From NCBI RefSeq assembly GCF_001886815.1, contig NZ_CP018099.1, forward strand, positions 3,346,501-3,410,500: DNA of 64,000 bases. The letters are read 5' to 3'. Each line of letters begins with the position of its first letter. Positions within the stretch are counted from its first letter, which is position 1. Below, in pieces: positions 1-64,000 of the stretch. The notes under the pieces were generated by a model that did no database searches, was not told where the DNA came from, and worked only from the letters and a program-made list of their open reading frames with translations. The DNA comes from Caldithrix abyssi DSM 13497. GTDB lineage: Bacteria > Calditrichota > Calditrichia > Calditrichales > Calditrichaceae. Made by a program: the position numbers and the translations under genes.

Positions 1-792
1 TTTCGCCAGGCATGCGCTAAATTCCCAGTACGTTCTCTCCCCTTTTAGCCGCCCTGACAAATACAAAAGCGTGTTTTCAATAAACTTTTCCAGCTTATAT
101 CTTAATCGGTTCTGAGGATCAAAGTTAACCATGGCGCCCACGGTTAGCAGATGGCTGCCATCCGTTTGATATTCAGTTATCAGCCGATTGCGGCCATGGA
201 CGGTGATATACGACTTTTCCACGGCCACCACCTTTCCTTCGGCGGGAAACTGGTCATTAAAATAGCCGATGCGCGTTAATTTCCTGTCTTCATTCAAATC
301 CCACACAAAGGCACCGCCGAACAGGCCGCTAAAAATAGGGTGCCCCATCCAGCTCTGAAATCCCCTTTTGTCGAAATTCCAGTAATCTTTAACGTTAAGA
401 ATTTTAATGGCCGGTTTATTGGATTCAATACCGCATTCAGCAGGAATTAACGCGCCAAAATTTGTGCAGAGTAAATTTGCGCCATTATCATACCATTCCC
501 GGATTTGACGAAAATGCTTCTCTTCCCAGCGCATATAGGCCTGAGAATCGGGGATATGGATCCAATAAATATCCAGCCGTCTTTTTTGTTGGGCAAGATT
601 ATTCAGAGTTACATGTTCTATCTGAAAGTGTGTTTTAGCTTGTAGCCAGTTCAATATTCTAATATCTTCTTCCGCTACATAATCGTCCGGCGTAACATAA
701 CCAATAGTGATTTGATTATGTTGACAGGAAACAAGGATGAATAGAAAAACGATTTTTAAAAGCGCGCTTAATTTTAAAAATAACCGCTTCAT
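1..792 (-). CDS. Putative lipoprotein with GATase-like N-terminal region (3' end outside window)
   Basis: The frame is open from an ATG at 792 to the left edge, giving 264 residues without a stop, so the C-terminus is missing. The N-terminus is basic, then hydrophobic, and ends in the lipobox-like LVSC (residues about 20-23), which suggests an outer-membrane or periplasmic lipoprotein. The rest has alternating strands and helices with patches such as RRLDIYWIHIP and NGANLLCTNFGAL, which recall ThuA/class I glutamine-amidotransferase-like folds seen beside glycosidases. No catalytic residue could be assigned. It starts 38 bp after the GH127 gene and is probably the last visible gene of the polysaccharide operon. 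The function is not recognised. Confidence 0.6.
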   Translation of the reverse strand, partial: MKRLFLKLSALLKIVFLFILVSCQHNQITIGYVTPDDYVAEEDIRILNWLQAKTHFQIEHVTLNNLAQQKRRLDIYWIHIPDSQAYMRWEEKHFRQIREWYDNGANLLCTNFGALIPAECGIESNKPAIKILNVKDYWNFDKRGFQSWMGHPIFSGLFGGAFVWDLNEDRKLTRIGYFNDQFPAEGKVVAVEKSYITVHGRNRLITEYQTDGSHLLTVGAMVNFDPQNRLRYKLEKFIENTLLYLSGRLKGERTYWEFSACLAK

Positions 793-830
793 ATCAATGG
801 CTCTCTATTTTGAATTTAGCACTATAAAAC

Positions 831-2861
831 TCAACGAGCTGCTGGGAAATTGGCAATTCTTAATTTCGTACAACCATAAGGCACTAACACAATTTCTTCT
901 ACAGGTTCATCATATTTTACAGGATACCAGAACGGACTGTAAGGAATCGGGCCGGTAATTCCTCCATACAATTTCCATTCGGGAATTTTTTTGGCTTTGG
1001 CGATTATTTTAACCGGCGCATTTTTGAGAGTCCAGGGTTGGTTTTTGACAGTAAACTCTTTAACAATGAAAGTTGTGTCGGGATGATCAACATAGTTTCT
1101 CAACAATCCATAATTCCAGGGATCTTTAGGCAGTACTTCATAGTCGGCATACGGTTCTTTGCCGCCAATTTTTTTCCACTCTTCGTTTAATCCCAGAGCA
1201 AAAACCAGCGGGCCGCGCTCCACGGCCGCAGACCTTTGAAACCAGTAAGAAATTCTTATTTTCATGGGTAAATACAGTTCCAGCACATCGCCTTTTTTCC
1301 AGCGGCGGGTTACTTTTGTAATCGATCCGGCTTGCGGTTTGCCGTACACTTTTCCGTTAACGAAAACCACTGCGTTATCGCACCATTCCGGTATGCGTAA
1401 ATGAAATGGAAATGCCACGCCATTACTTTTTTTACAAATGAATTTTATCCTCTCTTTAAAAGGATAATCGGTTTCTTCCACAAACGTTACTTCCACATTG
1501 TCCGCCACTCTGGCGGTTACCTCCGACGGCGCATAAACCAGCGCCGCCAGACCATTATCCTGGGTGGCGTACCATAAATTCATTACATATTTGGGCCACC
1601 CTTGATGGTAGTTTGCGGTACAACATCCATATCCTGTTTCAAGCCCAAACAGAAGTTCGGTTTCGCCGTGTTTGGTGCTAAAATTATGCCATCCGCGGTC
1701 GCAAATAACCTGGTTGGCAAGCTGGTAATATTGTCGCGCGGTATGGCCCGGTTTAAGGAAGGCCGGAAGCGCATTTAAAGCCACACGTTCTAATATGTCG
1801 CCATATTCCGCATCGCCGGAAATTTGCAGCATTGTTTCAAGGCTGAACATATACTCAACTACCGTGCAGCTTTCGGTCCCCCTGACAGGATCTTTGCCGG
1901 CCAATAATTCATCGGCGGCCCACAGTCCATAAACCTGCCCGTGATGCTTCATTAACTTTTCGATACCGGTTTTAACCGCTTTAAGGTAGCGCTCATCTTT
2001 TGAATACTGGTACCATACTCCCGGTTGCTTAATGCCCATCGCCGTATTTACCCCGTGCCAGTTCCAATCCTGCGGATTTGCACTTTCGAAACGCTGTGTC
2101 CAATCCAGTGTTTGTTCAAAAATAATTTTTCCCAGGTCTAACAGAAAGGCATCTCCTGTGTGATTATACAACCAGTAAATGGAGGCCAGGTTTTCGCCGC
2201 CCCTGCTTTTGGCCCAGTGTGTCCAGTAATCGAGCGGCTTTTCTTTGATATTTTTCATCTGATATTGAAAATAGCGCCTCATAAAATCGAGCACGCGTTC
2301 ATCTTGCGTGGCTTCATAATAGGTTTGCATTACTTTTAATACGATCATGTGCGGCCACCAGTCCTGTTTAACTTTTTCCTGCCAGGCCTGGCGTCTGCCC
2401 CATTTTGTATTGTCAAAAACACGTGTGCTATCCGGCAAAGGCCCGAAATATCCGTCTTCTTGTTGGTGCGTTAGAATGTATTCAATCCATTTTTTCGCCT
2501 TTTTAATTAACGTTTTATCTTTCAAAATATAGGCCAGGGGAACCAGTCCATCCAGCCAGTATGGGCCGCGCTCCCAGCCATCGCCGCTGCCGCCCAGCCA
2601 GCCATTATCGGGCCCAACGTCTCTCCAGACTTCATCAAGATGTCCGGTTAAACCGTTAGCGGCTAATTTTAATTGATATTCCAGCCAGCCTTTGGGTTTA
2701 ATGCTTCCCACGGGCAGTGCAATATAGGCATTCTCCATTAAGGGTTCACGATTGGAGAGATAGTTTACATTTTTAGCATTGGTGATAGCAGGTAAGCTAA
2801 TTAAAAGCGCCAGCGAAATGATGAGCACCGAATGCATGGTTAAATTTTTTACTAAATTCAT
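831..2861 (-). CDS. GH127-family (DUF1680) glycoside hydrolase, beta-L-arabinofuranosidase-like
   Basis: The protein has 676 residues with an N-terminal signal segment (about 1-29) and is therefore exported. An (alpha/alpha)6 barrel fills residues 40-450 and a beta-sandwich follows. The GH127 cysteine/zinc site is visible: E330 and C332 in GTESCTVVEY, and the pair C413-C414 in GYGCCTANY, matching the Glu/Cys/Cys/Cys ligands of HypBA1, where one of the paired cysteines is the nucleophile. The family releases arabinofuranose or related sugars from plant-type glycans; the exact substrate cannot be read from sequence. The ATG at 2861 follows GAGGG at good spacing. It lies downstream of a second glycosidase and upstream of a lipoprotein in the same direction. 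Confidence 0.85.
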   Translation of the reverse strand: MNLVKNLTMHSVLIISLALLISLPAITNAKNVNYLSNREPLMENAYIALPVGSIKPKGWLEYQLKLAANGLTGHLDEVWRDVGPDNGWLGGSGDGWERGPYWLDGLVPLAYILKDKTLIKKAKKWIEYILTHQQEDGYFGPLPDSTRVFDNTKWGRRQAWQEKVKQDWWPHMIVLKVMQTYYEATQDERVLDFMRRYFQYQMKNIKEKPLDYWTHWAKSRGGENLASIYWLYNHTGDAFLLDLGKIIFEQTLDWTQRFESANPQDWNWHGVNTAMGIKQPGVWYQYSKDERYLKAVKTGIEKLMKHHGQVYGLWAADELLAGKDPVRGTESCTVVEYMFSLETMLQISGDAEYGDILERVALNALPAFLKPGHTARQYYQLANQVICDRGWHNFSTKHGETELLFGLETGYGCCTANYHQGWPKYVMNLWYATQDNGLAALVYAPSEVTARVADNVEVTFVEETDYPFKERIKFICKKSNGVAFPFHLRIPEWCDNAVVFVNGKVYGKPQAGSITKVTRRWKKGDVLELYLPMKIRISYWFQRSAAVERGPLVFALGLNEEWKKIGGKEPYADYEVLPKDPWNYGLLRNYVDHPDTTFIVKEFTVKNQPWTLKNAPVKIIAKAKKIPEWKLYGGITGPIPYSPFWYPVKYDEPVEEIVLVPYGCTKLRIANFPAAR

Positions 2862-2891
2862 TGTACTGCCCTCATTACTTAATTTACTCTA

Positions 2892-3035
2892 TAGAGTTCT
2901 GCAAAATGCACATACATGTCATTTCGAATCCCGATTTATCGGGATGAGAAATCTTCTAACTTCAACAAAAACAAAAGATTTCTCGTCGCTCCGCTCCTCG
3001 AAATGACACTAAAATTTACATTTTGCAGAACTCTA
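2892..3035. mobile_element. MITE-like element with 17-bp terminal inverted repeats and 11-bp target duplication
   Basis: The ends are perfect inverted repeats: TAGAGTTCTGCAAAATG at 2892-2908 and its reverse complement at 3019-3035. The 11-mer AATTTACTCTA flanks both sides (2881-2891 and 3036-3046), as expected of a target-site duplication. Inside is a second inverted pair built on TGTCATTTCGA, so the transcript would fold into a long hairpin. There is no coding capacity. It sits in the 306-bp gap between the two glycosidase genes and could end or stabilise the upstream message. Confidence 0.8.
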
Positions 3036-3167
3036 AATTTACTCTAACCAATATGGATATCGCCATTTAACTGGCGATTTAACTTTTCTATTCGAACAGA
3101 TTCCTCGACAACCTTTTAGCGATTTTTTTTCTCTCTTCCTGCATCAAATCCAGCCCGCCGAAATATT

Positions 3168-5903
3168 TTAAAACCCGGCAACATCGAGCAGCATCCTGTT
3201 TATGATTCCGGCCCAGATATACGTTTTGTGGTAGCCGCCCCACTGTTCATCGGGACTGTAAAATTCCCATAAATTATGATCTTTTTTCAAACAGGCGATC
3301 ATATTTCTGGCATTGCGTTCAACCAGCTCTCTGGCTATCTTTTTGTAGCCATATTGAATTAAACCGTCCATAATCAAATAATTCCATTCCACCCATACCG
3401 GGCCGTTCCAGTATCCTTTGGGATTGTAATATGGGTCATCGGCGGCAAGCGAAGGCACGCCATATTTTCGCCAGAATTTGGAAGTATCGGTAAGCGCCTT
3501 TACCAGTTTTGCCGCCTGCTCCTCGCTTGCAATCCCGGCCCACATCGGTAAAAACCCGATTATTTCCTGGCGTTTTAGATCGTCTTTCGTTTTAAATGTA
3601 AAGTCATGGTCTTTTTTATCGACATGGTAATAGAAGCCCGTTTCATCATCCCAGAACGTTTTGTTGATAAGCTCCGCTCTTTTGTCCGCCTGTTCTTTCC
3701 AGCTTTGCGCTTCATCCTGGTAGCCCAATTCAGCGGCCATGGCGGCCAAAGAGTTGGCTTCTTTAACCAGCATACAATTGAGATCTAACGCTTCAAAATT
3801 CGACGGCCAGCCGACCTGATCCCACACGGCAACCAATCCGTCGCGTACGCATTCCAGCACGGCATGACCTCCCCATTCACACAAACCGTCCTGGTCTTTA
3901 TCACGATTGGAAACATAAAAATTATAAAATCTTTTGCTGGACTCATACATCTCTTTAAGAAATTGTTTATCTTGCGTAATTTTATAAACTTCCCAGTTTT
4001 GCCAGGCATACCAGGGTGCCGAAGTTGTCAATTCGCCGTTATATTTTATAATTTCATCCAGGTAAGGCCCCGTTCGGTAATTGATATATCCATTATCGTA
4101 TTGCCGTTCGCTGTAGATGCGCTGCGAATCCATGGCGCTGCGTGGATCCAATAAAGCATAAGCCACCATGGTCAGGCTTTCGTGGAAAACCTGACCGCCG
4201 TGTCCCCAGCCCCAGGTTGGTTCGCGAGAAAAAACATAGTAATTATAGTTGCACTTTCCTTCAGGAGGCAAAAACACCTGACGCATCATATTAAACGCGC
4301 TCCAATAAAGCAATTGTAGGTCATTATCTTCCATTGGCAAGGGAGGAACCCCGGCAAATAATTGTTCATTGGCAGCCCGATATTGATCCAGCTTTTCTTT
4401 CATCAACGACAAAGCCAGATGGTAGATTTTTTTTCTGTCTTTTTCATCCCTGGCAAAACCGCGTATGATGCGGATACGTTTCTTTTCGCCTTTGTTTAAT
4501 TTGATTTGTTTTTGAAAGGAAACAATCCGCGCAAAATCTCTGGCGTTCGTTTTAATCTGTCCCTCTTTTTTTACGTCTGCTAAAAAGTCGCTTCCAGAAA
4601 TATTGGTTAATTCATGTGTTGGCATACTCATTCGATTTTGCCTATCGATAGCTGTAACAACATAGCCGTAAATTGAACCATCTTTGAGATTTTTATCCGC
4701 ATAGGAAGCGCGGTTTAAATTTTGGGCTATTAATTTATAAACGGCGTCCTGACCGTAATCTCGCCGGTAAACGTTGTAGCGCATGCCTTTTGCCTGATCC
4801 CAATACAAATGTATCTCTGAGCCGGTTTCACTTACTATTTTCCTGAAATTAGACGGCATGGGAGGTAAGTCGTTTTTCTTGAAAAAACCGTCCTGTCTTT
4901 TCGAACTTTGATCCTGTAATTGCTCCACCTTACCTTTGACCAGGGCGATTTCTCCGCTTTGGGGGCAAAATATTCGGATGGTGTATTCATCGCCGTTTTT
5001 TAATCCTGCAAAATTGCCCAATTCTATTCCGAAATAACCGTACGGTGAAATATTAGGATCGCTGTTTCCCCAGCGCGCTGCCCTTTCGGTGAGCAGTTTG
5101 CTGCGGTCGTTGTTCAATATAACCATCATTTTGGGGCCGGGGTTTTGATGCGTACAGCGTTTGTCAGGCGCATGCATCATTTTCCCCCAAACCAGATACT
5201 TTTGTTTTTTCTGTAAATCCACCTGAAGCGGAATATCGACATTTTCACCTTTAAATCCATAAAAGCTTTTCATCTGGTCAGGCGCATCAGAAATTAAAAA
5301 GAAATCATACACTTTATCCACATAAGGAATGTTGTGCGCTAATGTCCAGCTATCTGGCAGTTCTTCGTGGGTAAATGTAATGGTCTTTTTTTCCTGATTA
5401 AAGCCAACCTCGTTAAACACGCGGTAATCATTTCTCAGAAAAGGATAAAGTGTAAATTCCGCTGCAGAGGCGCCGGCATTAGTCAAAGTAATATCCTGAA
5501 TGGCCAGTCGAGAGCTGTAAACCAAAAACGCAACATTTACCTTTACACCTTTTAAAGGATAATATTCATATTGAACCATATCCGGATAAGAAAGCGTAAT
5601 GACTGGCGGTTTAAACATATCTTTTAACCGGTAAACAAAATTGGTATCGTTTTTAAAGGCCAGGCACCAATCGCCGGCCTTATCGGTTGTAAAATCAAGC
5701 CCTTTTTCCGGATCATAAAACTTGAAATGAAAGCCCTGGTCGAGGATGAACTCAGAACGCTCCATGGCCGCAGCATAGGTTGTGTACAGAGGAGTATCTT
5801 TTGTTGCCGACAAATTCGATAAGAAGGGGCGCTCTTTTTGCCCGAAGCAGGAATTGAAATGAATCATTATTAACAAAAGCAACGCCACACTTAAAATTTT
5901 CAT
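3168..5903 (-). CDS. Secreted GH63/MGH1-like glycoside hydrolase with internal FN3
   Basis: The protein has 911 residues. Residues 1-21 form a signal sequence with a cysteine (HFNSC), so it could be a lipoprotein. Residues about 60-230 are beta-rich. Residues 255-320 hold a module shared with the next gene upstream (LLTERAARWG, GYFGIELGNFAG). Residues 350-430 look like fibronectin type III (RYNVYRRDYG). Residues 520-905 form an (alpha/alpha)6 barrel of the GH63 C-terminal/mannosylglycerate-hydrolase type, with WGWGHGGQVFHESL (564-577), DGLCEWGGHAV and YWNGPVWVEWNY. Such enzymes cleave alpha-glucosyl or alpha-mannosyl linkages. The substrate is unknown. The ATG at 5903 has GAGGG upstream. It is co-directional with the PUL-like operon, 69 bp after the preceding gene. 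Confidence 0.8.
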   Translation of the reverse strand: MKILSVALLLLIMIHFNSCFGQKERPFLSNLSATKDTPLYTTYAAAMERSEFILDQGFHFKFYDPEKGLDFTTDKAGDWCLAFKNDTNFVYRLKDMFKPPVITLSYPDMVQYEYYPLKGVKVNVAFLVYSSRLAIQDITLTNAGASAAEFTLYPFLRNDYRVFNEVGFNQEKKTITFTHEELPDSWTLAHNIPYVDKVYDFFLISDAPDQMKSFYGFKGENVDIPLQVDLQKKQKYLVWGKMMHAPDKRCTHQNPGPKMMVILNNDRSKLLTERAARWGNSDPNISPYGYFGIELGNFAGLKNGDEYTIRIFCPQSGEIALVKGKVEQLQDQSSKRQDGFFKKNDLPPMPSNFRKIVSETGSEIHLYWDQAKGMRYNVYRRDYGQDAVYKLIAQNLNRASYADKNLKDGSIYGYVVTAIDRQNRMSMPTHELTNISGSDFLADVKKEGQIKTNARDFARIVSFQKQIKLNKGEKKRIRIIRGFARDEKDRKKIYHLALSLMKEKLDQYRAANEQLFAGVPPLPMEDNDLQLLYWSAFNMMRQVFLPPEGKCNYNYYVFSREPTWGWGHGGQVFHESLTMVAYALLDPRSAMDSQRIYSERQYDNGYINYRTGPYLDEIIKYNGELTTSAPWYAWQNWEVYKITQDKQFLKEMYESSKRFYNFYVSNRDKDQDGLCEWGGHAVLECVRDGLVAVWDQVGWPSNFEALDLNCMLVKEANSLAAMAAELGYQDEAQSWKEQADKRAELINKTFWDDETGFYYHVDKKDHDFTFKTKDDLKRQEIIGFLPMWAGIASEEQAAKLVKALTDTSKFWRKYGVPSLAADDPYYNPKGYWNGPVWVEWNYLIMDGLIQYGYKKIARELVERNARNMIACLKKDHNLWEFYSPDEQWGGYHKTYIWAGIINRMLLDVAGF

Positions 5904-5972
5904 ACTTCCCTCATATTTTTTAACACATTACAAAATTCCGGCAAAAGTTAAATTTGCGCCGCCTCACCATTT

Positions 5973-8771
5973 TTATTTCAAAAGCAGCATCTTGCGTGTG
6001 ATTTTGATTTCATCTGTTTCCATCTGGTAAAAATAAACGCCGTTGGGCGCCTGTTTTCCGGACTGATCCGTGCCATCCCAGCGAACCTGATAAACGCCAG
6101 CATTTTGTTCAGAGGCATTGACCAGTTTTTTTACCACCTGGCCCAATGCATTAAACACCGTGATTTTTACGCTGGAATTTTGGGGCAATGAATATCGAAT
6201 AACCGTCGAAGGATTAAAGGGATTCGGAAAATTCTGCATTAAAGTAAAGGCAGTGGCTGGTTCTGTCGCTATTTTTTGTTCAATAGAAGTTGCGTCCACC
6301 AATTTTACATTTACAAATGAATAGGGTTCAAAGGCCGTGGCCCAGTTATCCCAGGACGACTGGACATTTTCGAACAAAAAACGCAGACCAATGGAATCGC
6401 CCTCTATAAACTTTAAGCCGGATCGATCGTTTTTAGGAACGACCATTTCCACAAAATATCCGGTTGTAGTCGTTTTGCAGAAGATTTGAAAATCAGACGG
6501 CTGAATAATTCTTCCAAAGTGGTTATAATATTTAGGATCATCGTCCCACATGGGGCCGCCTCCGCCCAGACTTTCGTGGTATTGAATCGCTTCATCCGTA
6601 CAATCGAGGACGCGCGCTTCGCGGATGGCACCAGTATTGGGATAAAAGCTGATGCGGTAATTTTCTCTTCCGTGCCACCAGCCATTGGCGTTGCCGTCAA
6701 TAAATACCGTGGGAATGGCGTACTGGTTCATATCAAAACCGATGTACAAATTGTTTTCATCCCAGCTTAAATAAATTTTACAGTTGAATGTCGTGACAGA
6801 GAAATTCATTTTATCCAGCAGCAGATGCCAGCCTTCTTCGATCGTTCCGTTTAAAACAGGCGAAAATTGAGGAATAAATTCGTGCACCGGATATAAAGGA
6901 TAATAGTCGTCATTGTCTGCAATACCATCGTAATCGGTATCATTTTCCCGGGGATTTGCCCCCTGGAAATTACCGGCAATTATTTCCTGATAATCCGACA
7001 TGCCGTCGTTATCACTGTCCTTTTGCAAGGAATCGCTATAAAAACGCACCTCGTCTAATGGCACTCGCAAATCATTGTCAGGAATCTCATCATTATCGAT
7101 ATCGTTTGCCTCGTAAATTTGTCCGCGATATCCTTCTAATGCCAGCCAGTTTTGAAAGGTACGATAGATCTTTGCCTGAAAGTCATACTCTTCTCCGCAG
7201 GCGACCGGAAATTGATACGGCAGATCGCCATGGTACATTTCAGGATTTCCATTATCGTTGTAAATGTCATCAACGGCGTGCTGAAATTCATGAACAAAAA
7301 GCCAGGGCAAACTGCACGTGATATCCGGATCATGGGTGGGATATGGCACGGATTTAAGACCTTTAGCCGCCGCCCAGCACACATGCGAAAATCCGGTGGA
7401 ATTGGCTGGCCCCATAAAATTCCACGACGGCGTACCGTAACTCCAGAAACCGGAAGTGCCCGAAGAAATGCGAAAAATGGCATCGTATTGTAAATCTTGC
7501 ACGCCGCGGGCATGAAGATCGTTTTCTAATTGCGTTAAACTATAATCATTGGGATTCGAATCAAGATAGTCGTCTATAATTAGATACGAAATATTTAAAT
7601 TCATTTTCAGACCGGAATTCCGCCAGTAGAATAAGCGGCCCAATTCAATCATTTTTTTAATTTTTGGGATGTCTTCGGGCAAAATATCTCCGCCGCTGGT
7701 ATTTGTGTAAAGCACCACCAACACGTCCAGGGTGGCAAATTTTACATATTTCTGAGGCATGTTGTCTGTGGTGGCCGAAAATTCGTCTGAGCCGCTCAGT
7801 TCATTGCCATGCAAATCACGGCTGCGGATTGCGTAATAATAGGTGGTATTCGGTTCAAGCCGCGTATCGGTAAAGCAGGTATCGCCAATGCCGAGGGAGG
7901 CGGTTGGCTGCGAGGGAAATGTTCCCCCTGCCTCTCTACGATACACATTGTAGCCCACAATGTCGCGATTACTTACCTGGTTCTCGCCTCTGAAATGGAT
8001 TTCTACGGAAGTATTACGAGGAATAACGGAAATGATGTCAAGCGGCTGCATGGCAACAACTTCTTGACTGCGGGCGCTTAACAAACCTGCGGAATCTCTG
8101 GCCAGAACCATGTAGCCGAAAAGGCGATCGGATTCAGGGGTAGCATCAAGATAGACAGAATCGTTTTGCACCTCGGCTATTTTATAATACTGGTAGCGCG
8201 CCCGGCCGTCGCTCAAAAGATCATTAAGGTCTCTACGATAAACAAGATATGTTAAGTCTTCTTTCATTTTCCAGGTGATGCGCGTAGTGTTGCCCTCTGC
8301 CACGGCTTTTATGCCCTGCACGGGCGCCAGATAATCATCCGGAGAAGTTTGTAAAAACACATTCAAACCACTATAGGGCAACTCATCAATGCGATCTTTA
8401 TCTCTTCCCTGTTCACCGCTGGCATTACAACTGAAAATAATGGTAAACGAATCGTTTACCGCAATTTGCGGATTCGTAAAATTACCCAGTTCAACGCCGA
8501 TCATGCCGTCGCCGTTAATATTCGGCACACCGGGCGTCCAGCGCGGGCACTGATCGGTTAAAAGAACGCTGTCGGAATTATTCAGAAAGACGATAAAAGA
8601 GACATCGGGCGGCAAATGTTTGCACTGCGTTTGATCAGAATGATAAACAATACAGCGCCGGTAGGCATAGTCATCCACGCCTGGCTGAGCCATTAAAGGA
8701 GCCGCGCCCAATAATCCGACCATTAAAAACAGAGTTTTTATTTTCAACTTACGCAAAAGGTTGTTTCCCAT
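5973..8771 (-). CDS. Secreted multidomain protein: HExxH motif, FN3, calcium repeats, CBM9-like, sorting domain
   Basis: The protein has 932 residues with a signal peptide ending near LMAQ (29). Residues 55-120 match the module also found in the neighbouring glycosidase (LLTDQCPRWTPG, MIGVELGNFTN). Two FN3-like units follow (about 150-340; YLVYRRDLND, GYNVYRREAGG). Residues 345-550 carry HEFQH at 494-498, a zinc-protease HExxH signature. Residues 555-625 are Asp-rich thrombospondin-3-like calcium repeats (DSDNDGMSDYQE, DTDYDGIADNDD). A CBM9/DOMON-like region follows (about 640-790) and the C-terminus is a type-A sorting domain with FPNPFNP and a final LLLK. Whether it acts as a peptidase or as a scaffold for glycan binding is not decided. 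GGAGAG precedes the ATG. Confidence 0.75.
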   Translation of the reverse strand: MGNNLLRKLKIKTLFLMVGLLGAAPLMAQPGVDDYAYRRCIVYHSDQTQCKHLPPDVSFIVFLNNSDSVLLTDQCPRWTPGVPNINGDGMIGVELGNFTNPQIAVNDSFTIIFSCNASGEQGRDKDRIDELPYSGLNVFLQTSPDDYLAPVQGIKAVAEGNTTRITWKMKEDLTYLVYRRDLNDLLSDGRARYQYYKIAEVQNDSVYLDATPESDRLFGYMVLARDSAGLLSARSQEVVAMQPLDIISVIPRNTSVEIHFRGENQVSNRDIVGYNVYRREAGGTFPSQPTASLGIGDTCFTDTRLEPNTTYYYAIRSRDLHGNELSGSDEFSATTDNMPQKYVKFATLDVLVVLYTNTSGGDILPEDIPKIKKMIELGRLFYWRNSGLKMNLNISYLIIDDYLDSNPNDYSLTQLENDLHARGVQDLQYDAIFRISSGTSGFWSYGTPSWNFMGPANSTGFSHVCWAAAKGLKSVPYPTHDPDITCSLPWLFVHEFQHAVDDIYNDNGNPEMYHGDLPYQFPVACGEEYDFQAKIYRTFQNWLALEGYRGQIYEANDIDNDEIPDNDLRVPLDEVRFYSDSLQKDSDNDGMSDYQEIIAGNFQGANPRENDTDYDGIADNDDYYPLYPVHEFIPQFSPVLNGTIEEGWHLLLDKMNFSVTTFNCKIYLSWDENNLYIGFDMNQYAIPTVFIDGNANGWWHGRENYRISFYPNTGAIREARVLDCTDEAIQYHESLGGGGPMWDDDPKYYNHFGRIIQPSDFQIFCKTTTTGYFVEMVVPKNDRSGLKFIEGDSIGLRFLFENVQSSWDNWATAFEPYSFVNVKLVDATSIEQKIATEPATAFTLMQNFPNPFNPSTVIRYSLPQNSSVKITVFNALGQVVKKLVNASEQNAGVYQVRWDGTDQSGKQAPNGVYFYQMETDEIKITRKMLLLK

Positions 8772-8853
8772 TTTCTCTCCTTCAGTTTCAATTGTAATTT
8801 TGCAGCCATTGGCCTACTCTCCATGCAGTTTTGTTTTTCTTTTCTGGCAGTAA

Positions 8854-9783
8854 TCAAAACGATAATCCTAAAGTTAATAAATTTCGATAGCCAATGATAC
8901 CATAACTTGAAAAAGCGTAATCCATTTTAAGATTGAATCCTGCGATGTTCATTTTAAGCCCGCAGCCCAGCGCCCATTGTTCTTCGTCAAGCCCAAATTT
9001 GTAGCCGGCGCGCAGGGCAAAGGTGCGTTTATATTCGTACTCGGCGCCCACCCGAACTTTTTGCTCGGCGTCGGTTAACTTGATGGTCGTAAAGGAGAGG
9101 GTCATTAAATGTAAAGCGGTATGAATCGGCTCAATGGCAGCGCCGAACGAAAAATTAGTGGGAATGGCGTACTGCTCTTTCAGAAATTTTATTTCCGGCC
9201 CAAAGTTAACAATGGACATTCCGAAGCGAAAGCCGTGATAATCTGTTATAAAGAGAACGCCAAGATCTGTGGAAAAGGAATGCACGGCATATTTCCACAT
9301 TTTAAGGTGTAAATAGTTAATGCCCAGCCCCAGAGCCGCATGATTGGTCAAAAACCTGGCAAAGCTCAGCCCCATGCGATAATTGCCCACATAAAACGTT
9401 TCGCCCGTGCCATCCGGCTTCAACGGCGTCCGCACCTGCATCTCATCGGATTGCAAACTGGTAAACGAGAGACATCCCACTCCCTTTCGAACGAAATTTT
9501 TGGCAACAGCCAGAGATTGAAAATTCATACCAGCAAACCAGGAAGAATAAGAAGCAAAAACATCTACAGACGGAATACGAGCCAAAGCAGCCGGATTGTA
9601 AAAAAAGGCATCCGCGCCCTGTGTTACGGCCGTATAAGCTTCGCCAACGGCCACCGCCCGGGCGCTTACACCAATCTTTAAAAACTGAGCCGAAGTGCTT
9701 CCCGGCCGTTTATATCCGCTACCTGTTAACACAGAAGTTAACAACAGCGTAAACAAAACCACGTAAGCCATTTTCTTTAACAT
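8854..9783 (-). CDS. PorV/UPF0164-family outer-membrane beta-barrel protein
   Basis: The protein has 309 residues: a signal peptide (about 1-22), then a segment typical of PorV/PorQ-like barrels, with AQFLKIGVSARAVAVGEAY and FYNPAALARI near residues 33-70. Alternating beta-strands run to a C-terminal aromatic residue (LTLGLSF), the usual BamA recognition end. PorV in type IX secretion shuttles sorting-domain substrates at the outer membrane. Here the gene lies between genes for such substrates, which fits a dedicated shuttle or surface partner. That role is inferred from family and context. GAGGG lies ahead of the ATG; 12 bp separate it from the preceding gene. Confidence 0.8.
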   Translation of the reverse strand: MLKKMAYVVLFTLLLTSVLTGSGYKRPGSTSAQFLKIGVSARAVAVGEAYTAVTQGADAFFYNPAALARIPSVDVFASYSSWFAGMNFQSLAVAKNFVRKGVGCLSFTSLQSDEMQVRTPLKPDGTGETFYVGNYRMGLSFARFLTNHAALGLGINYLHLKMWKYAVHSFSTDLGVLFITDYHGFRFGMSIVNFGPEIKFLKEQYAIPTNFSFGAAIEPIHTALHLMTLSFTTIKLTDAEQKVRVGAEYEYKRTFALRAGYKFGLDEEQWALGCGLKMNIAGFNLKMDYAFSSYGIIGYRNLLTLGLSF

Positions 9784-9795
9784 TCTATTCCCTCG

Positions 9796-11568
9796 TTACT
9801 TAATAACCACAAATTTCCCTACCTGTACATTGCCGTTGTTCAAATCTTTAACTACAAACAAATAAACATCACTGGCTATGGCCTGCCCCACCTGCGAAAC
9901 CAGATTCCACTCTTCATAACCACGTTTGGGATCGTTGTGCTCTAAAACCTTAACCAGCTCTCCAGACAGGGTAAAAATTTGGATCGTACACCGTTGCGGT
10001 AAATTGATGAACTGAACTTTACGATCCTGCTCCATCCATACCCGGCCCGGCGGCGGCGATTCCCATGGCGGGTTGTAACTGGTGTAATCTTCATTTCCCA
10101 GATAGGGATTTGGGACAACGGCTACCTTACCCACCGTTTCGGGCGGCGCAGGGCCCGGGCTCACCTCAACGATATTCTCCTGCAAACTGCTTTCCAGCTC
10201 CGTAATCCCCAGAACCGTATCGGGCAGCGAGAAGGAAGTAACGGAATAATAATAGGTAAAGTTGTTCAACAGACCTTCGTCGATAAACTCATGTTTTAAG
10301 CCGGTATTCGGACCGTAAAAATTATCTTCTTTATCAAACTGTGCCAGCAAGGTCCACGGGCCGCCATAACCCTGCGGGCTTTTGTAAATTCGATAACCTT
10401 CAAAGGGATGCTCCACATTATCTCCGCGATTGGGATCGTGGTAGTTTTCCGCATCCGGTTTCCAGGTTAAAATGACTTTGTGATTATCCGCCTTCACCTG
10501 TAAGGGAGGATTGGGCGGAGGCGATGGGACGGCAAAGTTCTTATTAATCAACCATTCGGCCAATTCTAAATTTTTATAGATTCCCTTTACTCCATTGCCC
10601 AGTAGTTGAACCACCGTAAAAAGCAACGTGTCGCCGGGCAGAATGGTGTAAGGCCCTTTCGTCAGCCAGAATTGACTGCCCACGGGGATGACCTGGTTTC
10701 TTTTAATCTCTCCCGAAGAGAGCCGGCGGTAAAGTTCCTGGTGATTGGAGGCGATCTCTCCCCAGCCGGAGTACCACAAAAACGTGGTTTTTATCTGGCC
10801 GCCATTATCCGGAGGGAAAATTTTGTAGGCGATGGGGCTATAGGCCAGGCCATCCACGCCGCCTTCAGCGTCCTGAGCAAAGGCCACGTCTTTTGTTTCA
10901 TCGTACCAGGAAAAATCATCCAGCGCAAAATCCCAGCCCGGAAGGCGTTCGCCCACGTTGCCGTCGCAAAACCAGGCAAAATAGGCCTCCTCAAGCGTAT
11001 CCACTTTACTCGTAATCCAGAATTGTAAAATAAGAAATTCATTAAAGGGCGCGAAACTCCAGACCATGGAACGTTGAATACATTCAATGTGCATGGGACG
11101 ATGCCCGGTGATTTTAGTGTAAAAATCGTCCGAATATTTACACACGAAATCCTGATCGGAAATGCCCACGTAATCTGGCCAATAAGGATCATCAGGATCG
11201 CCGATATCTACCCGCTGTCCTCTTTTTACCACCCAAATTGTATCCCACGGGGCATCGGTCGGGTACATTTCATCGGCTTCATCCCACGAGTCCGACGAGG
11301 TAACCAGGGTATCGCCTTTCACGATGGCCGCCAGGGCAAATCCCGCCTCTCCCAGATGTTCTTCGCTGGAACCCAGGGGAAATTCGCAATAGATCAATCC
11401 AGGGTAACGAGATTGTTGCCGCCATAAAGCCCCCGTGTTTGTAACCACCTGTCGAAAGGCGCCCACATTATGCACTTTATAATCAATGGTAGGATTAACA
11501 TCCTGCGCCAGCCCGGCGCCGGCCATAACCATTAGCAGAACGCTCGTACAAAAAATGATGTTTTTCAT
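9796..11568 (-). CDS. Secreted FN3 protein with C-terminal sorting-like domain
   Basis: The protein has 590 residues with a signal peptide (1-21, ending AGLAQ). The first 350 residues are unassigned and rich in Trp and Asp. An FN3-like unit follows at about 350-465 (EGYRIYKSPQGYGG). The last 115 residues resemble the FlgD-like/type-A sorting region (VAVVPNPYLGNEDY, CTIQIFTLSGELVKVL, final GKFVVIK). Proteins of this layout commonly lie next to TonB receptors and PorV proteins in Calditrichota and related phyla, where they are thought to be surface exposed. Its spacing (15 bp after the TonB receptor gene, 12 bp before porV) indicates one transcript. The binding partner is unknown. Confidence 0.7.
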   Translation of the reverse strand: MKNIIFCTSVLLMVMAGAGLAQDVNPTIDYKVHNVGAFRQVVTNTGALWRQQSRYPGLIYCEFPLGSSEEHLGEAGFALAAIVKGDTLVTSSDSWDEADEMYPTDAPWDTIWVVKRGQRVDIGDPDDPYWPDYVGISDQDFVCKYSDDFYTKITGHRPMHIECIQRSMVWSFAPFNEFLILQFWITSKVDTLEEAYFAWFCDGNVGERLPGWDFALDDFSWYDETKDVAFAQDAEGGVDGLAYSPIAYKIFPPDNGGQIKTTFLWYSGWGEIASNHQELYRRLSSGEIKRNQVIPVGSQFWLTKGPYTILPGDTLLFTVVQLLGNGVKGIYKNLELAEWLINKNFAVPSPPPNPPLQVKADNHKVILTWKPDAENYHDPNRGDNVEHPFEGYRIYKSPQGYGGPWTLLAQFDKEDNFYGPNTGLKHEFIDEGLLNNFTYYYSVTSFSLPDTVLGITELESSLQENIVEVSPGPAPPETVGKVAVVPNPYLGNEDYTSYNPPWESPPPGRVWMEQDRKVQFINLPQRCTIQIFTLSGELVKVLEHNDPKRGYEEWNLVSQVGQAIASDVYLFVVKDLNNGNVQVGKFVVIK

Positions 11569-11583
11569 AGTAATCCACCAACT

Positions 11584-14364
11584 TTAAAATCCAAAATTTA
11601 ATCCCAAAACAATTCGTCTTCCGGGCATAAACATGCGCGGATCTCTTAAACGTAATATCTCCATCCACGTGTAATAATATGGAAACGGATTATTCACGTC
11701 GCCGTAAACATAGGGCTTACCGGTCCAGGGATTAAATCCCCAGCCAGTATTCACATTGTTTCGATCAAACACGTTGGTAATATCCAGGGTTAATCCCACG
11801 TGCATTTTGCCAATGTTCCACTTCTTTTTAAAGCGCAAATCGGTATTGGCAATAAAAGGAGCGGTTTTAGAATTTGGCGGTACGTAAATTTCCGTACTTC
11901 CGGGTGTGTACGGATTGCCTGAACTGGCCGAGCTGTTGATGGTTAAACTCCAATTGCCCGGAATTTTAAGGCCGAAAACACGAAGCGCTTTATCCTTCGG
12001 AATATCAATCGTGAATTGTAATAACAACTGATGTCGTTTATCCCAGTCCAGGCGGTGTTCGCGAATGGGCAAGGGCAGGTTGGTTTGCGAACGCTGATAC
12101 AATTCGAAGGGGGAAGAGGTATAGCCGTTAGCCCACTGCAAGGTGTAGGTCAAAATACCGCTGGTAAAGCCCGAATACCGTTTTTTCAGATTAATTTCAA
12201 CACCACGCGCCCGCCCGTATCCCATATTTTGCGCCAGCCAGATGGGACGGCCTTTCTCCGGCTGTACCAGACCATTTACTACCGTATTAGAAATATCTTT
12301 GGAATATCCTTTTATATCGATGGCAAAATCGCTGCCTATTTGTTGGGCAAATCCAAATTCATAGGCCACCGTTTTTTGCGGATCTAAATCGGGATTGCCG
12401 CAAAAGGTATTGGAATACGGATCGCGGTACAAATTGTCGCTGCTGGGCATTTGCTGAAAATGTCCATACGAAAAGTACATCACGGTTTTAACCGAAACCG
12501 GGAACGATATGCCCAGACGCGGAGAAAAGTAGCCTTTAAACTTTCTTAAGTTCAACTTTAAGCCGGTTACGCGTTCCCAGCGTTCTCTGAAGCTCTCTTT
12601 TTCAACCGAAGAGCCGGGCATGATCCAGTCGTAACGTAAACCGGCATTAATAATCAAGCCCGAATTTTCCAGTTTATCCTGAATATACCATGCGCCCTGA
12701 CTGGGAAAGGCCTTGAAATACCAGCGAAACAATCCGTACTCGGGAAAGGGACCCGGCGGCTGGGGAACGTAATCGGCACCGTTAAAAACGTATTGCCCAT
12801 ACGGCGTTAAATACCAGCCGCCCTGTTGAATGTTGGTGTACAGTAAATCTTTATACTGATATTCAATGCCCATTTTTACCAGATTCGATCTATTAATCTG
12901 GGAAGTGATATCAAACTTTGTAGTCAAGACTTTGGAAAGATCGTTACGGTAATCCGTATCCTGACCGATTTCCACAAATCCGTCGTGATTTAAATCTTCA
13001 AAAAAATTGGCCCCTCTGTAAACCCAATTTTTTGTTTTATCATTGTAAACCCAACGCCAGAAGGCATCGGGCGTTTTACCGTATAAAGAATAGTGATAAC
13101 GAACCTGCAGATAACTTACGTGTACATTAAAAAAGGTACTCCGGCTAATGGTATTTTTAAAAGAGAGCACGAAATAATTATTGGTCGATTTGGCATCGCC
13201 CAGCGAATCGGGAATATTTTTACCTCCCCAGTCAAAGTTTGACCACCAGGAGTCATTTCGCTGGTAATTTAAGATCAGACGTTTGGTCGGCGAAAAATGG
13301 TGCGATATTTTTATATTAAACGTGTATTCATTGTATTGTTTGTCTTTTACATTAAAAAAGCCCAATAATCGTTTTACCTGCCTTGTTCTGTGATTGTTAA
13401 ACTGCGTATTGGTGCGTTTAAAACTACCGGATACGAACAGGTAAGTGTTGGACAAAAATTTAAGTCCCAGCTCCGGTAACCATTTAGAAGTTAAAGGTTC
13501 CGGGCCTTCCAGATAAAATGAGCCGTACTCATATCCTTCCGAATTATTAAGCGTCACGGGCAAAAAGTCATCGTGTTTCAGAGTAAAATCGGCCTGGTAA
13601 TGTTCGCCGCCCTCGCGCGTGATGACATTGATCACGCCGGACTGCGCTTCACCGTATTCCGCGCTGAATCCGCCGGTGAGCACTTCTATTTCTTCCACAG
13701 ATTTAATATCAATATTTAATACACTGTGTCCGCCAAAGATGGGGTGGTTGACCGGCATGCCATCGACCTGAAATAAAACTTCACCGCCTCCGCCGCCGCG
13801 GATGTGAATGTTTTTGATGTTTTCATCCTGCGCTTTTAGCGTGTGGCCGCCGCCCACATTCAAAACAGGATTAACGGTAGCCACTATTGCGCCAGGAATA
13901 ACCGAAAGGACATCCATTGCGTTCTCGGCGGCGGGAATGTTTTCAATTTCTGCTTTTGAGGAAGAGCGTTTACTGGAAGTTAAATCTCTTTGAATTAAGG
14001 GGCGCTCTGCAATGGTTACGATTTCTTCTCCTTCGAGAATGGTTTTGGTCAACTTAAAGACAACTTTAGTTGTTAAATCTACCCGCACTTCCACATTTTT
14101 CTTTACTTCTGTGGCATATCCGATCATGGAGGCTTTAATGGTGTAAATGCCGGGCGGCACCTGAATGATGTAATATTCGCCGTTTATATTGGTCGAAGCT
14201 CCCAGATTCATGCCCGGAATAAATACATTTACACCGGCAAGGGGTTCCCCGGTTTCCTTGTCGATCACAATTCCGGCAATTTTACCGGTTGTTCCGGCAT
14301 GCGCGTAAAAAACCATCAAACACAATATTAAGATTGACCATAAAATATTTCTGGATTCTTTCAA
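11584..14364 (-). CDS. TonB-dependent receptor with carboxypeptidase-like N-terminal domain
   Basis: The protein has 926 residues: a signal peptide (1-24), a CarboxypepD regulatory-like Ig domain (about 26-110; AGIVIDKETGEPLAGVNVFI), a plug domain (about 135-255; VDGMPVNHPIFGG, YGEAQSGVINVITREGG) and a long beta-barrel ending in LGLNFGF. It would import a bulky substrate, probably an oligosaccharide given its neighbours, driven by TonB/ExbBD. It is SusC-like in layout, but no SusD lies nearby. The start is a TTG at 14364 with GAGGG seven bases upstream; no nearby ATG gives a full signal peptide. It is tightly spaced with genes on both sides. Confidence 0.88.
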   Translation of the reverse strand: MKESRNILWSILILCLMVFYAHAGTTGKIAGIVIDKETGEPLAGVNVFIPGMNLGASTNINGEYYIIQVPPGIYTIKASMIGYATEVKKNVEVRVDLTTKVVFKLTKTILEGEEIVTIAERPLIQRDLTSSKRSSSKAEIENIPAAENAMDVLSVIPGAIVATVNPVLNVGGGHTLKAQDENIKNIHIRGGGGGEVLFQVDGMPVNHPIFGGHSVLNIDIKSVEEIEVLTGGFSAEYGEAQSGVINVITREGGEHYQADFTLKHDDFLPVTLNNSEGYEYGSFYLEGPEPLTSKWLPELGLKFLSNTYLFVSGSFKRTNTQFNNHRTRQVKRLLGFFNVKDKQYNEYTFNIKISHHFSPTKRLILNYQRNDSWWSNFDWGGKNIPDSLGDAKSTNNYFVLSFKNTISRSTFFNVHVSYLQVRYHYSLYGKTPDAFWRWVYNDKTKNWVYRGANFFEDLNHDGFVEIGQDTDYRNDLSKVLTTKFDITSQINRSNLVKMGIEYQYKDLLYTNIQQGGWYLTPYGQYVFNGADYVPQPPGPFPEYGLFRWYFKAFPSQGAWYIQDKLENSGLIINAGLRYDWIMPGSSVEKESFRERWERVTGLKLNLRKFKGYFSPRLGISFPVSVKTVMYFSYGHFQQMPSSDNLYRDPYSNTFCGNPDLDPQKTVAYEFGFAQQIGSDFAIDIKGYSKDISNTVVNGLVQPEKGRPIWLAQNMGYGRARGVEINLKKRYSGFTSGILTYTLQWANGYTSSPFELYQRSQTNLPLPIREHRLDWDKRHQLLLQFTIDIPKDKALRVFGLKIPGNWSLTINSSASSGNPYTPGSTEIYVPPNSKTAPFIANTDLRFKKKWNIGKMHVGLTLDITNVFDRNNVNTGWGFNPWTGKPYVYGDVNNPFPYYYTWMEILRLRDPRMFMPGRRIVLGLNFGF

Positions 14365-14385
14365 TGGTATGCCCTCTTCCTAAGT

Positions 14386-15837
14386 TCACAACAAATCTTC
14401 TAAAATTTTATTGGCCATTAGTTTTGCCTCGTCAGGATTTATGTACAGGATCGGAAACCCGAACAGAATGATGTCAAACGATGACCCCAGATAGCGGATG
14501 GCACAGGGGCGATCCTGGAAGACACTGCGGATGTTGTCGCTGGTGGTTTCCTTGCACTGAAAGCGATAGATGACGCGCGTAAATGCTCCGGGCGTAATAA
14601 TGTTTACGTTGGTCAAACCGCCGAAATAGGGAAAATCGTTTATGGCACGAATCTCCTTATTCAGATGAATGTCCGGATATCCATTTCGACCTCGCGCCCA
14701 GGCAAAGGCGCCATCCACCGAAGGGCTTTCATTGGCGCCCACCACATGGAGATACTCGCTCAAAAACGATTCAGACTCATACACTTGGGGGAAACTGGCG
14801 CCCAGGTCAAAAGATTTAATAATGCGCCAGCCAGAAAGAACCAGTTTACCGCCCGCTTGCAGATATTCGATAATGTAATCTTTTTCGTTACCGATATTGT
14901 GCCGATCAAAATTATAGTCCGAATGCCATATTAATAATTTGTAACGCCCCAGGATGTGTTTGGGAGGCAGGCCGCTGGTAAAATAGTCAATCGTCGTATC
15001 AGGATTAAAAAGCTCGTTATAAAAGCTATCGACCTGAGCGTCGGTCGTAAATCCCGGCGTCTGGTCTCCTTCTTTCGTTTCATCGATTATCAGAATGTTT
15101 TTGTCAAAAGTAGGTTCAAACAACACGATCTGCACGGTGGCGGGTGTAGGGTCTACAATTCCCGTGTTATCTTTTGCCACCACTTCAATGACGTGTGTTC
15201 CGGTGAGAGGCAGAGCAAATTCATCGGGCGTTAATACCGCCATTGTATCTTCAAGCCATGTCCAGTCTCCCTGGCCATCTACCCGGTAGCCGTATTCAAC
15301 CACCTCGCCATCTCTATCTTTGGAACCAAAAACAACCTTAATCCCCGTCCACCAGTCTGTTGTCTGAGGCAAAATAAACAGATCCTGATTTTCCTGGGGC
15401 GAAACGATATACGTTTCCGGACTATAAGCTTTTACCGTGTAAAATTCTTTTACCGCCGGAGTGGGGTCTTCGCCGCCCTCGTTGTCAATTGCTTTTACTT
15501 CAAAATGCTGAAAGTTCAATTCGTCCGAAGATTCAAATGCAATGGTCTTGCTTGTTAAGTTGGTGGTTACCCAGTCTGTTACAACCGTATCCCCTTTTGT
15601 CAGGTGGTAGGTAATGTAGCGGTATTTGTAAGAAGTAACGTAGCCATCCGAATCTTCGCCGTCCCAATGAATGGTTACATAGGCGTTGATGGTATCTCCG
15701 TCCACAGGTATATTGGCCACCGTTGTATTGGGTAATTTATTTGGATCTTTCGGTTTGGTGGAATAGGTACAACAGACGGCCAGAAACAGGCCGATTAACA
15801 GAATGGCAATTTTGTATAATTTGTTATTTTTTTTCAT
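14386..15837 (-). CDS. Lipoprotein with Ig/FN3-like repeats and GATase-like C-terminal region
   Basis: From the ATG at 15837 the protein begins MKKNNKLYKIAILLIGL and reaches the lipobox LAVC, so it is predicted to be a lipoprotein. An ATG 12 bp upstream (15849) is possible but less apt. Two Ig/FN3-like segments follow (TIHWDGEDSDGYVTSYKYRY; GSKDRDGEVVEYGYRVDG). From about residue 245 there is a Rossmann-like region (NILIIDETKEGD, YKLLIWHSDYNF, AGGKLVLSGWRII) that resembles ThuA/glutamine-amidotransferase-like folds. No catalytic Cys triad is seen. It may be the surface glycan-binding partner of the TonB receptor that follows after 21 bp, taking the place of a SusD. That is an inference from position only. 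Confidence 0.65.
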   Translation of the reverse strand: MKKNNKLYKIAILLIGLFLAVCCTYSTKPKDPNKLPNTTVANIPVDGDTINAYVTIHWDGEDSDGYVTSYKYRYITYHLTKGDTVVTDWVTTNLTSKTIAFESSDELNFQHFEVKAIDNEGGEDPTPAVKEFYTVKAYSPETYIVSPQENQDLFILPQTTDWWTGIKVVFGSKDRDGEVVEYGYRVDGQGDWTWLEDTMAVLTPDEFALPLTGTHVIEVVAKDNTGIVDPTPATVQIVLFEPTFDKNILIIDETKEGDQTPGFTTDAQVDSFYNELFNPDTTIDYFTSGLPPKHILGRYKLLIWHSDYNFDRHNIGNEKDYIIEYLQAGGKLVLSGWRIIKSFDLGASFPQVYESESFLSEYLHVVGANESPSVDGAFAWARGRNGYPDIHLNKEIRAINDFPYFGGLTNVNIITPGAFTRVIYRFQCKETTSDNIRSVFQDRPCAIRYLGSSFDIILFGFPILYINPDEAKLMANKILEDLL

Positions 15838-15851
15838 ACTTCCAACCATTC

Positions 15852-16445
15852 CTATTTATTTATAAGCTCAAAACTTGGCGTAAAAATATAGGTATCGCGC
15901 CACCGCTTAATAGATTTGAACGCATTAAATTGTATGTAAATATTGTGCTCTTCATTCTCATCCGCAATAAACGGGCATTCCATGGTGATCAAAGGTTTAT
16001 AGCCTTCTGGAATGTCGATGGGGAATGTAAGCCCGTGAATGGTAACCTCGTCCGGAGGATAAACAACGAACTCAATTCTTTGATATTGATTGGGCGGTAT
16101 ATGGCTTTCCACAATTTTTTGAGGAATAAATGAACCGCTCTGCCGTTCTAAAAGGTTGTATTCCGTCTCTTCATCCTTATATCCGCTAAAACTACTGAAC
16201 AACTTGGCATAAATGCCTTCTTGCGAATAAACTTTCATTTGACTGATGGTAAGAGAGAAATCGTCTTTCGTGGTTACTGTGAGCGAATCGAAGCCAATCT
16301 GAATGGTTGTGTCTGCAGGGTTGGTAACCAGATAAATCCGCAAAACGGCCGGATCGGGGCTGGAACCTAAATGGTCGTTGCAGCACATCAACAGTAAAGC
16401 GCAAAAAATGCCACTCAAAAAGGTAAAAAGCCGTTTAAGTTTCAT
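15852..16445 (-). CDS. Small lipoprotein of unknown function
   Basis: The protein has about 197 residues from the ATG at 16445, which follows GAGGTG at fitting distance. A GTG/ATG-rich stretch upstream could extend it to 16478, but the signal sequence supports the internal start. MKLKRLFTFLSGIFCALLLMCC ends in a lipobox-like cysteine. The remainder is beta-rich, with a DUF4382-like feel (TVTTKDDFSLTISQMKVYS, PPNQYQRIEFVVYPPDEV), but this is not firm. It lies 14 bp before the next lipoprotein and is the first gene after a structured intergenic region. It is likely exposed on the periplasmic or outer-membrane face. Confidence 0.6.
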   Translation of the reverse strand: MKLKRLFTFLSGIFCALLLMCCNDHLGSSPDPAVLRIYLVTNPADTTIQIGFDSLTVTTKDDFSLTISQMKVYSQEGIYAKLFSSFSGYKDEETEYNLLERQSGSFIPQKIVESHIPPNQYQRIEFVVYPPDEVTIHGLTFPIDIPEGYKPLITMECPFIADENEEHNIYIQFNAFKSIKRWRDTYIFTPSFELINK

Positions 16446-16505
16446 CAGATTGTTCACCTCTTTTAAATATGTTCCCATGCCATTTTAAAGCACTGGCAAT
16501 TTAAA

Positions 16506-16660
16506 GAAACTGGCTTCCGGTCTTTCACCAACAGGCAGGCCGACCCACAGCCCTTGTGTAATTGTTTTCAGTCCTTTGCCCCGCTGGCCTGCGGGATTTT
16601 GACCGGAAAACCAGTTTCAAAGACCGGATCGTTACCAGCCATCAGCGCCGGTAACGATCC
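16506..16660 (-). other. Structured intergenic region inside the operon
   Basis: The 226-bp gap between the LamG gene and the next lipoprotein gene holds two inverted repeats. One pairs 16506-16522 (GAAACTGG...CCGGTC) with 16601-16618. The other is a perfect 11-bp stem, GGATCGTTACC at 16626-16636 with 16650-16660, lying 11 bp past the LamG stop codon. No T-run follows, so it is not a classic terminator. It would leave a stable 3' structure on the LamG message and could set different levels for the first and later genes. Confidence 0.6.
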
Positions 16661-16671
16661 ATGCTAAACTT

Positions 16672-19395
16672 TTACCTTAACAAGATCATCTTTTTAATGG
16701 CAGAAAATTCACCCGCTTTAATACGATAAAAATACACGCCGGATGGCAAAATCTTTCCGGAACGATCTCTACCATCCCAGGTAACGGAATGACTTCCCGC
16801 CGTCTTTTTGGAATTTACCAGAACGCGAACCTCTTCACCCAAAATATTATAAATAGTCAGCTCAACGTCGCTGGTTTTAGGAAGTTGATAGCTTATCGTC
16901 GTTGTCGGGTTAAAAGGATTCGGATAGTTCTGCGCCAGGCGGTATTTCACAGGAACTGAGGCCATATCTTCTTTATCCCGGATATCCGTTACAAATTCGT
17001 AATTCTGGATACGCAATTCATCGATGTAACCGTTTAAATAGCTATCGGATCCGCCGCCGCCAAAACCGACGAATAACGGAAAGCTGGTTTTATATTCATC
17101 CTTTAAGTCGCCTATGGGCATGGTATTTTCAAAAACGATTTGGTCCAGAGTGTCATGCACCACAAGGTAAGTATAATCGTATTCTTCATCATAGTAGAAA
17201 TACATATGGTACCAGGTGTTTGGTTTAAAGATTCCCGGCTCGCTGGCGTTGTCGTAATAAGCGGAACCTGTGTAGTAACCCGCTAAAAAGGCATCGTCTG
17301 CGCGTACAAATCCATAGTAATTAGCCGTCCACCATGGATCGCCGCATTTCGACCAGATTCGTGGATTATTATTCCAGCTATCGCTTTTGCTCAAAATTTT
17401 AAAACAGGCTTCCACGCTGAATTTTTTACCCAGGTCTAATATGCTGGTATCGGCAAAGGTCACATAGGCGCCACCTTCTGCGCTGTTGTCCAGATACAAT
17501 GCCTGTCCCATTCCCGGCCTGCTTTGCACAAACCCCACTTTATCTGACGAAGCAACGCCGTCCGGCAGGTTTCCGGAAGCATCGGACAGATCGCCATCAA
17601 AATGCGCGAGCAGAACCGTGTGCTCATCGGGCGTAAAAGGTTGCCACTTATACTCAAATTGTTTGGCGTAATTATAAATTTTAATCTCATCCATCAGGCC
17701 GTCAAAATACGGGCCGTAAGCATCGCCCGGCGCGTGACCGATATGCAATGCGCCTGAGGTGTAAATGGGCTTACCTAAGGCGACGCGCGATACTTTTTCA
17801 ATGATCTTATCTTCAGCATCCAGAATGTAAAGGGTTGCCACCGTATCTTTAAAAACATAAGCAAGATGGTACCAGCTCCCCATGGTTAAAGCCGTGTCGC
17901 TGGTAAAGTTATTCCAGCCTCCGGGGTCGCAATAACTGCCAACTTCGATCTGCCCGGAAGCGGTGCCCTTGATTTCGTAATTGGGCATGTACCAGGTGGG
18001 CGAACCTTCTTTAATAATGAGCCTTAAATTTTGCTCCAGCTTGTTCGGCTTAATCCACATTTCCACCGTGAACTCATAGCAATCCATAAAAGGCGTGGGG
18101 TCGGCTGTAATATAACCGTTGCCGTCAGGATTAAATTTAGCGGCATATTGGCCGCTGACCGCATCGCTAACGTAAGAGACATCTCCGTTAATGGTACAGG
18201 TGGTGGCGTAGGGAGATTTGTCGATGGGCTGGCCGCTGCCTTCTTCAAAGTCAAGATAAAAGACCAGCGCTTTTTCTACAATAATGGCAAAGCTGTAATA
18301 TTCTTCCGGCGCTTTTAGCGGATCAACCGCAACCTGGTCGTTATTATCGGTCGCTTCGATGTAAAATTTTATGGAGGTGCCGGGTTGCTGACCCGGAATA
18401 AAAGCGACAAACGTATCTCCAGCCGTATTGGTCATCGGGAGATCGATCCAGTCCTGACCGACATTATATTTTAGAACAACCGATTTCAGGCCATCGGCGT
18501 CTGTTACTATGGTTTTAACTTCATAGGGGCCTTCGGTATCCGTGGTGTTCTCCGGCACGGTCGTCCCGGTAATAATCGGTGGAATGGAAAATTCTCTGGC
18601 GATATTGCTAATTCTTACTTCATCAATAAAACCATCCAGCCACGAATTCCCGCCTCCGCCGCCTTCGCCAATGTGCAGCGGCCAGTCGCTAGTTGCAATG
18701 ACATAAGAAGTATCTTCGATTGTACGATGCAACATGACCAGTAAATTACCGTCTTTATCGTGAATCAAAAGCTGTTCCGTACGCGGATAGACGTCGTGAT
18801 TATAAATAAAGGCAATATGATACCATTTCATGGTCTCCACAAAATTAAAATCGAGCCTCAAATCGCCATTAAAAACCCAGCTTGAGTCTTGCGGATTAAT
18901 GCCCATAAAACCGCCGCCGAAAATATAGGTATCGTTGTAACTATCTCCCATCAACCAGTAATTGGGAAACCACCAGCTATTAGGATAGGAGGAATTGACC
19001 GCATAAGGCTTGGCCAGAATTCGCGGAGCGCCCCGCCAGTCGCTCCAGCCTTCACCAAAAGTCAGGAAATAAACCCATGCTTCCAGCGTAAAAGAGCCCT
19101 GCAGATCCAGCGCCGCGGTATCGGGCACCAAAACGCGAGACGAATCGGATATAGCGCTGTTATTCAGATAGAGACACTTATCGAAGTTCGCAAGCCCCGG
19201 AACAAAACTGTAATCGCCATAGCCCGTACCGCCGGCCGTCTGGCCGGAAGCGTCGCTCAAATCGCCATCAAAGTGTAAAAGAAGAACTGTATGCTCATCC
19301 GGCGTGTACGGATTTAAAAAATCCACCTGAGCATACAGGGCATTTAAACCTGCTAAAAACATTAAAGCTACAAAAAGCAGTAAAATACGCTTCAT
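16672..19395 (-). CDS. Secreted protein with three LamG/concanavalin-like domains and type-A sorting domain
   Basis: The protein has 907 residues from the ATG at 19395, which is preceded by the strong site AAAGGAGGGG. A start at 19425 would put that site inside the gene. A signal peptide ends at LYAQ. Three LamG-like jelly rolls are marked by the repeated TPDEHTVLLLHFDGDLSDASG (first and third) and by ALVFYLDFEEGSGQPIDKSP (second), with conserved WYH(I/L/M)AFIY and LDGFIDEVRIS strands. A short Ig-like stretch (about 275-370) lies between the first two. The C-terminus has YRLAQNYPNPFNPTTTISY and ends KKMILLR, a type-A sorting domain. It probably binds glycan on the cell surface and is the first gene of the operon behind the LacI-type site. 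Confidence 0.82.
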   Translation of the reverse strand: MKRILLLFVALMFLAGLNALYAQVDFLNPYTPDEHTVLLLHFDGDLSDASGQTAGGTGYGDYSFVPGLANFDKCLYLNNSAISDSSRVLVPDTAALDLQGSFTLEAWVYFLTFGEGWSDWRGAPRILAKPYAVNSSYPNSWWFPNYWLMGDSYNDTYIFGGGFMGINPQDSSWVFNGDLRLDFNFVETMKWYHIAFIYNHDVYPRTEQLLIHDKDGNLLVMLHRTIEDTSYVIATSDWPLHIGEGGGGGNSWLDGFIDEVRISNIAREFSIPPIITGTTVPENTTDTEGPYEVKTIVTDADGLKSVVLKYNVGQDWIDLPMTNTAGDTFVAFIPGQQPGTSIKFYIEATDNNDQVAVDPLKAPEEYYSFAIIVEKALVFYLDFEEGSGQPIDKSPYATTCTINGDVSYVSDAVSGQYAAKFNPDGNGYITADPTPFMDCYEFTVEMWIKPNKLEQNLRLIIKEGSPTWYMPNYEIKGTASGQIEVGSYCDPGGWNNFTSDTALTMGSWYHLAYVFKDTVATLYILDAEDKIIEKVSRVALGKPIYTSGALHIGHAPGDAYGPYFDGLMDEIKIYNYAKQFEYKWQPFTPDEHTVLLAHFDGDLSDASGNLPDGVASSDKVGFVQSRPGMGQALYLDNSAEGGAYVTFADTSILDLGKKFSVEACFKILSKSDSWNNNPRIWSKCGDPWWTANYYGFVRADDAFLAGYYTGSAYYDNASEPGIFKPNTWYHMYFYYDEEYDYTYLVVHDTLDQIVFENTMPIGDLKDEYKTSFPLFVGFGGGGSDSYLNGYIDELRIQNYEFVTDIRDKEDMASVPVKYRLAQNYPNPFNPTTTISYQLPKTSDVELTIYNILGEEVRVLVNSKKTAGSHSVTWDGRDRSGKILPSGVYFYRIKAGEFSAIKKMILLR

Positions 19396-19504
19396 AACTA
19401 CACCCCTCCTTTTGAGGTTTAACATTTGAGTTACCTAAGACCCTGAAAAACTAAACACGACTTTTTTTCGCTCACCTCCTTTCCAATTTTTTTCAATCAT
19501 CTCT

Positions 19505-19526
19505 GCACACGTTAGCAGAAACGTGC
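19505..19526. promoter_or_regulatory. Candidate operator for the adjacent LacI-family regulator
   Basis: GCACACGTTAGCAGAAACGTGC lies between the 3' end of the lacI-type gene and the LamG gene. ACGTT and AACGT form inverted half-sites, and the GCACACGT half also occurs in the palindrome upstream of the regulator itself (20569-20580). The site lies 110 bp upstream of the LamG start. No convincing -35/-10 pair was found nearby, so the exact promoter geometry is open. Confidence 0.5.
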
Positions 19527-19535
19527 AAAAAAAAA

Positions 19536-20546
19536 TCAGGCCGACTCCCTGACGATTAAACGCGTTTTAAGAACTTCTTTTACAAGGGAAACTTCTTCGA
19601 CCTGGCTGTCTATCTGTTGCAGAAGCAGTTCAGCCGCCTTTTTTCCCATCTCATACGCCGGCTGATGTACGGTTGTAAGCGGCGGATGCACAAACGAAGA
19701 GATGGGGTTGTTGGAAAAACCGACGATGCCCATATCGTCCGGAATCTTGAGCCCTTTTTGTTTTAGAACGTCGTAGGCGCCAATGGCCACCGGATCGTTC
19801 ACCGCAAAAATGGCATCCGGACGCTCCGTCAACTCGAGCAGGGCTTTCATTCCATTGCGCCCATCCTGCTCCTGCAAGCCGCCCCAGTACACATAGGCTT
19901 CATTGGGCGTAAGACCGTTATTCTTCAGGGCGTCCTTATACCCCAGGTACCGATTGCGGGCGATGTTCAAATTTTTACTTCCGGCCAGATGCCCTATCCT
20001 TTTATATCCTTTTTTGATTAAATATTCGGTCGCTTTATATGCGCCATCATAATCATCAACCACCACTTTACTGGCTTCAAGGTCTTCGCAAACGCGGTCA
20101 AAAAAGACGATTTTGCCGTCCTGCTCCATAAATTTTTTAAAGTGATCGGAACTGGTGGTGGTCTGCGAAATGGAAACCAATAGCCCCGAAACATGGCTGG
20201 AAATAAAAGCATTTAAGTTCAGGATTTCGCGCTCCATCTGTTCGTTCGATTGCGCCACAAGAATCACATACCCAGCCTCATAAGCCACCTCTTCTATGCC
20301 GCTGATGACGGCAGAAAAGAAATGGTGTTTTATCTCCGGCACAATAACGCCTATGCTATTGGATTTTTGTCGTTTCAGACTGCGAGCCAGGTAGTTGGGA
20401 CGGTAATTCATTTGCTGTGCGGTTTCTTTCACCAGACGTTTGGTTTCTTCATTCACATCAGGGTGGTCACGCAGGGCGCGGGACACGGTGGTGTAATGCA
20501 GATTCAATTTAGCGGCAATGTCTTTAATGGTCGGATACGTTTTCAA
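19536..20546 (-). CDS. LacI/PurR-family transcriptional regulator
   Basis: From the TTG at 20546 the protein has 336 residues, the normal LacI size. The helix-turn-helix is at the very N-terminus (TIKDIAAKLNLHYTTVSRAL), followed by the hinge (YRPNYLARSLKRQKSNSIGV) and a type I periplasmic-binding-like sugar domain (GVIVPEIKHHFFSAVISGIE, FDRVCEDLEASKVVVDDYDGA). A TTG at 20645 in the same frame would add 33 residues, but it would place the promoter and operator inside the gene. The 20546 start has GAGG eight bases upstream. The protein presumably represses the downstream polysaccharide operon and itself, released by a sugar breakdown product. The ligand is unknown. Confidence 0.88.
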   Translation of the reverse strand: MKTYPTIKDIAAKLNLHYTTVSRALRDHPDVNEETKRLVKETAQQMNYRPNYLARSLKRQKSNSIGVIVPEIKHHFFSAVISGIEEVAYEAGYVILVAQSNEQMEREILNLNAFISSHVSGLLVSISQTTTSSDHFKKFMEQDGKIVFFDRVCEDLEASKVVVDDYDGAYKATEYLIKKGYKRIGHLAGSKNLNIARNRYLGYKDALKNNGLTPNEAYVYWGGLQEQDGRNGMKALLELTERPDAIFAVNDPVAIGAYDVLKQKGLKIPDDMGIVGFSNNPISSFVHPPLTTVHQPAYEMGKKAAELLLQQIDSQVEEVSLVKEVLKTRLIVRESA

Positions 20547-20568
20547 CGCTTTTTCCTCACACGTTTTC

Positions 20569-20609
20569 GCACACGTGTGCAATATAATTACAGATTTTTC
20601 CCTTGTCAA
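20569..20609 (-). promoter_or_regulatory. Sigma-70-type promoter plus palindromic operator of the LacI-family gene
   Basis: On the minus strand TTGACA (20604-20609) and TATATT (20581-20586) are 17 bp apart. The perfect 12-bp palindrome GCACACGTGTGC (20569-20580) directly follows the -10 box, where a repressor would block initiation. The regulator's TTG start lies 23 bp further on. This arrangement suggests autoregulation. Confidence 0.75.
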
Positions 20610-20645
20610 ATAATTTTCGCCGTTTTCAGATAAAGTTTTTATCAA

Positions 20646-21395
20646 AAAAAACCGTCTCCTTTCTTTTGCCAGACCCGTTTTTACTTAGAAAGCTACTTTG
20701 TAGGAGTTTAGGAGTTTAGGAGTTTAGAGGTTTAGGGGGGTTGAGGTGGTTTTTGAACCTTGATTAATATGATTACAGGATTAACTTGATTTTTTTCACC
20801 TGTGAAGGGTTACTCTCAAATTTAAAACGAAATTTTATAGGCATAAAAAGCAAATCATGGTAATCACGAAATCAAGTAAATCAGGGTTCAAGATTGATTG
20901 GCCGCCGGCCTGCTACTCCTTTTCTCGCATTTGCCCGAAACTGGCCAGCGCAGGAATCACTTACACCGTTGGAAACAATCTTATAGGCTCAACTTCCCCT
21001 GGCAATTTAATTTTTAACATTCTTTGCGCTCTGTGGTCGCTTAAAATAATTTGTTTATTTATTTTCTGATTCCGTAGAACAGAGCCAACCAAAAAAATTA
21101 TTTTTTTTTTTAAATATCTGTGAAATTTGCGTGGAAAATAATTACGACTTAATCCTCGCTCCGATCGTCGGCATCTATATTTTTCGGTGTAGCCCCCAGT
21201 AAATCTGAACGATCACGCCTGTTTTAAATAAAAATTCTAAAATTAACGGCGGTGGCTATTGAATTACATCGCACATTCCCCTAACTTTACGCCGATCAGA
21301 GAGAACCATGTTTTGCCTTTAACGGTCGCATCCGTTTTGGGCACATAGGCGCAATACGTAATCATCAAAATCTGAATGATTTTAAAGGACAGAAA
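20646..21395. repeat. Gene-free 750 bp with short tandem repeats and one copy of a dispersed repeat
   Basis: A short tandem run of the unit GGAGTTTA lies at about 20703-20740. From about 20885 to 21070 is a reverse-orientation, single copy of a repeat found again at about 45236-45340 and 47821-47930. Shared blocks include CCAACGGTGTAAGTGATTCC and GAATAAACAAATTATTTTAA, read on the minus strand here. The remaining part, 21071-21395, shows nothing clear apart from AT-rich sequence upstream of the next gene. Confidence 0.65.
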
Positions 21396-21833
21396 ATGAT
21401 TGAGCAACTTAAACCTGGTCTGCCCCGCAAGTGGCTGTTGTTGTTTTCAGGAATAATATGGAGCGGTACCGGAATTATGCTAAATTTTTTTGCCCTGCGC
21501 TGGATGGTGGAATTTAACCTCAGCCAGATTATTTTTGTGATAACGGCAGGAATTCTACTCGGCAGCGCGATCGCCCGCTTCGGCTTTAGCATGGTGGCTA
21601 ATAAAAACATCAAGCGTATTCTGGCTTATACCGGTCACGTTTGTGCATTTGCCTTTCAGGAATGGAAATCGTATGTGCTGATTGCCGTAATGATGACCAT
21701 TGGGCTTTTTATGCGTACCACCGAGCTGATTCCTAAATTTCTGCTGGCTCCCCTTTATATGGGAATCGGTTTTGCCCTCTTTTTAGCCAGCTTTTTGTAC
21801 TATCAGAGCTTTTTCAGGGAGCCAGCAAAATAA
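21396..21833 (+). CDS. Small integral membrane protein, function unknown
   Basis: The protein has 145 residues and is one of only two plus-strand genes in the window. Four hydrophobic segments are evident: about 12-34 (WLLLFSGIIWSGTGIMLNFF), 42-62, 86-104 and 112-135. A conserved-looking start (KPGLPRKWLLLFSGIIWSG) and basic loops are visible. No enzymatic motif was seen. AAAGGA lies upstream of the ATG. It converges with the sorting-domain gene at 21850-23601, leaving only 16 bp between the two stops. No neighbour suggests a role. Confidence 0.7.
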   Translation: MIEQLKPGLPRKWLLLFSGIIWSGTGIMLNFFALRWMVEFNLSQIIFVITAGILLGSAIARFGFSMVANKNIKRILAYTGHVCAFAFQEWKSYVLIAVMMTIGLFMRTTELIPKFLLAPLYMGIGFALFLASFLYYQSFFREPAK

Positions 21834-21849
21834 CATTATCTCCTGTTCA

Positions 21850-23601
21850 TTATCTCATCAAAATCATTTTTTGCGTTTTTGTAAACTTTTCTGACTGTAA
21901 AGTTACAAAATAAATTCCGGAAGACAGATTGACCGCATTCCATTTCATTTCATATTGTCCGCCCGAAATGGCCCCTTCGTACAAAACATCTACTAACTGT
22001 CCCATAGAATTGTAAACAGAAAGCTTAATGTGCTGTAATTCACTGTTTAGCGTTGGTACGTCAAAGCGAATGGTCGTTTCAGGATTGAAGGGATTGGGAT
22101 AATTTTCATGTAGTGCAAATTCTTTTATGACTACAGCCCTTTGTTTAAAATCGATTCCCTTGGCATTCGGCGTGGCATTGACGGTGGAATGATAAGTAAT
22201 AACGCCGTTCATATCACGGTCGGCAAGACGATAATAATAAGTAAAACCGTTATAAACGGCTCTATCGGTAAAGGCGTAATTCGTTTCCTTACTTGTTGAA
22301 CCCTGCCCTTTGATTTCTGCAAACAGTTCAAAATTTTCCCCGTCCATACTCCGTTCCACTAAAAAGGCTTCGTTATTAACCTCAGAAGCAGTACTCCATT
22401 TTAAAGTTACAACGCCGTCGCCGGCTATTGCGTTGAATGAAGTCAATGCAACAGGAAGAGAAACATCGCCCCCTGAAAGCGGTTCATTACTAAGCGTAGT
22501 GTTAATTGTGCCAGCGACAAGAAAGATCGCTGCATTGTTTTGTACAACGCCTTGAATTACGCCGCTGGCATCCGTCGCCAGATCGCAAGTTACAAAATAG
22601 TATTTGGCGGTTGTCTGAAGGTCATCGGAAAAATCTGAAAAGCTGATGCTATTTCCGTCCCCAGGATCGTTAAGCACCGTAGCGCCCAACTGAATATCGG
22701 TTGAGGGATCAAATGAGGCATCCGTGCTGGACCATAATTTAAAATTACTGGCGCCCGATCGTGTGCCATTGAGAACAAAATTTGCCCCTACGAACCTGCT
22801 GCTGCCACTTTCTGTTGACAATGAAAAGCGACCGAAAGGCTGATTAATGGCGCCTGGCGTTAATCCTCCTGGTACATAATTACTCCCATTTGTAAAGATA
22901 ACATTAACTGCCGGGTCCAGCGCATTCTTAATTTCATTAGCCGAAAGAACCCTATCCCAGACCTTCATGGAATAAATTTTTCCTCCGGTTGTCCATTCAC
23001 TATTTGTCGCCTGATCATCATAGAAAAATCCAAACCTGCTGATCCCGCCTCCAACATTAAATGGCTCGCCTTCACCCTGGTCATTAAAAGAAAATTCTTC
23101 CGTAACCGTACCATCCGTATCTACCAAATAGGCGGTATATGTATCCGTTAACCCATCACGCGTAATAATGATGTCGTACATCGTATTGGCTAAAATCGTT
23201 TTGGTTCCAGAAGGAGATCCACTTCCAAAAAACTTTAGAACTCCATCCAAAAAATATAATCCATTATCACTGGCTTCATTCTTATAATCAATGATTTTTC
23301 TATAACCGGTTACCGTCTCGTATTCTACCCTTATGCCTACGGAATAATCCCCAATATTATCCAACGTTAGGTCTAATGTTAGTCCTCCACCCGGATTAGT
23401 ATTTGCCGTCCACTGCCAATAGGTATAATCACCGCTGCCGCCAAATGTGGATGAAAATGTGTTGGGATACACGGATAAAGTGCCGTTGGATGTTTCATTA
23501 TTTAAATTGCCGTTAAAATAGAAGACGGCGATGGGGTCGTTTGCAAATAGCCCATTCATAAAGAAAAGTAAAATCACAATATAAACAATGATACCTTTCA
23601 T
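21850..23601 (-). CDS. Secreted LamG-like/FN3 protein with type-A sorting domain
   Basis: The protein has 583 residues with a signal peptide (1-20, ending GLFA). Residues about 22-225 resemble a LamG/concanavalin jelly roll (DPIAVFYFNGNLNNETSNGT, IYSMKVWDRVLSANEIKNAL). The middle is beta-rich (about 240-400). An FN3-like segment carries LKWSTASEVNNEAFLVERS, common ahead of sorting domains. The end has HENYPNPFNPETTIRFDV and finishes TQKMILMR. It is probably displayed on or released from the cell surface. AAAGGAG precedes the ATG. It stands alone rather than in the main operon. Its 3' third is duplicated just upstream (23.7-24.2 kb). Confidence 0.78.
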   Translation of the reverse strand: MKGIIVYIVILLFFMNGLFANDPIAVFYFNGNLNNETSNGTLSVYPNTFSSTFGGSGDYTYWQWTANTNPGGGLTLDLTLDNIGDYSVGIRVEYETVTGYRKIIDYKNEASDNGLYFLDGVLKFFGSGSPSGTKTILANTMYDIIITRDGLTDTYTAYLVDTDGTVTEEFSFNDQGEGEPFNVGGGISRFGFFYDDQATNSEWTTGGKIYSMKVWDRVLSANEIKNALDPAVNVIFTNGSNYVPGGLTPGAINQPFGRFSLSTESGSSRFVGANFVLNGTRSGASNFKLWSSTDASFDPSTDIQLGATVLNDPGDGNSISFSDFSDDLQTTAKYYFVTCDLATDASGVIQGVVQNNAAIFLVAGTINTTLSNEPLSGGDVSLPVALTSFNAIAGDGVVTLKWSTASEVNNEAFLVERSMDGENFELFAEIKGQGSTSKETNYAFTDRAVYNGFTYYYRLADRDMNGVITYHSTVNATPNAKGIDFKQRAVVIKEFALHENYPNPFNPETTIRFDVPTLNSELQHIKLSVYNSMGQLVDVLYEGAISGGQYEMKWNAVNLSSGIYFVTLQSEKFTKTQKMILMR

Positions 23602-23707
23602 TTTTTTCTCCTTTTTTTTAAATAATTCATTTAAGATTACTTTTTTTTGAAAAATGCAGATTCTTCATCATTTTTTCCCTTCCCTTTTATCCTACTTTTA
23701 TATTTTT

Positions 23708-24262
23708 TTAAATTTGCGCCAATTGTTCTGATTGTAAAGTTACAAAATAAATTCCGGAAGACAGATTGACCGCATTCCAATTCATTTCATATTGTCCGCC
23801 CGAAATGGCCCCTTCGTACAAAACATCTACTAATTGTTCCATAGAATTGTAAACAGAAAGCTTAATGTGCTGTAATTCACTGTTTAGCGTTGGTACGTCA
23901 AAGCGAATGGTCGTTTCAGGATTGAAGGGATTGGGATAATTTGCATGCAGTGCAAATTCTTTTATGACTACAGCCCTTTGTTTAAAATCGATTCCTTTGG
24001 CATTCGGCGTGGCATTGACGGTGGAATGATAAGTAATTACGCCGTTCATATCGCGGTCGGCAAGACGATAATAATAAGTAAAACCGTTATAAACGGCTCT
24101 ATCCGTAAAGGCGTAATTCGTTACCTTACTTGTTGAACTTTGCCTTTTATTTTTTTGTAGCAGTTCAAAATTTTCGTCAACCGTATTGCGGTTAAAAAAT
24201 AACGGCGGGCTGAGGAACGTTTTAAGGCTTAACCTGATCGATATGCAAAAAGATAGTATCAT
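23708..24262 (-). pseudogene. Truncated duplicate of the 3' end of the adjacent sorting-domain gene
   Basis: About 150 residues (from VTNYAFTDRAVYNGFTYYY to VNLSSGIYFVTLQSE) are nearly identical to the C-terminal part of the gene at 21850-23601. The shared DNA is about 21888-22325 and 23725-24165. Only scattered changes separate the copies (HENYPNP against HANYPNP, NSMGQ against NSMEQ). The copy lacks the LamG region and the final KKMIL-type tail, ending instead in LAQI, and its first 35 residues do not match. It looks like a recent partial duplication that is no longer functional. The 24263-24596 stretch beyond it shows only low-complexity GGTTGGAT-like repeats. Confidence 0.75.
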
Positions 24263-24596
24263 GGTTTTCGATTCATATTTTTATCAAAATTTATTTATTT
24301 TTGCGCTTCTGCAATTACCTTACATCTGAAAAGGAAATCCGTGCAGAAGTGGCAAGGCCAAAATATTTTGCTTCTTAATATATAAGTCGGTAACACATCT
24401 GTTTTTTAAAATTTTTCAGCTTTTTTTACAAAGAGCTTAACAAAAACCCATAAAATGGTTTGGGATATTTTGCAAAAGTATTTTTTGTGGAATGATAACT
24501 ATTTCTGGGGGCTAACAAGAGTGTAAGAATGGAAGGGTTGGAAGGTTGGATGGTTGGATGGACACTGGGATGTCATTTTGAACGGAGCCACGCCAG

Positions 24597-26305
24597 GGAG
24601 GCTGTTGCATGGGGGGGAGGAATTAATGCTTATATTCTCCGATATTGATAATTTTTTCTCATTCTTAAGCGTTGGGCAAAATATAGAATTAAAAACGCCA
24701 AAATATTCTTTGAAAATAAAATTAATAGATCATCTTTTTCTTGTGATGCTGTTATAAACGCTGCTAAACGTTTCCCTAACATATTTTTAAATAGAACATT
24801 AATATTATGCCCAATACACATTAACGTAAATTCACTACGAACATTATTAAGACCAGATAAGGAAAATCCACGATAGCCTAAATTATGCTTCAAGTTACCA
24901 AAAACAGGTTCAACTGTCACCGAACGCTTTTTTAGTCGTTCCTGCGCCGCTGAAGTTTGTAACTTTTTCGCCATACGTTCGCAATAACTCTCATTAACTG
25001 AACGATGGATTTGCTTAACTTTCTTTTTACTGGAAATGCATAAATTAATTAAGGGACAATCCTGACAATCATTGGAACGATATACGATCCGTTCGCTATT
25101 TCTCTCAACTGGAAAAAGCTTCTTACCCGTCGGACATTCATAGTAATCTCCCTGTTCATGATACACAAAATCACTTCGTTTTAGTTTTCTTTCTTCTTTT
25201 TGCAATTCTTCCTTGGAGGTTGGTGTCTCCTTTATCGAACGATTGGATAACTGGGGATCGGCTATTACGGCATCAATCTGCTTTTCTTCCAATTCTTTTA
25301 GGTCTGTGCTATTGTGATAACCGGAATCGGCCGTGTAAGATCGCTTATCATCTGAACCAAGATTCTTCTCTACTTGTTCTTGAATCGGTATGAATTGACC
25401 CTGGTCGTTGGGCTGGCTTACGACTTCATGAGCTACTATTAAATGACTGGACATATCTACGCCTAATTGTGCGTTATAGCCCGGTCCATCCACCGAAGGC
25501 ATCATGCGGGCATCCGGCTCTTTTACATTTATTTGATGTCTTGAACGGTGTTCTGATTTGAGCTGTTTCTTACGCTCTTTCAATTGGGCTTTACGTTCTA
25601 ATATCTCTTTCTCTAAGCGCTCAAGCCGTTCTTTCTCCGCTCGAAGAGTTTCTAAATCTAATTCATCCGTGGCCCCCTGTTCTACAAAATTACAGCGCTG
25701 CATGTATTGCTTGATCTCTGCTCTTAACTTCTCTATACGTTTGTCTAATTGATCCTCAGTGTAGCCATGACGCTTACTGCTGTGCGCTTTGATTTTCGTG
25801 CCATCTATGGCTATCTGGTTGAAACTACTTATGCCTTCGGCCTGGGCAATTAAAAGTATCTCTACAAAATATTGGTCTAATAAATCCAAATGTGCCTTGC
25901 GAAAACGACTTAATGTACTATGATCCGGATGCTGATTCCCAGTGATATAAATGTAGCGCGTATCATATTTACACAATTCCTCCAGCTTACGGGTGCTGGT
26001 AATGCCGTTACTATAAGCATAAAACCATAAGGCAAGCATCATGTCTGGGGCATAAGAATCACCGCCTTGTGAACTATAACGGGAATAAAGTGCACTTAAA
26101 TCAAGGCGCGAAACCAACTCCACTACAAATCGACTCTTTGGATCGTCTCTGGCAAAATCTTCCACACTATAGCCAAAGAGATTCATTTGTGAGCGATTAT
26201 AAGTAATAAAACTCATGGAATTCCTTTGTTATTACTTGTTTTATCTGTCGCCCAGAATTTACAAATTTTTTGAATTTTACTCAAACTGAATTTGCAACAG
26301 CCTCC
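24597..26305 (-). mobile_element. IS1182-family insertion sequence
   Basis: The 13-bp perfect inverted repeat GGAGGCTGTTGCA (24597-24609) and its reverse complement (26293-26305) enclose a 1,709-bp element with one transposase gene. Size and transposase type fit IS1182. No clear target duplication was found. GCCAG and AGGGC flank the two ends, which may be halves of a short palindromic target. The element lies about 240 bp from the distal end of the CRISPR array. Confidence 0.8.
24630..26216 (-). CDS. IS1182-family transposase
   Basis: The protein has 528 residues and appears intact. The N-terminal DUF772-like region (about 45-115; DMMLALWFYAYSNGITSTRKL, HPDHSTLSRFRKAHL) is followed by the DDE core, with IAIDGTKIKAHSSK (first Asp), YTADSGYHN (second Asp) and VEPVFGNLKHNLGYRGF (Glu region). 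A charged helical stretch lies at about 155-225. It would cut and paste the element by DDE chemistry. The ATG at 26216 follows AAAGGA. The reading frame is undamaged, so the copy could be active. Confidence 0.9.
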   Translation of the reverse strand: MSFITYNRSQMNLFGYSVEDFARDDPKSRFVVELVSRLDLSALYSRYSSQGGDSYAPDMMLALWFYAYSNGITSTRKLEELCKYDTRYIYITGNQHPDHSTLSRFRKAHLDLLDQYFVEILLIAQAEGISSFNQIAIDGTKIKAHSSKRHGYTEDQLDKRIEKLRAEIKQYMQRCNFVEQGATDELDLETLRAEKERLERLEKEILERKAQLKERKKQLKSEHRSRHQINVKEPDARMMPSVDGPGYNAQLGVDMSSHLIVAHEVVSQPNDQGQFIPIQEQVEKNLGSDDKRSYTADSGYHNSTDLKELEEKQIDAVIADPQLSNRSIKETPTSKEELQKEERKLKRSDFVYHEQGDYYECPTGKKLFPVERNSERIVYRSNDCQDCPLINLCISSKKKVKQIHRSVNESYCERMAKKLQTSAAQERLKKRSVTVEPVFGNLKHNLGYRGFSLSGLNNVRSEFTLMCIGHNINVLFKNMLGKRLAAFITASQEKDDLLILFSKNILAFLILYFAQRLRMRKNYQYRRI

Positions 26306-26548
26306 AGGGCAGGACGGAATGAAGGCCAGCCCTGGAAAAACATGCCAGGTTTAATGATTAAAGGTTCAAATAAAAGCGGCCATGCTTTTGCGGCTTTAAT
26401 AAAGGTTGCTTGCACTGGTTGCCTGCACTGGTTGCTTGCACTGGTTGTCAGTTGTAATTTCGGTCTGCTGTACCCATCTCCCAGATTTTTATTCTGGGAT
26501 TAGGCAAGAATCTTTCACAGGCTCTGAAAAGGATTTCGCTTCGACCGC
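26306..26548. repeat. Array-distal flank with short tandem repeats and a hairpin
   Basis: Three imperfect copies of a TTGCACTGGTTGC unit lie at about 26409-26448. A hairpin, CCCAGATTTTTATTCTGGG, lies at about 26480-26498. It resembles the CTCCCAGAATAAAAGTCTGGGAG hairpin in the 45-kb tandem repeats. No gene or degenerate CRISPR repeat was seen. Confidence 0.5.
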
Positions 26549-29360
26549 GTCTTAATCCCTTCAAGCAGGTCATTCCTTTTCTACAAAAGGATCGGAACCG
26601 ATTAAAACCAAAATCGGTTTCGATTTCGTCTTAATCCCTTCAAGCAGGTCATTCCTTTTCTACTTGTGCGTAGTTAAACAAAAAAGGAGGAGAAAAAATG
26701 AAAAAGTCTTAATCCCTTCAAGCAGGTCATTCCTTTTCTACATGGCTTTACGTCGGCTATTGGCCACGTTGACACTGCGTCTTAATCCCTTCAAGCAGGT
26801 CATTCCTTTTCTACCAATTTGCTACTGACGAGGAAATTAAAAGAGGCCTTGCTATGGTCTTAATCCCTTCAAGCAGGTCATTCCTTTTCTACGTGTCTGG
26901 TTTTTCTTAAGTGATGAAACATATCGTGGGGTTAGTCTTAATCCCTTCAAGCAGGTCATTCCTTTTCTACCCGGCTTGCCGAAGCGGTCGATTTTAACCC
27001 TATCAAAGCAGTCTTAATCCCTTCAAGCAGGTCATTCCTTTTCTACCCTATTATGTTTATATTGTGTTATCCCCAATCCCACTTCTGAGTCTTAATCCCT
27101 TCAAGCAGGTCATTCCTTTTTTACTATTATCCGGCCCAGCGCCTCAGCCCGGACCGTGAGTGGTTCAGTCTTAATCCCTTCAAGCAGGTCATTCCTTTTC
27201 TACCTAAAACATGCTCACGAGATTGTTAGAGTTACAGAACATAGAGGTCTTAATCCCTTCAAGCAGGTCATTCCTTTTCTACGTCTTCTATTTCGGGGAA
27301 CTATTCCCCGATTGGGAAGACCTGTCTTAATCCCTTCAAGCAGGTCATTCCTTTTCTACACGTCAACCAAAAGGAGGTTTATTATGGATAAATTTATAGG
27401 TATTGTCTTAATCCCTTCAAGCAGGTCATTCCTTTTCTACGGGTCTTCTATTTCGGGGAACTATTCCCCGATTGGGAAGACCTGTCTTAATCCCTTCAAG
27501 CAGGTCATTCCTTTTCTACGAATTTTAACCTTGAGGAGAAAAGTCATGGAAAAAGTAATCGTGTCTTAATCCCTTCAAGCAGGTCATTCCTTTTCTACGT
27601 ACGGACGGATCAATGATTATTTATTCTTAAAATTGGTCTTAATCCCTTCAAGCAGGTCATTCCTTTTCTACAGTACTTAGTGCTCAAGACCTATCCAAAG
27701 CATCAGCTGATTAGTCTTAATCCCTTCAAGCAGGTCATTCCTTTTCTACTGAATAAAGGAGCGACGAAATGAATACTATATATGATGGTCTTAATCCCTT
27801 CAAGCAGGTCATTCCTTTTCTACTGGATTCCTAAGAAGGCGATTGAGTCTATCCAAGAGACTGGTCTTAATCCCTTCAAGCAGGTCATTCCTTTTCTACA
27901 ATTATTACCATTGTAAAAGGAGGCAAAAACGGATTACATGTCTTAATCCCTTCAAGCAGGTCATTCCTTTTCTACTGTTAGATCAAATCAAAAGAAGAGT
28001 AGAAAAAGGAAAATGGGTCTTAATCCCTTCAAGCAGGTCATTCCTTTTCTACTCCGGAAACCAGTCAGTCGCCATATAAAGCCCCAGCAGCCGTCTTAAT
28101 CCCTTCAAGCAGGTCATTCCTTTTCTACAAAAGGAAAATGGTGGGACACCGTAATATTCTACAGCGGTGAGTCTTAATCCCTTCAAGCAGGTCATTCCTT
28201 TTCTACTATAGTGAAGAAAATGAATAAAGGAGCGACGAAATGAATACTAGTCTTAATCCCTTCAAGCAGGTCATTCCTTTTCTACTTTGAATCCGTTCTT
28301 AGACTTATTAATAAAATGATAATAGGTCTTAATCCCTTCAAGCAGGTCATTCCTTTTCTACCAGTTAGAATTATTGCAAAAAGGAGATCTTAATGGTAGG
28401 TCTTAATCCCTTCAAGCAGGTCATTCCTTTTCTACTGGCTTTACGTCCGTCGTAGAGCCTTCCCTTCTTTATCCTCGTCTTAATCCCTTCAAGCAGGTCA
28501 TTCCTTTTCTACTCTACAGCGGTGATCCTAAGGTGTTTAATCCAGAAACTCAGTCTTAATCCCTTCAAGCAGGTCATTCCTTTTCTACTTAAAAGAAAAG
28601 GAGTAAAAGATGTTAGATCAAATCAAAAGGTCTTAATCCCTTCAAGCAGGTCATTCCTTTTCTACACAGAGAAAAATGCCGAAGCATTACGCAAGCTGGT
28701 TAAAAGGTCTTAATCCCTTCAAGCAGGTCATTCCTTTTCTACACGGTTATTAGTGGAAACTCAATTACTGCATGCAGAGAGGGAAGTCTTAATCCCTTCA
28801 AGCAGGTCATTCCTTTTCTACAAGGCAGCAATTTATGCTCGCAATGAGTTCGGAATGCGAAGCGGTCTTAATCCCTTCAAGCAGGTCATTCCTTTTCTAC
28901 AAAAATAATTTACAAAGAATTTGAAAAGGGGGGAAAGTCTTAATCCCTTCAAGCAGGTCATTCCTTTTCTACTAAGTTCTGCCCAGAGTGCGGAGAACCA
29001 CTGGCTTTTCACGGTCTTAATCCCTTCAAGCAGGTCATTCCTTTTCTACTATGTACTACTTAGTTTGTCTTTTTGTAGGCTTTCTTTTCGGTCTTAATCC
29101 CTTCAAGCAGGTCATTCCTTTTCTACTGCCGCAGTATAGCATTTAAAACCGCTTGGCATTCTGAAAAATGTCTTAATCCCTTCAAGCAGGTCATTCCTTT
29201 TCTACAAAGGTAACAAATTAGTTACTTACGCAGGGCTTTACCAGAGTCTTAATCCCTTCAAGCAGGTCATTCCTTTTCTACATTTTGGGAAGAAATAGAC
29301 GATAACGAGCTCCCCAATTCCGGCGTCTTAATCCCTTCAAGCAGGTCATTCCTTTTCTAC
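26549..29360 (-). CRISPR. CRISPR array, 37 repeats of 36 bp and 36 spacers (type III-A associated)
   Basis: On the plus strand each repeat begins GTCTTAATCCC and ends TTCCTTTTCTAC. Thirty-six copies are identical; the one at 27089 has TTTTTTAC at its end. Spacers run 36-45 bp. Read on the minus strand the repeat ends in GGGATTAAGAC, giving the handle ATTAAGAC, close to the ATTGAAAC-like handle of many type III and I crRNAs. With the leader next to cas2, transcription is inferred to be on the minus strand from about 29.4 kb leftward. On the plus strand most spacers read as sense coding sequence and several as ribosome-binding site plus ATG. Several spacers overlap each other. Confidence 0.98.
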
Positions 29361-29625
29361 TCCGGCAGCCGCCAACCCGCTCATATCAGGGATTGACATA
29401 GCCTCGTACGCGAACCTTCTTTCTTTTCTCGTATCTTTTTATCCTATCCCCGCTCCACCTTCGCTTTTCTCAAAGCTACTCCCTTGTTTTCAAAGAACTT
29501 ACAAAGCCTGCGCGAACCCCCTGCTAAATAGGCGCTTTTTACCTGTTACGCCCGGTTCGCGCAAATCTACTTTGATCTGTTTGCATAGCGCTTAAAGGCC
29601 TATGCCTTACGCAATGGAGCTCACT
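29361..29625 (-). promoter_or_regulatory. Probable CRISPR leader
   Basis: This 265-bp non-coding stretch joins the last cas gene to the array. It holds CGCGAACC three times: at 29409-29416 and 29510-29518 in one orientation and inverted at 29554-29562, so the last two can pair. Its AT-rich tracts and its place beside cas2 fit a leader. A clear -35/-10 pair for the array was not identified. Confidence 0.6.
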
Positions 29626-29907
29626 TCAATAAATATAGTATTCCTCGTTCGGTTCCTCGTCGTAACGTCCCTTACCGTATTTCTCTCGCTTCTGCCAGTC
29701 TGCCTCGCACAAATTAAAATAAACCACATAATCCTCATCCGCAATTATTTTTTGTATCTCTTTACGCAATTTCGAAATCTGTTCCGCCTCCACCTCCAGC
29801 TCAAATACCGATTTCTGCGCCCGCGTGCCGTAATTTTGTATCGTTTTTGCTACACGCCGCAAACGCTTTGCATCGCGTATGTCGTATAGTACCAGCCAAT
29901 GACTCAT
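29626..29907 (-). CDS. cas2: CRISPR-associated Cas2 (first of two by position)
   Basis: The protein has 93 residues with the Cas2 ferredoxin-like fold: WLVLYDIRDAKRLRRVAK at the N-terminus with the conserved Asp (D9), QKSVFELEVEAEQISKLRKEI in the middle and DYVVYFNLC near the end. It forms the dimer around which Cas1 assembles to capture and integrate spacers. The ATG overlaps the stop of the second cas2 by four bases (ATGA), so the two are translationally coupled. It is the last gene of the operon, next to the leader. The C-terminal tail is acidic and Tyr-rich. Confidence 0.9.
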   Translation of the reverse strand: MSHWLVLYDIRDAKRLRRVAKTIQNYGTRAQKSVFELEVEAEQISKLRKEIQKIIADEDYVVYFNLCEADWQKREKYGKGRYDEEPNEEYYIY

Positions 29908-30179
29908 AATATCTCAAAAGGCTCCAATTTTAATAGTTCGCCGTTCCCGTCGCTTAAAGGATGCTGCGCGCATTTATCGCACAACGGATAAATGAAAAAG
30001 GCGTCCTCTTTTTCGTCGATCAGCTTGCGCACCTCGCGCCGAATGTGTGCCATGCGCTGCGCATCCACGTCGCATTGAAAAAACGATTTTTGCACGCGCA
30101 AACCCTGGTCCTCCAAAAACCTGGCCACGCGCTGCAATCGCTTTCTTTCCGCAATATCGTAACACACCAGATAGATCAT
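29904..30179 (-). CDS. cas2: CRISPR-associated Cas2 (second paralogue)
   Basis: The protein has 91 residues and is clearly a second Cas2: MIYLVCYDIAERKRLQRVAR carries the conserved Asp (D8), followed by QKSFFQCDVDAQRMAHIRRE and FFIYPLC. It differs from the neighbouring Cas2 at most positions, so it is not a recent duplicate. Its tail contains CDKC. Four-base overlaps join it to cas1 upstream and cas2 downstream. Two tandem cas2 genes with one cas1 could give homodimers of each or a heterodimer in the adaptation complex. Confidence 0.9.
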   Translation of the reverse strand: MIYLVCYDIAERKRLQRVARFLEDQGLRVQKSFFQCDVDAQRMAHIRREVRKLIDEKEDAFFIYPLCDKCAQHPLSDGNGELLKLEPFEIL

Positions 30180-31258
30180 CGTATGCCAAATGGTTGGTAA
30201 TACTGCTCTTCCCCGCTAATCACGCGCCGTAAATGACGCGCCTGATATCGAATGATCTGCTTGTAACTCATCCGCCGCTCGGCCCAGGGATGCATGATCT
30301 CTGTTTCCAGACGCTTCTCAAAATGCGTAATCACCCTGGTCAATCCTTTTTTGGTCAGCAAAATTCCCACGCTACTGCGCGGCAAAATCTGCGGCTCGTC
30401 GCCCTCTTTTACGATCTCCATCTCCAGCGGAAACTCGTCGTCGTCGCTCCGGAAATTCACCTCCCGAAAATCATCCTCGTCCAGAATCCCCAGGTTAAAA
30501 AGCGACGCGGTTAACATGTCCGACAACGGTACGCGAAACTCTTCCATCATGTCGAAAGCAAGCCCCACTTTGCCGTAATTGAGCGCGTGAAAAAAACTGG
30601 CGTAAGGATCCAGCCCCTCCGTTTCAAGCGCCGCTTCCACGCGGTTTTTGATCAGCGTGTACAAAAAGCTCAATACCGCATTCACATTGCTTTTTGGCGG
30701 ATTCATGGAACGACCGGGAAAATCGGCCCAGTCAACCAAAAAAGCGTATTTGTAAATAGAAAAATAGAGCCGGGCCGCGCTACCCTCCAATCCGCGCAAA
30801 CGTTCTTTACTATCCGCTTCCTGAACTTTTTTTAGCAGATCGTTCATCTGACCGATAGCCTGAGTAACCTCCGCCGCCTTGCGCTCGCGACGGATGCGCT
30901 GGGCAAAAACCAGTTGATTGCGAATCTTGCCCCCGGCAATGGCCCGCGCCATCTGCAAGCTAAATTTCTCGTCGTCCAGCAAACGGAACTGACGCAATCT
31001 TAAAAAGATATTCTTACCCCGGTTAAAGGTAATCTTTCCGTTGAATTTGCCGTTCTTGTTCAAAAACACCGTATCTATCTGATGGTGCATCAACAGTTTT
31101 AAGGCCGGGGTAGTAATGTCGATATTGCCGATCAAAACCAGTTGGTCCGTGCGGAAAGGGAAAATCACCCGTTGCGTGTTGTCCTCGTACTTCAACACCA
31201 GGGTTTGCCCGCTTTTGGTCAACCGCGCCCGATCGGCCGCTACATACACGGTGGACAT
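30176..31258 (-). CDS. cas1: CRISPR-associated integrase Cas1
   Basis: The protein has about 360 residues. A beta-rich N-terminal part (VYVAADRARLTKSGQTLVLK; LVLIGNIDITTPALKLLMHH) precedes the helical catalytic domain. The metal-binding residues are visible: Glu in RGLEGSAARLYF, His in ASFFHALNYGKVGLAFD, and Asp/Glu in FDMMEEFRVP. There is no reverse-transcriptase fusion. The ATG at 31258 is eight bases after CGAGG. An in-frame ATG at 31264 is too close to that site. It integrates spacers together with Cas2 and is the only cas1 in the window. Confidence 0.93.
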   Translation of the reverse strand: MSTVYVAADRARLTKSGQTLVLKYEDNTQRVIFPFRTDQLVLIGNIDITTPALKLLMHHQIDTVFLNKNGKFNGKITFNRGKNIFLRLRQFRLLDDEKFSLQMARAIAGGKIRNQLVFAQRIRRERKAAEVTQAIGQMNDLLKKVQEADSKERLRGLEGSAARLYFSIYKYAFLVDWADFPGRSMNPPKSNVNAVLSFLYTLIKNRVEAALETEGLDPYASFFHALNYGKVGLAFDMMEEFRVPLSDMLTASLFNLGILDEDDFREVNFRSDDDEFPLEMEIVKEGDEPQILPRSSVGILLTKKGLTRVITHFEKRLETEIMHPWAERRMSYKQIIRYQARHLRRVISGEEQYYQPFGIR

Positions 31259-31289
31259 AACCATACCTCGCTTGATGATACCATTTTTT

Positions 31290-32444
31290 TTAAACCGCCC
31301 TAACTGCTTTCACCGTTATGGTGGCCCAGCCCGGCGGCACACTCGGCAGATCGTTTTGTACGACTAAACGCCGCGTTTTCGGAAAATCCTCCGCCTCTCC
31401 TTTTCCCAGATTGTAAATACGGCGCACCATTTCCTTTTGTGCGGGCGTCAACCAGTCGCCGGTCATAAAGCGCCAGCCGCCGCCCCAGCTCAAACGAACC
31501 AGATACTCGTTTTCGGCAAATTTTCTTTCCAGAATGGAGCGTTCGTAAAACCGTTTCACTTCCCTGAACTCCATTTCCTCAAAAAAGTCCTTTTCGCCTT
31601 CCGCTAACTTCAAAAAATGGGCGTGCACCCGCGGCCAGAACTCATCCGCCGAAGGTAAAGAAAAGGGCGTGGGCTTAAATTTTTCGTGCTCCAGCAAAAA
31701 GCGGTCTAAAACAACCCTCGTTGTTTGCGACAAAGCGTCCGCGCCCAGCGCCTCCAGCACAATAGAAGTGGCCTGCCGCGCCCGCTCGCGCGACAAATTT
31801 TTACGCTCTTTGCCCAGCAGTTTAAAAGCGTAACCCTGGCGCGTGCGCGTTAAAATCTTAACCTGAAAAAGAGCCAGCTCTTCCTTTTCAAAAGCCGCAT
31901 CCTCCACCTGCAGGGCGCGCAGCCAGTCGTTCTGAGGATGGTCGCCAAACAAATATTTTTCCACCTTTTGCGCCGCGTATTTATCCCTAACCTCTCTGCT
32001 CTGCGGTAAAAGGCGATCGATCTGCCTGGCGTCCGGCGCCTGCTCCAGCAAATAGCCCCACAGGGCGGTGCGCAGCGCGCCTTTAATCGAGCTGCCGGGA
32101 ATCAGCGGAACGCCCAGCCCGCTGCGCAACTGACTTTTGATCTCATTTATATTAATAGAATCCACAGGCAACCGGTAGCGCACAAATTCATTGCTCTGCC
32201 AGCCCACCCTGCGGAAAAATTTGTACAACGACGGACCTTCCGTTTGCAGCTCTTTGAAATAGGCGTCTTTAATCGACGGATCGGCCTGTTCGATCTTCTT
32301 TTGCAGGCGGTGGCTATCGTAAACGGTTAGCAGGTTTTGAAATATTTCGAAATCGGCGTTGCGCAGGTAGTTCTTTCCGCTACCCACATGCACGGGTGTC
32401 AGGGTTTTTAGGCGACAGTCAAAAACGATTTTAGTGGAATTCAT
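31290..32444 (-). CDS. csm5: Type III-A RAMP protein Csm5
   Basis: The protein has 384 residues and RAMP features: LKTLTPVHVGSGKNYLR near the N-terminus, VPLIPGSSIKGALRTALWGYL (glycine-rich loop, about 125-145) and further RAMP-like strands at the C-terminus. Csm5 caps the 3'-end side of the crRNA in the Csm complex and helps recruit maturation nucleases. The gene follows csm4 with an ATGA overlap and has AAAGGAGG upstream. Some 25-30 bp separate it from cas1, so effector and adaptation genes are probably one transcript. Confidence 0.87.
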   Translation of the reverse strand: MNSTKIVFDCRLKTLTPVHVGSGKNYLRNADFEIFQNLLTVYDSHRLQKKIEQADPSIKDAYFKELQTEGPSLYKFFRRVGWQSNEFVRYRLPVDSININEIKSQLRSGLGVPLIPGSSIKGALRTALWGYLLEQAPDARQIDRLLPQSREVRDKYAAQKVEKYLFGDHPQNDWLRALQVEDAAFEKEELALFQVKILTRTRQGYAFKLLGKERKNLSRERARQATSIVLEALGADALSQTTRVVLDRFLLEHEKFKPTPFSLPSADEFWPRVHAHFLKLAEGEKDFFEEMEFREVKRFYERSILERKFAENEYLVRLSWGGGWRFMTGDWLTPAQKEMVRRIYNLGKGEAEDFPKTRRLVVQNDLPSVPPGWATITVKAVRAV

Positions 32445-33460
32445 GGCGCCTCCTTTGCAATGATGGTGGGAATATCAAAGGCCCGGCCGTAGCGGTAAAC
32501 GTTAAACGGCACGTCCGGCAGCGCGTCTTTTTGCAAAACCACAGGATTCGTTCCAGGAAAGCGCATCGCGCCCGCAGGCCGTTTAAAAAGCGAGCCCTCG
32601 CCAAACATCAGCGTCTGGCCTAGCCGTTTTCCGCGCGCCTGAAAATGGGCGGCGTATCCTTTGCGACGCGCCAGCTTAAAACGCGCGCCGGACTCCAACA
32701 GTTCTTCCACTTCCGTCGGTTGCGGAAAGTAAAGCGACAGGGTGGTAAAAAAGGCGCTTTGCTGCGGCGCGTCCAGTTCCATTTCAGCGCTTTCAAAACG
32801 GAAAAAGCCGCGCCCCACCGTACGATCGGAGCCCAGGCCTTCGTCGGCTAAAAGACGCAACGCCGCTTCAAAATGGCGTCGGGCGCGCTCGTCTTTAAAT
32901 TCGGCCAGAAAAAAGAGGCCGGCCCCTTTAGCAAAGGTCATTTGCGAAAAGTAGAAAATTTGCCCCTCTGCGCCGCTGCCCGTAAAGCGGTCCACCGTCA
33001 CGCGCGGCCGTTCGTAAATGCCAAACAAGGGGCCTTTTTGCAGTCCGTCAATCTCTTCCAGCGTTAAAAACTCTCGCTGCGTAGCGTAAAAATGCAGTTC
33101 TTTTAGCGCCGGCTGCCGCCCGTTGATCAGGGCCTCAAACAACTTTTGATCCACATATTTAATCTTTTTAAGATCTTTCAAGCGCCCCGGCTGCGTTTCA
33201 TCCAGACCATCCAGCAAATAATCCAGCGCGCCCAGAGGCGGCGGAAAAAAAAGACGCTCCTTAAAAAAGGGAAAGGCCGAGCTAAGGTAAAAGGGCAAAT
33301 CGTCAAAATCGAACGGCAGCCCCAGGGTAAAGTGCGCGCTAACCAGCGCCCCCCAAAGGGTGTCCGATGGCACGTAGGGCACCAGTTTTTCGGCGCCGAT
33401 GCCCTCTTCGCCAATGCGCAGCGGCGTTTCAAAGGTTAAACGAAAAATGGCGTAGTTCAT
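32441..33460 (-). CDS. csm4: Type III-A RAMP protein Csm4
   Basis: The protein has 339 residues. The N-terminus FRLTFETPLRIGEEGIG and VPYVPSDTLWGALVSAHFTLG are the Csm4-type RAMP opening. VGRGFFRFESAEM and DEGLGSDRTVGRGFF form the glycine-rich loop in the second half. Csm4 binds the crRNA 5' handle and sits beside Cas10. It overlaps csm5 by four bases and lies three bases after csm3. The order csm2-csm3-csm4-csm5 is canonical. Confidence 0.87.
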   Translation of the reverse strand: MNYAIFRLTFETPLRIGEEGIGAEKLVPYVPSDTLWGALVSAHFTLGLPFDFDDLPFYLSSAFPFFKERLFFPPPLGALDYLLDGLDETQPGRLKDLKKIKYVDQKLFEALINGRQPALKELHFYATQREFLTLEEIDGLQKGPLFGIYERPRVTVDRFTGSGAEGQIFYFSQMTFAKGAGLFFLAEFKDERARRHFEAALRLLADEGLGSDRTVGRGFFRFESAEMELDAPQQSAFFTTLSLYFPQPTEVEELLESGARFKLARRKGYAAHFQARGKRLGQTLMFGEGSLFKRPAGAMRFPGTNPVVLQKDALPDVPFNVYRYGRAFDIPTIIAKEAP

Positions 33461-33463
33461 GGT

Positions 33464-34189
33464 CTATTCTCCCTTTAATTCTGCGGGAACCTCAAAGTCC
33501 ATCTCTTTTTCCGTTCCGTTTTCCAGATAGGCTTTCCTATCTTTGTAGGTCAACTGCCGCACCGTAAAACACACCTTGCCGTAACCGCGCGTGCCGTTTC
33601 CGCCCAGGTAATCGTCCTGCACCAGCTTTAAGGCGTCAAACACCGTGTTTAACAATTCCTCCTCGTCGTCTTCTTCGTACACATTGACCACCATTTCCAT
33701 CTCAAACAGCGCACCGGCCGGCACGCGTTCGATCTGGCGCGGATTAGCTTTGGAAGTCAGGCGATCGATGGTCACCTCGGTTTTGATCTCGGTAAAGGGC
33801 ATGTCGGTGTTTTCGGCATCGGCCAGCGCGTCGGCATTGCTCAGATGCGCGTCGCGCACAATCAAACGCGTAGGCGTCGATTCCGTTTCCTTATCAGCCG
33901 AAACGCCAAACACCTTTCCAATGCGATGATTCACGTCTTTGCTCGGTAAATAATCGCCGTTTTTGATGTAGAACTGGCCTTCCAGCTTTTCCAGCAGGGA
34001 GCGCATTTTGCCTTTTAATGAAGAGCCGGGAATGTACGGTTCGTTGCTAATTGGATCGCGAATCACCACCGAATCCGCCCCGCCAATGGACATACCTAAC
34101 GAAGAACCGCCAATGTGCAAACCGGTGCGGGCTTGAATTTCGCCGCGAATAAAGATCTTTTTGCTTAAAATTGCTTTGTTTTCAGCCAT
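33464..34189 (-). CDS. csm3: Type III-A backbone RAMP and target-RNA nuclease Csm3
   Basis: The protein has 241 residues. TGLHIGGSSLGMSIGGADSVV aligns with the Csm3 start, and D39 in GGAD corresponds to the catalytic Asp (D33 in Streptococcus thermophilus) that cuts target RNA every six nucleotides. YIPGSSLKGKMRSLLEKL and YLGGNGTRGYGKVCF are the RAMP glycine loops. Several copies coat the crRNA. The catalytic Asp is kept, so the complex should slice RNA. AAAGGAGA precedes the ATG. Confidence 0.95.
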   Translation of the reverse strand: MAENKAILSKKIFIRGEIQARTGLHIGGSSLGMSIGGADSVVIRDPISNEPYIPGSSLKGKMRSLLEKLEGQFYIKNGDYLPSKDVNHRIGKVFGVSADKETESTPTRLIVRDAHLSNADALADAENTDMPFTEIKTEVTIDRLTSKANPRQIERVPAGALFEMEMVVNVYEEDDEEELLNTVFDALKLVQDDYLGGNGTRGYGKVCFTVRQLTYKDRKAYLENGTEKEMDFEVPAELKGE

Positions 34190-34232
34190 GGTCTTTATCT
34201 CCTTTATGGTTTGGATTTTTATTTTTTATCGA

Positions 34233-34619
34233 TTAATTTCCGCCGTGCGCGCGGTGATAGGCCAGAATGGCTTCCACAATACGACAAAAGTTTTTAAAGT
34301 AATGCTCTTGCTTATCTTCTTCGGCGTTCATAATAAAATCAAGGCATTGATCCATCACCTTTTTAAACTCGCCGTAACCTCTGGAGCCCTGACGGGCCTG
34401 TCCATACGCCAGCAAAGGTTTAAGCATGTAAAATTTTGTTTTGGTATTCTTAAAACCTTTCATCTCAATTGTTTTAAGGGTGCTGTAAAAATTTCTGAAC
34501 TGAGAACTAGTTAAGCGGCCGTTTTTCAGAACGCGTCCGAATTGATTCGCAAAATCCACAAATTCTTTACTGGCGCCGCCAATTTTAATCCAATCGGTTT
34601 TAAATGTTAATGGCTCCAT
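34233..34619 (-). CDS. csm2: Type III-A small subunit Csm2
   Basis: The protein has 128 residues, all-helical and basic: FANQFGRVLKNGRLTSSQFRNFY is the typical Csm2 core, with KTKFYMLKPLLAYGQARQG and VEAILAYHRAH following. It forms the inner filament that supports the crRNA-target duplex. It lies between cas10 (16 bp) and csm3 (43 bp). AGGAGG precedes the ATG. Confidence 0.9.
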   Translation of the reverse strand: MEPLTFKTDWIKIGGASKEFVDFANQFGRVLKNGRLTSSQFRNFYSTLKTIEMKGFKNTKTKFYMLKPLLAYGQARQGSRGYGEFKKVMDQCLDFIMNAEEDKQEHYFKNFCRIVEAILAYHRAHGGN

Positions 34620-34635
34620 AATTCCTCCTGCTGTT

Positions 34636-37149
34636 TTATCTGGTTAAATAATCTACCCATTGCGTTAAGGTCGGCAAAAGTTCGATGAAGGGGCGCGCGC
34701 CGGCTTTTTCCCGCTCATCGCCGGCCAAAAGGCGCATCAGCTCATCGATTAAGGGACTTAACGACCGGTTGCGCTCTTTAAAGCGCGTTAAGTCGTAAAC
34801 CATGCGCCATAACCAGCGTTCGTGACGCGCCAGGTTTTTGATCTGCGCCGCGTTAAAGCTCTGGCGTTGCAGTTCCAGGTAGCGTTTCTGGTACTCTTCC
34901 ACAATGCGCCACAGGTGATTGACCAGAGCGCGGTCGTACCGTCCGTCGGCTTTTTGAATGTTTTGCAGGATTTGCTCTTTAAGGTTTTCCAGTTCAAACC
35001 ATTCATTCCAGCTTAAAGGCAAACCAAAGGCTGTAAAGGCGTTTTTGCTCAGCCCATGGACGCTAAATTTCTTGGCCGTCTCTTCGGCCTGCCCGGCGTA
35101 TTCTGCGGATTTGTAGATGGGAAACTTGCCGCCAGTGATGGTCAGGCCGCCAGACATGGTAAAGGCCGGATTGTAACAGGTAAAGGCGGCAAACTTTTTG
35201 CGGATTTCCAGCGCTTTTTCCATAACCACATCCCAGGCGCCCACAATGAACAAATCGTCGCCGCCAGCGTACACAATGGCGCAACGCGCCGCTTCCTCAT
35301 CCGCAATCAGCTGATTCAAATAGCCGCTAAAAAACAGGCTGAGCTGGCCGCTGAGGGTGGTCAGACGCGCCAGGGAGTAAAAATGGCCGTTTCCTTCGCC
35401 CTCTGCGCTTTTAACACGGTAATGGCGTAACCCCCTGCTAAAGATCATACCCAGGTTGTCCACATCCATGCGCAAAACGCCCAGCTTTTCGAAGCCCGTT
35501 TGACCGCGACCGGCAATTTCGTCAAAGGTGGCGTCCAGCTTGCGCGTGCCGCCGTAGTGTTTAAAACCAAGCTGAAAACGGGCCAGATCAGCCGCTCCCA
35601 GCCGTTCTTTGGGCAGGCGATTTTTGAACCATTCGTTTTCAAAAAGCGCGTCGTAACAGGTGTCGTTAAATTGAAATATCTGATCGCCGCTTTTCAACTT
35701 TTGCAACCATTCGGTATCCAGCTTCTGGTGTAAATAAATTCTTTTGCCCAAAAAGAGATCGAACTTGCTGCCGGCCTTTTTTTCGCGCGTCAGCACCAGA
35801 TATCTGGCCTTTTTCAGTTGTTCGCCCTTTTTCAAAAGCTCAACGCACACCGGGCAAAGCTGCGCGTTGTTGATCGTTTTCAGTTCGCGCTCTTCGGCCT
35901 CGCCGTGGCAGGCGTCGCAGGTTTTCAAATCGCCTTTGCCAGGCCCGAAATAATCTTTGTATTTTTGACGGTTTTTCAACAGGGTAATAAACGGTTGCTG
36001 CGCCTGGCGCTGCAAACCGCGGTTCACCGCCTCCCATTTTTGCCACAGACGACCGTTTTTCAACATCAAATCATCGCCGCTCAGTTCGGTAAAGGCGCTG
36101 CGTAAATGGATCGCCCCGCTAAATTTGTCGAACAGGTCTTCGTTAACCGCCTGACTAACGCCCGTAATGGTTTCGATGGTTTGCGGCGTGTTGGGCAGCA
36201 GCAGGTAAAATTTTCCGCCGCTGGAATAGATGATGTTCACACGCGTCAGCCCCAGCGCCTCGGCAAAGTGTTCGGCTGCCAGATCGCTTAAAATCTGAAT
36301 GTAAAACGAACGGCCCTTGAGCAGCGAATAGGCGCCTTTAGAAGAGATCTGGTAAATAAAGTTCTGAATACCGCCCAGGTCGCCGCTAAACAACAAAAAT
36401 TTCTTTTGCGCGCGATTCTTAATCTTTTCTACGTCGTTCAGCGTGTTGTCCGCTTTGTGAAAAACGTACAGGCAACTGGCCAGCGCGGCCGTGGTTTTAG
36501 CGTGTTCAAACAGGCTAACGTCCGGGAAATCCCGTTTGCGCGTGGTGGAAGGTACCGCCCACCAGAACTTTTGCAGCAGAAAATACAGGGTGTCGATCTT
36601 TTGGTCGATATCGTGCCTGAGCAGTTTTTCAAATTCCGCATCGAACTGGCGGAACAGGGCCTGATAATCGTCTCTCAAATCAAGACTTTCCGGCGCCTCG
36701 CGCGGAAAGGCGTTCGCCTCGTCGGGTTGCAGGGCGCGCAGCGGTAAGTAATACCGCCCTTCGATGGCCTGGCCGTCATCCTCCAGAGCCACAAATTCGG
36801 TTACCGGTTTAAGCGGGGTTTTGAACTTTTGCGTCCCGCCTTCGCGCTCGTCTGCGGCGTACGAGGCCCGTTCCATGCCAGAAGACAGACGATCGGCCTC
36901 GGCAATCATCCATTCCATGGGACTGCTGTCCGATGGTTTGTGATGCATGGCCGCGTAGTTGAACCAGGGCGGCTGACGCGAACCGTCCCATTGAATCCGC
37001 GTCCTTAAAAATTTTTCGGTTGCCGCCGCGTGAGCCCATTGAAAACGCGCCGCTTCCGCGTCCGAAAAAGAAAACTCCTGCGGGCTTCCTCTCTCGGCAA
37101 ACTTGCCCACGTCGTGCAGCAAACCGGCAAGCACAATGTCTTTAACCAT
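34636..37149 (-). CDS. cas10: Type III-A signature protein Cas10/Csm1 with HD nuclease and cyclase
   Basis: The protein has 837 residues from the ATG at 37149, chosen because AAGGAG lies six bases upstream. An ATG at 37167 is less likely. The HD nuclease motif LLHDVGKF is at the N-terminus (H12, D13). A four-Cys zinc site (CDAC...CPVC) lies near residues 411-435. The Palm domain carries LRMDVDNLG and the cyclase motif AGGDDLF (GGDD near 629-632), so it should make cyclic oligoadenylate and cut single-stranded DNA after target-RNA binding. Its start overlaps the end of cas6 by eight bases. No Csm6 or other CARF effector was found in the window. Confidence 0.96.
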   Translation of the reverse strand: MVKDIVLAGLLHDVGKFAERGSPQEFSFSDAEAARFQWAHAAATEKFLRTRIQWDGSRQPPWFNYAAMHHKPSDSSPMEWMIAEADRLSSGMERASYAADEREGGTQKFKTPLKPVTEFVALEDDGQAIEGRYYLPLRALQPDEANAFPREAPESLDLRDDYQALFRQFDAEFEKLLRHDIDQKIDTLYFLLQKFWWAVPSTTRKRDFPDVSLFEHAKTTAALASCLYVFHKADNTLNDVEKIKNRAQKKFLLFSGDLGGIQNFIYQISSKGAYSLLKGRSFYIQILSDLAAEHFAEALGLTRVNIIYSSGGKFYLLLPNTPQTIETITGVSQAVNEDLFDKFSGAIHLRSAFTELSGDDLMLKNGRLWQKWEAVNRGLQRQAQQPFITLLKNRQKYKDYFGPGKGDLKTCDACHGEAEERELKTINNAQLCPVCVELLKKGEQLKKARYLVLTREKKAGSKFDLFLGKRIYLHQKLDTEWLQKLKSGDQIFQFNDTCYDALFENEWFKNRLPKERLGAADLARFQLGFKHYGGTRKLDATFDEIAGRGQTGFEKLGVLRMDVDNLGMIFSRGLRHYRVKSAEGEGNGHFYSLARLTTLSGQLSLFFSGYLNQLIADEEAARCAIVYAGGDDLFIVGAWDVVMEKALEIRKKFAAFTCYNPAFTMSGGLTITGGKFPIYKSAEYAGQAEETAKKFSVHGLSKNAFTAFGLPLSWNEWFELENLKEQILQNIQKADGRYDRALVNHLWRIVEEYQKRYLELQRQSFNAAQIKNLARHERWLWRMVYDLTRFKERNRSLSPLIDELMRLLAGDEREKAGARPFIELLPTLTQWVDYLTR

Positions 37150-38068
37150 GAACTTCTCCTTCCACAAAGGTGACTTTTATTTTGCCCAATCCAAAGCTGG
37201 TGTTTTTACCCACATGAAAAATTTCGGCGCCCTTTAACAAAGAAAGCGCCATAGCCGAGAATTGCCCCTCCACAGATAAAATGCCTACCACGCCGCCCAG
37301 ACGCATCTGCCGCTTTTGCCGCGCCGACCAGCGCACGTAGTCCTTCCACTGCATCTGCGCGTTTTCAGAGAACACTTCGATCTGCGGAAAGGGCATGCGC
37401 ACAAAATCTTTAGCGCCGTACGTTCCCACTAAAATCTCCATCCGCCGTTTGGCCGCCTGTAAAACATCTTCCACGCTCATCTCCTTTAAATACCTTCCAT
37501 CTTTTTTAAAGCGTACAGGCGTCAAAAATTCCAAAAATAATTTGCCTTTTTTTATGGTTTCTTCTTCCAAAAGCTGCCAGTGGTAAGGGCCGCCAGGCAG
37601 ATTTAGCTTTTCGTCCTTAAACGACGGCTGCCCGTTAATCTTCAGTTCGTCGATTTTGTAGCGCACCCTGTTTTTAAAAATGCCCGTTTCTCCTGCGCGA
37701 ATAAAACTCCAGAAAATAATGGGAATGTATTCCGCCGCCTGGCCGATTAAAATCATTTTTAGATTCAAACGCTCCGTGGACTGGCTTTCCCCAACGTCGC
37801 TGGACATCACAAAGGGATGCGAGGCGAAATTGCGGCCGTACAGAACCGGATTGTCGCGCGTAACCGGCGATTCAAACACAAACGAGTAAGCGCATTTAAA
37901 ACGCAGTGTGCACCTTTCGCACATCCTGGAGCGAAAGGGACAGATCAGATAAAAAAGCTCCTTGCCTAACAACGAACGAAAATAAAACACAGGATGTCTG
38001 TTAAAAATTACAGGTTTTTCGAAGTGCAAAGCCATTTCCATGGTTTGATACGCAAGTTGCCAGCTCAT
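37142..38068 (-). CDS. cas6: Cas6-family pre-crRNA endoribonuclease
   Basis: The protein has about 308 residues from the ATG at 38068, seven bases after GGAG; an ATG at 38089 is possible. A cluster of cysteines (CPFRSRMCERCTLRFKCAYS) near residue 50, then LKMILIGQAAEYIPIIFWSF and a C-terminal RAMP loop, HVGKNTSFGLGKIKVTF, fit the PF10040 type of Cas6. It would cut the repeat eight bases before its end to leave the ATTAAGAC handle. It is the first gene of the cas operon. The promoter region (38090-38250) is AT-rich with no strong consensus. Confidence 0.85.
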   Translation of the reverse strand: MSWQLAYQTMEMALHFEKPVIFNRHPVFYFRSLLGKELFYLICPFRSRMCERCTLRFKCAYSFVFESPVTRDNPVLYGRNFASHPFVMSSDVGESQSTERLNLKMILIGQAAEYIPIIFWSFIRAGETGIFKNRVRYKIDELKINGQPSFKDEKLNLPGGPYHWQLLEEETIKKGKLFLEFLTPVRFKKDGRYLKEMSVEDVLQAAKRRMEILVGTYGAKDFVRMPFPQIEVFSENAQMQWKDYVRWSARQKRQMRLGGVVGILSVEGQFSAMALSLLKGAEIFHVGKNTSFGLGKIKVTFVEGEVHG

Positions 38069-38250
38069 TTGCATGCTCCTATGTTTCAATTACAATAATT
38101 TGCAGGATTAAAATGATTAAACGAGTTACCGATTAAAAACAATCGATCAGAGGATTTTTATTAACAGCCAATCACAGTTTCACAGGTAAATAGAAGATAC
38201 AAAAGATAGAATTGTTACGCAATATGCAGGTCTGCTTTTTCAAATGACGG

Positions 38251-38660
38251 CGGGGTGGACAGTCATTCCGGCCGGGCCCGGCGAAAGCCGGAATCCCTTG
38301 CAAAGTGGAAGGGACAGTCATTCCGGCCGAGCGCAGCGAGAGCCGGAATCCCTTGCAAAACTAAGGGGATTCCCGCTTGCGCAGGAATGACGTGGAAGGG
38401 TGGAAGGGATTCCCGCCTGCGCGGGAATGACGGCGGGGCGGACAGTCATTCCGGCCGAGCGCAGCGAGAGCCGGAACCCCTTGCAAAGTGGAAGGGACAG
38501 TCATTCCGGCCGAGCCCGGCGAGAGCCGGAATCCCATGCAAAACGAAGGGAATTCCCGCTTGCGCAGGAATGACGTGGAAGGGTGGAAGGGATTCCCGCC
38601 TGCGCGGGAATGACAGCGAGGCGGTCATTCCGGCCGGGCCCGGCGAAAGCCGGAATCCCC
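38251..38660. repeat. Cluster of palindromic REP-like repeats in a 183-bp tandem arrangement
   Basis: Two palindromic units alternate. Type A carries GTCATTCCGGCCG...CGGCGAAAGCCGGAATCCC (five copies). Type B carries GGGATTCCCGCCTGCGCGGGAATGAC (four copies). The order A-A-B-B is repeated with a 183-bp step (38261 to 38444) and ends with a fifth A at about 38625, inside nadD. Related units occur at about 40818-40845 and 60610-60700. Each unit could fold into a strong hairpin. The plus-strand open frame across this stretch is an artefact of the repeats. Confidence 0.85.
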
Positions 38661-39269
38661 TGCCTCCCTGTAACCATACAATTGATGTTCTTCGATGTAG
38701 CGCCACACAGGCGGAGGCAACAGGCTGCGGCAGGGTAAACCCGTTTTGATGCGCTGGCGGATTAAAGAAGATGATATTTCAATTAGCGGAGCTTTAACAA
38801 ACAAAAATTTTTCTTTCGGCAAATGTGCGGGCAGTTCACCCCCCGGCCGATCGTACACCACAAAGCGAGCCATTTTTAAAAGCGTTTTATACTCCCTCCA
38901 GCGGTGGAATTCGGCTAAATTATCGCCGCCAATGAAAAAATACAATTCTGCCAGGGGCCAGGTTTGCTTAAAGTAACTTAGCGTATCAATGGTGTAAGAA
39001 ACGCCGCCGCGTCTGATTTCAACGTCCGAAAGGACAAAATGGGGAAAATCATCAAGAGCCCGCTGAACCATTTCCAGCCGGTGGAAAGCTGGTGTAATAC
39101 GCTCTCTTTTTCCAAAAGGATGTTCGGCCACAGGGATGAAAATGACGCGCTCCAATCCGAGCTCGCTGGCGATCCATTCGGCAATGATCAGGTGGCCGTG
39201 ATGGATGGGATCAAAGGTGCCACCAAACAGACCAAGCTTAGTTGCCAGAGCCGGAGAAGACCTGCTCAT
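38625..39269 (-). CDS. nadD: Nicotinate-nucleotide adenylyltransferase
   Basis: The protein has 214 residues. The nucleotidyltransferase signature LFGGTFDPIHHGHL lies near the N-terminus (HxGH), and ISSSLIRQR near 170 is the second substrate-binding motif. It makes deamido-NAD from nicotinate mononucleotide and ATP in the cytoplasm. The last eight residues (GFRRARPE) and the stop codon come from a type-A palindromic repeat, so the natural C-terminus was changed by repeat insertion. The 5' end overlaps bamD by 32 bp. Confidence 0.93.
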   Translation of the reverse strand: MSRSSPALATKLGLFGGTFDPIHHGHLIIAEWIASELGLERVIFIPVAEHPFGKRERITPAFHRLEMVQRALDDFPHFVLSDVEIRRGGVSYTIDTLSYFKQTWPLAELYFFIGGDNLAEFHRWREYKTLLKMARFVVYDRPGGELPAHLPKEKFLFVKAPLIEISSSLIRQRIKTGLPCRSLLPPPVWRYIEEHQLYGYREAGDSGFRRARPE

Positions 39270-40020
39270 TTTTTTCCTCAGGGATTTTTTGCGATAATTT
39301 CTCCACCTTTTTCATCAGCGGGCTGCCCGGAAACTGATCCCTGAATTTCTCAATTTCTTTTTTAGCGGATTGAAAATCGCCCATCTCCACATAGGTTTCG
39401 ATTTTACCGAGCATGGCGTCGTCAGCCCACTCCGTATCATAATAATCTTCCAGAACCTGATTGTAATAGATGATGGCCGCTTTGTATTCGTGCATTTTGC
39501 GGTAGATATCGGCGTTTTTAAATTCTTTTAAGGCCAATTTGGCGCGTAATTCGGCAATCTTTTTCAACGCCTCTTCTTTTAAAGGATGGGTGGGGTTGTC
39601 TTCGATAAAAAGCTGAAACTCGCGAATGGCTTTTAAGGTGTACTCCTGATCCAGCTCGGGTCTGGGCGAAAGCTGGTAGTAGCTATCCGCCATTTTGAAC
39701 TGAGCCAGCGGCACCAATTTGCTCTTATTCATATTGGTGATCAGTTTTTCGTATTCAGCCGCAGCGATCAAATACTCCTTCATCATGTAATGCGATTCGG
39801 CCAGATAAAATTGAGCGCTATCGGCCACGCTGCTGCCGGGATAGCGCAGCGTAACCACCGTAAACTCGTTAGACGCTTCGTAATAATTTTCATCTTCAAA
39901 CAGTTTTTTGGCGTAGTGAAAATACTGTTCCGCTGTCCAATCCGGCTGCGGACGGACTCCCGCGCAGCCAAACAATAAAGCCGCAATTAAAAGTAAAATC
40001 CCTTTTTTTAACAAGATCAT
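39238..40020 (-). CDS. bamD: Outer-membrane assembly lipoprotein BamD
   Basis: The protein has 260 residues. The N-terminus MILLKKGILLLIAALLFGCAG has a clear lipobox (LFGC). TPR-like repeats follow: AEQYFHYAKKLFEDENYYEAS, FYLAESHYMMKEYLIAAAEYE and a C-terminal YNQVLEDYYDTEWADDA, as in YfiO/ComL. It supports BamA in folding beta-barrel proteins, here including the TonB receptor and PorV types. It overlaps nadD and is followed by no other Bam gene. The family is clear. Confidence 0.88.
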   Translation of the reverse strand: MILLKKGILLLIAALLFGCAGVRPQPDWTAEQYFHYAKKLFEDENYYEASNEFTVVTLRYPGSSVADSAQFYLAESHYMMKEYLIAAAEYEKLITNMNKSKLVPLAQFKMADSYYQLSPRPELDQEYTLKAIREFQLFIEDNPTHPLKEEALKKIAELRAKLALKEFKNADIYRKMHEYKAAIIYYNQVLEDYYDTEWADDAMLGKIETYVEMGDFQSAKKEIEKFRDQFPGSPLMKKVEKLSQKIPEEKNEQVFSGSGN

Positions 40021-40096
40021 TCCTCCGTCATTAACATCACTTTTCCCAATCGAGCTTAAACGCCAACGGTCTGAACAAGTTCAACATTTTATTTCA

Positions 40097-40708
40097 TCAG
40101 ATGCGCAGACTGTAAAACAAATAAATCAACGCGCTTACGCTTCCTACAATAATCGCCGGCTGCAAGTAACGCGTCCAGCGCGAATAACTGACCCACTGAC
40201 CACGGGTAAATGTAAACGGACTCTCCTCCAACCCGTTGACCGTACGCCGGTTAATGGAATCGCTCCATGTCAGGTTAATCTCCCGGTACGCATTATTTTG
40301 CACGGCCGGTCCTTTTTCTACATAGGCTTTAAAGGAAAGTTCTATCTCGCGTCTGATGGTTTTACCGAATCCTAAAAACTGCCTGACCGATTCAAGGTAA
40401 CGTATTTGCGGTTTAAACTCAAGGACGACCAGGGTAACCGCCTTTTTGGTTTCATCCACCGCAATTTGTTTTTGATTAAAATACTTGATCAACCGGCTTT
40501 TACAAAAAGCGCGCTGCTCGTCGTTCGGGCCTTCAAACTTAATTCTTAATGGTTTATCAGAAAAAAATTGTTCGAACTTTAACGAATCCAGTCCTCTGAA
40601 AAACAACGCTTCCAGCGCCTTTTCGTTGCTCACAGGACTTTGCGCGTTTGAGTTGAATGCGCAAAAAATAACGATTAAGAACATTTTTTTGAATAACCGC
40701 ATAAGCAT
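40097..40708 (-). CDS. Exported protein of unknown function with C-terminal membrane segment
   Basis: The protein has 203 residues: a signal peptide (1-22, ending NSNAQ), a mixed alpha/beta region with RIKFEGPNDEQRAFCKSRLIK and VTLVVLEFKPQIRYLESV, and a hydrophobic segment near the end (YLQPAIIVGSVSALIYLFYSL, about 180-200). No family was recognised. The C-terminal anchor and signal suggest a periplasmic face. It lies 76 bp upstream of the bamD start in the window's minus orientation and could belong to the same transcript. Confidence 0.55.
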   Translation of the reverse strand: MLMRLFKKMFLIVIFCAFNSNAQSPVSNEKALEALFFRGLDSLKFEQFFSDKPLRIKFEGPNDEQRAFCKSRLIKYFNQKQIAVDETKKAVTLVVLEFKPQIRYLESVRQFLGFGKTIRREIELSFKAYVEKGPAVQNNAYREINLTWSDSINRRTVNGLEESPFTFTRGQWVSYSRWTRYLQPAIIVGSVSALIYLFYSLRI

Positions 40709-40931
40709 TAAGTTAAGAAATTATTTGTAATTAATGCAACATATTTTCGCAGGGGTAAAATTGTTTTTTTTGAATAGAGTAAGGAATTCGTCTAAAGAAT
40801 GGAAGTGGCGCCCCACCGTCATTCCCGCGCAAGCGGGAATCCCATTCACCTTGCAAAGGATTCCCACTCACCTTTTTCAGGGCATACTCATCCGCAATTC
40901 GTAATTCGCAATTCGTAATTCGTAATTAATT
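40709..40931. repeat. Gap with one palindromic unit and short tandem repeats
   Basis: A type-B palindrome (GTCATTCCCGCGCAAGCGGG) lies at about 40819-40838. From about 40890 to 40930 the unit GCAATTCGTAATT is repeated in tandem. No gene seen. Confidence 0.6.
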
Positions 40932-41945
40932 TCAGCCCAGCGTAATTTCCTTACCTTCCTTCATGGAGCGGTAAAGGGCGTCAATAATTCGCATCGTTTC
41001 CACGGCGTCCCGGGCCGATGACATATTTTCTTCTTCTCCTTTAACCACATTAATAAAGTGCCGTACCTGACGCTCATAGGCGCGTAAATAGCGATCGCGC
41101 ACTCTCTCTTCAGCAATAGGCGTTACGGTAACCAGATTGCCGTGCAAAACTTTTTGAATGCGCAGGGGATTTAAATAGGCCGAGCCGTTTTTGCCGAAAA
41201 GATGCTGATATTGAATATCATGATCCAGATGCAGATTCCAGCTCGTTTCGAACGTCATGCTCATGCCGTCGGCCGTTTCCAGAACGGCCAGCATCGAATC
41301 TTCCACTTCAAATTGCGGTTTAATATTGTAGCCGAACATGCGCACAGATCGGATTACAGGCTTGTTTAACAGGTAAAGGGCCATATCAATGAGCTGAATG
41401 CCCAGGTCCATCAAAACGCCGCCGCCGGCATACTGTTTTTGAGTTTCCCAGGTTAAAAGCGTTTCTCTGGTCCACTTTTTTAACCAGCCGGCCTTCAGAT
41501 AAAACAGATCGCCCAGCTCCTTCTCGTTTAAAAATTCTTTTAACAACTGCACGTCATCCCGGAAGCGATTGTGCATTCCGACCACCACCGGCACCTTTGT
41601 TTTGGCCGACAATTCGGCGATGCGCTCGGCATCGGCGACATTTAAGGCGATGGGCTTTTCAATGAGCGCCGGAATCCCTTTTTGAAGCGCCATTAAGGCC
41701 ATGGGATAATGGTAATGGTTGGTGGTACAGATGTGCAGGGCGTCGATCTCTTCTTTTTCGATCATTTCATCGAACAGATTGTACCAACGGGGGATTTTAA
41801 ATTTGGAGAGAATGGCGGACATCTTTTTTTCATCCACATCGCAAACGGCCACAATCTCCACCTCTTCCATTTTTTTCAGAAATGGCAGATGCGCAATCTG
41901 AGCGATTTTACCCAGACCGACCACGGCTACCCGTAATTTTTTCAT
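40932..41945 (-). CDS. Gfo/Idh/MocA-family NAD(P)-dependent oxidoreductase
   Basis: The protein has 337 residues. The N-terminal Rossmann fold shows VAVVGLGKIAQIAHLPFL, and LIEKPIAL carries the EKP motif with its catalytic Lys. GGGVLMDLGIQLIDMALYLL is the C-terminal substrate-domain signature. Members oxidise or reduce sugars, cyclitols or related hydroxyl compounds; substrate cannot be read from sequence. It lies 18 bp after tyrA and may belong to the same transcript, though its link to aromatic synthesis is not evident. Confidence 0.85.
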   Translation of the reverse strand: MKKLRVAVVGLGKIAQIAHLPFLKKMEEVEIVAVCDVDEKKMSAILSKFKIPRWYNLFDEMIEKEEIDALHICTTNHYHYPMALMALQKGIPALIEKPIALNVADAERIAELSAKTKVPVVVGMHNRFRDDVQLLKEFLNEKELGDLFYLKAGWLKKWTRETLLTWETQKQYAGGGVLMDLGIQLIDMALYLLNKPVIRSVRMFGYNIKPQFEVEDSMLAVLETADGMSMTFETSWNLHLDHDIQYQHLFGKNGSAYLNPLRIQKVLHGNLVTVTPIAEERVRDRYLRAYERQVRHFINVVKGEEENMSSARDAVETMRIIDALYRSMKEGKEITLG

Positions 41946-41963
41946 CGGTATCTCTCCTGCATT

Positions 41964-43040
41964 TTAATCTCTTAAAAAGGCCCTGAACTTGTTGGCATTC
42001 AAAATTTCAATGGCCTCGCTGGCTTGCTGATAATTATCAAACGAAATGCGAAAAACGCCGCCTTCTTTTTCGCGCACTTTTAACAATTCAATATCCCGGA
42101 TATCGATTCCTCTGGCGGCCAGCGCATTGGACATACGCGCAATGGCGCCCGGCTGATCCTGAACGTAAACCAGCACATCGATCAAAGGATGCAAAAAGCC
42201 CTTGGAGGCTTTGGGTATCTGATTTCGGTAATAATTAGCCAGATGAAAATCCTCGGAAAGATCATCGATTTTCCGGTATTGTTTTTCAAACAGGTCGATC
42301 AGTTCTTTAATGGCTTTTTTAATATTATCCTGATTTCTTTCCAGAATATCTTTCCAGATGGCAAAATTGCTGCTGGCGATGCGCGTTAAATCCCGGAATC
42401 CGCCGGCCGCCAGGTCCAGAAACGGCTTTTCGGGATCGTTTTTTTTGCCCACCAGATTTACCAGATTCAGCGCGATTAACTGCGGCAGGTGACTGATCAT
42501 GGCCATAATCTCATCATGCGCCTCAGGCGAAAGGATCAGCACGCGCGCCTTTATTTCATCCAGCAGGGGGATTAATTTTCCTTCGACCAGCGCTTTGTTT
42601 TCCTCATTAATGCCGGTGAGAACATACATGGCGTTTTCGTAAAGCAAAGGATTGGCCGCTTCCAGGCCGCTTTTTTCCGAGCCGGTCATCGGATGCCCGC
42701 CGACAAAAGCGCCGCTAAAATTAATTTCCCGAACAATATGGTGAACGTTTTGTTTGGTGCTGCCCACATCGGTCACCAGAGTTCGGCGGTCGATTGCGCC
42801 GTTCAACTCGCGCAATTGTTTTTCAATAATTTGTATGGGCGTGGCTAAAAAAACCAGATCGGCGCCGGCGCACTGGCCTGGCCATTCGCTTATAGTTCGG
42901 TCGATTATCTTTTTTTCGACCGCCTGTTTGGCCACCGACGGAAAATCGAAACCCCATATTTCGGCCTCGGGGCGTTTGTTTTTAATGGCCAGCGCCAGCG
43001 AGCTGCCCATCAGCCCAAGTCCGCTTATCACTATCTTCAT
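41964..43040 (-). CDS. tyrA: Prephenate dehydrogenase with ACT domain
   Basis: The protein has 358 residues. The NAD-binding start ISGLGLMGSSLALAIK, LVTDVGSTK and FVGGHPMTGSEKSG are typical of TyrA. A C-terminal ACT domain (about 285-355; VLVYVQDQPGAIARMSNALA) would sense tyrosine or a related amino acid. It turns prephenate into 4-hydroxyphenylpyruvate in tyrosine synthesis. It follows the DAHP synthase gene by 30 bp, so first and late steps are co-transcribed. Confidence 0.92.
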   Translation of the reverse strand: MKIVISGLGLMGSSLALAIKNKRPEAEIWGFDFPSVAKQAVEKKIIDRTISEWPGQCAGADLVFLATPIQIIEKQLRELNGAIDRRTLVTDVGSTKQNVHHIVREINFSGAFVGGHPMTGSEKSGLEAANPLLYENAMYVLTGINEENKALVEGKLIPLLDEIKARVLILSPEAHDEIMAMISHLPQLIALNLVNLVGKKNDPEKPFLDLAAGGFRDLTRIASSNFAIWKDILERNQDNIKKAIKELIDLFEKQYRKIDDLSEDFHLANYYRNQIPKASKGFLHPLIDVLVYVQDQPGAIARMSNALAARGIDIRDIELLKVREKEGGVFRISFDNYQQASEAIEILNANKFRAFLRD

Positions 43041-43070
43041 CCAACATCCACGCCTGAATTTTCATTAATT

Positions 43071-44105
43071 TCAATTAGAATCTCTTTTATCGGCAATTTT
43101 ACGGCCAATCACCTCTGCAATGACGCGAATTTGATCCATCAATTCTGCAAACTGTTGCGGATACAAAGATTGCGCGCCATCGGATAAGGCATGCTCCGGA
43201 TCGTGATGCACCTCTACCATGATGCCGTCCGCGCCGGCCGCAATGGCTGCCCGGGCCATGGGAATGACCTTGTTACGTATCCCCGTCCCGTGCGAGGGGT
43301 CCGCAAAAACGGGCAAATGGCTCAATTTTTTGACCACCGGAATGGCCGAAAGATCCAGCGTATTTCTGGTGTAGGTTTCAAAGGTTCGTATGCCCCGCTC
43401 GCATAAAATCACGTTTTTGTTTCCGCCGGAAAGGATGTATTCAGCCGACATCAACCACTCTTCGATGGTGGCGGCAATACCGCGTTTTAAAAAGACCGGT
43501 TTTTTGGCTTTGCCCAGAGCGCGAATAAAAGAGAAGTTCTGCATGTTTCGGGCGCCCACCTGAATGATATCGGCGTATTCGCTTACCATGCCTATTTGAT
43601 CTTTATCCATCACTTCGGTGATGACCAGCAGGCCGTATTTATCGGCTGCTTCCCGCAAAATTTTCAATCCTTCTTCGCCCAACCCCTGAAACGAGTAAGG
43701 AGACGTACGGGGCTTAAAGGCGCCGCCGCGCAAAATTTTTACGCCCGCACGGGCCACATGCTCGGCAATGATCATGGTCTGTTCTTTGTATTCCACCGAG
43801 CAGGGGCCGGCAATAACCACCACCTCGTCGCCGCCAATTTCCACCTCGCCTATTTTAATTACCGTATTTTCGTGTTGAAACTGCCGGCTGGTCATTTTAT
43901 AAGGCACCGATATTCGATAGGCGTCTGCCACCCCCGGAAGAACTTTGAGATCGCGAATATCCAGTTTAGAGACGTCGCCAATGACGCCTAAAACAATATG
44001 CTCAACACCGGTTGATCTATGTACTGAGAATCCCCGCTCGTCGAGGAACTCGATAACGTGCTCTATCTGGCTTTCCGTTGCCTCTTTTTCCATCATGATA
44101 ACCAT
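43071..44105 (-). CDS. aroF: 3-deoxy-7-phosphoheptulonate synthase (type I-beta)
   Basis: The protein has 344 residues. Residues 1-70 form the ferredoxin-like regulatory domain ([20 protein letters not shown]) found in Thermotoga-type enzymes. The barrel carries [24 protein letters not shown] and FADPSHGTG with metal- and phosphate-binding residues. It condenses phosphoenolpyruvate and erythrose 4-phosphate, the first step of the shikimate pathway; the N-terminal domain gives tyrosine/phenylalanine feedback in characterised homologues. GGAGGAG precedes the ATG. Confidence 0.94.
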
Positions 44106-44123
44106 AAGGTTCTCCTCCTAAAA

Positions 44124-44537
44124 TTAACGAATCGAATCCAAATAATCCTGCAAAATAAAAACCGCCGCAATCTGATCGATTGTCTGGCGTTTTTTACTTG
44201 GTTTTTTACCCACACGATGCAAAACATCGTGTGCTCTTTTGGTGCTCAGACTCTCATCCACTTCAATAATCGGGATCGAAACATTTTTGCGTAATTTTTT
44301 GATTAAACGCAGAACTTCTTCTGTCTTTTTAGAGACATTTCCTTCCAGAGTATAAGGAACGCCGACGACAATTTTTGTGACGGACTGCTCAGATATGAGG
44401 TTTTGGATTTCTTCGACAAATAGTTTATAACCTTTCCAGGTTATGGTTTTTAAAGGATGGGCTAAAAAAGCCAGTTCATCGCTTACAGCAACACCCACCC
44501 TTTTGCTTCCAATATCCAGACCTAAAATTTTACCCAT
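44124..44537 (-). CDS. ruvX: Putative pre-16S rRNA nuclease / Holliday junction resolvase YqgF
   Basis: The protein has 137 residues. LGLDIGSKRVGVAVSD at the N-terminus holds the first catalytic Asp of the RNase H-like fold. VVGVPYTLEG and VDESLSTKRAHDVL supply the other acidic residues. It is a full-length member. The family processes 16S rRNA 5' ends and was earlier named a resolvase. It lies 18 bp upstream of aroF and 34 bp after the HU gene. Confidence 0.92.
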   Translation of the reverse strand: MGKILGLDIGSKRVGVAVSDELAFLAHPLKTITWKGYKLFVEEIQNLISEQSVTKIVVGVPYTLEGNVSKKTEEVLRLIKKLRKNVSIPIIEVDESLSTKRAHDVLHRVGKKPSKKRQTIDQIAAVFILQDYLDSIR

Positions 44538-44571
44538 GTATCTTAAAAATCAGGCTTGTGTGTTCTCCTGA

Positions 44572-44892
44572 TTATTGGTCTTCTTCTGGCGGCAGGGGTT
44601 CTTTAAGAACTTCTTTTAAAAGTTTCCCTGCCTTAAAATGGGTTTTTCGACGGGCAGGCACATAGATGATTTCGCCAGTGCGAGGATTTCTTGCTTTTGG
44701 TTTTGGCTTTGTTTTTTTCACTTCAAACACGCCAAAATCACGAATTTCTATTCTCACCTCCGGATCCGCTTCGCTGAGAATTTTGCGCAATACCGTAAAA
44801 ACCGCATCCACAAATTTTTCGGCAGTATAAATTTTTTCATTTAATTCCTGCGCTGTCCTTTTGGCTACATCTTTTTTCGTAACCGTCTTCAT
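44572..44892 (-). CDS. HU/IHF-family DNA-bending protein
   Basis: The protein has about 106 residues from the ATG at 44892, which follows GGAGG at good spacing. The TTG further upstream lies within that site. KTVTKKDVAKRTAQELNEK begins the helical dimer part. IEIRDFGVFEVKKTKPKPKA and RNPRTGEIIYVPARR form the DNA-binding arm with the expected RNPxTG turn. The tail is proline- and acid-rich (EPLPPEEDQ). It shapes the nucleoid and could also aid CRISPR integration, as IHF does elsewhere, but that is speculation. Confidence 0.93.
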   Translation of the reverse strand: MKTVTKKDVAKRTAQELNEKIYTAEKFVDAVFTVLRKILSEADPEVRIEIRDFGVFEVKKTKPKPKARNPRTGEIIYVPARRKTHFKAGKLLKEVLKEPLPPEEDQ

Positions 44893-44907
44893 AAAGCTTA
44901 CCTCCAA

Positions 44908-46112
44908 ATACCCATTAAACTTTTGAAATTATTAACTCTTACTTCTTCTGAAAATACAATTAATTCTTTTGCAAATCAAGATCAAAAGTTTAAAATTTAT
45001 TAATTATATTGAATTTAACTTTTAATAGACGCTTTTTTTGCTTTATTCGTCGGAATTTGGCCTGAATTTAAAGGCGGATCAGGTCGCTCGAACTGAAATT
45101 TTAAAAATAAAAAATGCGCAAATCCGTCCCGCTCCTGCAGCTCTATGGATGGAGCCGCTAACCTTAACTAAGGCCGCAACCAAAATCAACCGTAACGCGC
45201 GCAAAGTATTTTCTCGCAGATTACAATCATCGCAGAAAATGAATAAACAAATTATTTTAAGCAACCACAGAGAGCAAAGAATGTTAAAAATTAAATTGCC
45301 AGGGGAAGTTGAGCGTTCGGAGTTATTTCCAACGGTGATAGATATTTCCCGGCTGTCCATTAACTCATAAATTTGAGTTTGTTAGGGCAGAACCGAGCCT
45401 CTTACACTCTTACACTATTATACTCTGACACTTTTTCTGCCCAACGGTGGCAGGCATTGCCCGGAGTGGCCCTCACCCCCTGGCCCCCTCTCCCAGAATA
45501 AAAGTCTGGGAGAGGGGGAAGTTGAGCGTTCAGAGTTATTTCCAACGGTGATAGATATTTCCAGGCTGTCCATTAGCTCATAAATTTGAATTTGTTAGGG
45601 CAGAACAGAGCCCCTTAAACTCTTACACTATTATACTCTTACACTTTTTCTGCCCAACGGTGGCAGGCATTGCCCGGAGTGGCCCTCACCCCCTGGCCCC
45701 CTCTCCCAGAATAAAAGTCTGGGAGAGGGGGAAGTTTAGCGTTCGGAGTTATTTCCAACGGTGATAGATATTTCCCGGCTGTCCATTAACTCATAAATTT
45801 GAGTTTGCTAGGGCAGAACCGAGCCCCTTAAACTCTTATACTCTTTCACTTTTTCTGCCCAACGGTGGCAGGCATTGCCCGGAGTGGCCCTCACCCCCTG
45901 GCCCTCTCTCCCAGAATAAAAGTCTGGGAGAGGGGGAAGTTGAGCGTTCAGAGTTATTTCCAACGGTGATAGATATTTCCAGGCTGTCCATTAGCTCATA
46001 AATTTGAATTTGTTAGGGCAGACCCGAGCCTCTTACACTCTTATACTCTGACACTTTTTCTGCCCAACAATGGCAGGCATTGCCCGGAGTGGCCCTCACC
46101 CCCTGGCCCCCT
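44908..46112. repeat. Gene-free 1.2 kb with a tandem array of ~213-bp repeats
   Basis: 44908-45235 is AT-rich and holds the HU upstream region; nothing else is clear there. From 45236 a copy of the dispersed repeat begins (also at 20.9-21.1 kb). From about 45305 four tandem units follow, starting at 45305, 45518, 45731 and 45936, with steps of 213, 213 and 205 bp. Each carries GTTGAGCGTTC, TTCTGCCCAACGGTGGCAGG and (units 1-3) the hairpin CTCCCAGAATAAAAGTCTGG. The array is cut at 46112 by an IS110-type element and resumes at 47791. Open frames at 45038-45370 are not credible genes. Confidence 0.85.
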
Positions 46113-46350
46113 GATTTATTATAGTCAAATATTTTAATAATAAAGTTATTAACAATATGTTAATAACTGTAGAGGGTGTGGATATGTGGATAACTCATTT
46201 TTTACACACCTAACTCCTTTCTTTTTAATATGTTAATTATTGTGGATAACTTTTTCGCCTATTTTTTGAGATATTTTACCTTGTTCTACCCTGATATTCG
46301 AGAGTCTGTATTTTAACAGCTCTTATCTTACTTAATCGGAACTAAGGTAA

Positions 46351-46439
46351 ATATGACGGGAAGCCTTTTTTTGCTCTCTTACCGAAGGTCATACTATCTG
46401 TATGCCTTTATGGGGGGGCCGAAGGTCTTCCCGCCATAT
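46351..46439 (-). ncRNA. Candidate IS110-type bridge RNA segment
   Basis: A stem pairs ATATGACGGGAAG (46351-46363) with CTTCCCGCCATAT (46427-46439), one mismatch. Inside is a hairpin, CATAC-TATCT-GTATG (46390-46404), and an unpaired run GGGGGGGCC (46412-46420). Read on the transposase strand, that run is GGCCCCCCC and can pair with AGGGGGCC of the target flank over seven bases. IS110-family bridge RNAs carry such guide loops. This is a structural guess from one copy. Confidence 0.4.
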
Positions 46440-46454
46440 CTCAAATTGTTGCTT

Positions 46455-47696
46455 TTAGGCTGCTTTATTTGATTTTTTATAGCCTTCTATGTAGAAACTA
46501 TCATCTCTTACTAATGCAAAAATAATGGCTAATATCTTTCTGGATAACGCCGTTAAAGCCTTGGCGCTGGCCATCCCTTTCTCCTTATGTACCTGATAAA
46601 CTTCTTGTAAGATACCTCTACTTGCATTGATGGCTATATAAAAAAGAGCTTTTCTTAATAAACTCCGACCGCGTTTGCTTATGTGATGTTTACCTTTATG
46701 TTGGCCAGAACTGACTTCATACAGGTTTAATCCCGCTATCTTCTCTAACTCACGATAACTTTTATATCTGCGGATATCTCCTAACTCTCCTATTAAAATG
46801 GCTGCGATTATGGGTCCTATCCCTTTTATGGATAATATGTTCCTGCTGTATGGCACTTCTTTTAAATAATTCTCTATCTCATCCTTTAGTGACTTTTGAT
46901 AAGATTCTAAACGATCTATCTGATCAAGATGTATCTTGATCTCCATTACAATGGACCGGGTTCCTTCTTTGATGCCTCCGCTCATCTTAGCAGCTTCATA
47001 TAAAGCAAGGGCCTTTTCTTCACCTAATCGGTTTTTACTTACTGACTTTATTAGCTCTGTTAGCTTTGTTAAGCCTAAATCCAATATGAATTGAGGTAAA
47101 GTATAATGAGCCAAAAGATAACGTGAAGTCTTTGTAGTTAAATCTCTCATGACCTGAGAGAATTCCGGAAATATCTTAAATAACTGTCCCTCAATTCGAT
47201 TATAACTCCTTCGTAGATCTTCAAGTATTTTCTCTCTTAAATGAACCAATTCGCGTAATTCCGCAAAAATTCCCTCTGGGATGATTACTGTTAAATATTT
47301 GTTTAATTCTATTATATCTGCTATGACCTTTGGGTCTTTTTTATCTGTCTTATTGGGACTATTGTCCGTTAATTCTTTCAGGCGCTTGGTATGCATCGGA
47401 TTTATTTGTACAATCTCATAGCCCCTTCGATGTAGATAATGAATGAGCGCAAGCCCATAGCTGCCAGTGGATTCCAGGCCAAATAAACAATTCTTAAGAC
47501 CGGTCTTTGCTCTGAAGCTTTCTACTTTTTTTAAAAAATATTCGAATCCTTTACCTGTGTTAAAAAACTTAAACACTTCTAACTCCTGACCATCTTTTGT
47601 ACGTGCATAACCGTAATTAAATTTTTTGCCTATATCCACTGTAACTAATAAGGTTTCTTCGTTGAATTTTCTCTCTTTTTTGTTTATTTTCCCCAT
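46455..47696 (-). CDS. IS110-family transposase (DEDD recombinase)
   Basis: The protein has 413 residues and is intact. The N-terminal RuvC-like DEDD domain shows LLVTVDIGKKFNYGYA, CLFGLESTGSYGLALIHYL and TDKKDPKVIADIIE. The C-terminal Transposase_20 domain shows ILSIKGIGPIIAAILIGEL and ISKRGRSLLRKALFYIAI, with YEVSSGQHKGK carrying the probable catalytic Ser. Such enzymes recombine target and donor guided by an element-encoded RNA. The gene fills most of the element and is read on the minus strand. The ATG at 47696 follows GAAAGGAG. Confidence 0.9.
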   Translation of the reverse strand: MGKINKKERKFNEETLLVTVDIGKKFNYGYARTKDGQELEVFKFFNTGKGFEYFLKKVESFRAKTGLKNCLFGLESTGSYGLALIHYLHRRGYEIVQINPMHTKRLKELTDNSPNKTDKKDPKVIADIIELNKYLTVIIPEGIFAELRELVHLREKILEDLRRSYNRIEGQLFKIFPEFSQVMRDLTTKTSRYLLAHYTLPQFILDLGLTKLTELIKSVSKNRLGEEKALALYEAAKMSGGIKEGTRSIVMEIKIHLDQIDRLESYQKSLKDEIENYLKEVPYSRNILSIKGIGPIIAAILIGELGDIRRYKSYRELEKIAGLNLYEVSSGQHKGKHHISKRGRSLLRKALFYIAINASRGILQEVYQVHKEKGMASAKALTALSRKILAIIFALVRDDSFYIEGYKKSNKAA

Positions 47697-47790
47697 GACT
47701 ATGCTCCTTTCTTTTTTTTTAAATCAGCTTACAATTTAAGGAGTATAGTCTTTTCTTTCATCCTTTTGTTGACAACTATAATATAGTAAG

Positions 47791-48035
47791 CTCTCCCAGA
47801 ATAAAAGTCTGGGAGAGGGGGAAGTTGAGCGTTCAGAGTTATTTCCAACGGTGTAAGTGATTCCTGCGCTGGCCAGTTTTGGGCAAATGCGAGAAGAGGA
47901 ATGACAGGCCGGCGACCATTCAACTACTCAACCATCCAACTATTCAACCATTCAACCAATCCCGCCATGGTGCAACAGATGCTACGAAGGAAGTATTCTA
48001 ATCCCCAGGCTCTTTTGCTTGCCGATTGTCAACGC
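47791..48035. repeat. Remainder of the interrupted repeat, then short tandem repeats
   Basis: 47791-47855 continues the tandem unit broken by the IS110-type element. 47839-47920 then matches the end of the dispersed repeat at 20.89-20.99 kb (reverse orientation; CTGCGCTGGCCAGTTTTGGG). 47917-47962 holds short CAACCATTCAAC-like tandem units. No gene is seen before mutS ends at 48036. Confidence 0.7.
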
Positions 48036-50690
48036 TCATTCGATCAGTTTTTTCAACTCATCCAGCTTTTGCAGTGCTTGCAAGGGAGTCAGGTTGTTAA
48101 TATCGACCTTTTTTAATTCCTGTTTCACCTTTTTGCCCGTTTCTTTTTCCTCTTTTTCCCGGTCGTCAAAAAGGCTTAGTTGATTGGCGTCGTACGTGCG
48201 TCCGCTGCGCCGCATGGCTAAACGCGGTTTGCGTGTGGTGGGCGAAAGTTCATTGGCTTCCAGATTGGTTAAAATCTCTTTAGCCCGGGCAATGAGCGGC
48301 GCGGGCAAACCGGCCATCTGCGCCACGTAAATCCCGTATGAGTTATCGGATCCGCCGGGTACGATCTTGCGTAAAAAGATCACCTGATCTTTCCACTCTT
48401 CCACCGCCACGTTGTAATTTTTGATGCGCGGATAAAGCAGCGCCAGCTCGGTCAGCTCATGGTAATGGGTGGCAAACAGGGTTTTACAGCGCAATCGCGG
48501 CTCGCGGTAAATGTATTCGGCCACGGCCCAGGCAATGGACAGGCCGTCAAATGTGCTGGTGCCGCGACCGATTTCATCGAGTAAAATAAGGCTGCGCGGC
48601 GTGGCGTTGTTCAAAATATTGGCCGTCTCGTTCATCTCTACCAGAAACGTGCTCTCGCCTGAGGCCAGGTTGTCGGAGGCGCCCACGCGCGTAAAGATTC
48701 GATCTACAATACCAATTCGCGCCTTTGCCGCCGGCACGTACGAACCGATCTGAGCCATCAGCACAATCAATCCCACCTGACGCAAAAAGGTAGATTTACC
48801 GGCCATATTAGGGCCGGTAATAATCCAGATTTGCTCCGAATCGGGATCCAGGTAGGCGTCGTTGGCGATAAAATCCTCGCCGGGCGGCAGGGTCTTCTCC
48901 ACCACCGGATGGCGTCCTTCGCGAATTTCCAGCGCCCTGCTATCGTCTATTTCCGGCCGCACATAGTTGTTTTCGATGGCCGCTTGAGCTAAACTCAAAA
49001 AACAATCCAGCTCGGCGATCAACCGGCTGTTTAACTGAATGGGCTCCACGTAGCGGCCGACCTCTTCTCTAATTTCCTGAAACAGGCGGTATTCAAGTTC
49101 GTTGATCTTTTCTTCTGCGCCCAGAATTTTATCTTCCCACTCTTTCAGTTCCTGAGTGATAAAGCGCTCCGCATTGACCAGGGTCTGCTTTCGCACGTAT
49201 TCTGGCGGAATTTTATCTTTATGCACGTTGGTCACTTCGATGTAATAACCAAACACCTTGTTGTAATTAACCTTCAGCGTCGAAATGCCGGTGCGCTCCC
49301 GTTCTCTTTGCTGATACGCCAGCAGCCAGTCCTTACCCTGTTCAGAAATGGCGCGCAGTTCATCCAGCTCGGCATGGTAGCCGGCCCGAATGATACCACC
49401 TTCCTGCAGGGTGATCGGCGGATTTTCCACAATGGCCCGATCAATTTTTTCGGTGAGCGAATCAAGAATTTGAAAAGATTGAAAGTGCGCTTTTAACGTG
49501 TCGCAGGTTGTTTGATCGATGATCGCTTTTATGGGCACAATTTGTTTTAACGACTGGCCGAGGTTCAGCACGTCGCGGGCATTGGCGCGATTGGTGACAA
49601 TCTTCCCTAACAGGCGTTCCGTATCGAAAATCTGCTTCAATTCCGCAGCCAACTGCTCTCTTAATGGCGCATCACCTACCAATTCGCTAACAATGTCCAG
49701 CCGGTGATTGATCTCTTCCATGTCCAGCAGCGGTTGTTGAATCCACTGTTTAAATAGCCGGGCGCCCATGGGCGTTATGGTAAAATCGATGAAGTGCAAC
49801 AGAGTATTGCGCACGCCGCCGCCGGAGATGGATTCAGAAATTTCCAGGTTTCGGCGCGTACTTTCATCGAGCACCATGTATCTGGAGAGATTGACGCGCT
49901 GTAAATGGATGAAATGTTCAAGACGCGTTTTGTAATTTTCTTGCAAATAATGGATGACCACGCCGGCCGCAATAATGCCAGCCTGCATGTCTTCCACGCC
50001 AAAGCCTTTTAATGAATGGGTTTTAAAATGTTGCAGCAATAACTCGTACATGTAGTTGCGATCAAAAAGCCAGTCCTCGCGTTTGGTCAACAGGGCATTG
50101 AGATGGTTGGCGATTAATGTTTGCAGGGCATCCAGCCGGGAGGCGGCCACCAAAATTTCGCGCGGCTGGTAACGAATAAGCTGCTCAAGCAGGTTTTGCG
50201 CAGGGAACTCTGCCACCAGAAAGCTGCCGGTAGAAACATCCGCCACAGCTATTCCACAGATATCTTCTTCCAGATGCACGGCCACCAGGTAATTGTTGGA
50301 ACGGCTATCCAGCAGTTTGTCCGAAAGGGTGACGCCAGGCGAGGCGATTTCTACCACTTCCCGTTTTACCACGCCTTTAGCCGTTTTGGGGTCTTCTACC
50401 TGTTCGCAGATGGCAACGCGCAAACCGGCGTTTAATAGTTTCGGTAAATAATTGTCCAGCGCGTGGTACGGAAATCCGGCCAGCGGCACATCGGCCGTTT
50501 TGCCGTGCGCCCTTTTGGTTAATGCAATCCCCAGCGTTCTGGAAAGAATTTTGGCGTCTTCGTAAAAAGTTTCGTAAAAATCGCCCATACGGTAGAGCAG
50601 CAAAACGTCCTTGTAATCGGCCTTAATGCGCAGGTACTGCTCCATTAAAGGCGTGGTCTTATTTTCGTTTTTCTTTTTTCCCTTTTTCAT
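48036..50690 (-). CDS. mutS: DNA mismatch repair protein MutS
   Basis: The protein has 884 residues from the ATG at 50690 (a TTG two codons upstream is possible). The mismatch-binding N-terminus carries MEQYLRIKADYKDVLLLYRMGDFYETF with the FxE-type motif. The ATPase has TGPNMAGKSTFLRQ (Walker A, about residue 625), LLDEIGRGTSTFDGLSIAWA (Walker B) and FATHYHELTELA. It recognises mismatches and recruits MutL. The length is normal. It starts just after the sensor-kinase stop codon, so they share a transcript. There is no mutL in the window. Confidence 0.96.
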   Translation of the reverse strand: MKKGKKKNENKTTPLMEQYLRIKADYKDVLLLYRMGDFYETFYEDAKILSRTLGIALTKRAHGKTADVPLAGFPYHALDNYLPKLLNAGLRVAICEQVEDPKTAKGVVKREVVEIASPGVTLSDKLLDSRSNNYLVAVHLEEDICGIAVADVSTGSFLVAEFPAQNLLEQLIRYQPREILVAASRLDALQTLIANHLNALLTKREDWLFDRNYMYELLLQHFKTHSLKGFGVEDMQAGIIAAGVVIHYLQENYKTRLEHFIHLQRVNLSRYMVLDESTRRNLEISESISGGGVRNTLLHFIDFTITPMGARLFKQWIQQPLLDMEEINHRLDIVSELVGDAPLREQLAAELKQIFDTERLLGKIVTNRANARDVLNLGQSLKQIVPIKAIIDQTTCDTLKAHFQSFQILDSLTEKIDRAIVENPPITLQEGGIIRAGYHAELDELRAISEQGKDWLLAYQQRERERTGISTLKVNYNKVFGYYIEVTNVHKDKIPPEYVRKQTLVNAERFITQELKEWEDKILGAEEKINELEYRLFQEIREEVGRYVEPIQLNSRLIAELDCFLSLAQAAIENNYVRPEIDDSRALEIREGRHPVVEKTLPPGEDFIANDAYLDPDSEQIWIITGPNMAGKSTFLRQVGLIVLMAQIGSYVPAAKARIGIVDRIFTRVGASDNLASGESTFLVEMNETANILNNATPRSLILLDEIGRGTSTFDGLSIAWAVAEYIYREPRLRCKTLFATHYHELTELALLYPRIKNYNVAVEEWKDQVIFLRKIVPGGSDNSYGIYVAQMAGLPAPLIARAKEILTNLEANELSPTTRKPRLAMRRSGRTYDANQLSLFDDREKEEKETGKKVKQELKKVDINNLTPLQALQKLDELKKLIE

Positions 50691-50696
50691 AATCAA

Positions 50697-53654
50697 TTAA
50701 ATTTTAACTGGAATAATGGGTAAACTAAAGTAAAATGTACTCCCCTTCCCTGGTTCGCTTTCCAGCCAGACGCGACCGTTATGTAAAGAAATAATCTCTT
50801 TGCTAATAGCCAGTCCCAGGCCGGTTCCCTTTAACGAAGCATCCTTACCGGCCTCTGTTTGTTCGTATTTATTAAAAACTTTATCCTGCTCTTCGGGGGG
50901 AATGCCCACTCCCGTGTCTTTAACCGCCACATGAACGGCCATAATCTCTTCGTCGGTTAATTCGTTTTTCTCTTTGACCAGCCGGCTGGAAACGGTTACC
51001 TTGCCGCCTGGCCCGGTAAATTTGATGGCATTGCTCAGATAATTATTTAACACCTGTTCAATGCGCAGGCGGTCAAATTGCAAAAAGGAGATATTCTCGT
51101 CCAGATCCAATTCCATTTTTATATTCTTTTTGCGGGCCAGCATCTGGTAGTGTTTAAACACGGTTTCTATTAAGGCATTGATGGAATTGATCTCAATATT
51201 CAATTCAAAGCGTCCGGCTTCCAATTTGGAGGCGATCATGAAGTTGTCGATCAATTTAAGCACTTTATCCACATTTTCTTTGGCAATGCTCAAAAGTTCG
51301 GCCTGTTCAGAGGTTACATTGCCCACCACCTGATTGCGCACAATATCGATGTAGCCCTGAATGATGTTTAAAGGCGATCTCAGGTCGTGCACGATCATGG
51401 AATTAAAATCGGCTTTTAACTGTTCCAGCCTGCGTTGCGGCCTCAGGTCGGCCAGCACGCCGATAAAACCGGCTTTTTTAATGTTTTCGTAATAGGGCGT
51501 TAAATAAATGCGGAAGGGGATGTACTCGTTGTCATTGCTCATCAATTCAATTTCGATGCCGTCGCGCGAGAGCTTTTCCAGCTCTCTGGCGGACAGATTC
51601 TTTCGGGCCAGTTTGGAAATTTGATTTTCAAACTCAGCCCGTTTTTTCAGCGAACACAAATCATAAAAACTCTGGTCCAGCAGGGCGGTTTGATCTTTGT
51701 ATTTTAAGATGGAAACCAGGCTTTTATTGATATAGATGATCTTTCCTTTAAAGTCGCAGGTTACCAGGCCCATGGTCATGGTTTCGGCCAACAGGCGGTA
51801 TTTTTCTTCGGAATTTTTCAGATCGAGATAAAGCTTGGCGTTTTCCAGCACCACGGCCGCCTGGTTGGCAAAGTACTCCAGGCTGCGTACGCGATCCTCT
51901 CCGGGCCGGATGCGATCGACCGGATCGTTAACGGCAATGTAGCCCAGATGCCGGCCTTTACTGCGAATGGGAATGATCAGCCAGTCATCGTCATTCCATT
52001 CACGCCCTAAGGAGAGCTGAAACTGCAACTGGTCTTCCGGAGTGATGTTTTCTTTGCTCAGCTGATGATCATAGAAATAGGAATTGCTGATTCTAAACGA
52101 TTTATTGATCAAACTCGTAAAAAATCCGTTCTGATTAGCAGCCTTTATCTTTTCATAAGAGGCCGGGGTAACGCCATAGTAGCAAACGTTGTTGATTTGA
52201 CCGCTGTAGGGATCGACCTGATCGAGAATGACAATATTCCAGCCGAGCGTTCGGCGGATGGCAGTGGCAATTTTATTTAACAGCTCGTTAATATCGCTTT
52301 CCAGCGTCAGTTCTTTGCCCAGTTCAAAAATACGGTCCAGTTGCTTTAATGTTTTTTGCGCCTGTTTAACGATGCGGCTCTCTTCCAGCACGGCGGTGGC
52401 ATTGGCTATTAACTCTTCGCTTTCCATGATCTGATCGGGAGCAAATTGATGATCTTCTCTGGCCGTAGCCACGATCATCAGGCCCTTTTTCTCGCTTCCG
52501 ATTCTCAAGTTGTACAGAATGCCGCGTTTAAATTCTTTGCCGGTAACGTTTTTTAACATTTCTTTTACATCAGCAATCCCTGACTGATCAAAGTTGACCA
52601 CATAGCTGGAAATATCCGAATCCAGAAACTTTTCAATGGTCGGGTAATCTTTTAACAGAATAATGGGCGGTTTTTCCTGTTGAATGGAGGGCGCGCTGCC
52701 ATTCGGTTCAAAGAAGTACTGGGGATATAAAAACCTGAAGCCTTCGTGAAAATTAAAGAAGATGCTAATATCGCCATTCAAATGCTCAAGTAATTGCTGG
52801 TTTAAATGTCGGGCTACTTTGTCCTCGTTCATGCGTTTGAACAGGTAGCGGATTTCGGTGGTGTCGTCAGGCCGTTCGACAGTGGTCTCGCCTTTTAATA
52901 TTTCCGATACGCGTGCCTTTTCAATATTCGAAACAAAAAGCAGTTCGTTAAATCGGTCCCGGCTCAACTCCGTATCATTCTTAATTCCTATGAGAATAAG
53001 GCCAAACACTTTCGATCCGATCTTCCATGGAAATTGGTAGTAGGTTCTTGCCGCAATTCCTATGGTTGACAAAAAATTAACAACATATTCATCCGATAAT
53101 TTTTCGGCTTTTAAGTTGGGATGGGTTAAAAAATACTGCTGCCAGAACGGGATGCTCAACAGTTCATTTTTTATTTTGGTTTCCAATCGATTGCGCGATA
53201 CTACGGCGCTGAATTCATAATCCTTTTTCTTAACGTCGTAAATAAAATGAACGAGATAATCGGGATCGATCACCAACTGAATAAAATGATTAATCGCTTC
53301 ACCTAATTTATAAACGTCGTTGGTACTCAGGATGGAATATTGAAGTTCGACAATTTTTTGCAGATCCCACATTTTGCGCTCATAATTTAGGATTTTATCG
53401 CGCAATTCCATGTGGATCATAATCTTGATTTTTAATTCGCTAAAATTGGGCGTAAGATCGATGGTGTCGTCAATGCCCAGTTTTTTGATTTCCAGGCGTT
53501 CGAAAAGCTCCACATCCGGGATCATTACGATAATGGAAATCAATCGCCCTTCTTTTAATGATTTGATTTTCCTGATAATATCCTTGGCCGATGCGGTCAA
53601 AGCGGCGCCCCACAATATCAGATCCGGTTTCATAGATTTGGTAAGATTCAACAC
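50697..53654 (-). CDS. Sensor histidine kinase, 5' end removed by an insertion sequence
   Basis: The remaining 985 residues hold the last part of a pseudo-receiver (to about 90), coiled coil and GAF-like regions (about 110-610), a PAS domain (about 620-740; LVTCDFKGKIIYINKSLVSI), HisKA with H756 in MIVHDLRSPLN, and HATPase with NYLSNAIKF, VKDTGVGIP and GTGLGLAISKE. The first 39 codons lie beyond the IS1634-type element, at 55734-55807 and 53655-53697. Joined, they give a 1,024-residue protein in frame. A shortened kinase might still be made from ATG 53633 or the TTG at 53654. Its signal and response partner are unknown. It is soluble, with no membrane segment. Confidence 0.85.
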   Translation of the reverse strand: MLNLTKSMKPDLILWGAALTASAKDIIRKIKSLKEGRLISIIVMIPDVELFERLEIKKLGIDDTIDLTPNFSELKIKIMIHMELRDKILNYERKMWDLQKIVELQYSILSTNDVYKLGEAINHFIQLVIDPDYLVHFIYDVKKKDYEFSAVVSRNRLETKIKNELLSIPFWQQYFLTHPNLKAEKLSDEYVVNFLSTIGIAARTYYQFPWKIGSKVFGLILIGIKNDTELSRDRFNELLFVSNIEKARVSEILKGETTVERPDDTTEIRYLFKRMNEDKVARHLNQQLLEHLNGDISIFFNFHEGFRFLYPQYFFEPNGSAPSIQQEKPPIILLKDYPTIEKFLDSDISSYVVNFDQSGIADVKEMLKNVTGKEFKRGILYNLRIGSEKKGLMIVATAREDHQFAPDQIMESEELIANATAVLEESRIVKQAQKTLKQLDRIFELGKELTLESDINELLNKIATAIRRTLGWNIVILDQVDPYSGQINNVCYYGVTPASYEKIKAANQNGFFTSLINKSFRISNSYFYDHQLSKENITPEDQLQFQLSLGREWNDDDWLIIPIRSKGRHLGYIAVNDPVDRIRPGEDRVRSLEYFANQAAVVLENAKLYLDLKNSEEKYRLLAETMTMGLVTCDFKGKIIYINKSLVSILKYKDQTALLDQSFYDLCSLKKRAEFENQISKLARKNLSARELEKLSRDGIEIELMSNDNEYIPFRIYLTPYYENIKKAGFIGVLADLRPQRRLEQLKADFNSMIVHDLRSPLNIIQGYIDIVRNQVVGNVTSEQAELLSIAKENVDKVLKLIDNFMIASKLEAGRFELNIEINSINALIETVFKHYQMLARKKNIKMELDLDENISFLQFDRLRIEQVLNNYLSNAIKFTGPGGKVTVSSRLVKEKNELTDEEIMAVHVAVKDTGVGIPPEEQDKVFNKYEQTEAGKDASLKGTGLGLAISKEIISLHNGRVWLESEPGKGSTFYFSLPIIPVKI

Positions 53655-53701
53655 CTCTAACGTGTTGGGAGGAATAATGACGGAAAAACCGATCTCCTTA
53701 A

Positions 53702-55733
53702 CCCATCTTGAACACTAAAACGGTTTAAGTTATTTAAAAACAACATGTCGTTCTTTTTTATTACCACTACAATATTTAAATTCTTATCTTTTTCATACCT
53801 AATGGCTTGGGCTTGATCTTAAATGCCTGCGCCATTAAATAATGGATCGCCTCCGGTTCGGTCGTATCTCTTATAACTAATAAATCTCCTTTCTGCGTTT
53901 TCATCTCCACGCTTACTCGCTGCTGTACGGAAAGTAATTCACGAATGGTTGTCCAGCGATGATAAACGCCTGCATCATGTAATTGTTTTTGAAGACTTAT
54001 CAATACATGAAAGGCTAAAATCGAAATGAAAATATGCCCTTCAATGCGTTTATCCTTCTGGTGAAAATTAGGCCTTAAGCCTAATTCACTCTTCAACGAG
54101 CGAAATCCATCCTCCACATCCGTTAAACTGATGTAGAGCTGCCAAATCTCACGATCCGTTAAATCCAGACGACTCGTCCGTAAATAATACGTGCCGGAAA
54201 ATCGATCATCCATCTTTTGCTCATCTTTTATCTTCCAGCTGATCTCTGTCACGATACCATTGTGATGCTCAACCGTAATATCATAAAAATAGGCCACCTT
54301 TGCATGACGTTCCTTTATGCGGCCAATGCGTTCTAAAACCTTGGGATATTTCTTCGTGCCTCGTTTCTTGTGCAAACTCTCCGCCGCATATTTCAACTCC
54401 GCCTCAAAGCGCTGCTGATGAAATTGTCGAATGGCTTCCTCTTTCTTTTGCCTTGAGGCGCTGCGACAGTATAAATAAAGCTCTTTATCCTTACGGTAAA
54501 GATAGGCTTCCACTTTATGGCGTTGATCGTGATTAATCTCTTTAAAAGCATTTTCTTCGATCTCGATTTCCGGTTTACTGCGTGAGACAACCAGATAGTC
54601 GTGTCCACGCTTTGTGATCAGTTGCAAGTTCTCTTCTGTGGCAATCCCGGCATCTAAAATAATCAATTTCCTGACTTTGCCGCCTATCGTATCCAGAATT
54701 TTAGACAAAGTCTCTGGTTCGGAAACATTGCCAGAGAAAAGACGACTCTCCTTGGGGAATCCATCCTCATCCAATACCAGGCCTAAAGTAACCAGGGGCA
54801 TATCGTGACGCTTATCTTTACTACGTCCGCGAGCCTTGAGTTCACTGGTACGGCTACTCTCAAAATACGTATTGGTTAAATCGTACAGGATGATCTTTTC
54901 CTGCAAGGAAAATAACAGACGCTCTTGCTCTACTAAACCATTCTCGATTTTGTCCTTATGTTCTAATAATTGATCCGTAATTCGATAAAGTTTATTGTGA
55001 GAAAGTCTTGAAAGGTCTAACTCTAAAAGCTCATCGATGGCGCTTTGCTTTTTGACCCAGCGTAAGGTCGCCCATTCGCTTGAGGGGTGCACCAGGCGCC
55101 CAACGATCAACAGTTCGGCCAGTTTAATATCCTTCTCCTTAAAGCCCAGCTTTTTTAAAAGTTCATTGAACTTAAGCTTTCTTAACATCATCAAACTGAT
55201 GTATTCGCCTCCTATACTGCGAGCATCTCTGAATTTGACAGAGCCCGTAAAAATGGTCTCGGTTTCCTGTGGGCTTTCTTTTTTTTCTACCTTTTCTTGT
55301 TTTAGTTTGTTTTGAATTAAAAGCGAGGCATAGCGCTGGGCTAATTGTTCAATTTGCTCATCCACTTCGATCAGTGAAGTTTGTCCGCTTATGATCTCTT
55401 CGATGCGATTGGCAAGTGTTTTCCATTGGTCTTTAGGAATGGTAAGCTTGCCCAGGTTGAGCAATTTTCTTTGTCTTGGGCCTTTTTCAGTACGATAGGA
55501 TTCGACCAATTGATGGTAAACGAAGGTTTTATCGTACCCTTTATTCTTTTTTGTGACTTCTTTAATAAACATGTTCAAATATAATCATATCAGTCAATTA
55601 AGTCAAGGGGGAAACCAATATAGTATGGGGCACTACAACGACATCTCGAAAACTCGATCCAAAAAAACCAATAACTTACAAAAACCGAAGGTGGAAATTT
55701 GGTGATTTGGGCTTAAATTTTGTTCAAGATGGG
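53702..55733 (-). mobile_element. IS1634-family insertion sequence with TTAA target duplication
   Basis: Perfect 13-bp inverted repeats, CCCATCTTGAACA at 53702-53714 and TGTTCAAGATGGG at 55721-55733, bound a 2,032-bp element. TTAA is repeated at 53698-53701 and 55734-55737. Removing the element and one TTAA restores an uninterrupted receiver-domain reading frame, which fixes the boundaries. It carries one transposase gene. Confidence 0.92.
53776..55572 (-). CDS. IS1634-family (IS4 superfamily) transposase
   Basis: The protein has about 598 residues and appears intact. The N-terminus has VYHQLVESYRTEKGPRQRK, the usual IS1634 opening. The DDE core shows ILYDLTNTYFES (first Asp), LIILDAGIATEEN (second Asp) and VEDGFRSLKSELGLRPNFHQ (Glu region), followed by EGHIFISILAFHVLISLQK. 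The ATG at 55572 is taken; a TTG two codons upstream is possible. No strong ribosome site is visible. The gene fills most of the element. Confidence 0.9.
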   Translation of the reverse strand: MFIKEVTKKNKGYDKTFVYHQLVESYRTEKGPRQRKLLNLGKLTIPKDQWKTLANRIEEIISGQTSLIEVDEQIEQLAQRYASLLIQNKLKQEKVEKKESPQETETIFTGSVKFRDARSIGGEYISLMMLRKLKFNELLKKLGFKEKDIKLAELLIVGRLVHPSSEWATLRWVKKQSAIDELLELDLSRLSHNKLYRITDQLLEHKDKIENGLVEQERLLFSLQEKIILYDLTNTYFESSRTSELKARGRSKDKRHDMPLVTLGLVLDEDGFPKESRLFSGNVSEPETLSKILDTIGGKVRKLIILDAGIATEENLQLITKRGHDYLVVSRSKPEIEIEENAFKEINHDQRHKVEAYLYRKDKELYLYCRSASRQKKEEAIRQFHQQRFEAELKYAAESLHKKRGTKKYPKVLERIGRIKERHAKVAYFYDITVEHHNGIVTEISWKIKDEQKMDDRFSGTYYLRTSRLDLTDREIWQLYISLTDVEDGFRSLKSELGLRPNFHQKDKRIEGHIFISILAFHVLISLQKQLHDAGVYHRWTTIRELLSVQQRVSVEMKTQKGDLLVIRDTTEPEAIHYLMAQAFKIKPKPLGMKKIRI

Positions 55734-55807
55734 TTAAGATAGCGGGCAATCCGCTCCTGAATGATGTTGTTGCGATGAATGATTAAGATTTTTTTCCGGC
55801 CACTCAT
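55734..55807 (-). pseudogene. Separated 5' end of the sensor-kinase gene
   Basis: An ATG at 55807, seven bases after AAAGG, opens MSGRKKILIIHRNNIIQER and runs to the IS1634-type element. The first strand and helix of a receiver domain are evident. Beyond the element the frame continues as KEIGFSVIIPPNTLEVLNLT before the present kinase start. The typical acidic pair of a receiver is replaced by IIHRNN, so it was already a pseudo-receiver before insertion. Confidence 0.85.
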
Positions 55808-55892
55808 ATTTTTACCTTTGTAATTACAATTACCGATCTTTCTTCCACCTGAAGCGGCAAACACAAAGCGCTATTTTAAAGCATAGCATACA

Positions 55893-56672
55893 TCAGAGCT
55901 GACGGCTTTTTCTATTACGCTGGTAAATGAGGTACATGCCCTCCAGATTGAGGTATTGATCCACATAATCGATGACCTCGGTGTACTCAACGATTTTTTT
56001 AGCCAGCCCGCCCGTCGCCACGACGACTGTTTTTTTTCCCAGCTCGTCTTTTAGTTTTTTGACGAATCCTTCAATCAAAAATACCGATCCCCAGAATATA
56101 CCGCTTTGAATGCTTTCTTCGGTTGTTTGACCAATCATTTTTTCAGGAAACTCAAAATTCACTCTGGGTAGTTTAGCGGCTTTTAAATGTAACGCTTCGA
56201 TCGAAGTTACAATTCCGGGCGAAATAATTCCCCCCTCGTAGTTGCCGTCGGCATCGATACAATCGATGGTGGTCGCCGTGCCAAAATCGACCACAATACA
56301 GGGTTTACCGTATTTGCTGATTCCGGCCACGGCGTTACACAACCGGTCGGCGCCCACCGCCGCCGGATTTTTGTAGAGCACCTTCATTCCCAGATCGATC
56401 GTAGCGTCAACGATCAGCGGCTCGTAGTTTAAGTAACGACGCGCAAAATATTGATACACCTCCGTTAAATCCGGCACCACCGAAGAGATGCAGACGCCGT
56501 AAATCGAGCTCAGATCTATTTTAGCATGTTCAAAAAAGTGGTGCAACAATACGGCCAGTTCGTCCTCGGTTCGCGCTCTTTCGGAAGCCAGCCGCCAGTG
56601 ATTTACCAGTTTCTCTTTTTTAAAAAGGCCCACAACCGTGTGCGTATTGCCAATATCAAAAGCCAGAAGCAT
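55893..56672 (-). CDS. coaX: Type III pantothenate kinase
   Basis: The protein has 259 residues from the ATG at 56672; a start further upstream would add residues foreign to the family. LLAFDIGNTHTVVGLF is the phosphate-binding N-terminus. CISSVVPDL, VGADRLCNAVAGI and IVVDFGTATTIDCID are the CoaX signatures, with the catalytic Asp in GADR. It phosphorylates pantothenate, the first step of coenzyme A synthesis. It overlaps birA by 17 bp. The interrupted kinase gene originally began 85 bp downstream. Confidence 0.94.
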   Translation of the reverse strand: MLLAFDIGNTHTVVGLFKKEKLVNHWRLASERARTEDELAVLLHHFFEHAKIDLSSIYGVCISSVVPDLTEVYQYFARRYLNYEPLIVDATIDLGMKVLYKNPAAVGADRLCNAVAGISKYGKPCIVVDFGTATTIDCIDADGNYEGGIISPGIVTSIEALHLKAAKLPRVNFEFPEKMIGQTTEESIQSGIFWGSVFLIEGFVKKLKDELGKKTVVVATGGLAKKIVEYTEVIDYVDQYLNLEGMYLIYQRNRKSRQL

Positions 56673-57477
56673 CTTTATGCCCACTAATAATTTCACCTGT
56701 AACCAGCGCATGTAGCTTGCCGGCCATATCCTCGTAAACCAGAAAGCCCGAGTCATTGATATCCCGCACTATGGCTTCCTGTTCTCCAAAAGGCGTTTCT
56801 AACAGCACCTTTTGCCCGAACTGATTACAACGCTGCTTCCATTCGTCTATGACCTGGCGGTACAGCGTCCGTTCAAATCGTTCATAATCCTTTTCAAAAT
56901 TTTCCAGAAAGAGGCACAAAAAATCTTCTCGATCGATGTCCGCGCCGGTTAGTTCCTTTAAAGAGACGGCTAGGTCCCTGATGGCCGGGTCTCGCTCTTC
57001 TGGCATTTCGTTGAGATTAATTCCCACGCCCAGCACAAGGGCGACAATCTTTTTATCCTGCAAAATGGATTCGGCTAAAATACCGCTTAGTTTGCGATTA
57101 TTAACCAGCAGGTCATTGGGCCACTTAAAACGAATATCCACAGGCGGCAAATTTTTGTTTTTGAGATACTGGTCAATGGTATTGGCCAGAATGATGGCAG
57201 AGGCCAGGGTTATTTTCTGGGCATATTCAATTTCCAGCTCGGGACGCAGCAAAATACTCAACAATAAATTTTTCCCTTTACTGGAGAACCATCTGCGCTC
57301 TTTTCGGCCCCGGCCGGCCGTCTGGAACTCGCTCAAAACCACCGTGCCTTCCGGCGCGCCATCGCGGGCCAGGCCTAACAGGTGGGCATTGGTCGAATCA
57401 ATCACCTGAAAACAATATAGATTCCGCCCGAGAATCATTGTTTTTAATCTTGTTCTTACGATATCGCAATTTAACAT
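56656..57477 (-). CDS. birA: Biotin--[acetyl-CoA-carboxylase] ligase
   Basis: The protein has 273 residues. VIDSTNAHLLGLAR, QTAGRGRKERRWFSSKG (biotinyl-AMP loop) and IRFKWPNDLLVNNRKLSGIL are clear ligase motifs. ALVLGVGINLN follows, and the C-terminal SH3-like domain is present. There is no N-terminal helix-turn-helix, so it modifies carboxylase subunits but does not repress transcription. The start could also be the ATG 13 codons in. It is followed by coaX with overlap. Confidence 0.92.
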   Translation of the reverse strand: MLNCDIVRTRLKTMILGRNLYCFQVIDSTNAHLLGLARDGAPEGTVVLSEFQTAGRGRKERRWFSSKGKNLLLSILLRPELEIEYAQKITLASAIILANTIDQYLKNKNLPPVDIRFKWPNDLLVNNRKLSGILAESILQDKKIVALVLGVGINLNEMPEERDPAIRDLAVSLKELTGADIDREDFLCLFLENFEKDYERFERTLYRQVIDEWKQRCNQFGQKVLLETPFGEQEAIVRDINDSGFLVYEDMAGKLHALVTGEIISGHKDASGF

Positions 57478-57599
57478 TACTGGAATCCTGTCTGAATTAA
57501 TTAAATAAGGTAATTCTTTACCAGAGCATCCTTCGTCCTTGAAGTCTTAAAAAGTAATAAAATTATTGACCAAAATCCAGTAAACGATTTGCTGCGATA

Positions 57600-57627
57600 A
57601 AAGATGGTTCCGAAGAACCATCTTTTA
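57600..57627 (-). terminator. Intrinsic terminator, usable on both strands
   Basis: The stem AAAAGATGGTTC...GAACCATCTTTT with a four-base loop lies at the 3' end of the acyl-CoA dehydrogenase gene, overlapping its stop. A/T runs on both sides would serve transcription in either direction. Confidence 0.75.
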
Positions 57628-58782
57628 ACTTAAAAGCTGCTTGGCGATGGTAATCAACTGCATGTTGGAGGTGCCTTCGTAAATGGTGCCGATTTTGGCG
57701 TCTCTGAACAGTTTTTCCACCGGATACTCTTTGGTAAAGCCATATCCGCCGAACAAGTCGATGGCCAACGAGGTAATTTTTTGCGCCACCTGCGAAGCAA
57801 AATATTTGGCCATGGCGGCTTCTTTAATAAACTTTTGTCCGGCGTCTTTTAATCGCGCGGCGTTGTACACCAGAAGTCTGGCTGCCTCCAGTTCGGTGGC
57901 CGCTTCAGCCAGCTGGAACTGCACGCCCTGAAATGTGGCGATGGCTTTGCCAAACTGCTCTCTTTCCTGAGTGTATTGAACGGCGGCGTCCAGCGCTCCC
58001 TGAGCAACGCCAATCATCTGAGCGCCAATGCCAATTCGGCCTTCATTTAAGGTTTCGATGGCTACTTTGTACCCTTTGCCCACTTCTCCCAGCACATTTT
58101 CTTTGGGCACCTTACAATTTTCTAAAATCAACTCGCAGGTGGACGAGGCGCGAATGCCCAATTTGTCTTCCTTTTTACCCACAGAAAAGCCTTCGAAATC
58201 GCGCTCGATAATAAACGCGTTAATTCCCTTGTAACCGGCTTCGGGATTGGCATTGGCAAAGACAATAAAAATTTCGGCTTCGGCGGCATTGGTAATCCAT
58301 AACTTTTGACCGTTCAAAAGCCAGTAATCGCCTTTATCTTCGGCGCGGCACTTTAAAGCAAAAGCATCGCTGCCCGAACCGGCTTCGGAAAGAGCGTACG
58401 AACCAATTTTGGAGCTGCAGAGCTGGGGCAAATATTTTTCTTTGATTTGATCGCTTCCCCAGCGCAGGATGGCGTTGTTTACCAGAGTATTTTGAACGTC
58501 AATTACAATGGCTGCCGATGGATCCACCGCGCTTAACGCTTCCACTGCCAGAATGGCCATAAAAAAACTGGATTCCGCGCCGCCGAATTTTTCGGGGACT
58601 TCAATACCCATCAGCCCCATTTCAAAAAATTCTTTAATAATGGCCGAATCCATTTGTCCTTTTTCATCCATTTCCCGGGATAAAGGTTTAATCCGTTCTT
58701 CGGCGAAAGATTTTACGGAATCGAACAGCATCTGTTCATCTTCGCTCAGCATCGTCAACGGTTGAAAAGCAGAATTACTCAT
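57625..58782 (-). CDS. Acyl-CoA dehydrogenase
   Basis: The protein has 385 residues, the usual length. Three domains are apparent. YALSEAGSGSDAFALKCRAED and WLLNGQKLWITNAAEAEIFI are the FAD-site signatures. REQFGKAIATFQGVQFQLAE and the C-terminal FGGYGFTKEYPVEKLFRDAKI with YEGTSNMQL follow, the last holding the catalytic-Glu region. It oxidises acyl-CoA thioesters to enoyl-CoA and passes electrons to ETF. Chain length is not readable. It is alone between a terminator and the RsbW-like gene. Confidence 0.92.
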   Translation of the reverse strand: MSNSAFQPLTMLSEDEQMLFDSVKSFAEERIKPLSREMDEKGQMDSAIIKEFFEMGLMGIEVPEKFGGAESSFFMAILAVEALSAVDPSAAIVIDVQNTLVNNAILRWGSDQIKEKYLPQLCSSKIGSYALSEAGSGSDAFALKCRAEDKGDYWLLNGQKLWITNAAEAEIFIVFANANPEAGYKGINAFIIERDFEGFSVGKKEDKLGIRASSTCELILENCKVPKENVLGEVGKGYKVAIETLNEGRIGIGAQMIGVAQGALDAAVQYTQEREQFGKAIATFQGVQFQLAEAATELEAARLLVYNAARLKDAGQKFIKEAAMAKYFASQVAQKITSLAIDLFGGYGFTKEYPVEKLFRDAKIGTIYEGTSNMQLITIAKQLLS

Positions 58783-58907
58783 GGACTCCCCCTTTGTTAA
58801 GTCAATATGATCGTGACAAAATAAACTGCATCATAAATATAATACATTCAAATGAAAGTTTCACTCTTTTTGCGATATTTTCCGTATTTTTTTTAAGAAG
58901 GGCGAAG

Positions 58908-59483
58908 TTATTCTTTGGTTTGAAAGGCGGAAAGTTGTTTGACCAGCTTCCAGTCAAAACGTCCTTCTCCGAGATAACTATAGGTCACCTGATCCATTAA
59001 TTTGGTGATAATCGATAACCCTAATCCATGATCGCGCAATATGTGTTCCTTGTTTTCAAAATCTATTTCCGAACCAATATTTTCTTCAAAAATGAACGAA
59101 ACCGTGAAAGGATCCAAAATTTTGTAGGACACCAACCCGTCCAGCACCCTGTTCAGAGGATACTTTTTGCCCAACAAATAGGGAGGATACGGCGGGTAGT
59201 GAGATTCGGCCTGGAAGCCGGGCCCATAATCAAAAATGGAGATGACGATAAAGTTCATATCCATCTCAAACTGGAAGCGTACCATTTCATCAATCGCCGA
59301 GGTGTTGGAGTGGTTCACAATATTGATAAACACCTCATTAATCACCGCGCGTAAATGCTGGGCAATTTTTTTTCTCTCGTCCGGATCGATCATCAAATAA
59401 TTGGATATCAGTTCGGAAAAATCTTCCACCATGTTCGTGTATTCAATTTTGCAGGGAACGTGAAAACGGACGATATCACCCAT
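58908..59483 (-). CDS. RsbW-like HATPase_c_2 ATP-binding protein
   Basis: The protein has 191 residues. Residues 40-75 carry QHLRAVINEVFINIVNHSN, the N-box of anti-sigma-factor kinases, then FIVISIFDYGPGFQ (G1-type) and RDHGLGLSIITKLMDQVTY (G2-type). An insert of about 40 residues (HYPPYPPYLLGKKYPLNRVLD...) between them is unusual. It would phosphorylate or bind a partner such as an STAS protein, none of which is visible. It overlaps the upstream histidine kinase by eight bases, so the two are co-translated. Confidence 0.8.
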   Translation of the reverse strand: MGDIVRFHVPCKIEYTNMVEDFSELISNYLMIDPDERKKIAQHLRAVINEVFINIVNHSNTSAIDEMVRFQFEMDMNFIVISIFDYGPGFQAESHYPPYPPYLLGKKYPLNRVLDGLVSYKILDPFTVSFIFEENIGSEIDFENKEHILRDHGLGLSIITKLMDQVTYSYLGEGRFDWKLVKQLSAFQTKE

Positions 59484-60516
59484 TTTGTGCTTCCATCCTT
59501 TGCAAGGTTAAGGGAAGGGTTATAATAAACTTTATCCACTCCCCCGGGTTAGACTCTACCGTGATTTTGCCGCCGTGAAGTTCAATAATGTTTTTTACGG
59601 TGTACAAACCGATACCCACATTATGCCGGCCCTGTAATTTAGTAAATCTTGAAAACTTTTCAAACAGATGCGGAATCTGTTCTTTCTGAACGCCCATTCC
59701 ATAATTCAGAAAATAAATTTCCAGCGAGTCTTCCCCCTTATTAAAGTCGATCTCTATTTCGGAATCTTCGTCTCCGTATTGCAAGGCGTTCATGATCAGG
59801 TTTCGAAAAACCACCTGCAACAAGTGTAAATCGCCATTGTACAAAATTTTGTCGCTCTTTTTTAGTACGATCTTTTGATTTTTCTCTTTCAATTGCGGTT
59901 CAAACTCATTGATTAACGGCGTGATTACATCTTCCATAAAATCAAATATCTGGCGATTCAGGGATAATTTCCCTTCTTCGATTAAGGACATATTAAGCAG
60001 GGTGTCAACCATCGTAAACAGGTTTTTTGTCAGCCGATCGATGTTATCGATCATGGGGAGCAAGCGGTCGTAATCCTGGTTTTCCACTCTTTTTTTTAAA
60101 ATCCGGTTATAACCGTAAATGGATGTTAAGGCATTTTTGAATTCATGGGTGACCACGCTAATCAGATCCTTATATTTTTGATTGACGACTCTCAACTGAT
60201 GATGCATTTTGGCGTTTTCATTAAGCAGGGCGGCCTGTGTTCCAAATAAAATAAGCGCTTTGATCTTTTCTTTTAGCTTTTCATCAAAATTCTCAAGATT
60301 TTCGACCTGGATATCGATGGGCGGCAGTTCATCCAGCCGTTCTTCATATTCTTCTAAAATGGAAATCAACAATTCCTGGCTGTTTGGCATCTTTTTAATC
60401 AGATCCAGGCCTTTTCTGTAAAGCTCATCGTATTCTTTGACGTTTAATTTAATCTTGTTTAACATTTTAGACTCTATTTCGTTAAATATCTCGTCCTTTG
60501 CCATAAAGATTCCCAC
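59476..60516 (-). CDS. Soluble sensor histidine kinase
   Basis: The protein has 346 residues. A helical N-terminus (about 1-110) has no recognised sensor. HisKA has LISVVTHEFKNALTSIYGY with the phospho-His near 124. HATPase has FRNLIMNALQYGDEDSEIEI, FLNYGMGVQKEQIPHLFEKF and VGIGLYTVKNIIELHGG. No transmembrane segment. An ATG five codons in is an alternative start. It is paired with the RsbW-like protein; no response regulator lies nearby. Confidence 0.85.
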   Translation of the reverse strand: MGIFMAKDEIFNEIESKMLNKIKLNVKEYDELYRKGLDLIKKMPNSQELLISILEEYEERLDELPPIDIQVENLENFDEKLKEKIKALILFGTQAALLNENAKMHHQLRVVNQKYKDLISVVTHEFKNALTSIYGYNRILKKRVENQDYDRLLPMIDNIDRLTKNLFTMVDTLLNMSLIEEGKLSLNRQIFDFMEDVITPLINEFEPQLKEKNQKIVLKKSDKILYNGDLHLLQVVFRNLIMNALQYGDEDSEIEIDFNKGEDSLEIYFLNYGMGVQKEQIPHLFEKFSRFTKLQGRHNVGIGLYTVKNIIELHGGKITVESNPGEWIKFIITLPLTLQRMEAQNG

Positions 60517-60801
60517 TGATTATTAAGTGTTAACCTTGTTATCGGCTATCCTTTTTTTTTAATTAGAAAAAAATAAGCGGCTTTCTGCGGGCTTTCATTC
60601 GAGCGGGCAGTCATTCCGGCCGAGCGCAGCGAGAGCCGGAATCCCCTGCAAGGTGAAAGGATTCCCGCTTGCGCGGGAATGACTGGTTGGCTTTCGCGGG
60701 AATGACTGGTGGGCAGCCGGAATCCCTTCCACCGGGAATTAATCCCTTCCGTCCATCGTTTTTCAATGTAAACATGCATCAAACCCACAAAGGAGGTAAT
60801 A
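60517..60801. repeat. Palindromic repeats in the gap before the bacilliredoxin gene
   Basis: A type-A palindrome (GTCATTCCGGCCGAGCGCAG) at about 60610-60643 and type-B units (GGATTCCCGCTTGCGCGGG) at about 60659-60685 match the families at 38.3-38.6 kb. A minus-strand open frame over this stretch and the next gene is not credible. Confidence 0.7.
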
Positions 60802-61245
60802 ATGACGACATTAAATATATCCCGCGCCCCAAGATATTCCGAAGAGATGGTCAAACCATTACGCGAAGAAGTAACATCGGCAGGCGTGGAAGAGTGGCGT
60901 ACAGCCGAAGAAATTGACCATGCACTGCAACAACCAGGTATCACGCTGGTGTTTATCAATTCGGTTTGCGGTTGCGCCGCCCGAAGCGCCAGACCAGCGC
61001 TCAAACTGGCCTTAGGCCATGACAAACTACCGGACCGAATTGGCACCTGTTTTGCCGGCGTCGATCTGGATGCGGTGGAAAGCGTACGCAAACGCATCAA
61101 AAACTATCCCGCCTCTTCGCCCTCCATCGCTCTTTTTAAAGACGGCGAACCGATTTACTTTATGCCGCGCCACCATATTGAAGGGAGCCCGGCGGAAGAA
61201 ATAGCAGAAGACCTCAAAGAAATTTTTGACGTCTATTGCAAATAA
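60802..61245 (+). CDS. Bacilliredoxin, BrxA/BrxB (YphP/YqiW) family
   Basis: The protein has 147 residues. The thioredoxin-like fold carries LVFINSVCGCAARSARP with the CGC active site (C56-C58), and NYPASSPSIALFKDGEPIYF with the cis-Pro region. In Bacillus such proteins remove bacillithiol from mixed disulfides; whether this organism uses bacillithiol is unknown. AAAGGAGGTAATA precedes the ATG, an excellent ribosome site. It is one of two plus-strand genes and stands alone with its own terminator. Confidence 0.93.
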   Translation: MTTLNISRAPRYSEEMVKPLREEVTSAGVEEWRTAEEIDHALQQPGITLVFINSVCGCAARSARPALKLALGHDKLPDRIGTCFAGVDLDAVESVRKRIKNYPASSPSIALFKDGEPIYFMPRHHIEGSPAEEIAEDLKEIFDVYCK

Positions 61246-61294
61246 ATCGGTAACGGCATCAAGGTGTGTTAGACGGTACTATCGCATTTCATTT

Positions 61295-61333
61295 AAACTC
61301 CCCAAAGTTTACGGCTGCGGGGAGTTTTTTTTT
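61295..61333 (+). terminator. Intrinsic terminator of the bacilliredoxin gene
   Basis: AACTCCCC (61296-61303) pairs with GGGGAGTT (61319-61326), followed by a run of eight T. It lies 50 bp after the stop codon and just past the 3' end of the convergent trmO gene. Confidence 0.88.
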
Positions 61334-61346
61334 AGCTGGATTGTAT

Positions 61347-61841
61347 TCAGTGGTCGGCGCGCCTGCCTTTTTTTCGAGCCTTCTCGCGGTCAATCAATTC
61401 CACCCATCCGTCGCGCGTATTCTGCCGGCTATCCAGCTCGCGCGTAAACGGTTTGATATCCAGCACCGGCGTTCCATCCAGCAAATCAAGATCATTAACC
61501 CAAATTTTGTTGCCTTCGATTTTTTCCAGGCGAACCAGACTTAAACCGATATGGTTTGGACGCGCCGCAGAACGCGTGGCAAAAATGCCCTTCTCGCGGT
61601 CATGCAAATAGGGTTTGACTCTTAGTTTGGTTTCTTGTTTCAGATGCATGTGTACAATCAAAAAGATGTGCGAAAAATCTTCCAGTTTATCCAGGCCGTC
61701 AACGTATTCCGGCAAAACTTCCACATAACCTTTAAAACCACCAGCGTAGATGGGTTGTATGGGCGTTTTAGAAGGATCGCTATGCGGGCTATGCACATAT
61801 CCGATTGGCGTGTAACAAATTTTTTCTATTTTTCCCTTCAT
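61347..61841 (-). CDS. trmO: tRNA (N6-threonylcarbamoyladenosine37) methyltransferase TrmO
   Basis: The protein has 164 residues. CYTPIGYVHSPHSDPSKTP begins the TsaA/YaeB beta-barrel. FSHIFLIVHMHL, FATRSAARPNHIGLSLVRL and LDIKPFTRELDSR are the family motifs for S-adenosylmethionine and tRNA binding. Full size for the short form. It methylates t6A37 of tRNA-Thr. It overlaps the upstream hydrolase gene by four bases (ATGA). Confidence 0.9.
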   Translation of the reverse strand: MKGKIEKICYTPIGYVHSPHSDPSKTPIQPIYAGGFKGYVEVLPEYVDGLDKLEDFSHIFLIVHMHLKQETKLRVKPYLHDREKGIFATRSAARPNHIGLSLVRLEKIEGNKIWVNDLDLLDGTPVLDIKPFTRELDSRQNTRDGWVELIDREKARKKGRRADH

Positions 61842-62863
61842 TCATTCTCCAAAAATTGTTTAATAACAGCAGATACTCTTTTAAGCTGACAACCAATGGC
61901 CAGGTGACCGCAAGGATCATTGAGCGTAAACGTGCGAGCATTTATTAATTGTGCAAAGCGAACGGCCGCTTTGTGGTTTACCATGTGATCCGTTTCCACA
62001 TTGATTATCAAAACTCTGGCTTTTACGCGCCGGGCAACCTTTTGCCAGTCGCCGTTTTCAATTTTGCTGATGTCGTGTTGCAGCATGGCTCTGGCCTGCG
62101 CTTCAAAGTTGCGATTGGTAAAAGTGGACGGTTCACCGTCGAATAACGCCTCAAAGCGCTGTTTAACAAAATCTACCGTCCAGTTTTCAACGATCCATTC
62201 GGGCGTTCTGGCGTTTAAGGCGATCAGGGCCTTGAGCAGAGCGCGAACCGAATCGGCAGGCACGCGGTACTTCCAGCCGATGTTTAAAATTTCCAGCGCC
62301 TGGCGCCACAAAAGAACATCATAGGAAGAAAACTGCGGGGTGCCCACATAAGGGACTGCCTTTTTCATGAAGTCGGGATAGCGCACCATCCATTCAAAGG
62401 TTTGCATGCCGCCCATGGAACCGCCGATCACCGCGAACAAATGGTTTATGTGTAAATGTTCGGTGAGCAAGCGGTATTGGGAACGCACCATATCCGTAAT
62501 GGTAAACGACGGAAATTTTTCGTCTGGCTGTTCCGGGCTGTTAGACGGCGAGCTGGAAACGCCATTGCCCAGCGCATCCACCGCTATGATGAAGTAGCGA
62601 GTGCTGTCAATCAAACCTTCGGGCCCGATTAAGCGGCCCAGGTGCTCGCTGGTCCCGCCAAACCAGGTAGGAAACAAAATGGCGTTATCGCGGGCGGAAT
62701 TCAAACGCCCGAATGTCCGGTAGCCTATTTTACAATTTTTGATGACCGCGCCGGATTCCAGTTTGAAATCGCCCAGATAGGCAAAACGCTGCTGACCGGC
62801 CATTAACAGGTTCAGGCCAAGAACCAGAAAAAGGCCAAACGCAATCAATCGATATCGAAGCAT
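61838..62863 (-). CDS. Exported alpha/beta hydrolase of the homoserine O-acyltransferase (MetX) family
   Basis: The protein has 341 residues from the ATG at 62863, seven bases after AGGTG. Residues 1-22 form a signal peptide (RLIAFGLFLVLGLNLLMAGQ), which is unusual for this family. The fold carries AVIGGSMGGMQTFEWMVRYP with the nucleophile Ser, IINVETDHMVNHKAA with the probable Asp and DPCGHLAIGCQL with the His. Cytoplasmic members acylate homoserine. An exported form more likely acts as an esterase or on another acyl acceptor. It directly follows the ASKHA-domain gene. Confidence 0.78.
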   Translation of the reverse strand: MLRYRLIAFGLFLVLGLNLLMAGQQRFAYLGDFKLESGAVIKNCKIGYRTFGRLNSARDNAILFPTWFGGTSEHLGRLIGPEGLIDSTRYFIIAVDALGNGVSSSPSNSPEQPDEKFPSFTITDMVRSQYRLLTEHLHINHLFAVIGGSMGGMQTFEWMVRYPDFMKKAVPYVGTPQFSSYDVLLWRQALEILNIGWKYRVPADSVRALLKALIALNARTPEWIVENWTVDFVKQRFEALFDGEPSTFTNRNFEAQARAMLQHDISKIENGDWQKVARRVKARVLIINVETDHMVNHKAAVRFAQLINARTFTLNDPCGHLAIGCQLKRVSAVIKQFLENE

Positions 62864-62872
62864 GACAATCAC

Positions 62873-64000
62873 CTACTTGTTGAAAGGGTTCGTACGTTTT
62901 TTAAGTTTTAAGTGTTCCACAAAAACATCCTGAAAACCAGGATCGGAGGCCAGTTCTACAAATTGAACGCTCTGGCTAACAGATTTCAATTCCTCAAACC
63001 GCTGCCCATTCAGGATGGTTTGCCTAAGCCCCTCCAGAGAGGCATTGCCAATGAATTTAATTCGCTCTCCGGAAACGGCAGGAATGGCGCCCAGATGAAT
63101 TAAACTTTCGGGGCGAATAAAATTTCCGAAGGCTCCGGCCACAAAAATCCGTTCGATCGCCGCTGGTTCAACCTGCAACTGCCGACAAAGCAGACACCAG
63201 GCGCTGCTGATTGCCCCGATGGCCAATTGAAATTCCCGCACATCCTGCTGGGTTAAAAAGATGTCCTGAAGCGCGCCTTCATCTGTGGAGACCAATAAAA
63301 TTTGCGCAAGATTATTCTCCGCAAGCTGTATGCGCTGGCGCCAGAAGGCCCTGGGATGGTCGGCATCGATTAAGCCGTCTTCGGTGATGACCTTTTCTTC
63401 TGTCAGATAATGAATGATGTGAAACAAACCGCTGCCGCAAATTCCAGCCGGCGGTTCGTTTTCAATGGTTTGCCAGCGCATTCGATCTCCGTCGCGGCGA
63501 ATCTCGATCAACGCGCCGGGAACGGCCCGCATTCCCTGAGAAATGTTTGCCCCCTCCAGGGCGGGGCCTGCCGGCGCCGATGCCGCAAGCGCCTCCGTCC
63601 CTTTTTGCAGGATCACTTCGCAGTTGGTTCCGATATCAATCAACAGGGCGGGGCCCTTCTCTCGGCCGGGCCTAACCGGAGCGGCCATCATTCCAGCCAG
63701 CGCATCGCCGCCCACAAAACCGCCGATCAGCGGAAAGCTAAAGACCGCGGGCAGGGTCAGCCTTCCCGGAAACAGGTTAAAAAAGAACTGCAAAAGCGCC
63801 TGGGAAACGGTGGGCTTAAACGGAAACAATCCCACATATCTGGGCGTAATTCCCCAGAATATTTGCGTCATTACCGTATTTCCGGCGAGCATCAGCAGGT
63901 AAATATTGGCGGGCGAAATTTGATGCTGCAGGCAAAGCTGTTCAATCACTTCGGTAAGTTTTTCATGAATTGCCTGTTTTAACGCGCTGAGCCGTTCAGC
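62873..64000 (-). CDS. ASKHA-domain (DUF4445, RACo-like) protein, 5' end outside window
   Basis: The frame stays open to the right edge (376 residues here), so the N-terminus is missing. LLMLAGNTVMTQIFWGI, LLIDIGTNCEVILQKG, PAGICGSGLFHIIHYL and IFVAGAFGNFIRPESL match the ASKHA domain of corrinoid-protein reductive activators. The full protein usually begins with a [2Fe-2S] ferredoxin domain. It would use ATP to drive electrons to a corrinoid protein; no methyltransferase is visible in the window to confirm the partner. The stop abuts the next gene. Confidence 0.85.
   Translation of the reverse strand, partial: AERLSALKQAIHEKLTEVIEQLCLQHQISPANIYLLMLAGNTVMTQIFWGITPRYVGLFPFKPTVSQALLQFFFNLFPGRLTLPAVFSFPLIGGFVGGDALAGMMAAPVRPGREKGPALLIDIGTNCEVILQKGTEALAASAPAGPALEGANISQGMRAVPGALIEIRRDGDRMRWQTIENEPPAGICGSGLFHIIHYLTEEKVITEDGLIDADHPRAFWRQRIQLAENNLAQILLVSTDEGALQDIFLTQQDVREFQLAIGAISSAWCLLCRQLQVEPAAIERIFVAGAFGNFIRPESLIHLGAIPAVSGERIKFIGNASLEGLRQTILNGQRFEELKSVSQSVQFVELASDPGFQDVFVEHLKLKKRTNPFNK

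What the first reader, a model, noticed from the sequence alone, without database searches (positions are those of the whole stretch)
26549..29360. CRISPR spacers enriched for Shine-Dalgarno plus ATG: crRNAs antisense to translation starts
Read on the plus strand, seven of 36 spacers contain a ribosome-binding site and a well-spaced ATG: 26664-26705 (AAAGGAGGAGAAAAAATG), 27360-27404 (AAAGGAGGTTTATTATG), 27520-27562, 27750-27787, 28207-28249, 28362-28399 and 28589-28629. Three more have an ATG at or near their first bases (26742, 29050, and 26893 with a TAA-GTG-ATG junction). On the reverse strand I found at most one weak candidate (28053-28092). If the array is transcribed on the minus strand, as handle and leader suggest, the crRNAs are antisense to mRNA starts. 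A start region is a small part of a genome, so chance sampling should rarely hit it. Spacers may be captured from, or kept because they target, ribosome-bound 5' mRNA ends.
Basis: partly seen in the sequence, partly recalled or inferred. Interest (0 to 1): 0.92.

Follow-up and report, generated by a model that had tools for sequence, protein, structure and literature searches.

The report
CRISPR guides antisense to gene starts
A bacterial RNA-targeting (type III-A) CRISPR memory bank holds several times more snippets from the starts of viral genes than expected, all facing the way that lets its guides pair with viral messages; a similar start-of-gene bias has been reported before in acquisition experiments, so this is a natural, statistically modest example rather than a new mechanism.

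Summary
The array (37 repeats, 36 spacers) lies in a complete type III-A locus and is read on the minus strand. Coding-strand windows of three annotated phages predict 1.5-2.5 (P about 1e-4 to 2.5e-3). A relative's independent III-A array repeats it (9/43 vs 1). Phylum relatives: type III 28/204 vs type I 3/94 (Fisher P=0.004). Across the other type III arrays sampled the strand asymmetry is 86:25, but the excess over coding-strand sampling is small outside this phylum. Antisense crRNAs are therefore supported, and expected for type III. The 'ribosome-bound 5' mRNA end' idea is not supported: the complete genome shows no reverse transcriptase, Cas1 has no RT domain, and several targeted starts look operon-internal (TAATG, ATGA junctions). 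No exact protospacer was found; one spacer (S07) maps by peptide to phage TROVE/Ro60 genes, in a gene body. A review of type III-A acquisition experiments already reports enrichment 10-50 bp downstream of start codons. Best reading: known RT-free III-A acquisition bias plus selection for antisense guides.

The parts
26549..29360 (-). CRISPR array, 37 repeats (36 nt) and 36 spacers; crRNA handle ATTAAGAC on the minus strand; leader-proximal end at 29360
29361..29625 (-). leader between cas2 and the first repeat; alignable with the leader of the G007 III-A array
   Evidence: no sigma-70 promoter match in it
26664..26705 (+). spacer S35, SD + ATG (AAAGGAGGAGAAAAAATG)
27360..27404 (+). spacer S26, SD + ATG (AAAGGAGGTTTATTATG)
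27520..27562 (+). spacer S24, SD + ATG
27750..27787 (+). spacer S21, SD + ATG; same start as S15; ATGA overlap with an upstream ORF
28207..28249 (+). spacer S15, SD + ATG; overlaps S21 by 29 nt
28362..28399 (+). spacer S13, SD + ATG; TAATG stop-start overlap
28589..28629 (+). spacer S10, SD + ATG; first tile of one gene start
27976..28016 (+). spacer S18, second tile of the S10 gene start (begins at the TG of the ATG)
   Evidence: 19-nt overlap with S10
28129..28170 (+). spacer S16, third tile
   Evidence: 13-nt overlap with S18
28513..28552 (+). spacer S11, fourth tile
   Evidence: 13-nt overlap with S16
28822..28864 (+). spacer S07, encodes KAAIYARNEFGMRS of a viral TROVE/Ro60-like gene; gene body, sense
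28666..28706 (+). spacer S09, weak peptide match further down the same TROVE gene
   Evidence: not above reversed-peptide control on score alone
29626..29907 (-). cas2
   Evidence: TIGR01573
29904..30179 (-). second cas2
   Evidence: TIGR01573
30176..31264 (-). cas1, no RT domain
   Evidence: TIGR00287 and PF01867 only
31290..32444 (-). csm5
   Evidence: TIGR01899
32441..33460 (-). csm4
   Evidence: TIGR01903
33464..34189 (-). csm3
   Evidence: TIGR02582
34233..34619 (-). csm2
   Evidence: TIGR01870
34636..37167 (-). cas10/csm1 with GGDD and HD motifs in the sequence
   Evidence: TIGR02578 (630 bits)
37142..38089 (-). cas6 (below the curated cut-off, placed by context)
   Evidence: TIGR01877 E=2e-8

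Best explanation
An ordinary reverse-transcriptase-free type III-A (Csm) CRISPR system. Its Cas1-Cas2 takes spacers from invader DNA with a known preference for regions around gene starts, probably because the coding strand is exposed there as single-stranded DNA by transcription; cells whose crRNAs are antisense to viral mRNA survive, which fixes the orientation. The natural array is therefore rich in translation-initiation regions read antisense. Shown here: III-A locus, minus-strand orientation by sequence, strand asymmetry, start excess over coding-strand sampling in this array and in one relative, no RT. Inferred: that acquisition rather than selection sets the position, and the exposed-ssDNA step.
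For: Complete III-A locus with its own cas1-cas2. SD+ATG 8/36 vs 0/36, P 1e-4 to 2.5e-3 against coding-strand phage windows. Independent G007 array 9/43 vs 1/43, P 6e-5 to 1.9e-3. Type III 28/204 vs type I 3/94 in the phylum, P=0.004. Strand asymmetry 86:25 outside this array. No RT in the genome. Four spacers tile one start. Published: III-A acquisition enriched 10-50 bp downstream of start codons, coding strand (PMC9048733); orientation by selection (PMC7515739); type III coding-strand bias (PMC8482600).
Against: Protospacers at starts were not found, so start status rests on motifs. Two other arrays of the phylum (G030, L202) show no clear excess. In a 19-array sample of another phylum the excess over coding sampling is only 1.3-1.8x against GVE2 and P74-26. 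Hairpin preference, the other reported III-A signature, is not significant. The published bias is downstream of the start codon; here spacers include the start itself.
Confidence: 0.5

Rival explanations
1. No positional bias: coding-strand spacers were sampled evenly from viruses with many very short, SD-led genes, plus luck and the fact that this array was picked because it looked striking.
For: With a 10-12% null the own array is only P 0.02-0.06. Other type III arrays show a smaller excess and some none (G030, L202).
Against: Early regions of GVE2 with small genes reach only about 7%. The unselected G007 array shows the same rate; pooled own+G007 17/79 has P 0.002 even at 10%.
Confidence: 0.27
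2. Position by selection: acquisition is even, but crRNAs covering the ribosome-binding site and start protect best, because that RNA is accessible or because blocking translation initiation adds to Csm cleavage, so such spacers are kept.
For: Positional and strand bias in Thermus was due to selection of protective spacers (PMC7515739). Start spacers lie at S10-S35, none among the nine newest (small numbers).
Against: No direct test of protection at starts was found in the papers searched; a start bias is reported in acquisition data on host genes, where selection for antiviral protection does not act (PMC9048733).
Confidence: 0.18
3. Spacers were captured from ribosome-bound 5' ends of viral mRNA.
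For: Orientation and start-proximity would fit; RT-like domains next to or fused with Cas1 occur in other members of the phylum.
Against: No RVT_1 in the complete genome, plain Cas1. S10, S13, S15/S21 and S32 appear to carry the end of an upstream ORF, so they are not mRNA 5' ends.
Confidence: 0.04

Closest known systems
RT-free type III-A spacer acquisition in Streptococcus thermophilus and Staphylococcus epidermidis (Zhang et al. 2021, Aviram et al. 2022, read through review PMC9048733)
   Same: Type III-A, own Cas1-Cas2, no RT; enrichment near start codons and on the coding strand
   Different: There: laboratory acquisition, host genes, 10-50 bp downstream of start codons, plus hairpin preference. 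Here: a natural array, foreign targets, spacers that include SD and ATG; hairpin preference not significant
Type III acquisition in Thermus thermophilus under phage infection (PMC7515739)
   Same: RT-free type III; surviving spacers antisense to phage transcripts; clustering in narrow target regions
   Different: There the positional bias is to early genes, no start-codon bias mentioned in the passages read
RT-Cas1 type III systems (Marinomonas and others; PMC5513706, PMC11014452)
   Same: Type III arrays with transcription-linked spacer content
   Different: No RT here; RT-like domains by Cas1 occur only in other members of the phylum

Membership tests
Type III-A (Csm) CRISPR-Cas | Cas10/Csm1 with palm domain | tested here: met
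   TIGR02578 630 bits; Pfam palm2 and Csm1_B; GGDD and HD motifs in the sequence
Type III-A (Csm) CRISPR-Cas | Csm2, Csm3, Csm4, Csm5 | tested here: met
   all four over curated cut-offs
Type III-A (Csm) CRISPR-Cas | crRNA made from the strand whose repeat ends in the 8-nt handle | not testable with these tools
   inferred from handle, gene order and leader; needs small-RNA data
RT-Cas1 (RNA-acquiring) type III | reverse transcriptase fused to or beside Cas1 | tested here: not met
   Cas1 362 aa with Cas1 domain only; no RVT_1 in the genome
RT-free III-A start-biased acquisition | excess of spacers at gene starts over coding-strand sampling | tested here: met
   sensitive to the null chosen
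RT-free III-A start-biased acquisition | peak 10-50 bp downstream of the start codon | tested here: inconclusive
   only one tiled gene (S10, S18, S16, S11) covers -21 to +98; no mapped protospacers
RT-free III-A start-biased acquisition | preference for hairpin-forming DNA | tested here: inconclusive
   four of 36 own spacers are strong hairpins, but phylum type III 7.8% vs random phage 4.7%, P=0.11

The most novel reading that the evidence does not exclude
Natural type III-A memory in some lineages (this phylum, perhaps some others) is focused on translation-initiation regions inside operons, either because adaptation is coupled to an event at start codons (for example polymerase pausing that exposes the coding strand) or because guides that cover the ribosome-binding site protect best; this would be a position rule within genes not described for natural arrays in the papers searched.
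Probability: 0.3. Interest if true: 0.68.

Novelty: new member of a known kind. Interest (0 to 1): 0.42.

Why it matters
If the pattern holds, natural arrays record where on viral genes an RT-free type III system samples DNA, which makes a laboratory acquisition bias visible in nature and testable by comparing arrays. It also gives a simple way to ask whether position is set by acquisition or by protection. If only the strand part holds, it is ordinary type III behaviour.

Tried and rejected
Protospacer searches: all spacers against 50,697 phage records, 40 genomes of the phylum (only the array itself), plasmids (only a repeat-similar stretch), degenerate peptide patterns in IMG/VR (for the S10 tile, for S29, S31, S20, for a G007 spacer pair: nothing; TROVE genes for S07). 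Other type III arrays against phages: no match. A peptide search of all spacers over four viral contigs, two of them only nearly whole, gave matches no better than reversed-peptide controls except S07, so S09 stays suggestive. Hairpin enrichment looked strong against type I arrays and a small random set but was not significant against a larger random phage set, so I dropped it as support. ATG position inside start spacers shows no sharp footprint. RNA capture rejected. Sigma-70 promoter in the leader: none.

Full report
WHAT IS THERE. The window lies in a single-contig genome of 4,978,541 bases. The array at 26549-29360 has 37 repeats of 36 nt and 36 spacers of 36-45 nt; it is the only array with this repeat in the genome. 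Upstream on the minus strand lie cas6, cas10/csm1, csm2, csm3, csm4, csm5, cas1, cas2, cas2. This is a complete type III-A locus with its own adaptation genes. Cas10 carries the GGDD palm motif and an HD motif in its sequence. A relative (G007, same family) has the same gene order with the array in the same place and an alignable leader. The handle-like ATTAAGAC, the gene order and the leader all say the array is read on the minus strand. The genome also has a second system, with Cas1 and a Cas3-like protein beside a 30-nt-repeat array that I take to be type I-B.

THE OBSERVATION. I used two regular expressions: core (AGGA, GGAG or GAGG, 4-12 nt, ATG) and strong (five-base SD, 3-11 nt, ATG). 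In this array they hit 8 and 7 of 36 spacers on the plus strand and none on the minus strand. Dinucleotide shuffles of the same spacers give 1.5 and 0.6 (P about 0.001). The sharper null is that a type III spacer already comes from a coding strand: 41-nt coding-strand windows of Geobacillus virus E2, Thermus phage P74-26 and T4 hold core SD+ATG in 4-7%. Against that null the own array has P 1e-4 to 2.5e-3. Two of the seven overlap (27750, 28207), so six starts are independent. With a pessimistic 10% null the single-array P is 0.02-0.06. Spacers S10, S18, S16 and S11 tile one gene start from -21 to about +98, all in the same sense: a hot spot at one start, not only a count of motifs.

REPLICATION. 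Because the window was noticed for this pattern, the independent arrays matter more. G007's III-A array: 9/43 target-sense, 1/43 crRNA-sense, P 6e-5 to 1.9e-3. Two others in the phylum (G030, L202) show no clear excess. All type III arrays of the phylum: 28/204 vs 2/204; type I arrays of the same phylum: 3/94 vs 1/94; type III against type I Fisher P=0.004, or 0.02 without the own array (several small arrays were typed by repeat, spacer length and neighbouring Cas1 only). Eighty Csm3-selected loci from many phyla, together with the phylum's arrays: 47 vs 16 core hits in 783 spacers; 35 vs 15 without the phylum's arrays. A further sample of 60 loci from another phylum gave 19 arrays, all oriented by one handle rule, 382 spacers: 31 vs 8, strong 22 vs 5, P 0.0003 and 0.0015 for strand. 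Pooled outside the own array: 86 vs 25. So the strand asymmetry is general. The excess over coding-strand sampling is clear in this array and G007, and only 1.3-1.8x in the 19-array sample against GVE2 and P74-26, where both strands are raised alike and it may be composition. Bacteroidota make up much of the 80-locus sample and, from general knowledge, often lack Shine-Dalgarno motifs, so the test is blunt there.

TARGETS. No protospacer was found at DNA level in phage records, plasmids or the phylum's genomes. One peptide pattern, from spacer S07 (KAAIYARNEFGMRS), hits 11 IMG/VR contigs inside TROVE/Ro60-like genes (PF05731), with 33/38 nt identity in one. The spacer is in sense with the gene, so the crRNA is antisense, and it lies about 207 nt after the ATG in L218. 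S09 weakly matches the same gene further downstream on the same strand, but reversed-peptide controls reach similar scores. So the array is not made only of starts, and at least one gene-body spacer has the antisense orientation too.

MECHANISM. RNA capture is unlikely: no RVT_1 reverse transcriptase in the complete genome while control genomes ring, and Cas1 has no RT domain. Nor do these look like 5' mRNA ends: S13 has a TAATG overlap, S15/S21 an ATGA overlap, S32 TAAGTGATGA, and S10 a stop a few nucleotides before the ATG, the look of operon-internal starts. The upstream ORFs are inferred from short sequence. A published bias fits: a review of type III adaptation reports that RT-free III-A acquisition in S. 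thermophilus was enriched about 10-50 bp downstream of start codons and on the coding strand, explained by ssDNA displaced during transcription (PMC9048733); the primary papers are not held. Selection then explains orientation: in Thermus, unselected type III spacers come from both strands and protective ones are antisense (PMC7515739); type III spacers in general are 65% coding-strand (PMC8482600). RNA polymerase pausing at start codons would supply the exposed strand; that link is my own suggestion and untested. Whether acquisition or selection sets the position cannot be told from sequence.

VERDICT. Observation confirmed; antisense reading supported and expected; start enrichment real but modest in evidence, strongest in this phylum; 5' mRNA-end capture not supported; the kind of bias already reported. 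The value is as a natural example and a test bed.

Noticed in passing
28822-28864; L213-L223: Spacer S07 matches TROVE/Ro60-like genes carried by 11 IMG/VR viral contigs; Ro60-like proteins in phages as a CRISPR target may deserve a look.
   Followed up: partly
29626-30179: Two tandem, different cas2 genes follow cas1; the G007 locus has the same pair.
   Followed up: no
29361-29625: The leader holds repeated GGTTCGCG-like motifs in both orientations, partly conserved in the G007 leader.
   Followed up: no
26585-26627, 27283-27323, 27441-27483, 28436-28476: Spacers S36, S27, S25 and S12 form strong hairpins (z -4.9 to -6.1); S25 and S27 are the same sequence shifted by two bases at one end.
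   Followed up: partly
24630-26216: An IS1182-family transposase gene lies at the distal end of the array.
   Followed up: no
21850-24262: The 184-aa ORF at 23708-24262 nearly repeats the C-terminal part of the 583-aa ORF at 21850-23601, next to the IS element: a partial duplication.
   Followed up: no
38255-38749: A 164-aa ORF made of repeated GIPACAGM/RRRES-like stretches, probably dispersed intergenic DNA repeats rather than a gene.
   Followed up: no
NZ_AP024856.1 29741-29922 and six other places: A Photobacterium toruni plasmid has an unannotated stretch resembling this array's repeats (71% identity over pieces).
   Followed up: no
L069:17828-19982, L070: The G007 III-A array also holds overlapping same-strand spacers and pairs of diverged versions of one target, as in the window's array.
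   Followed up: partly
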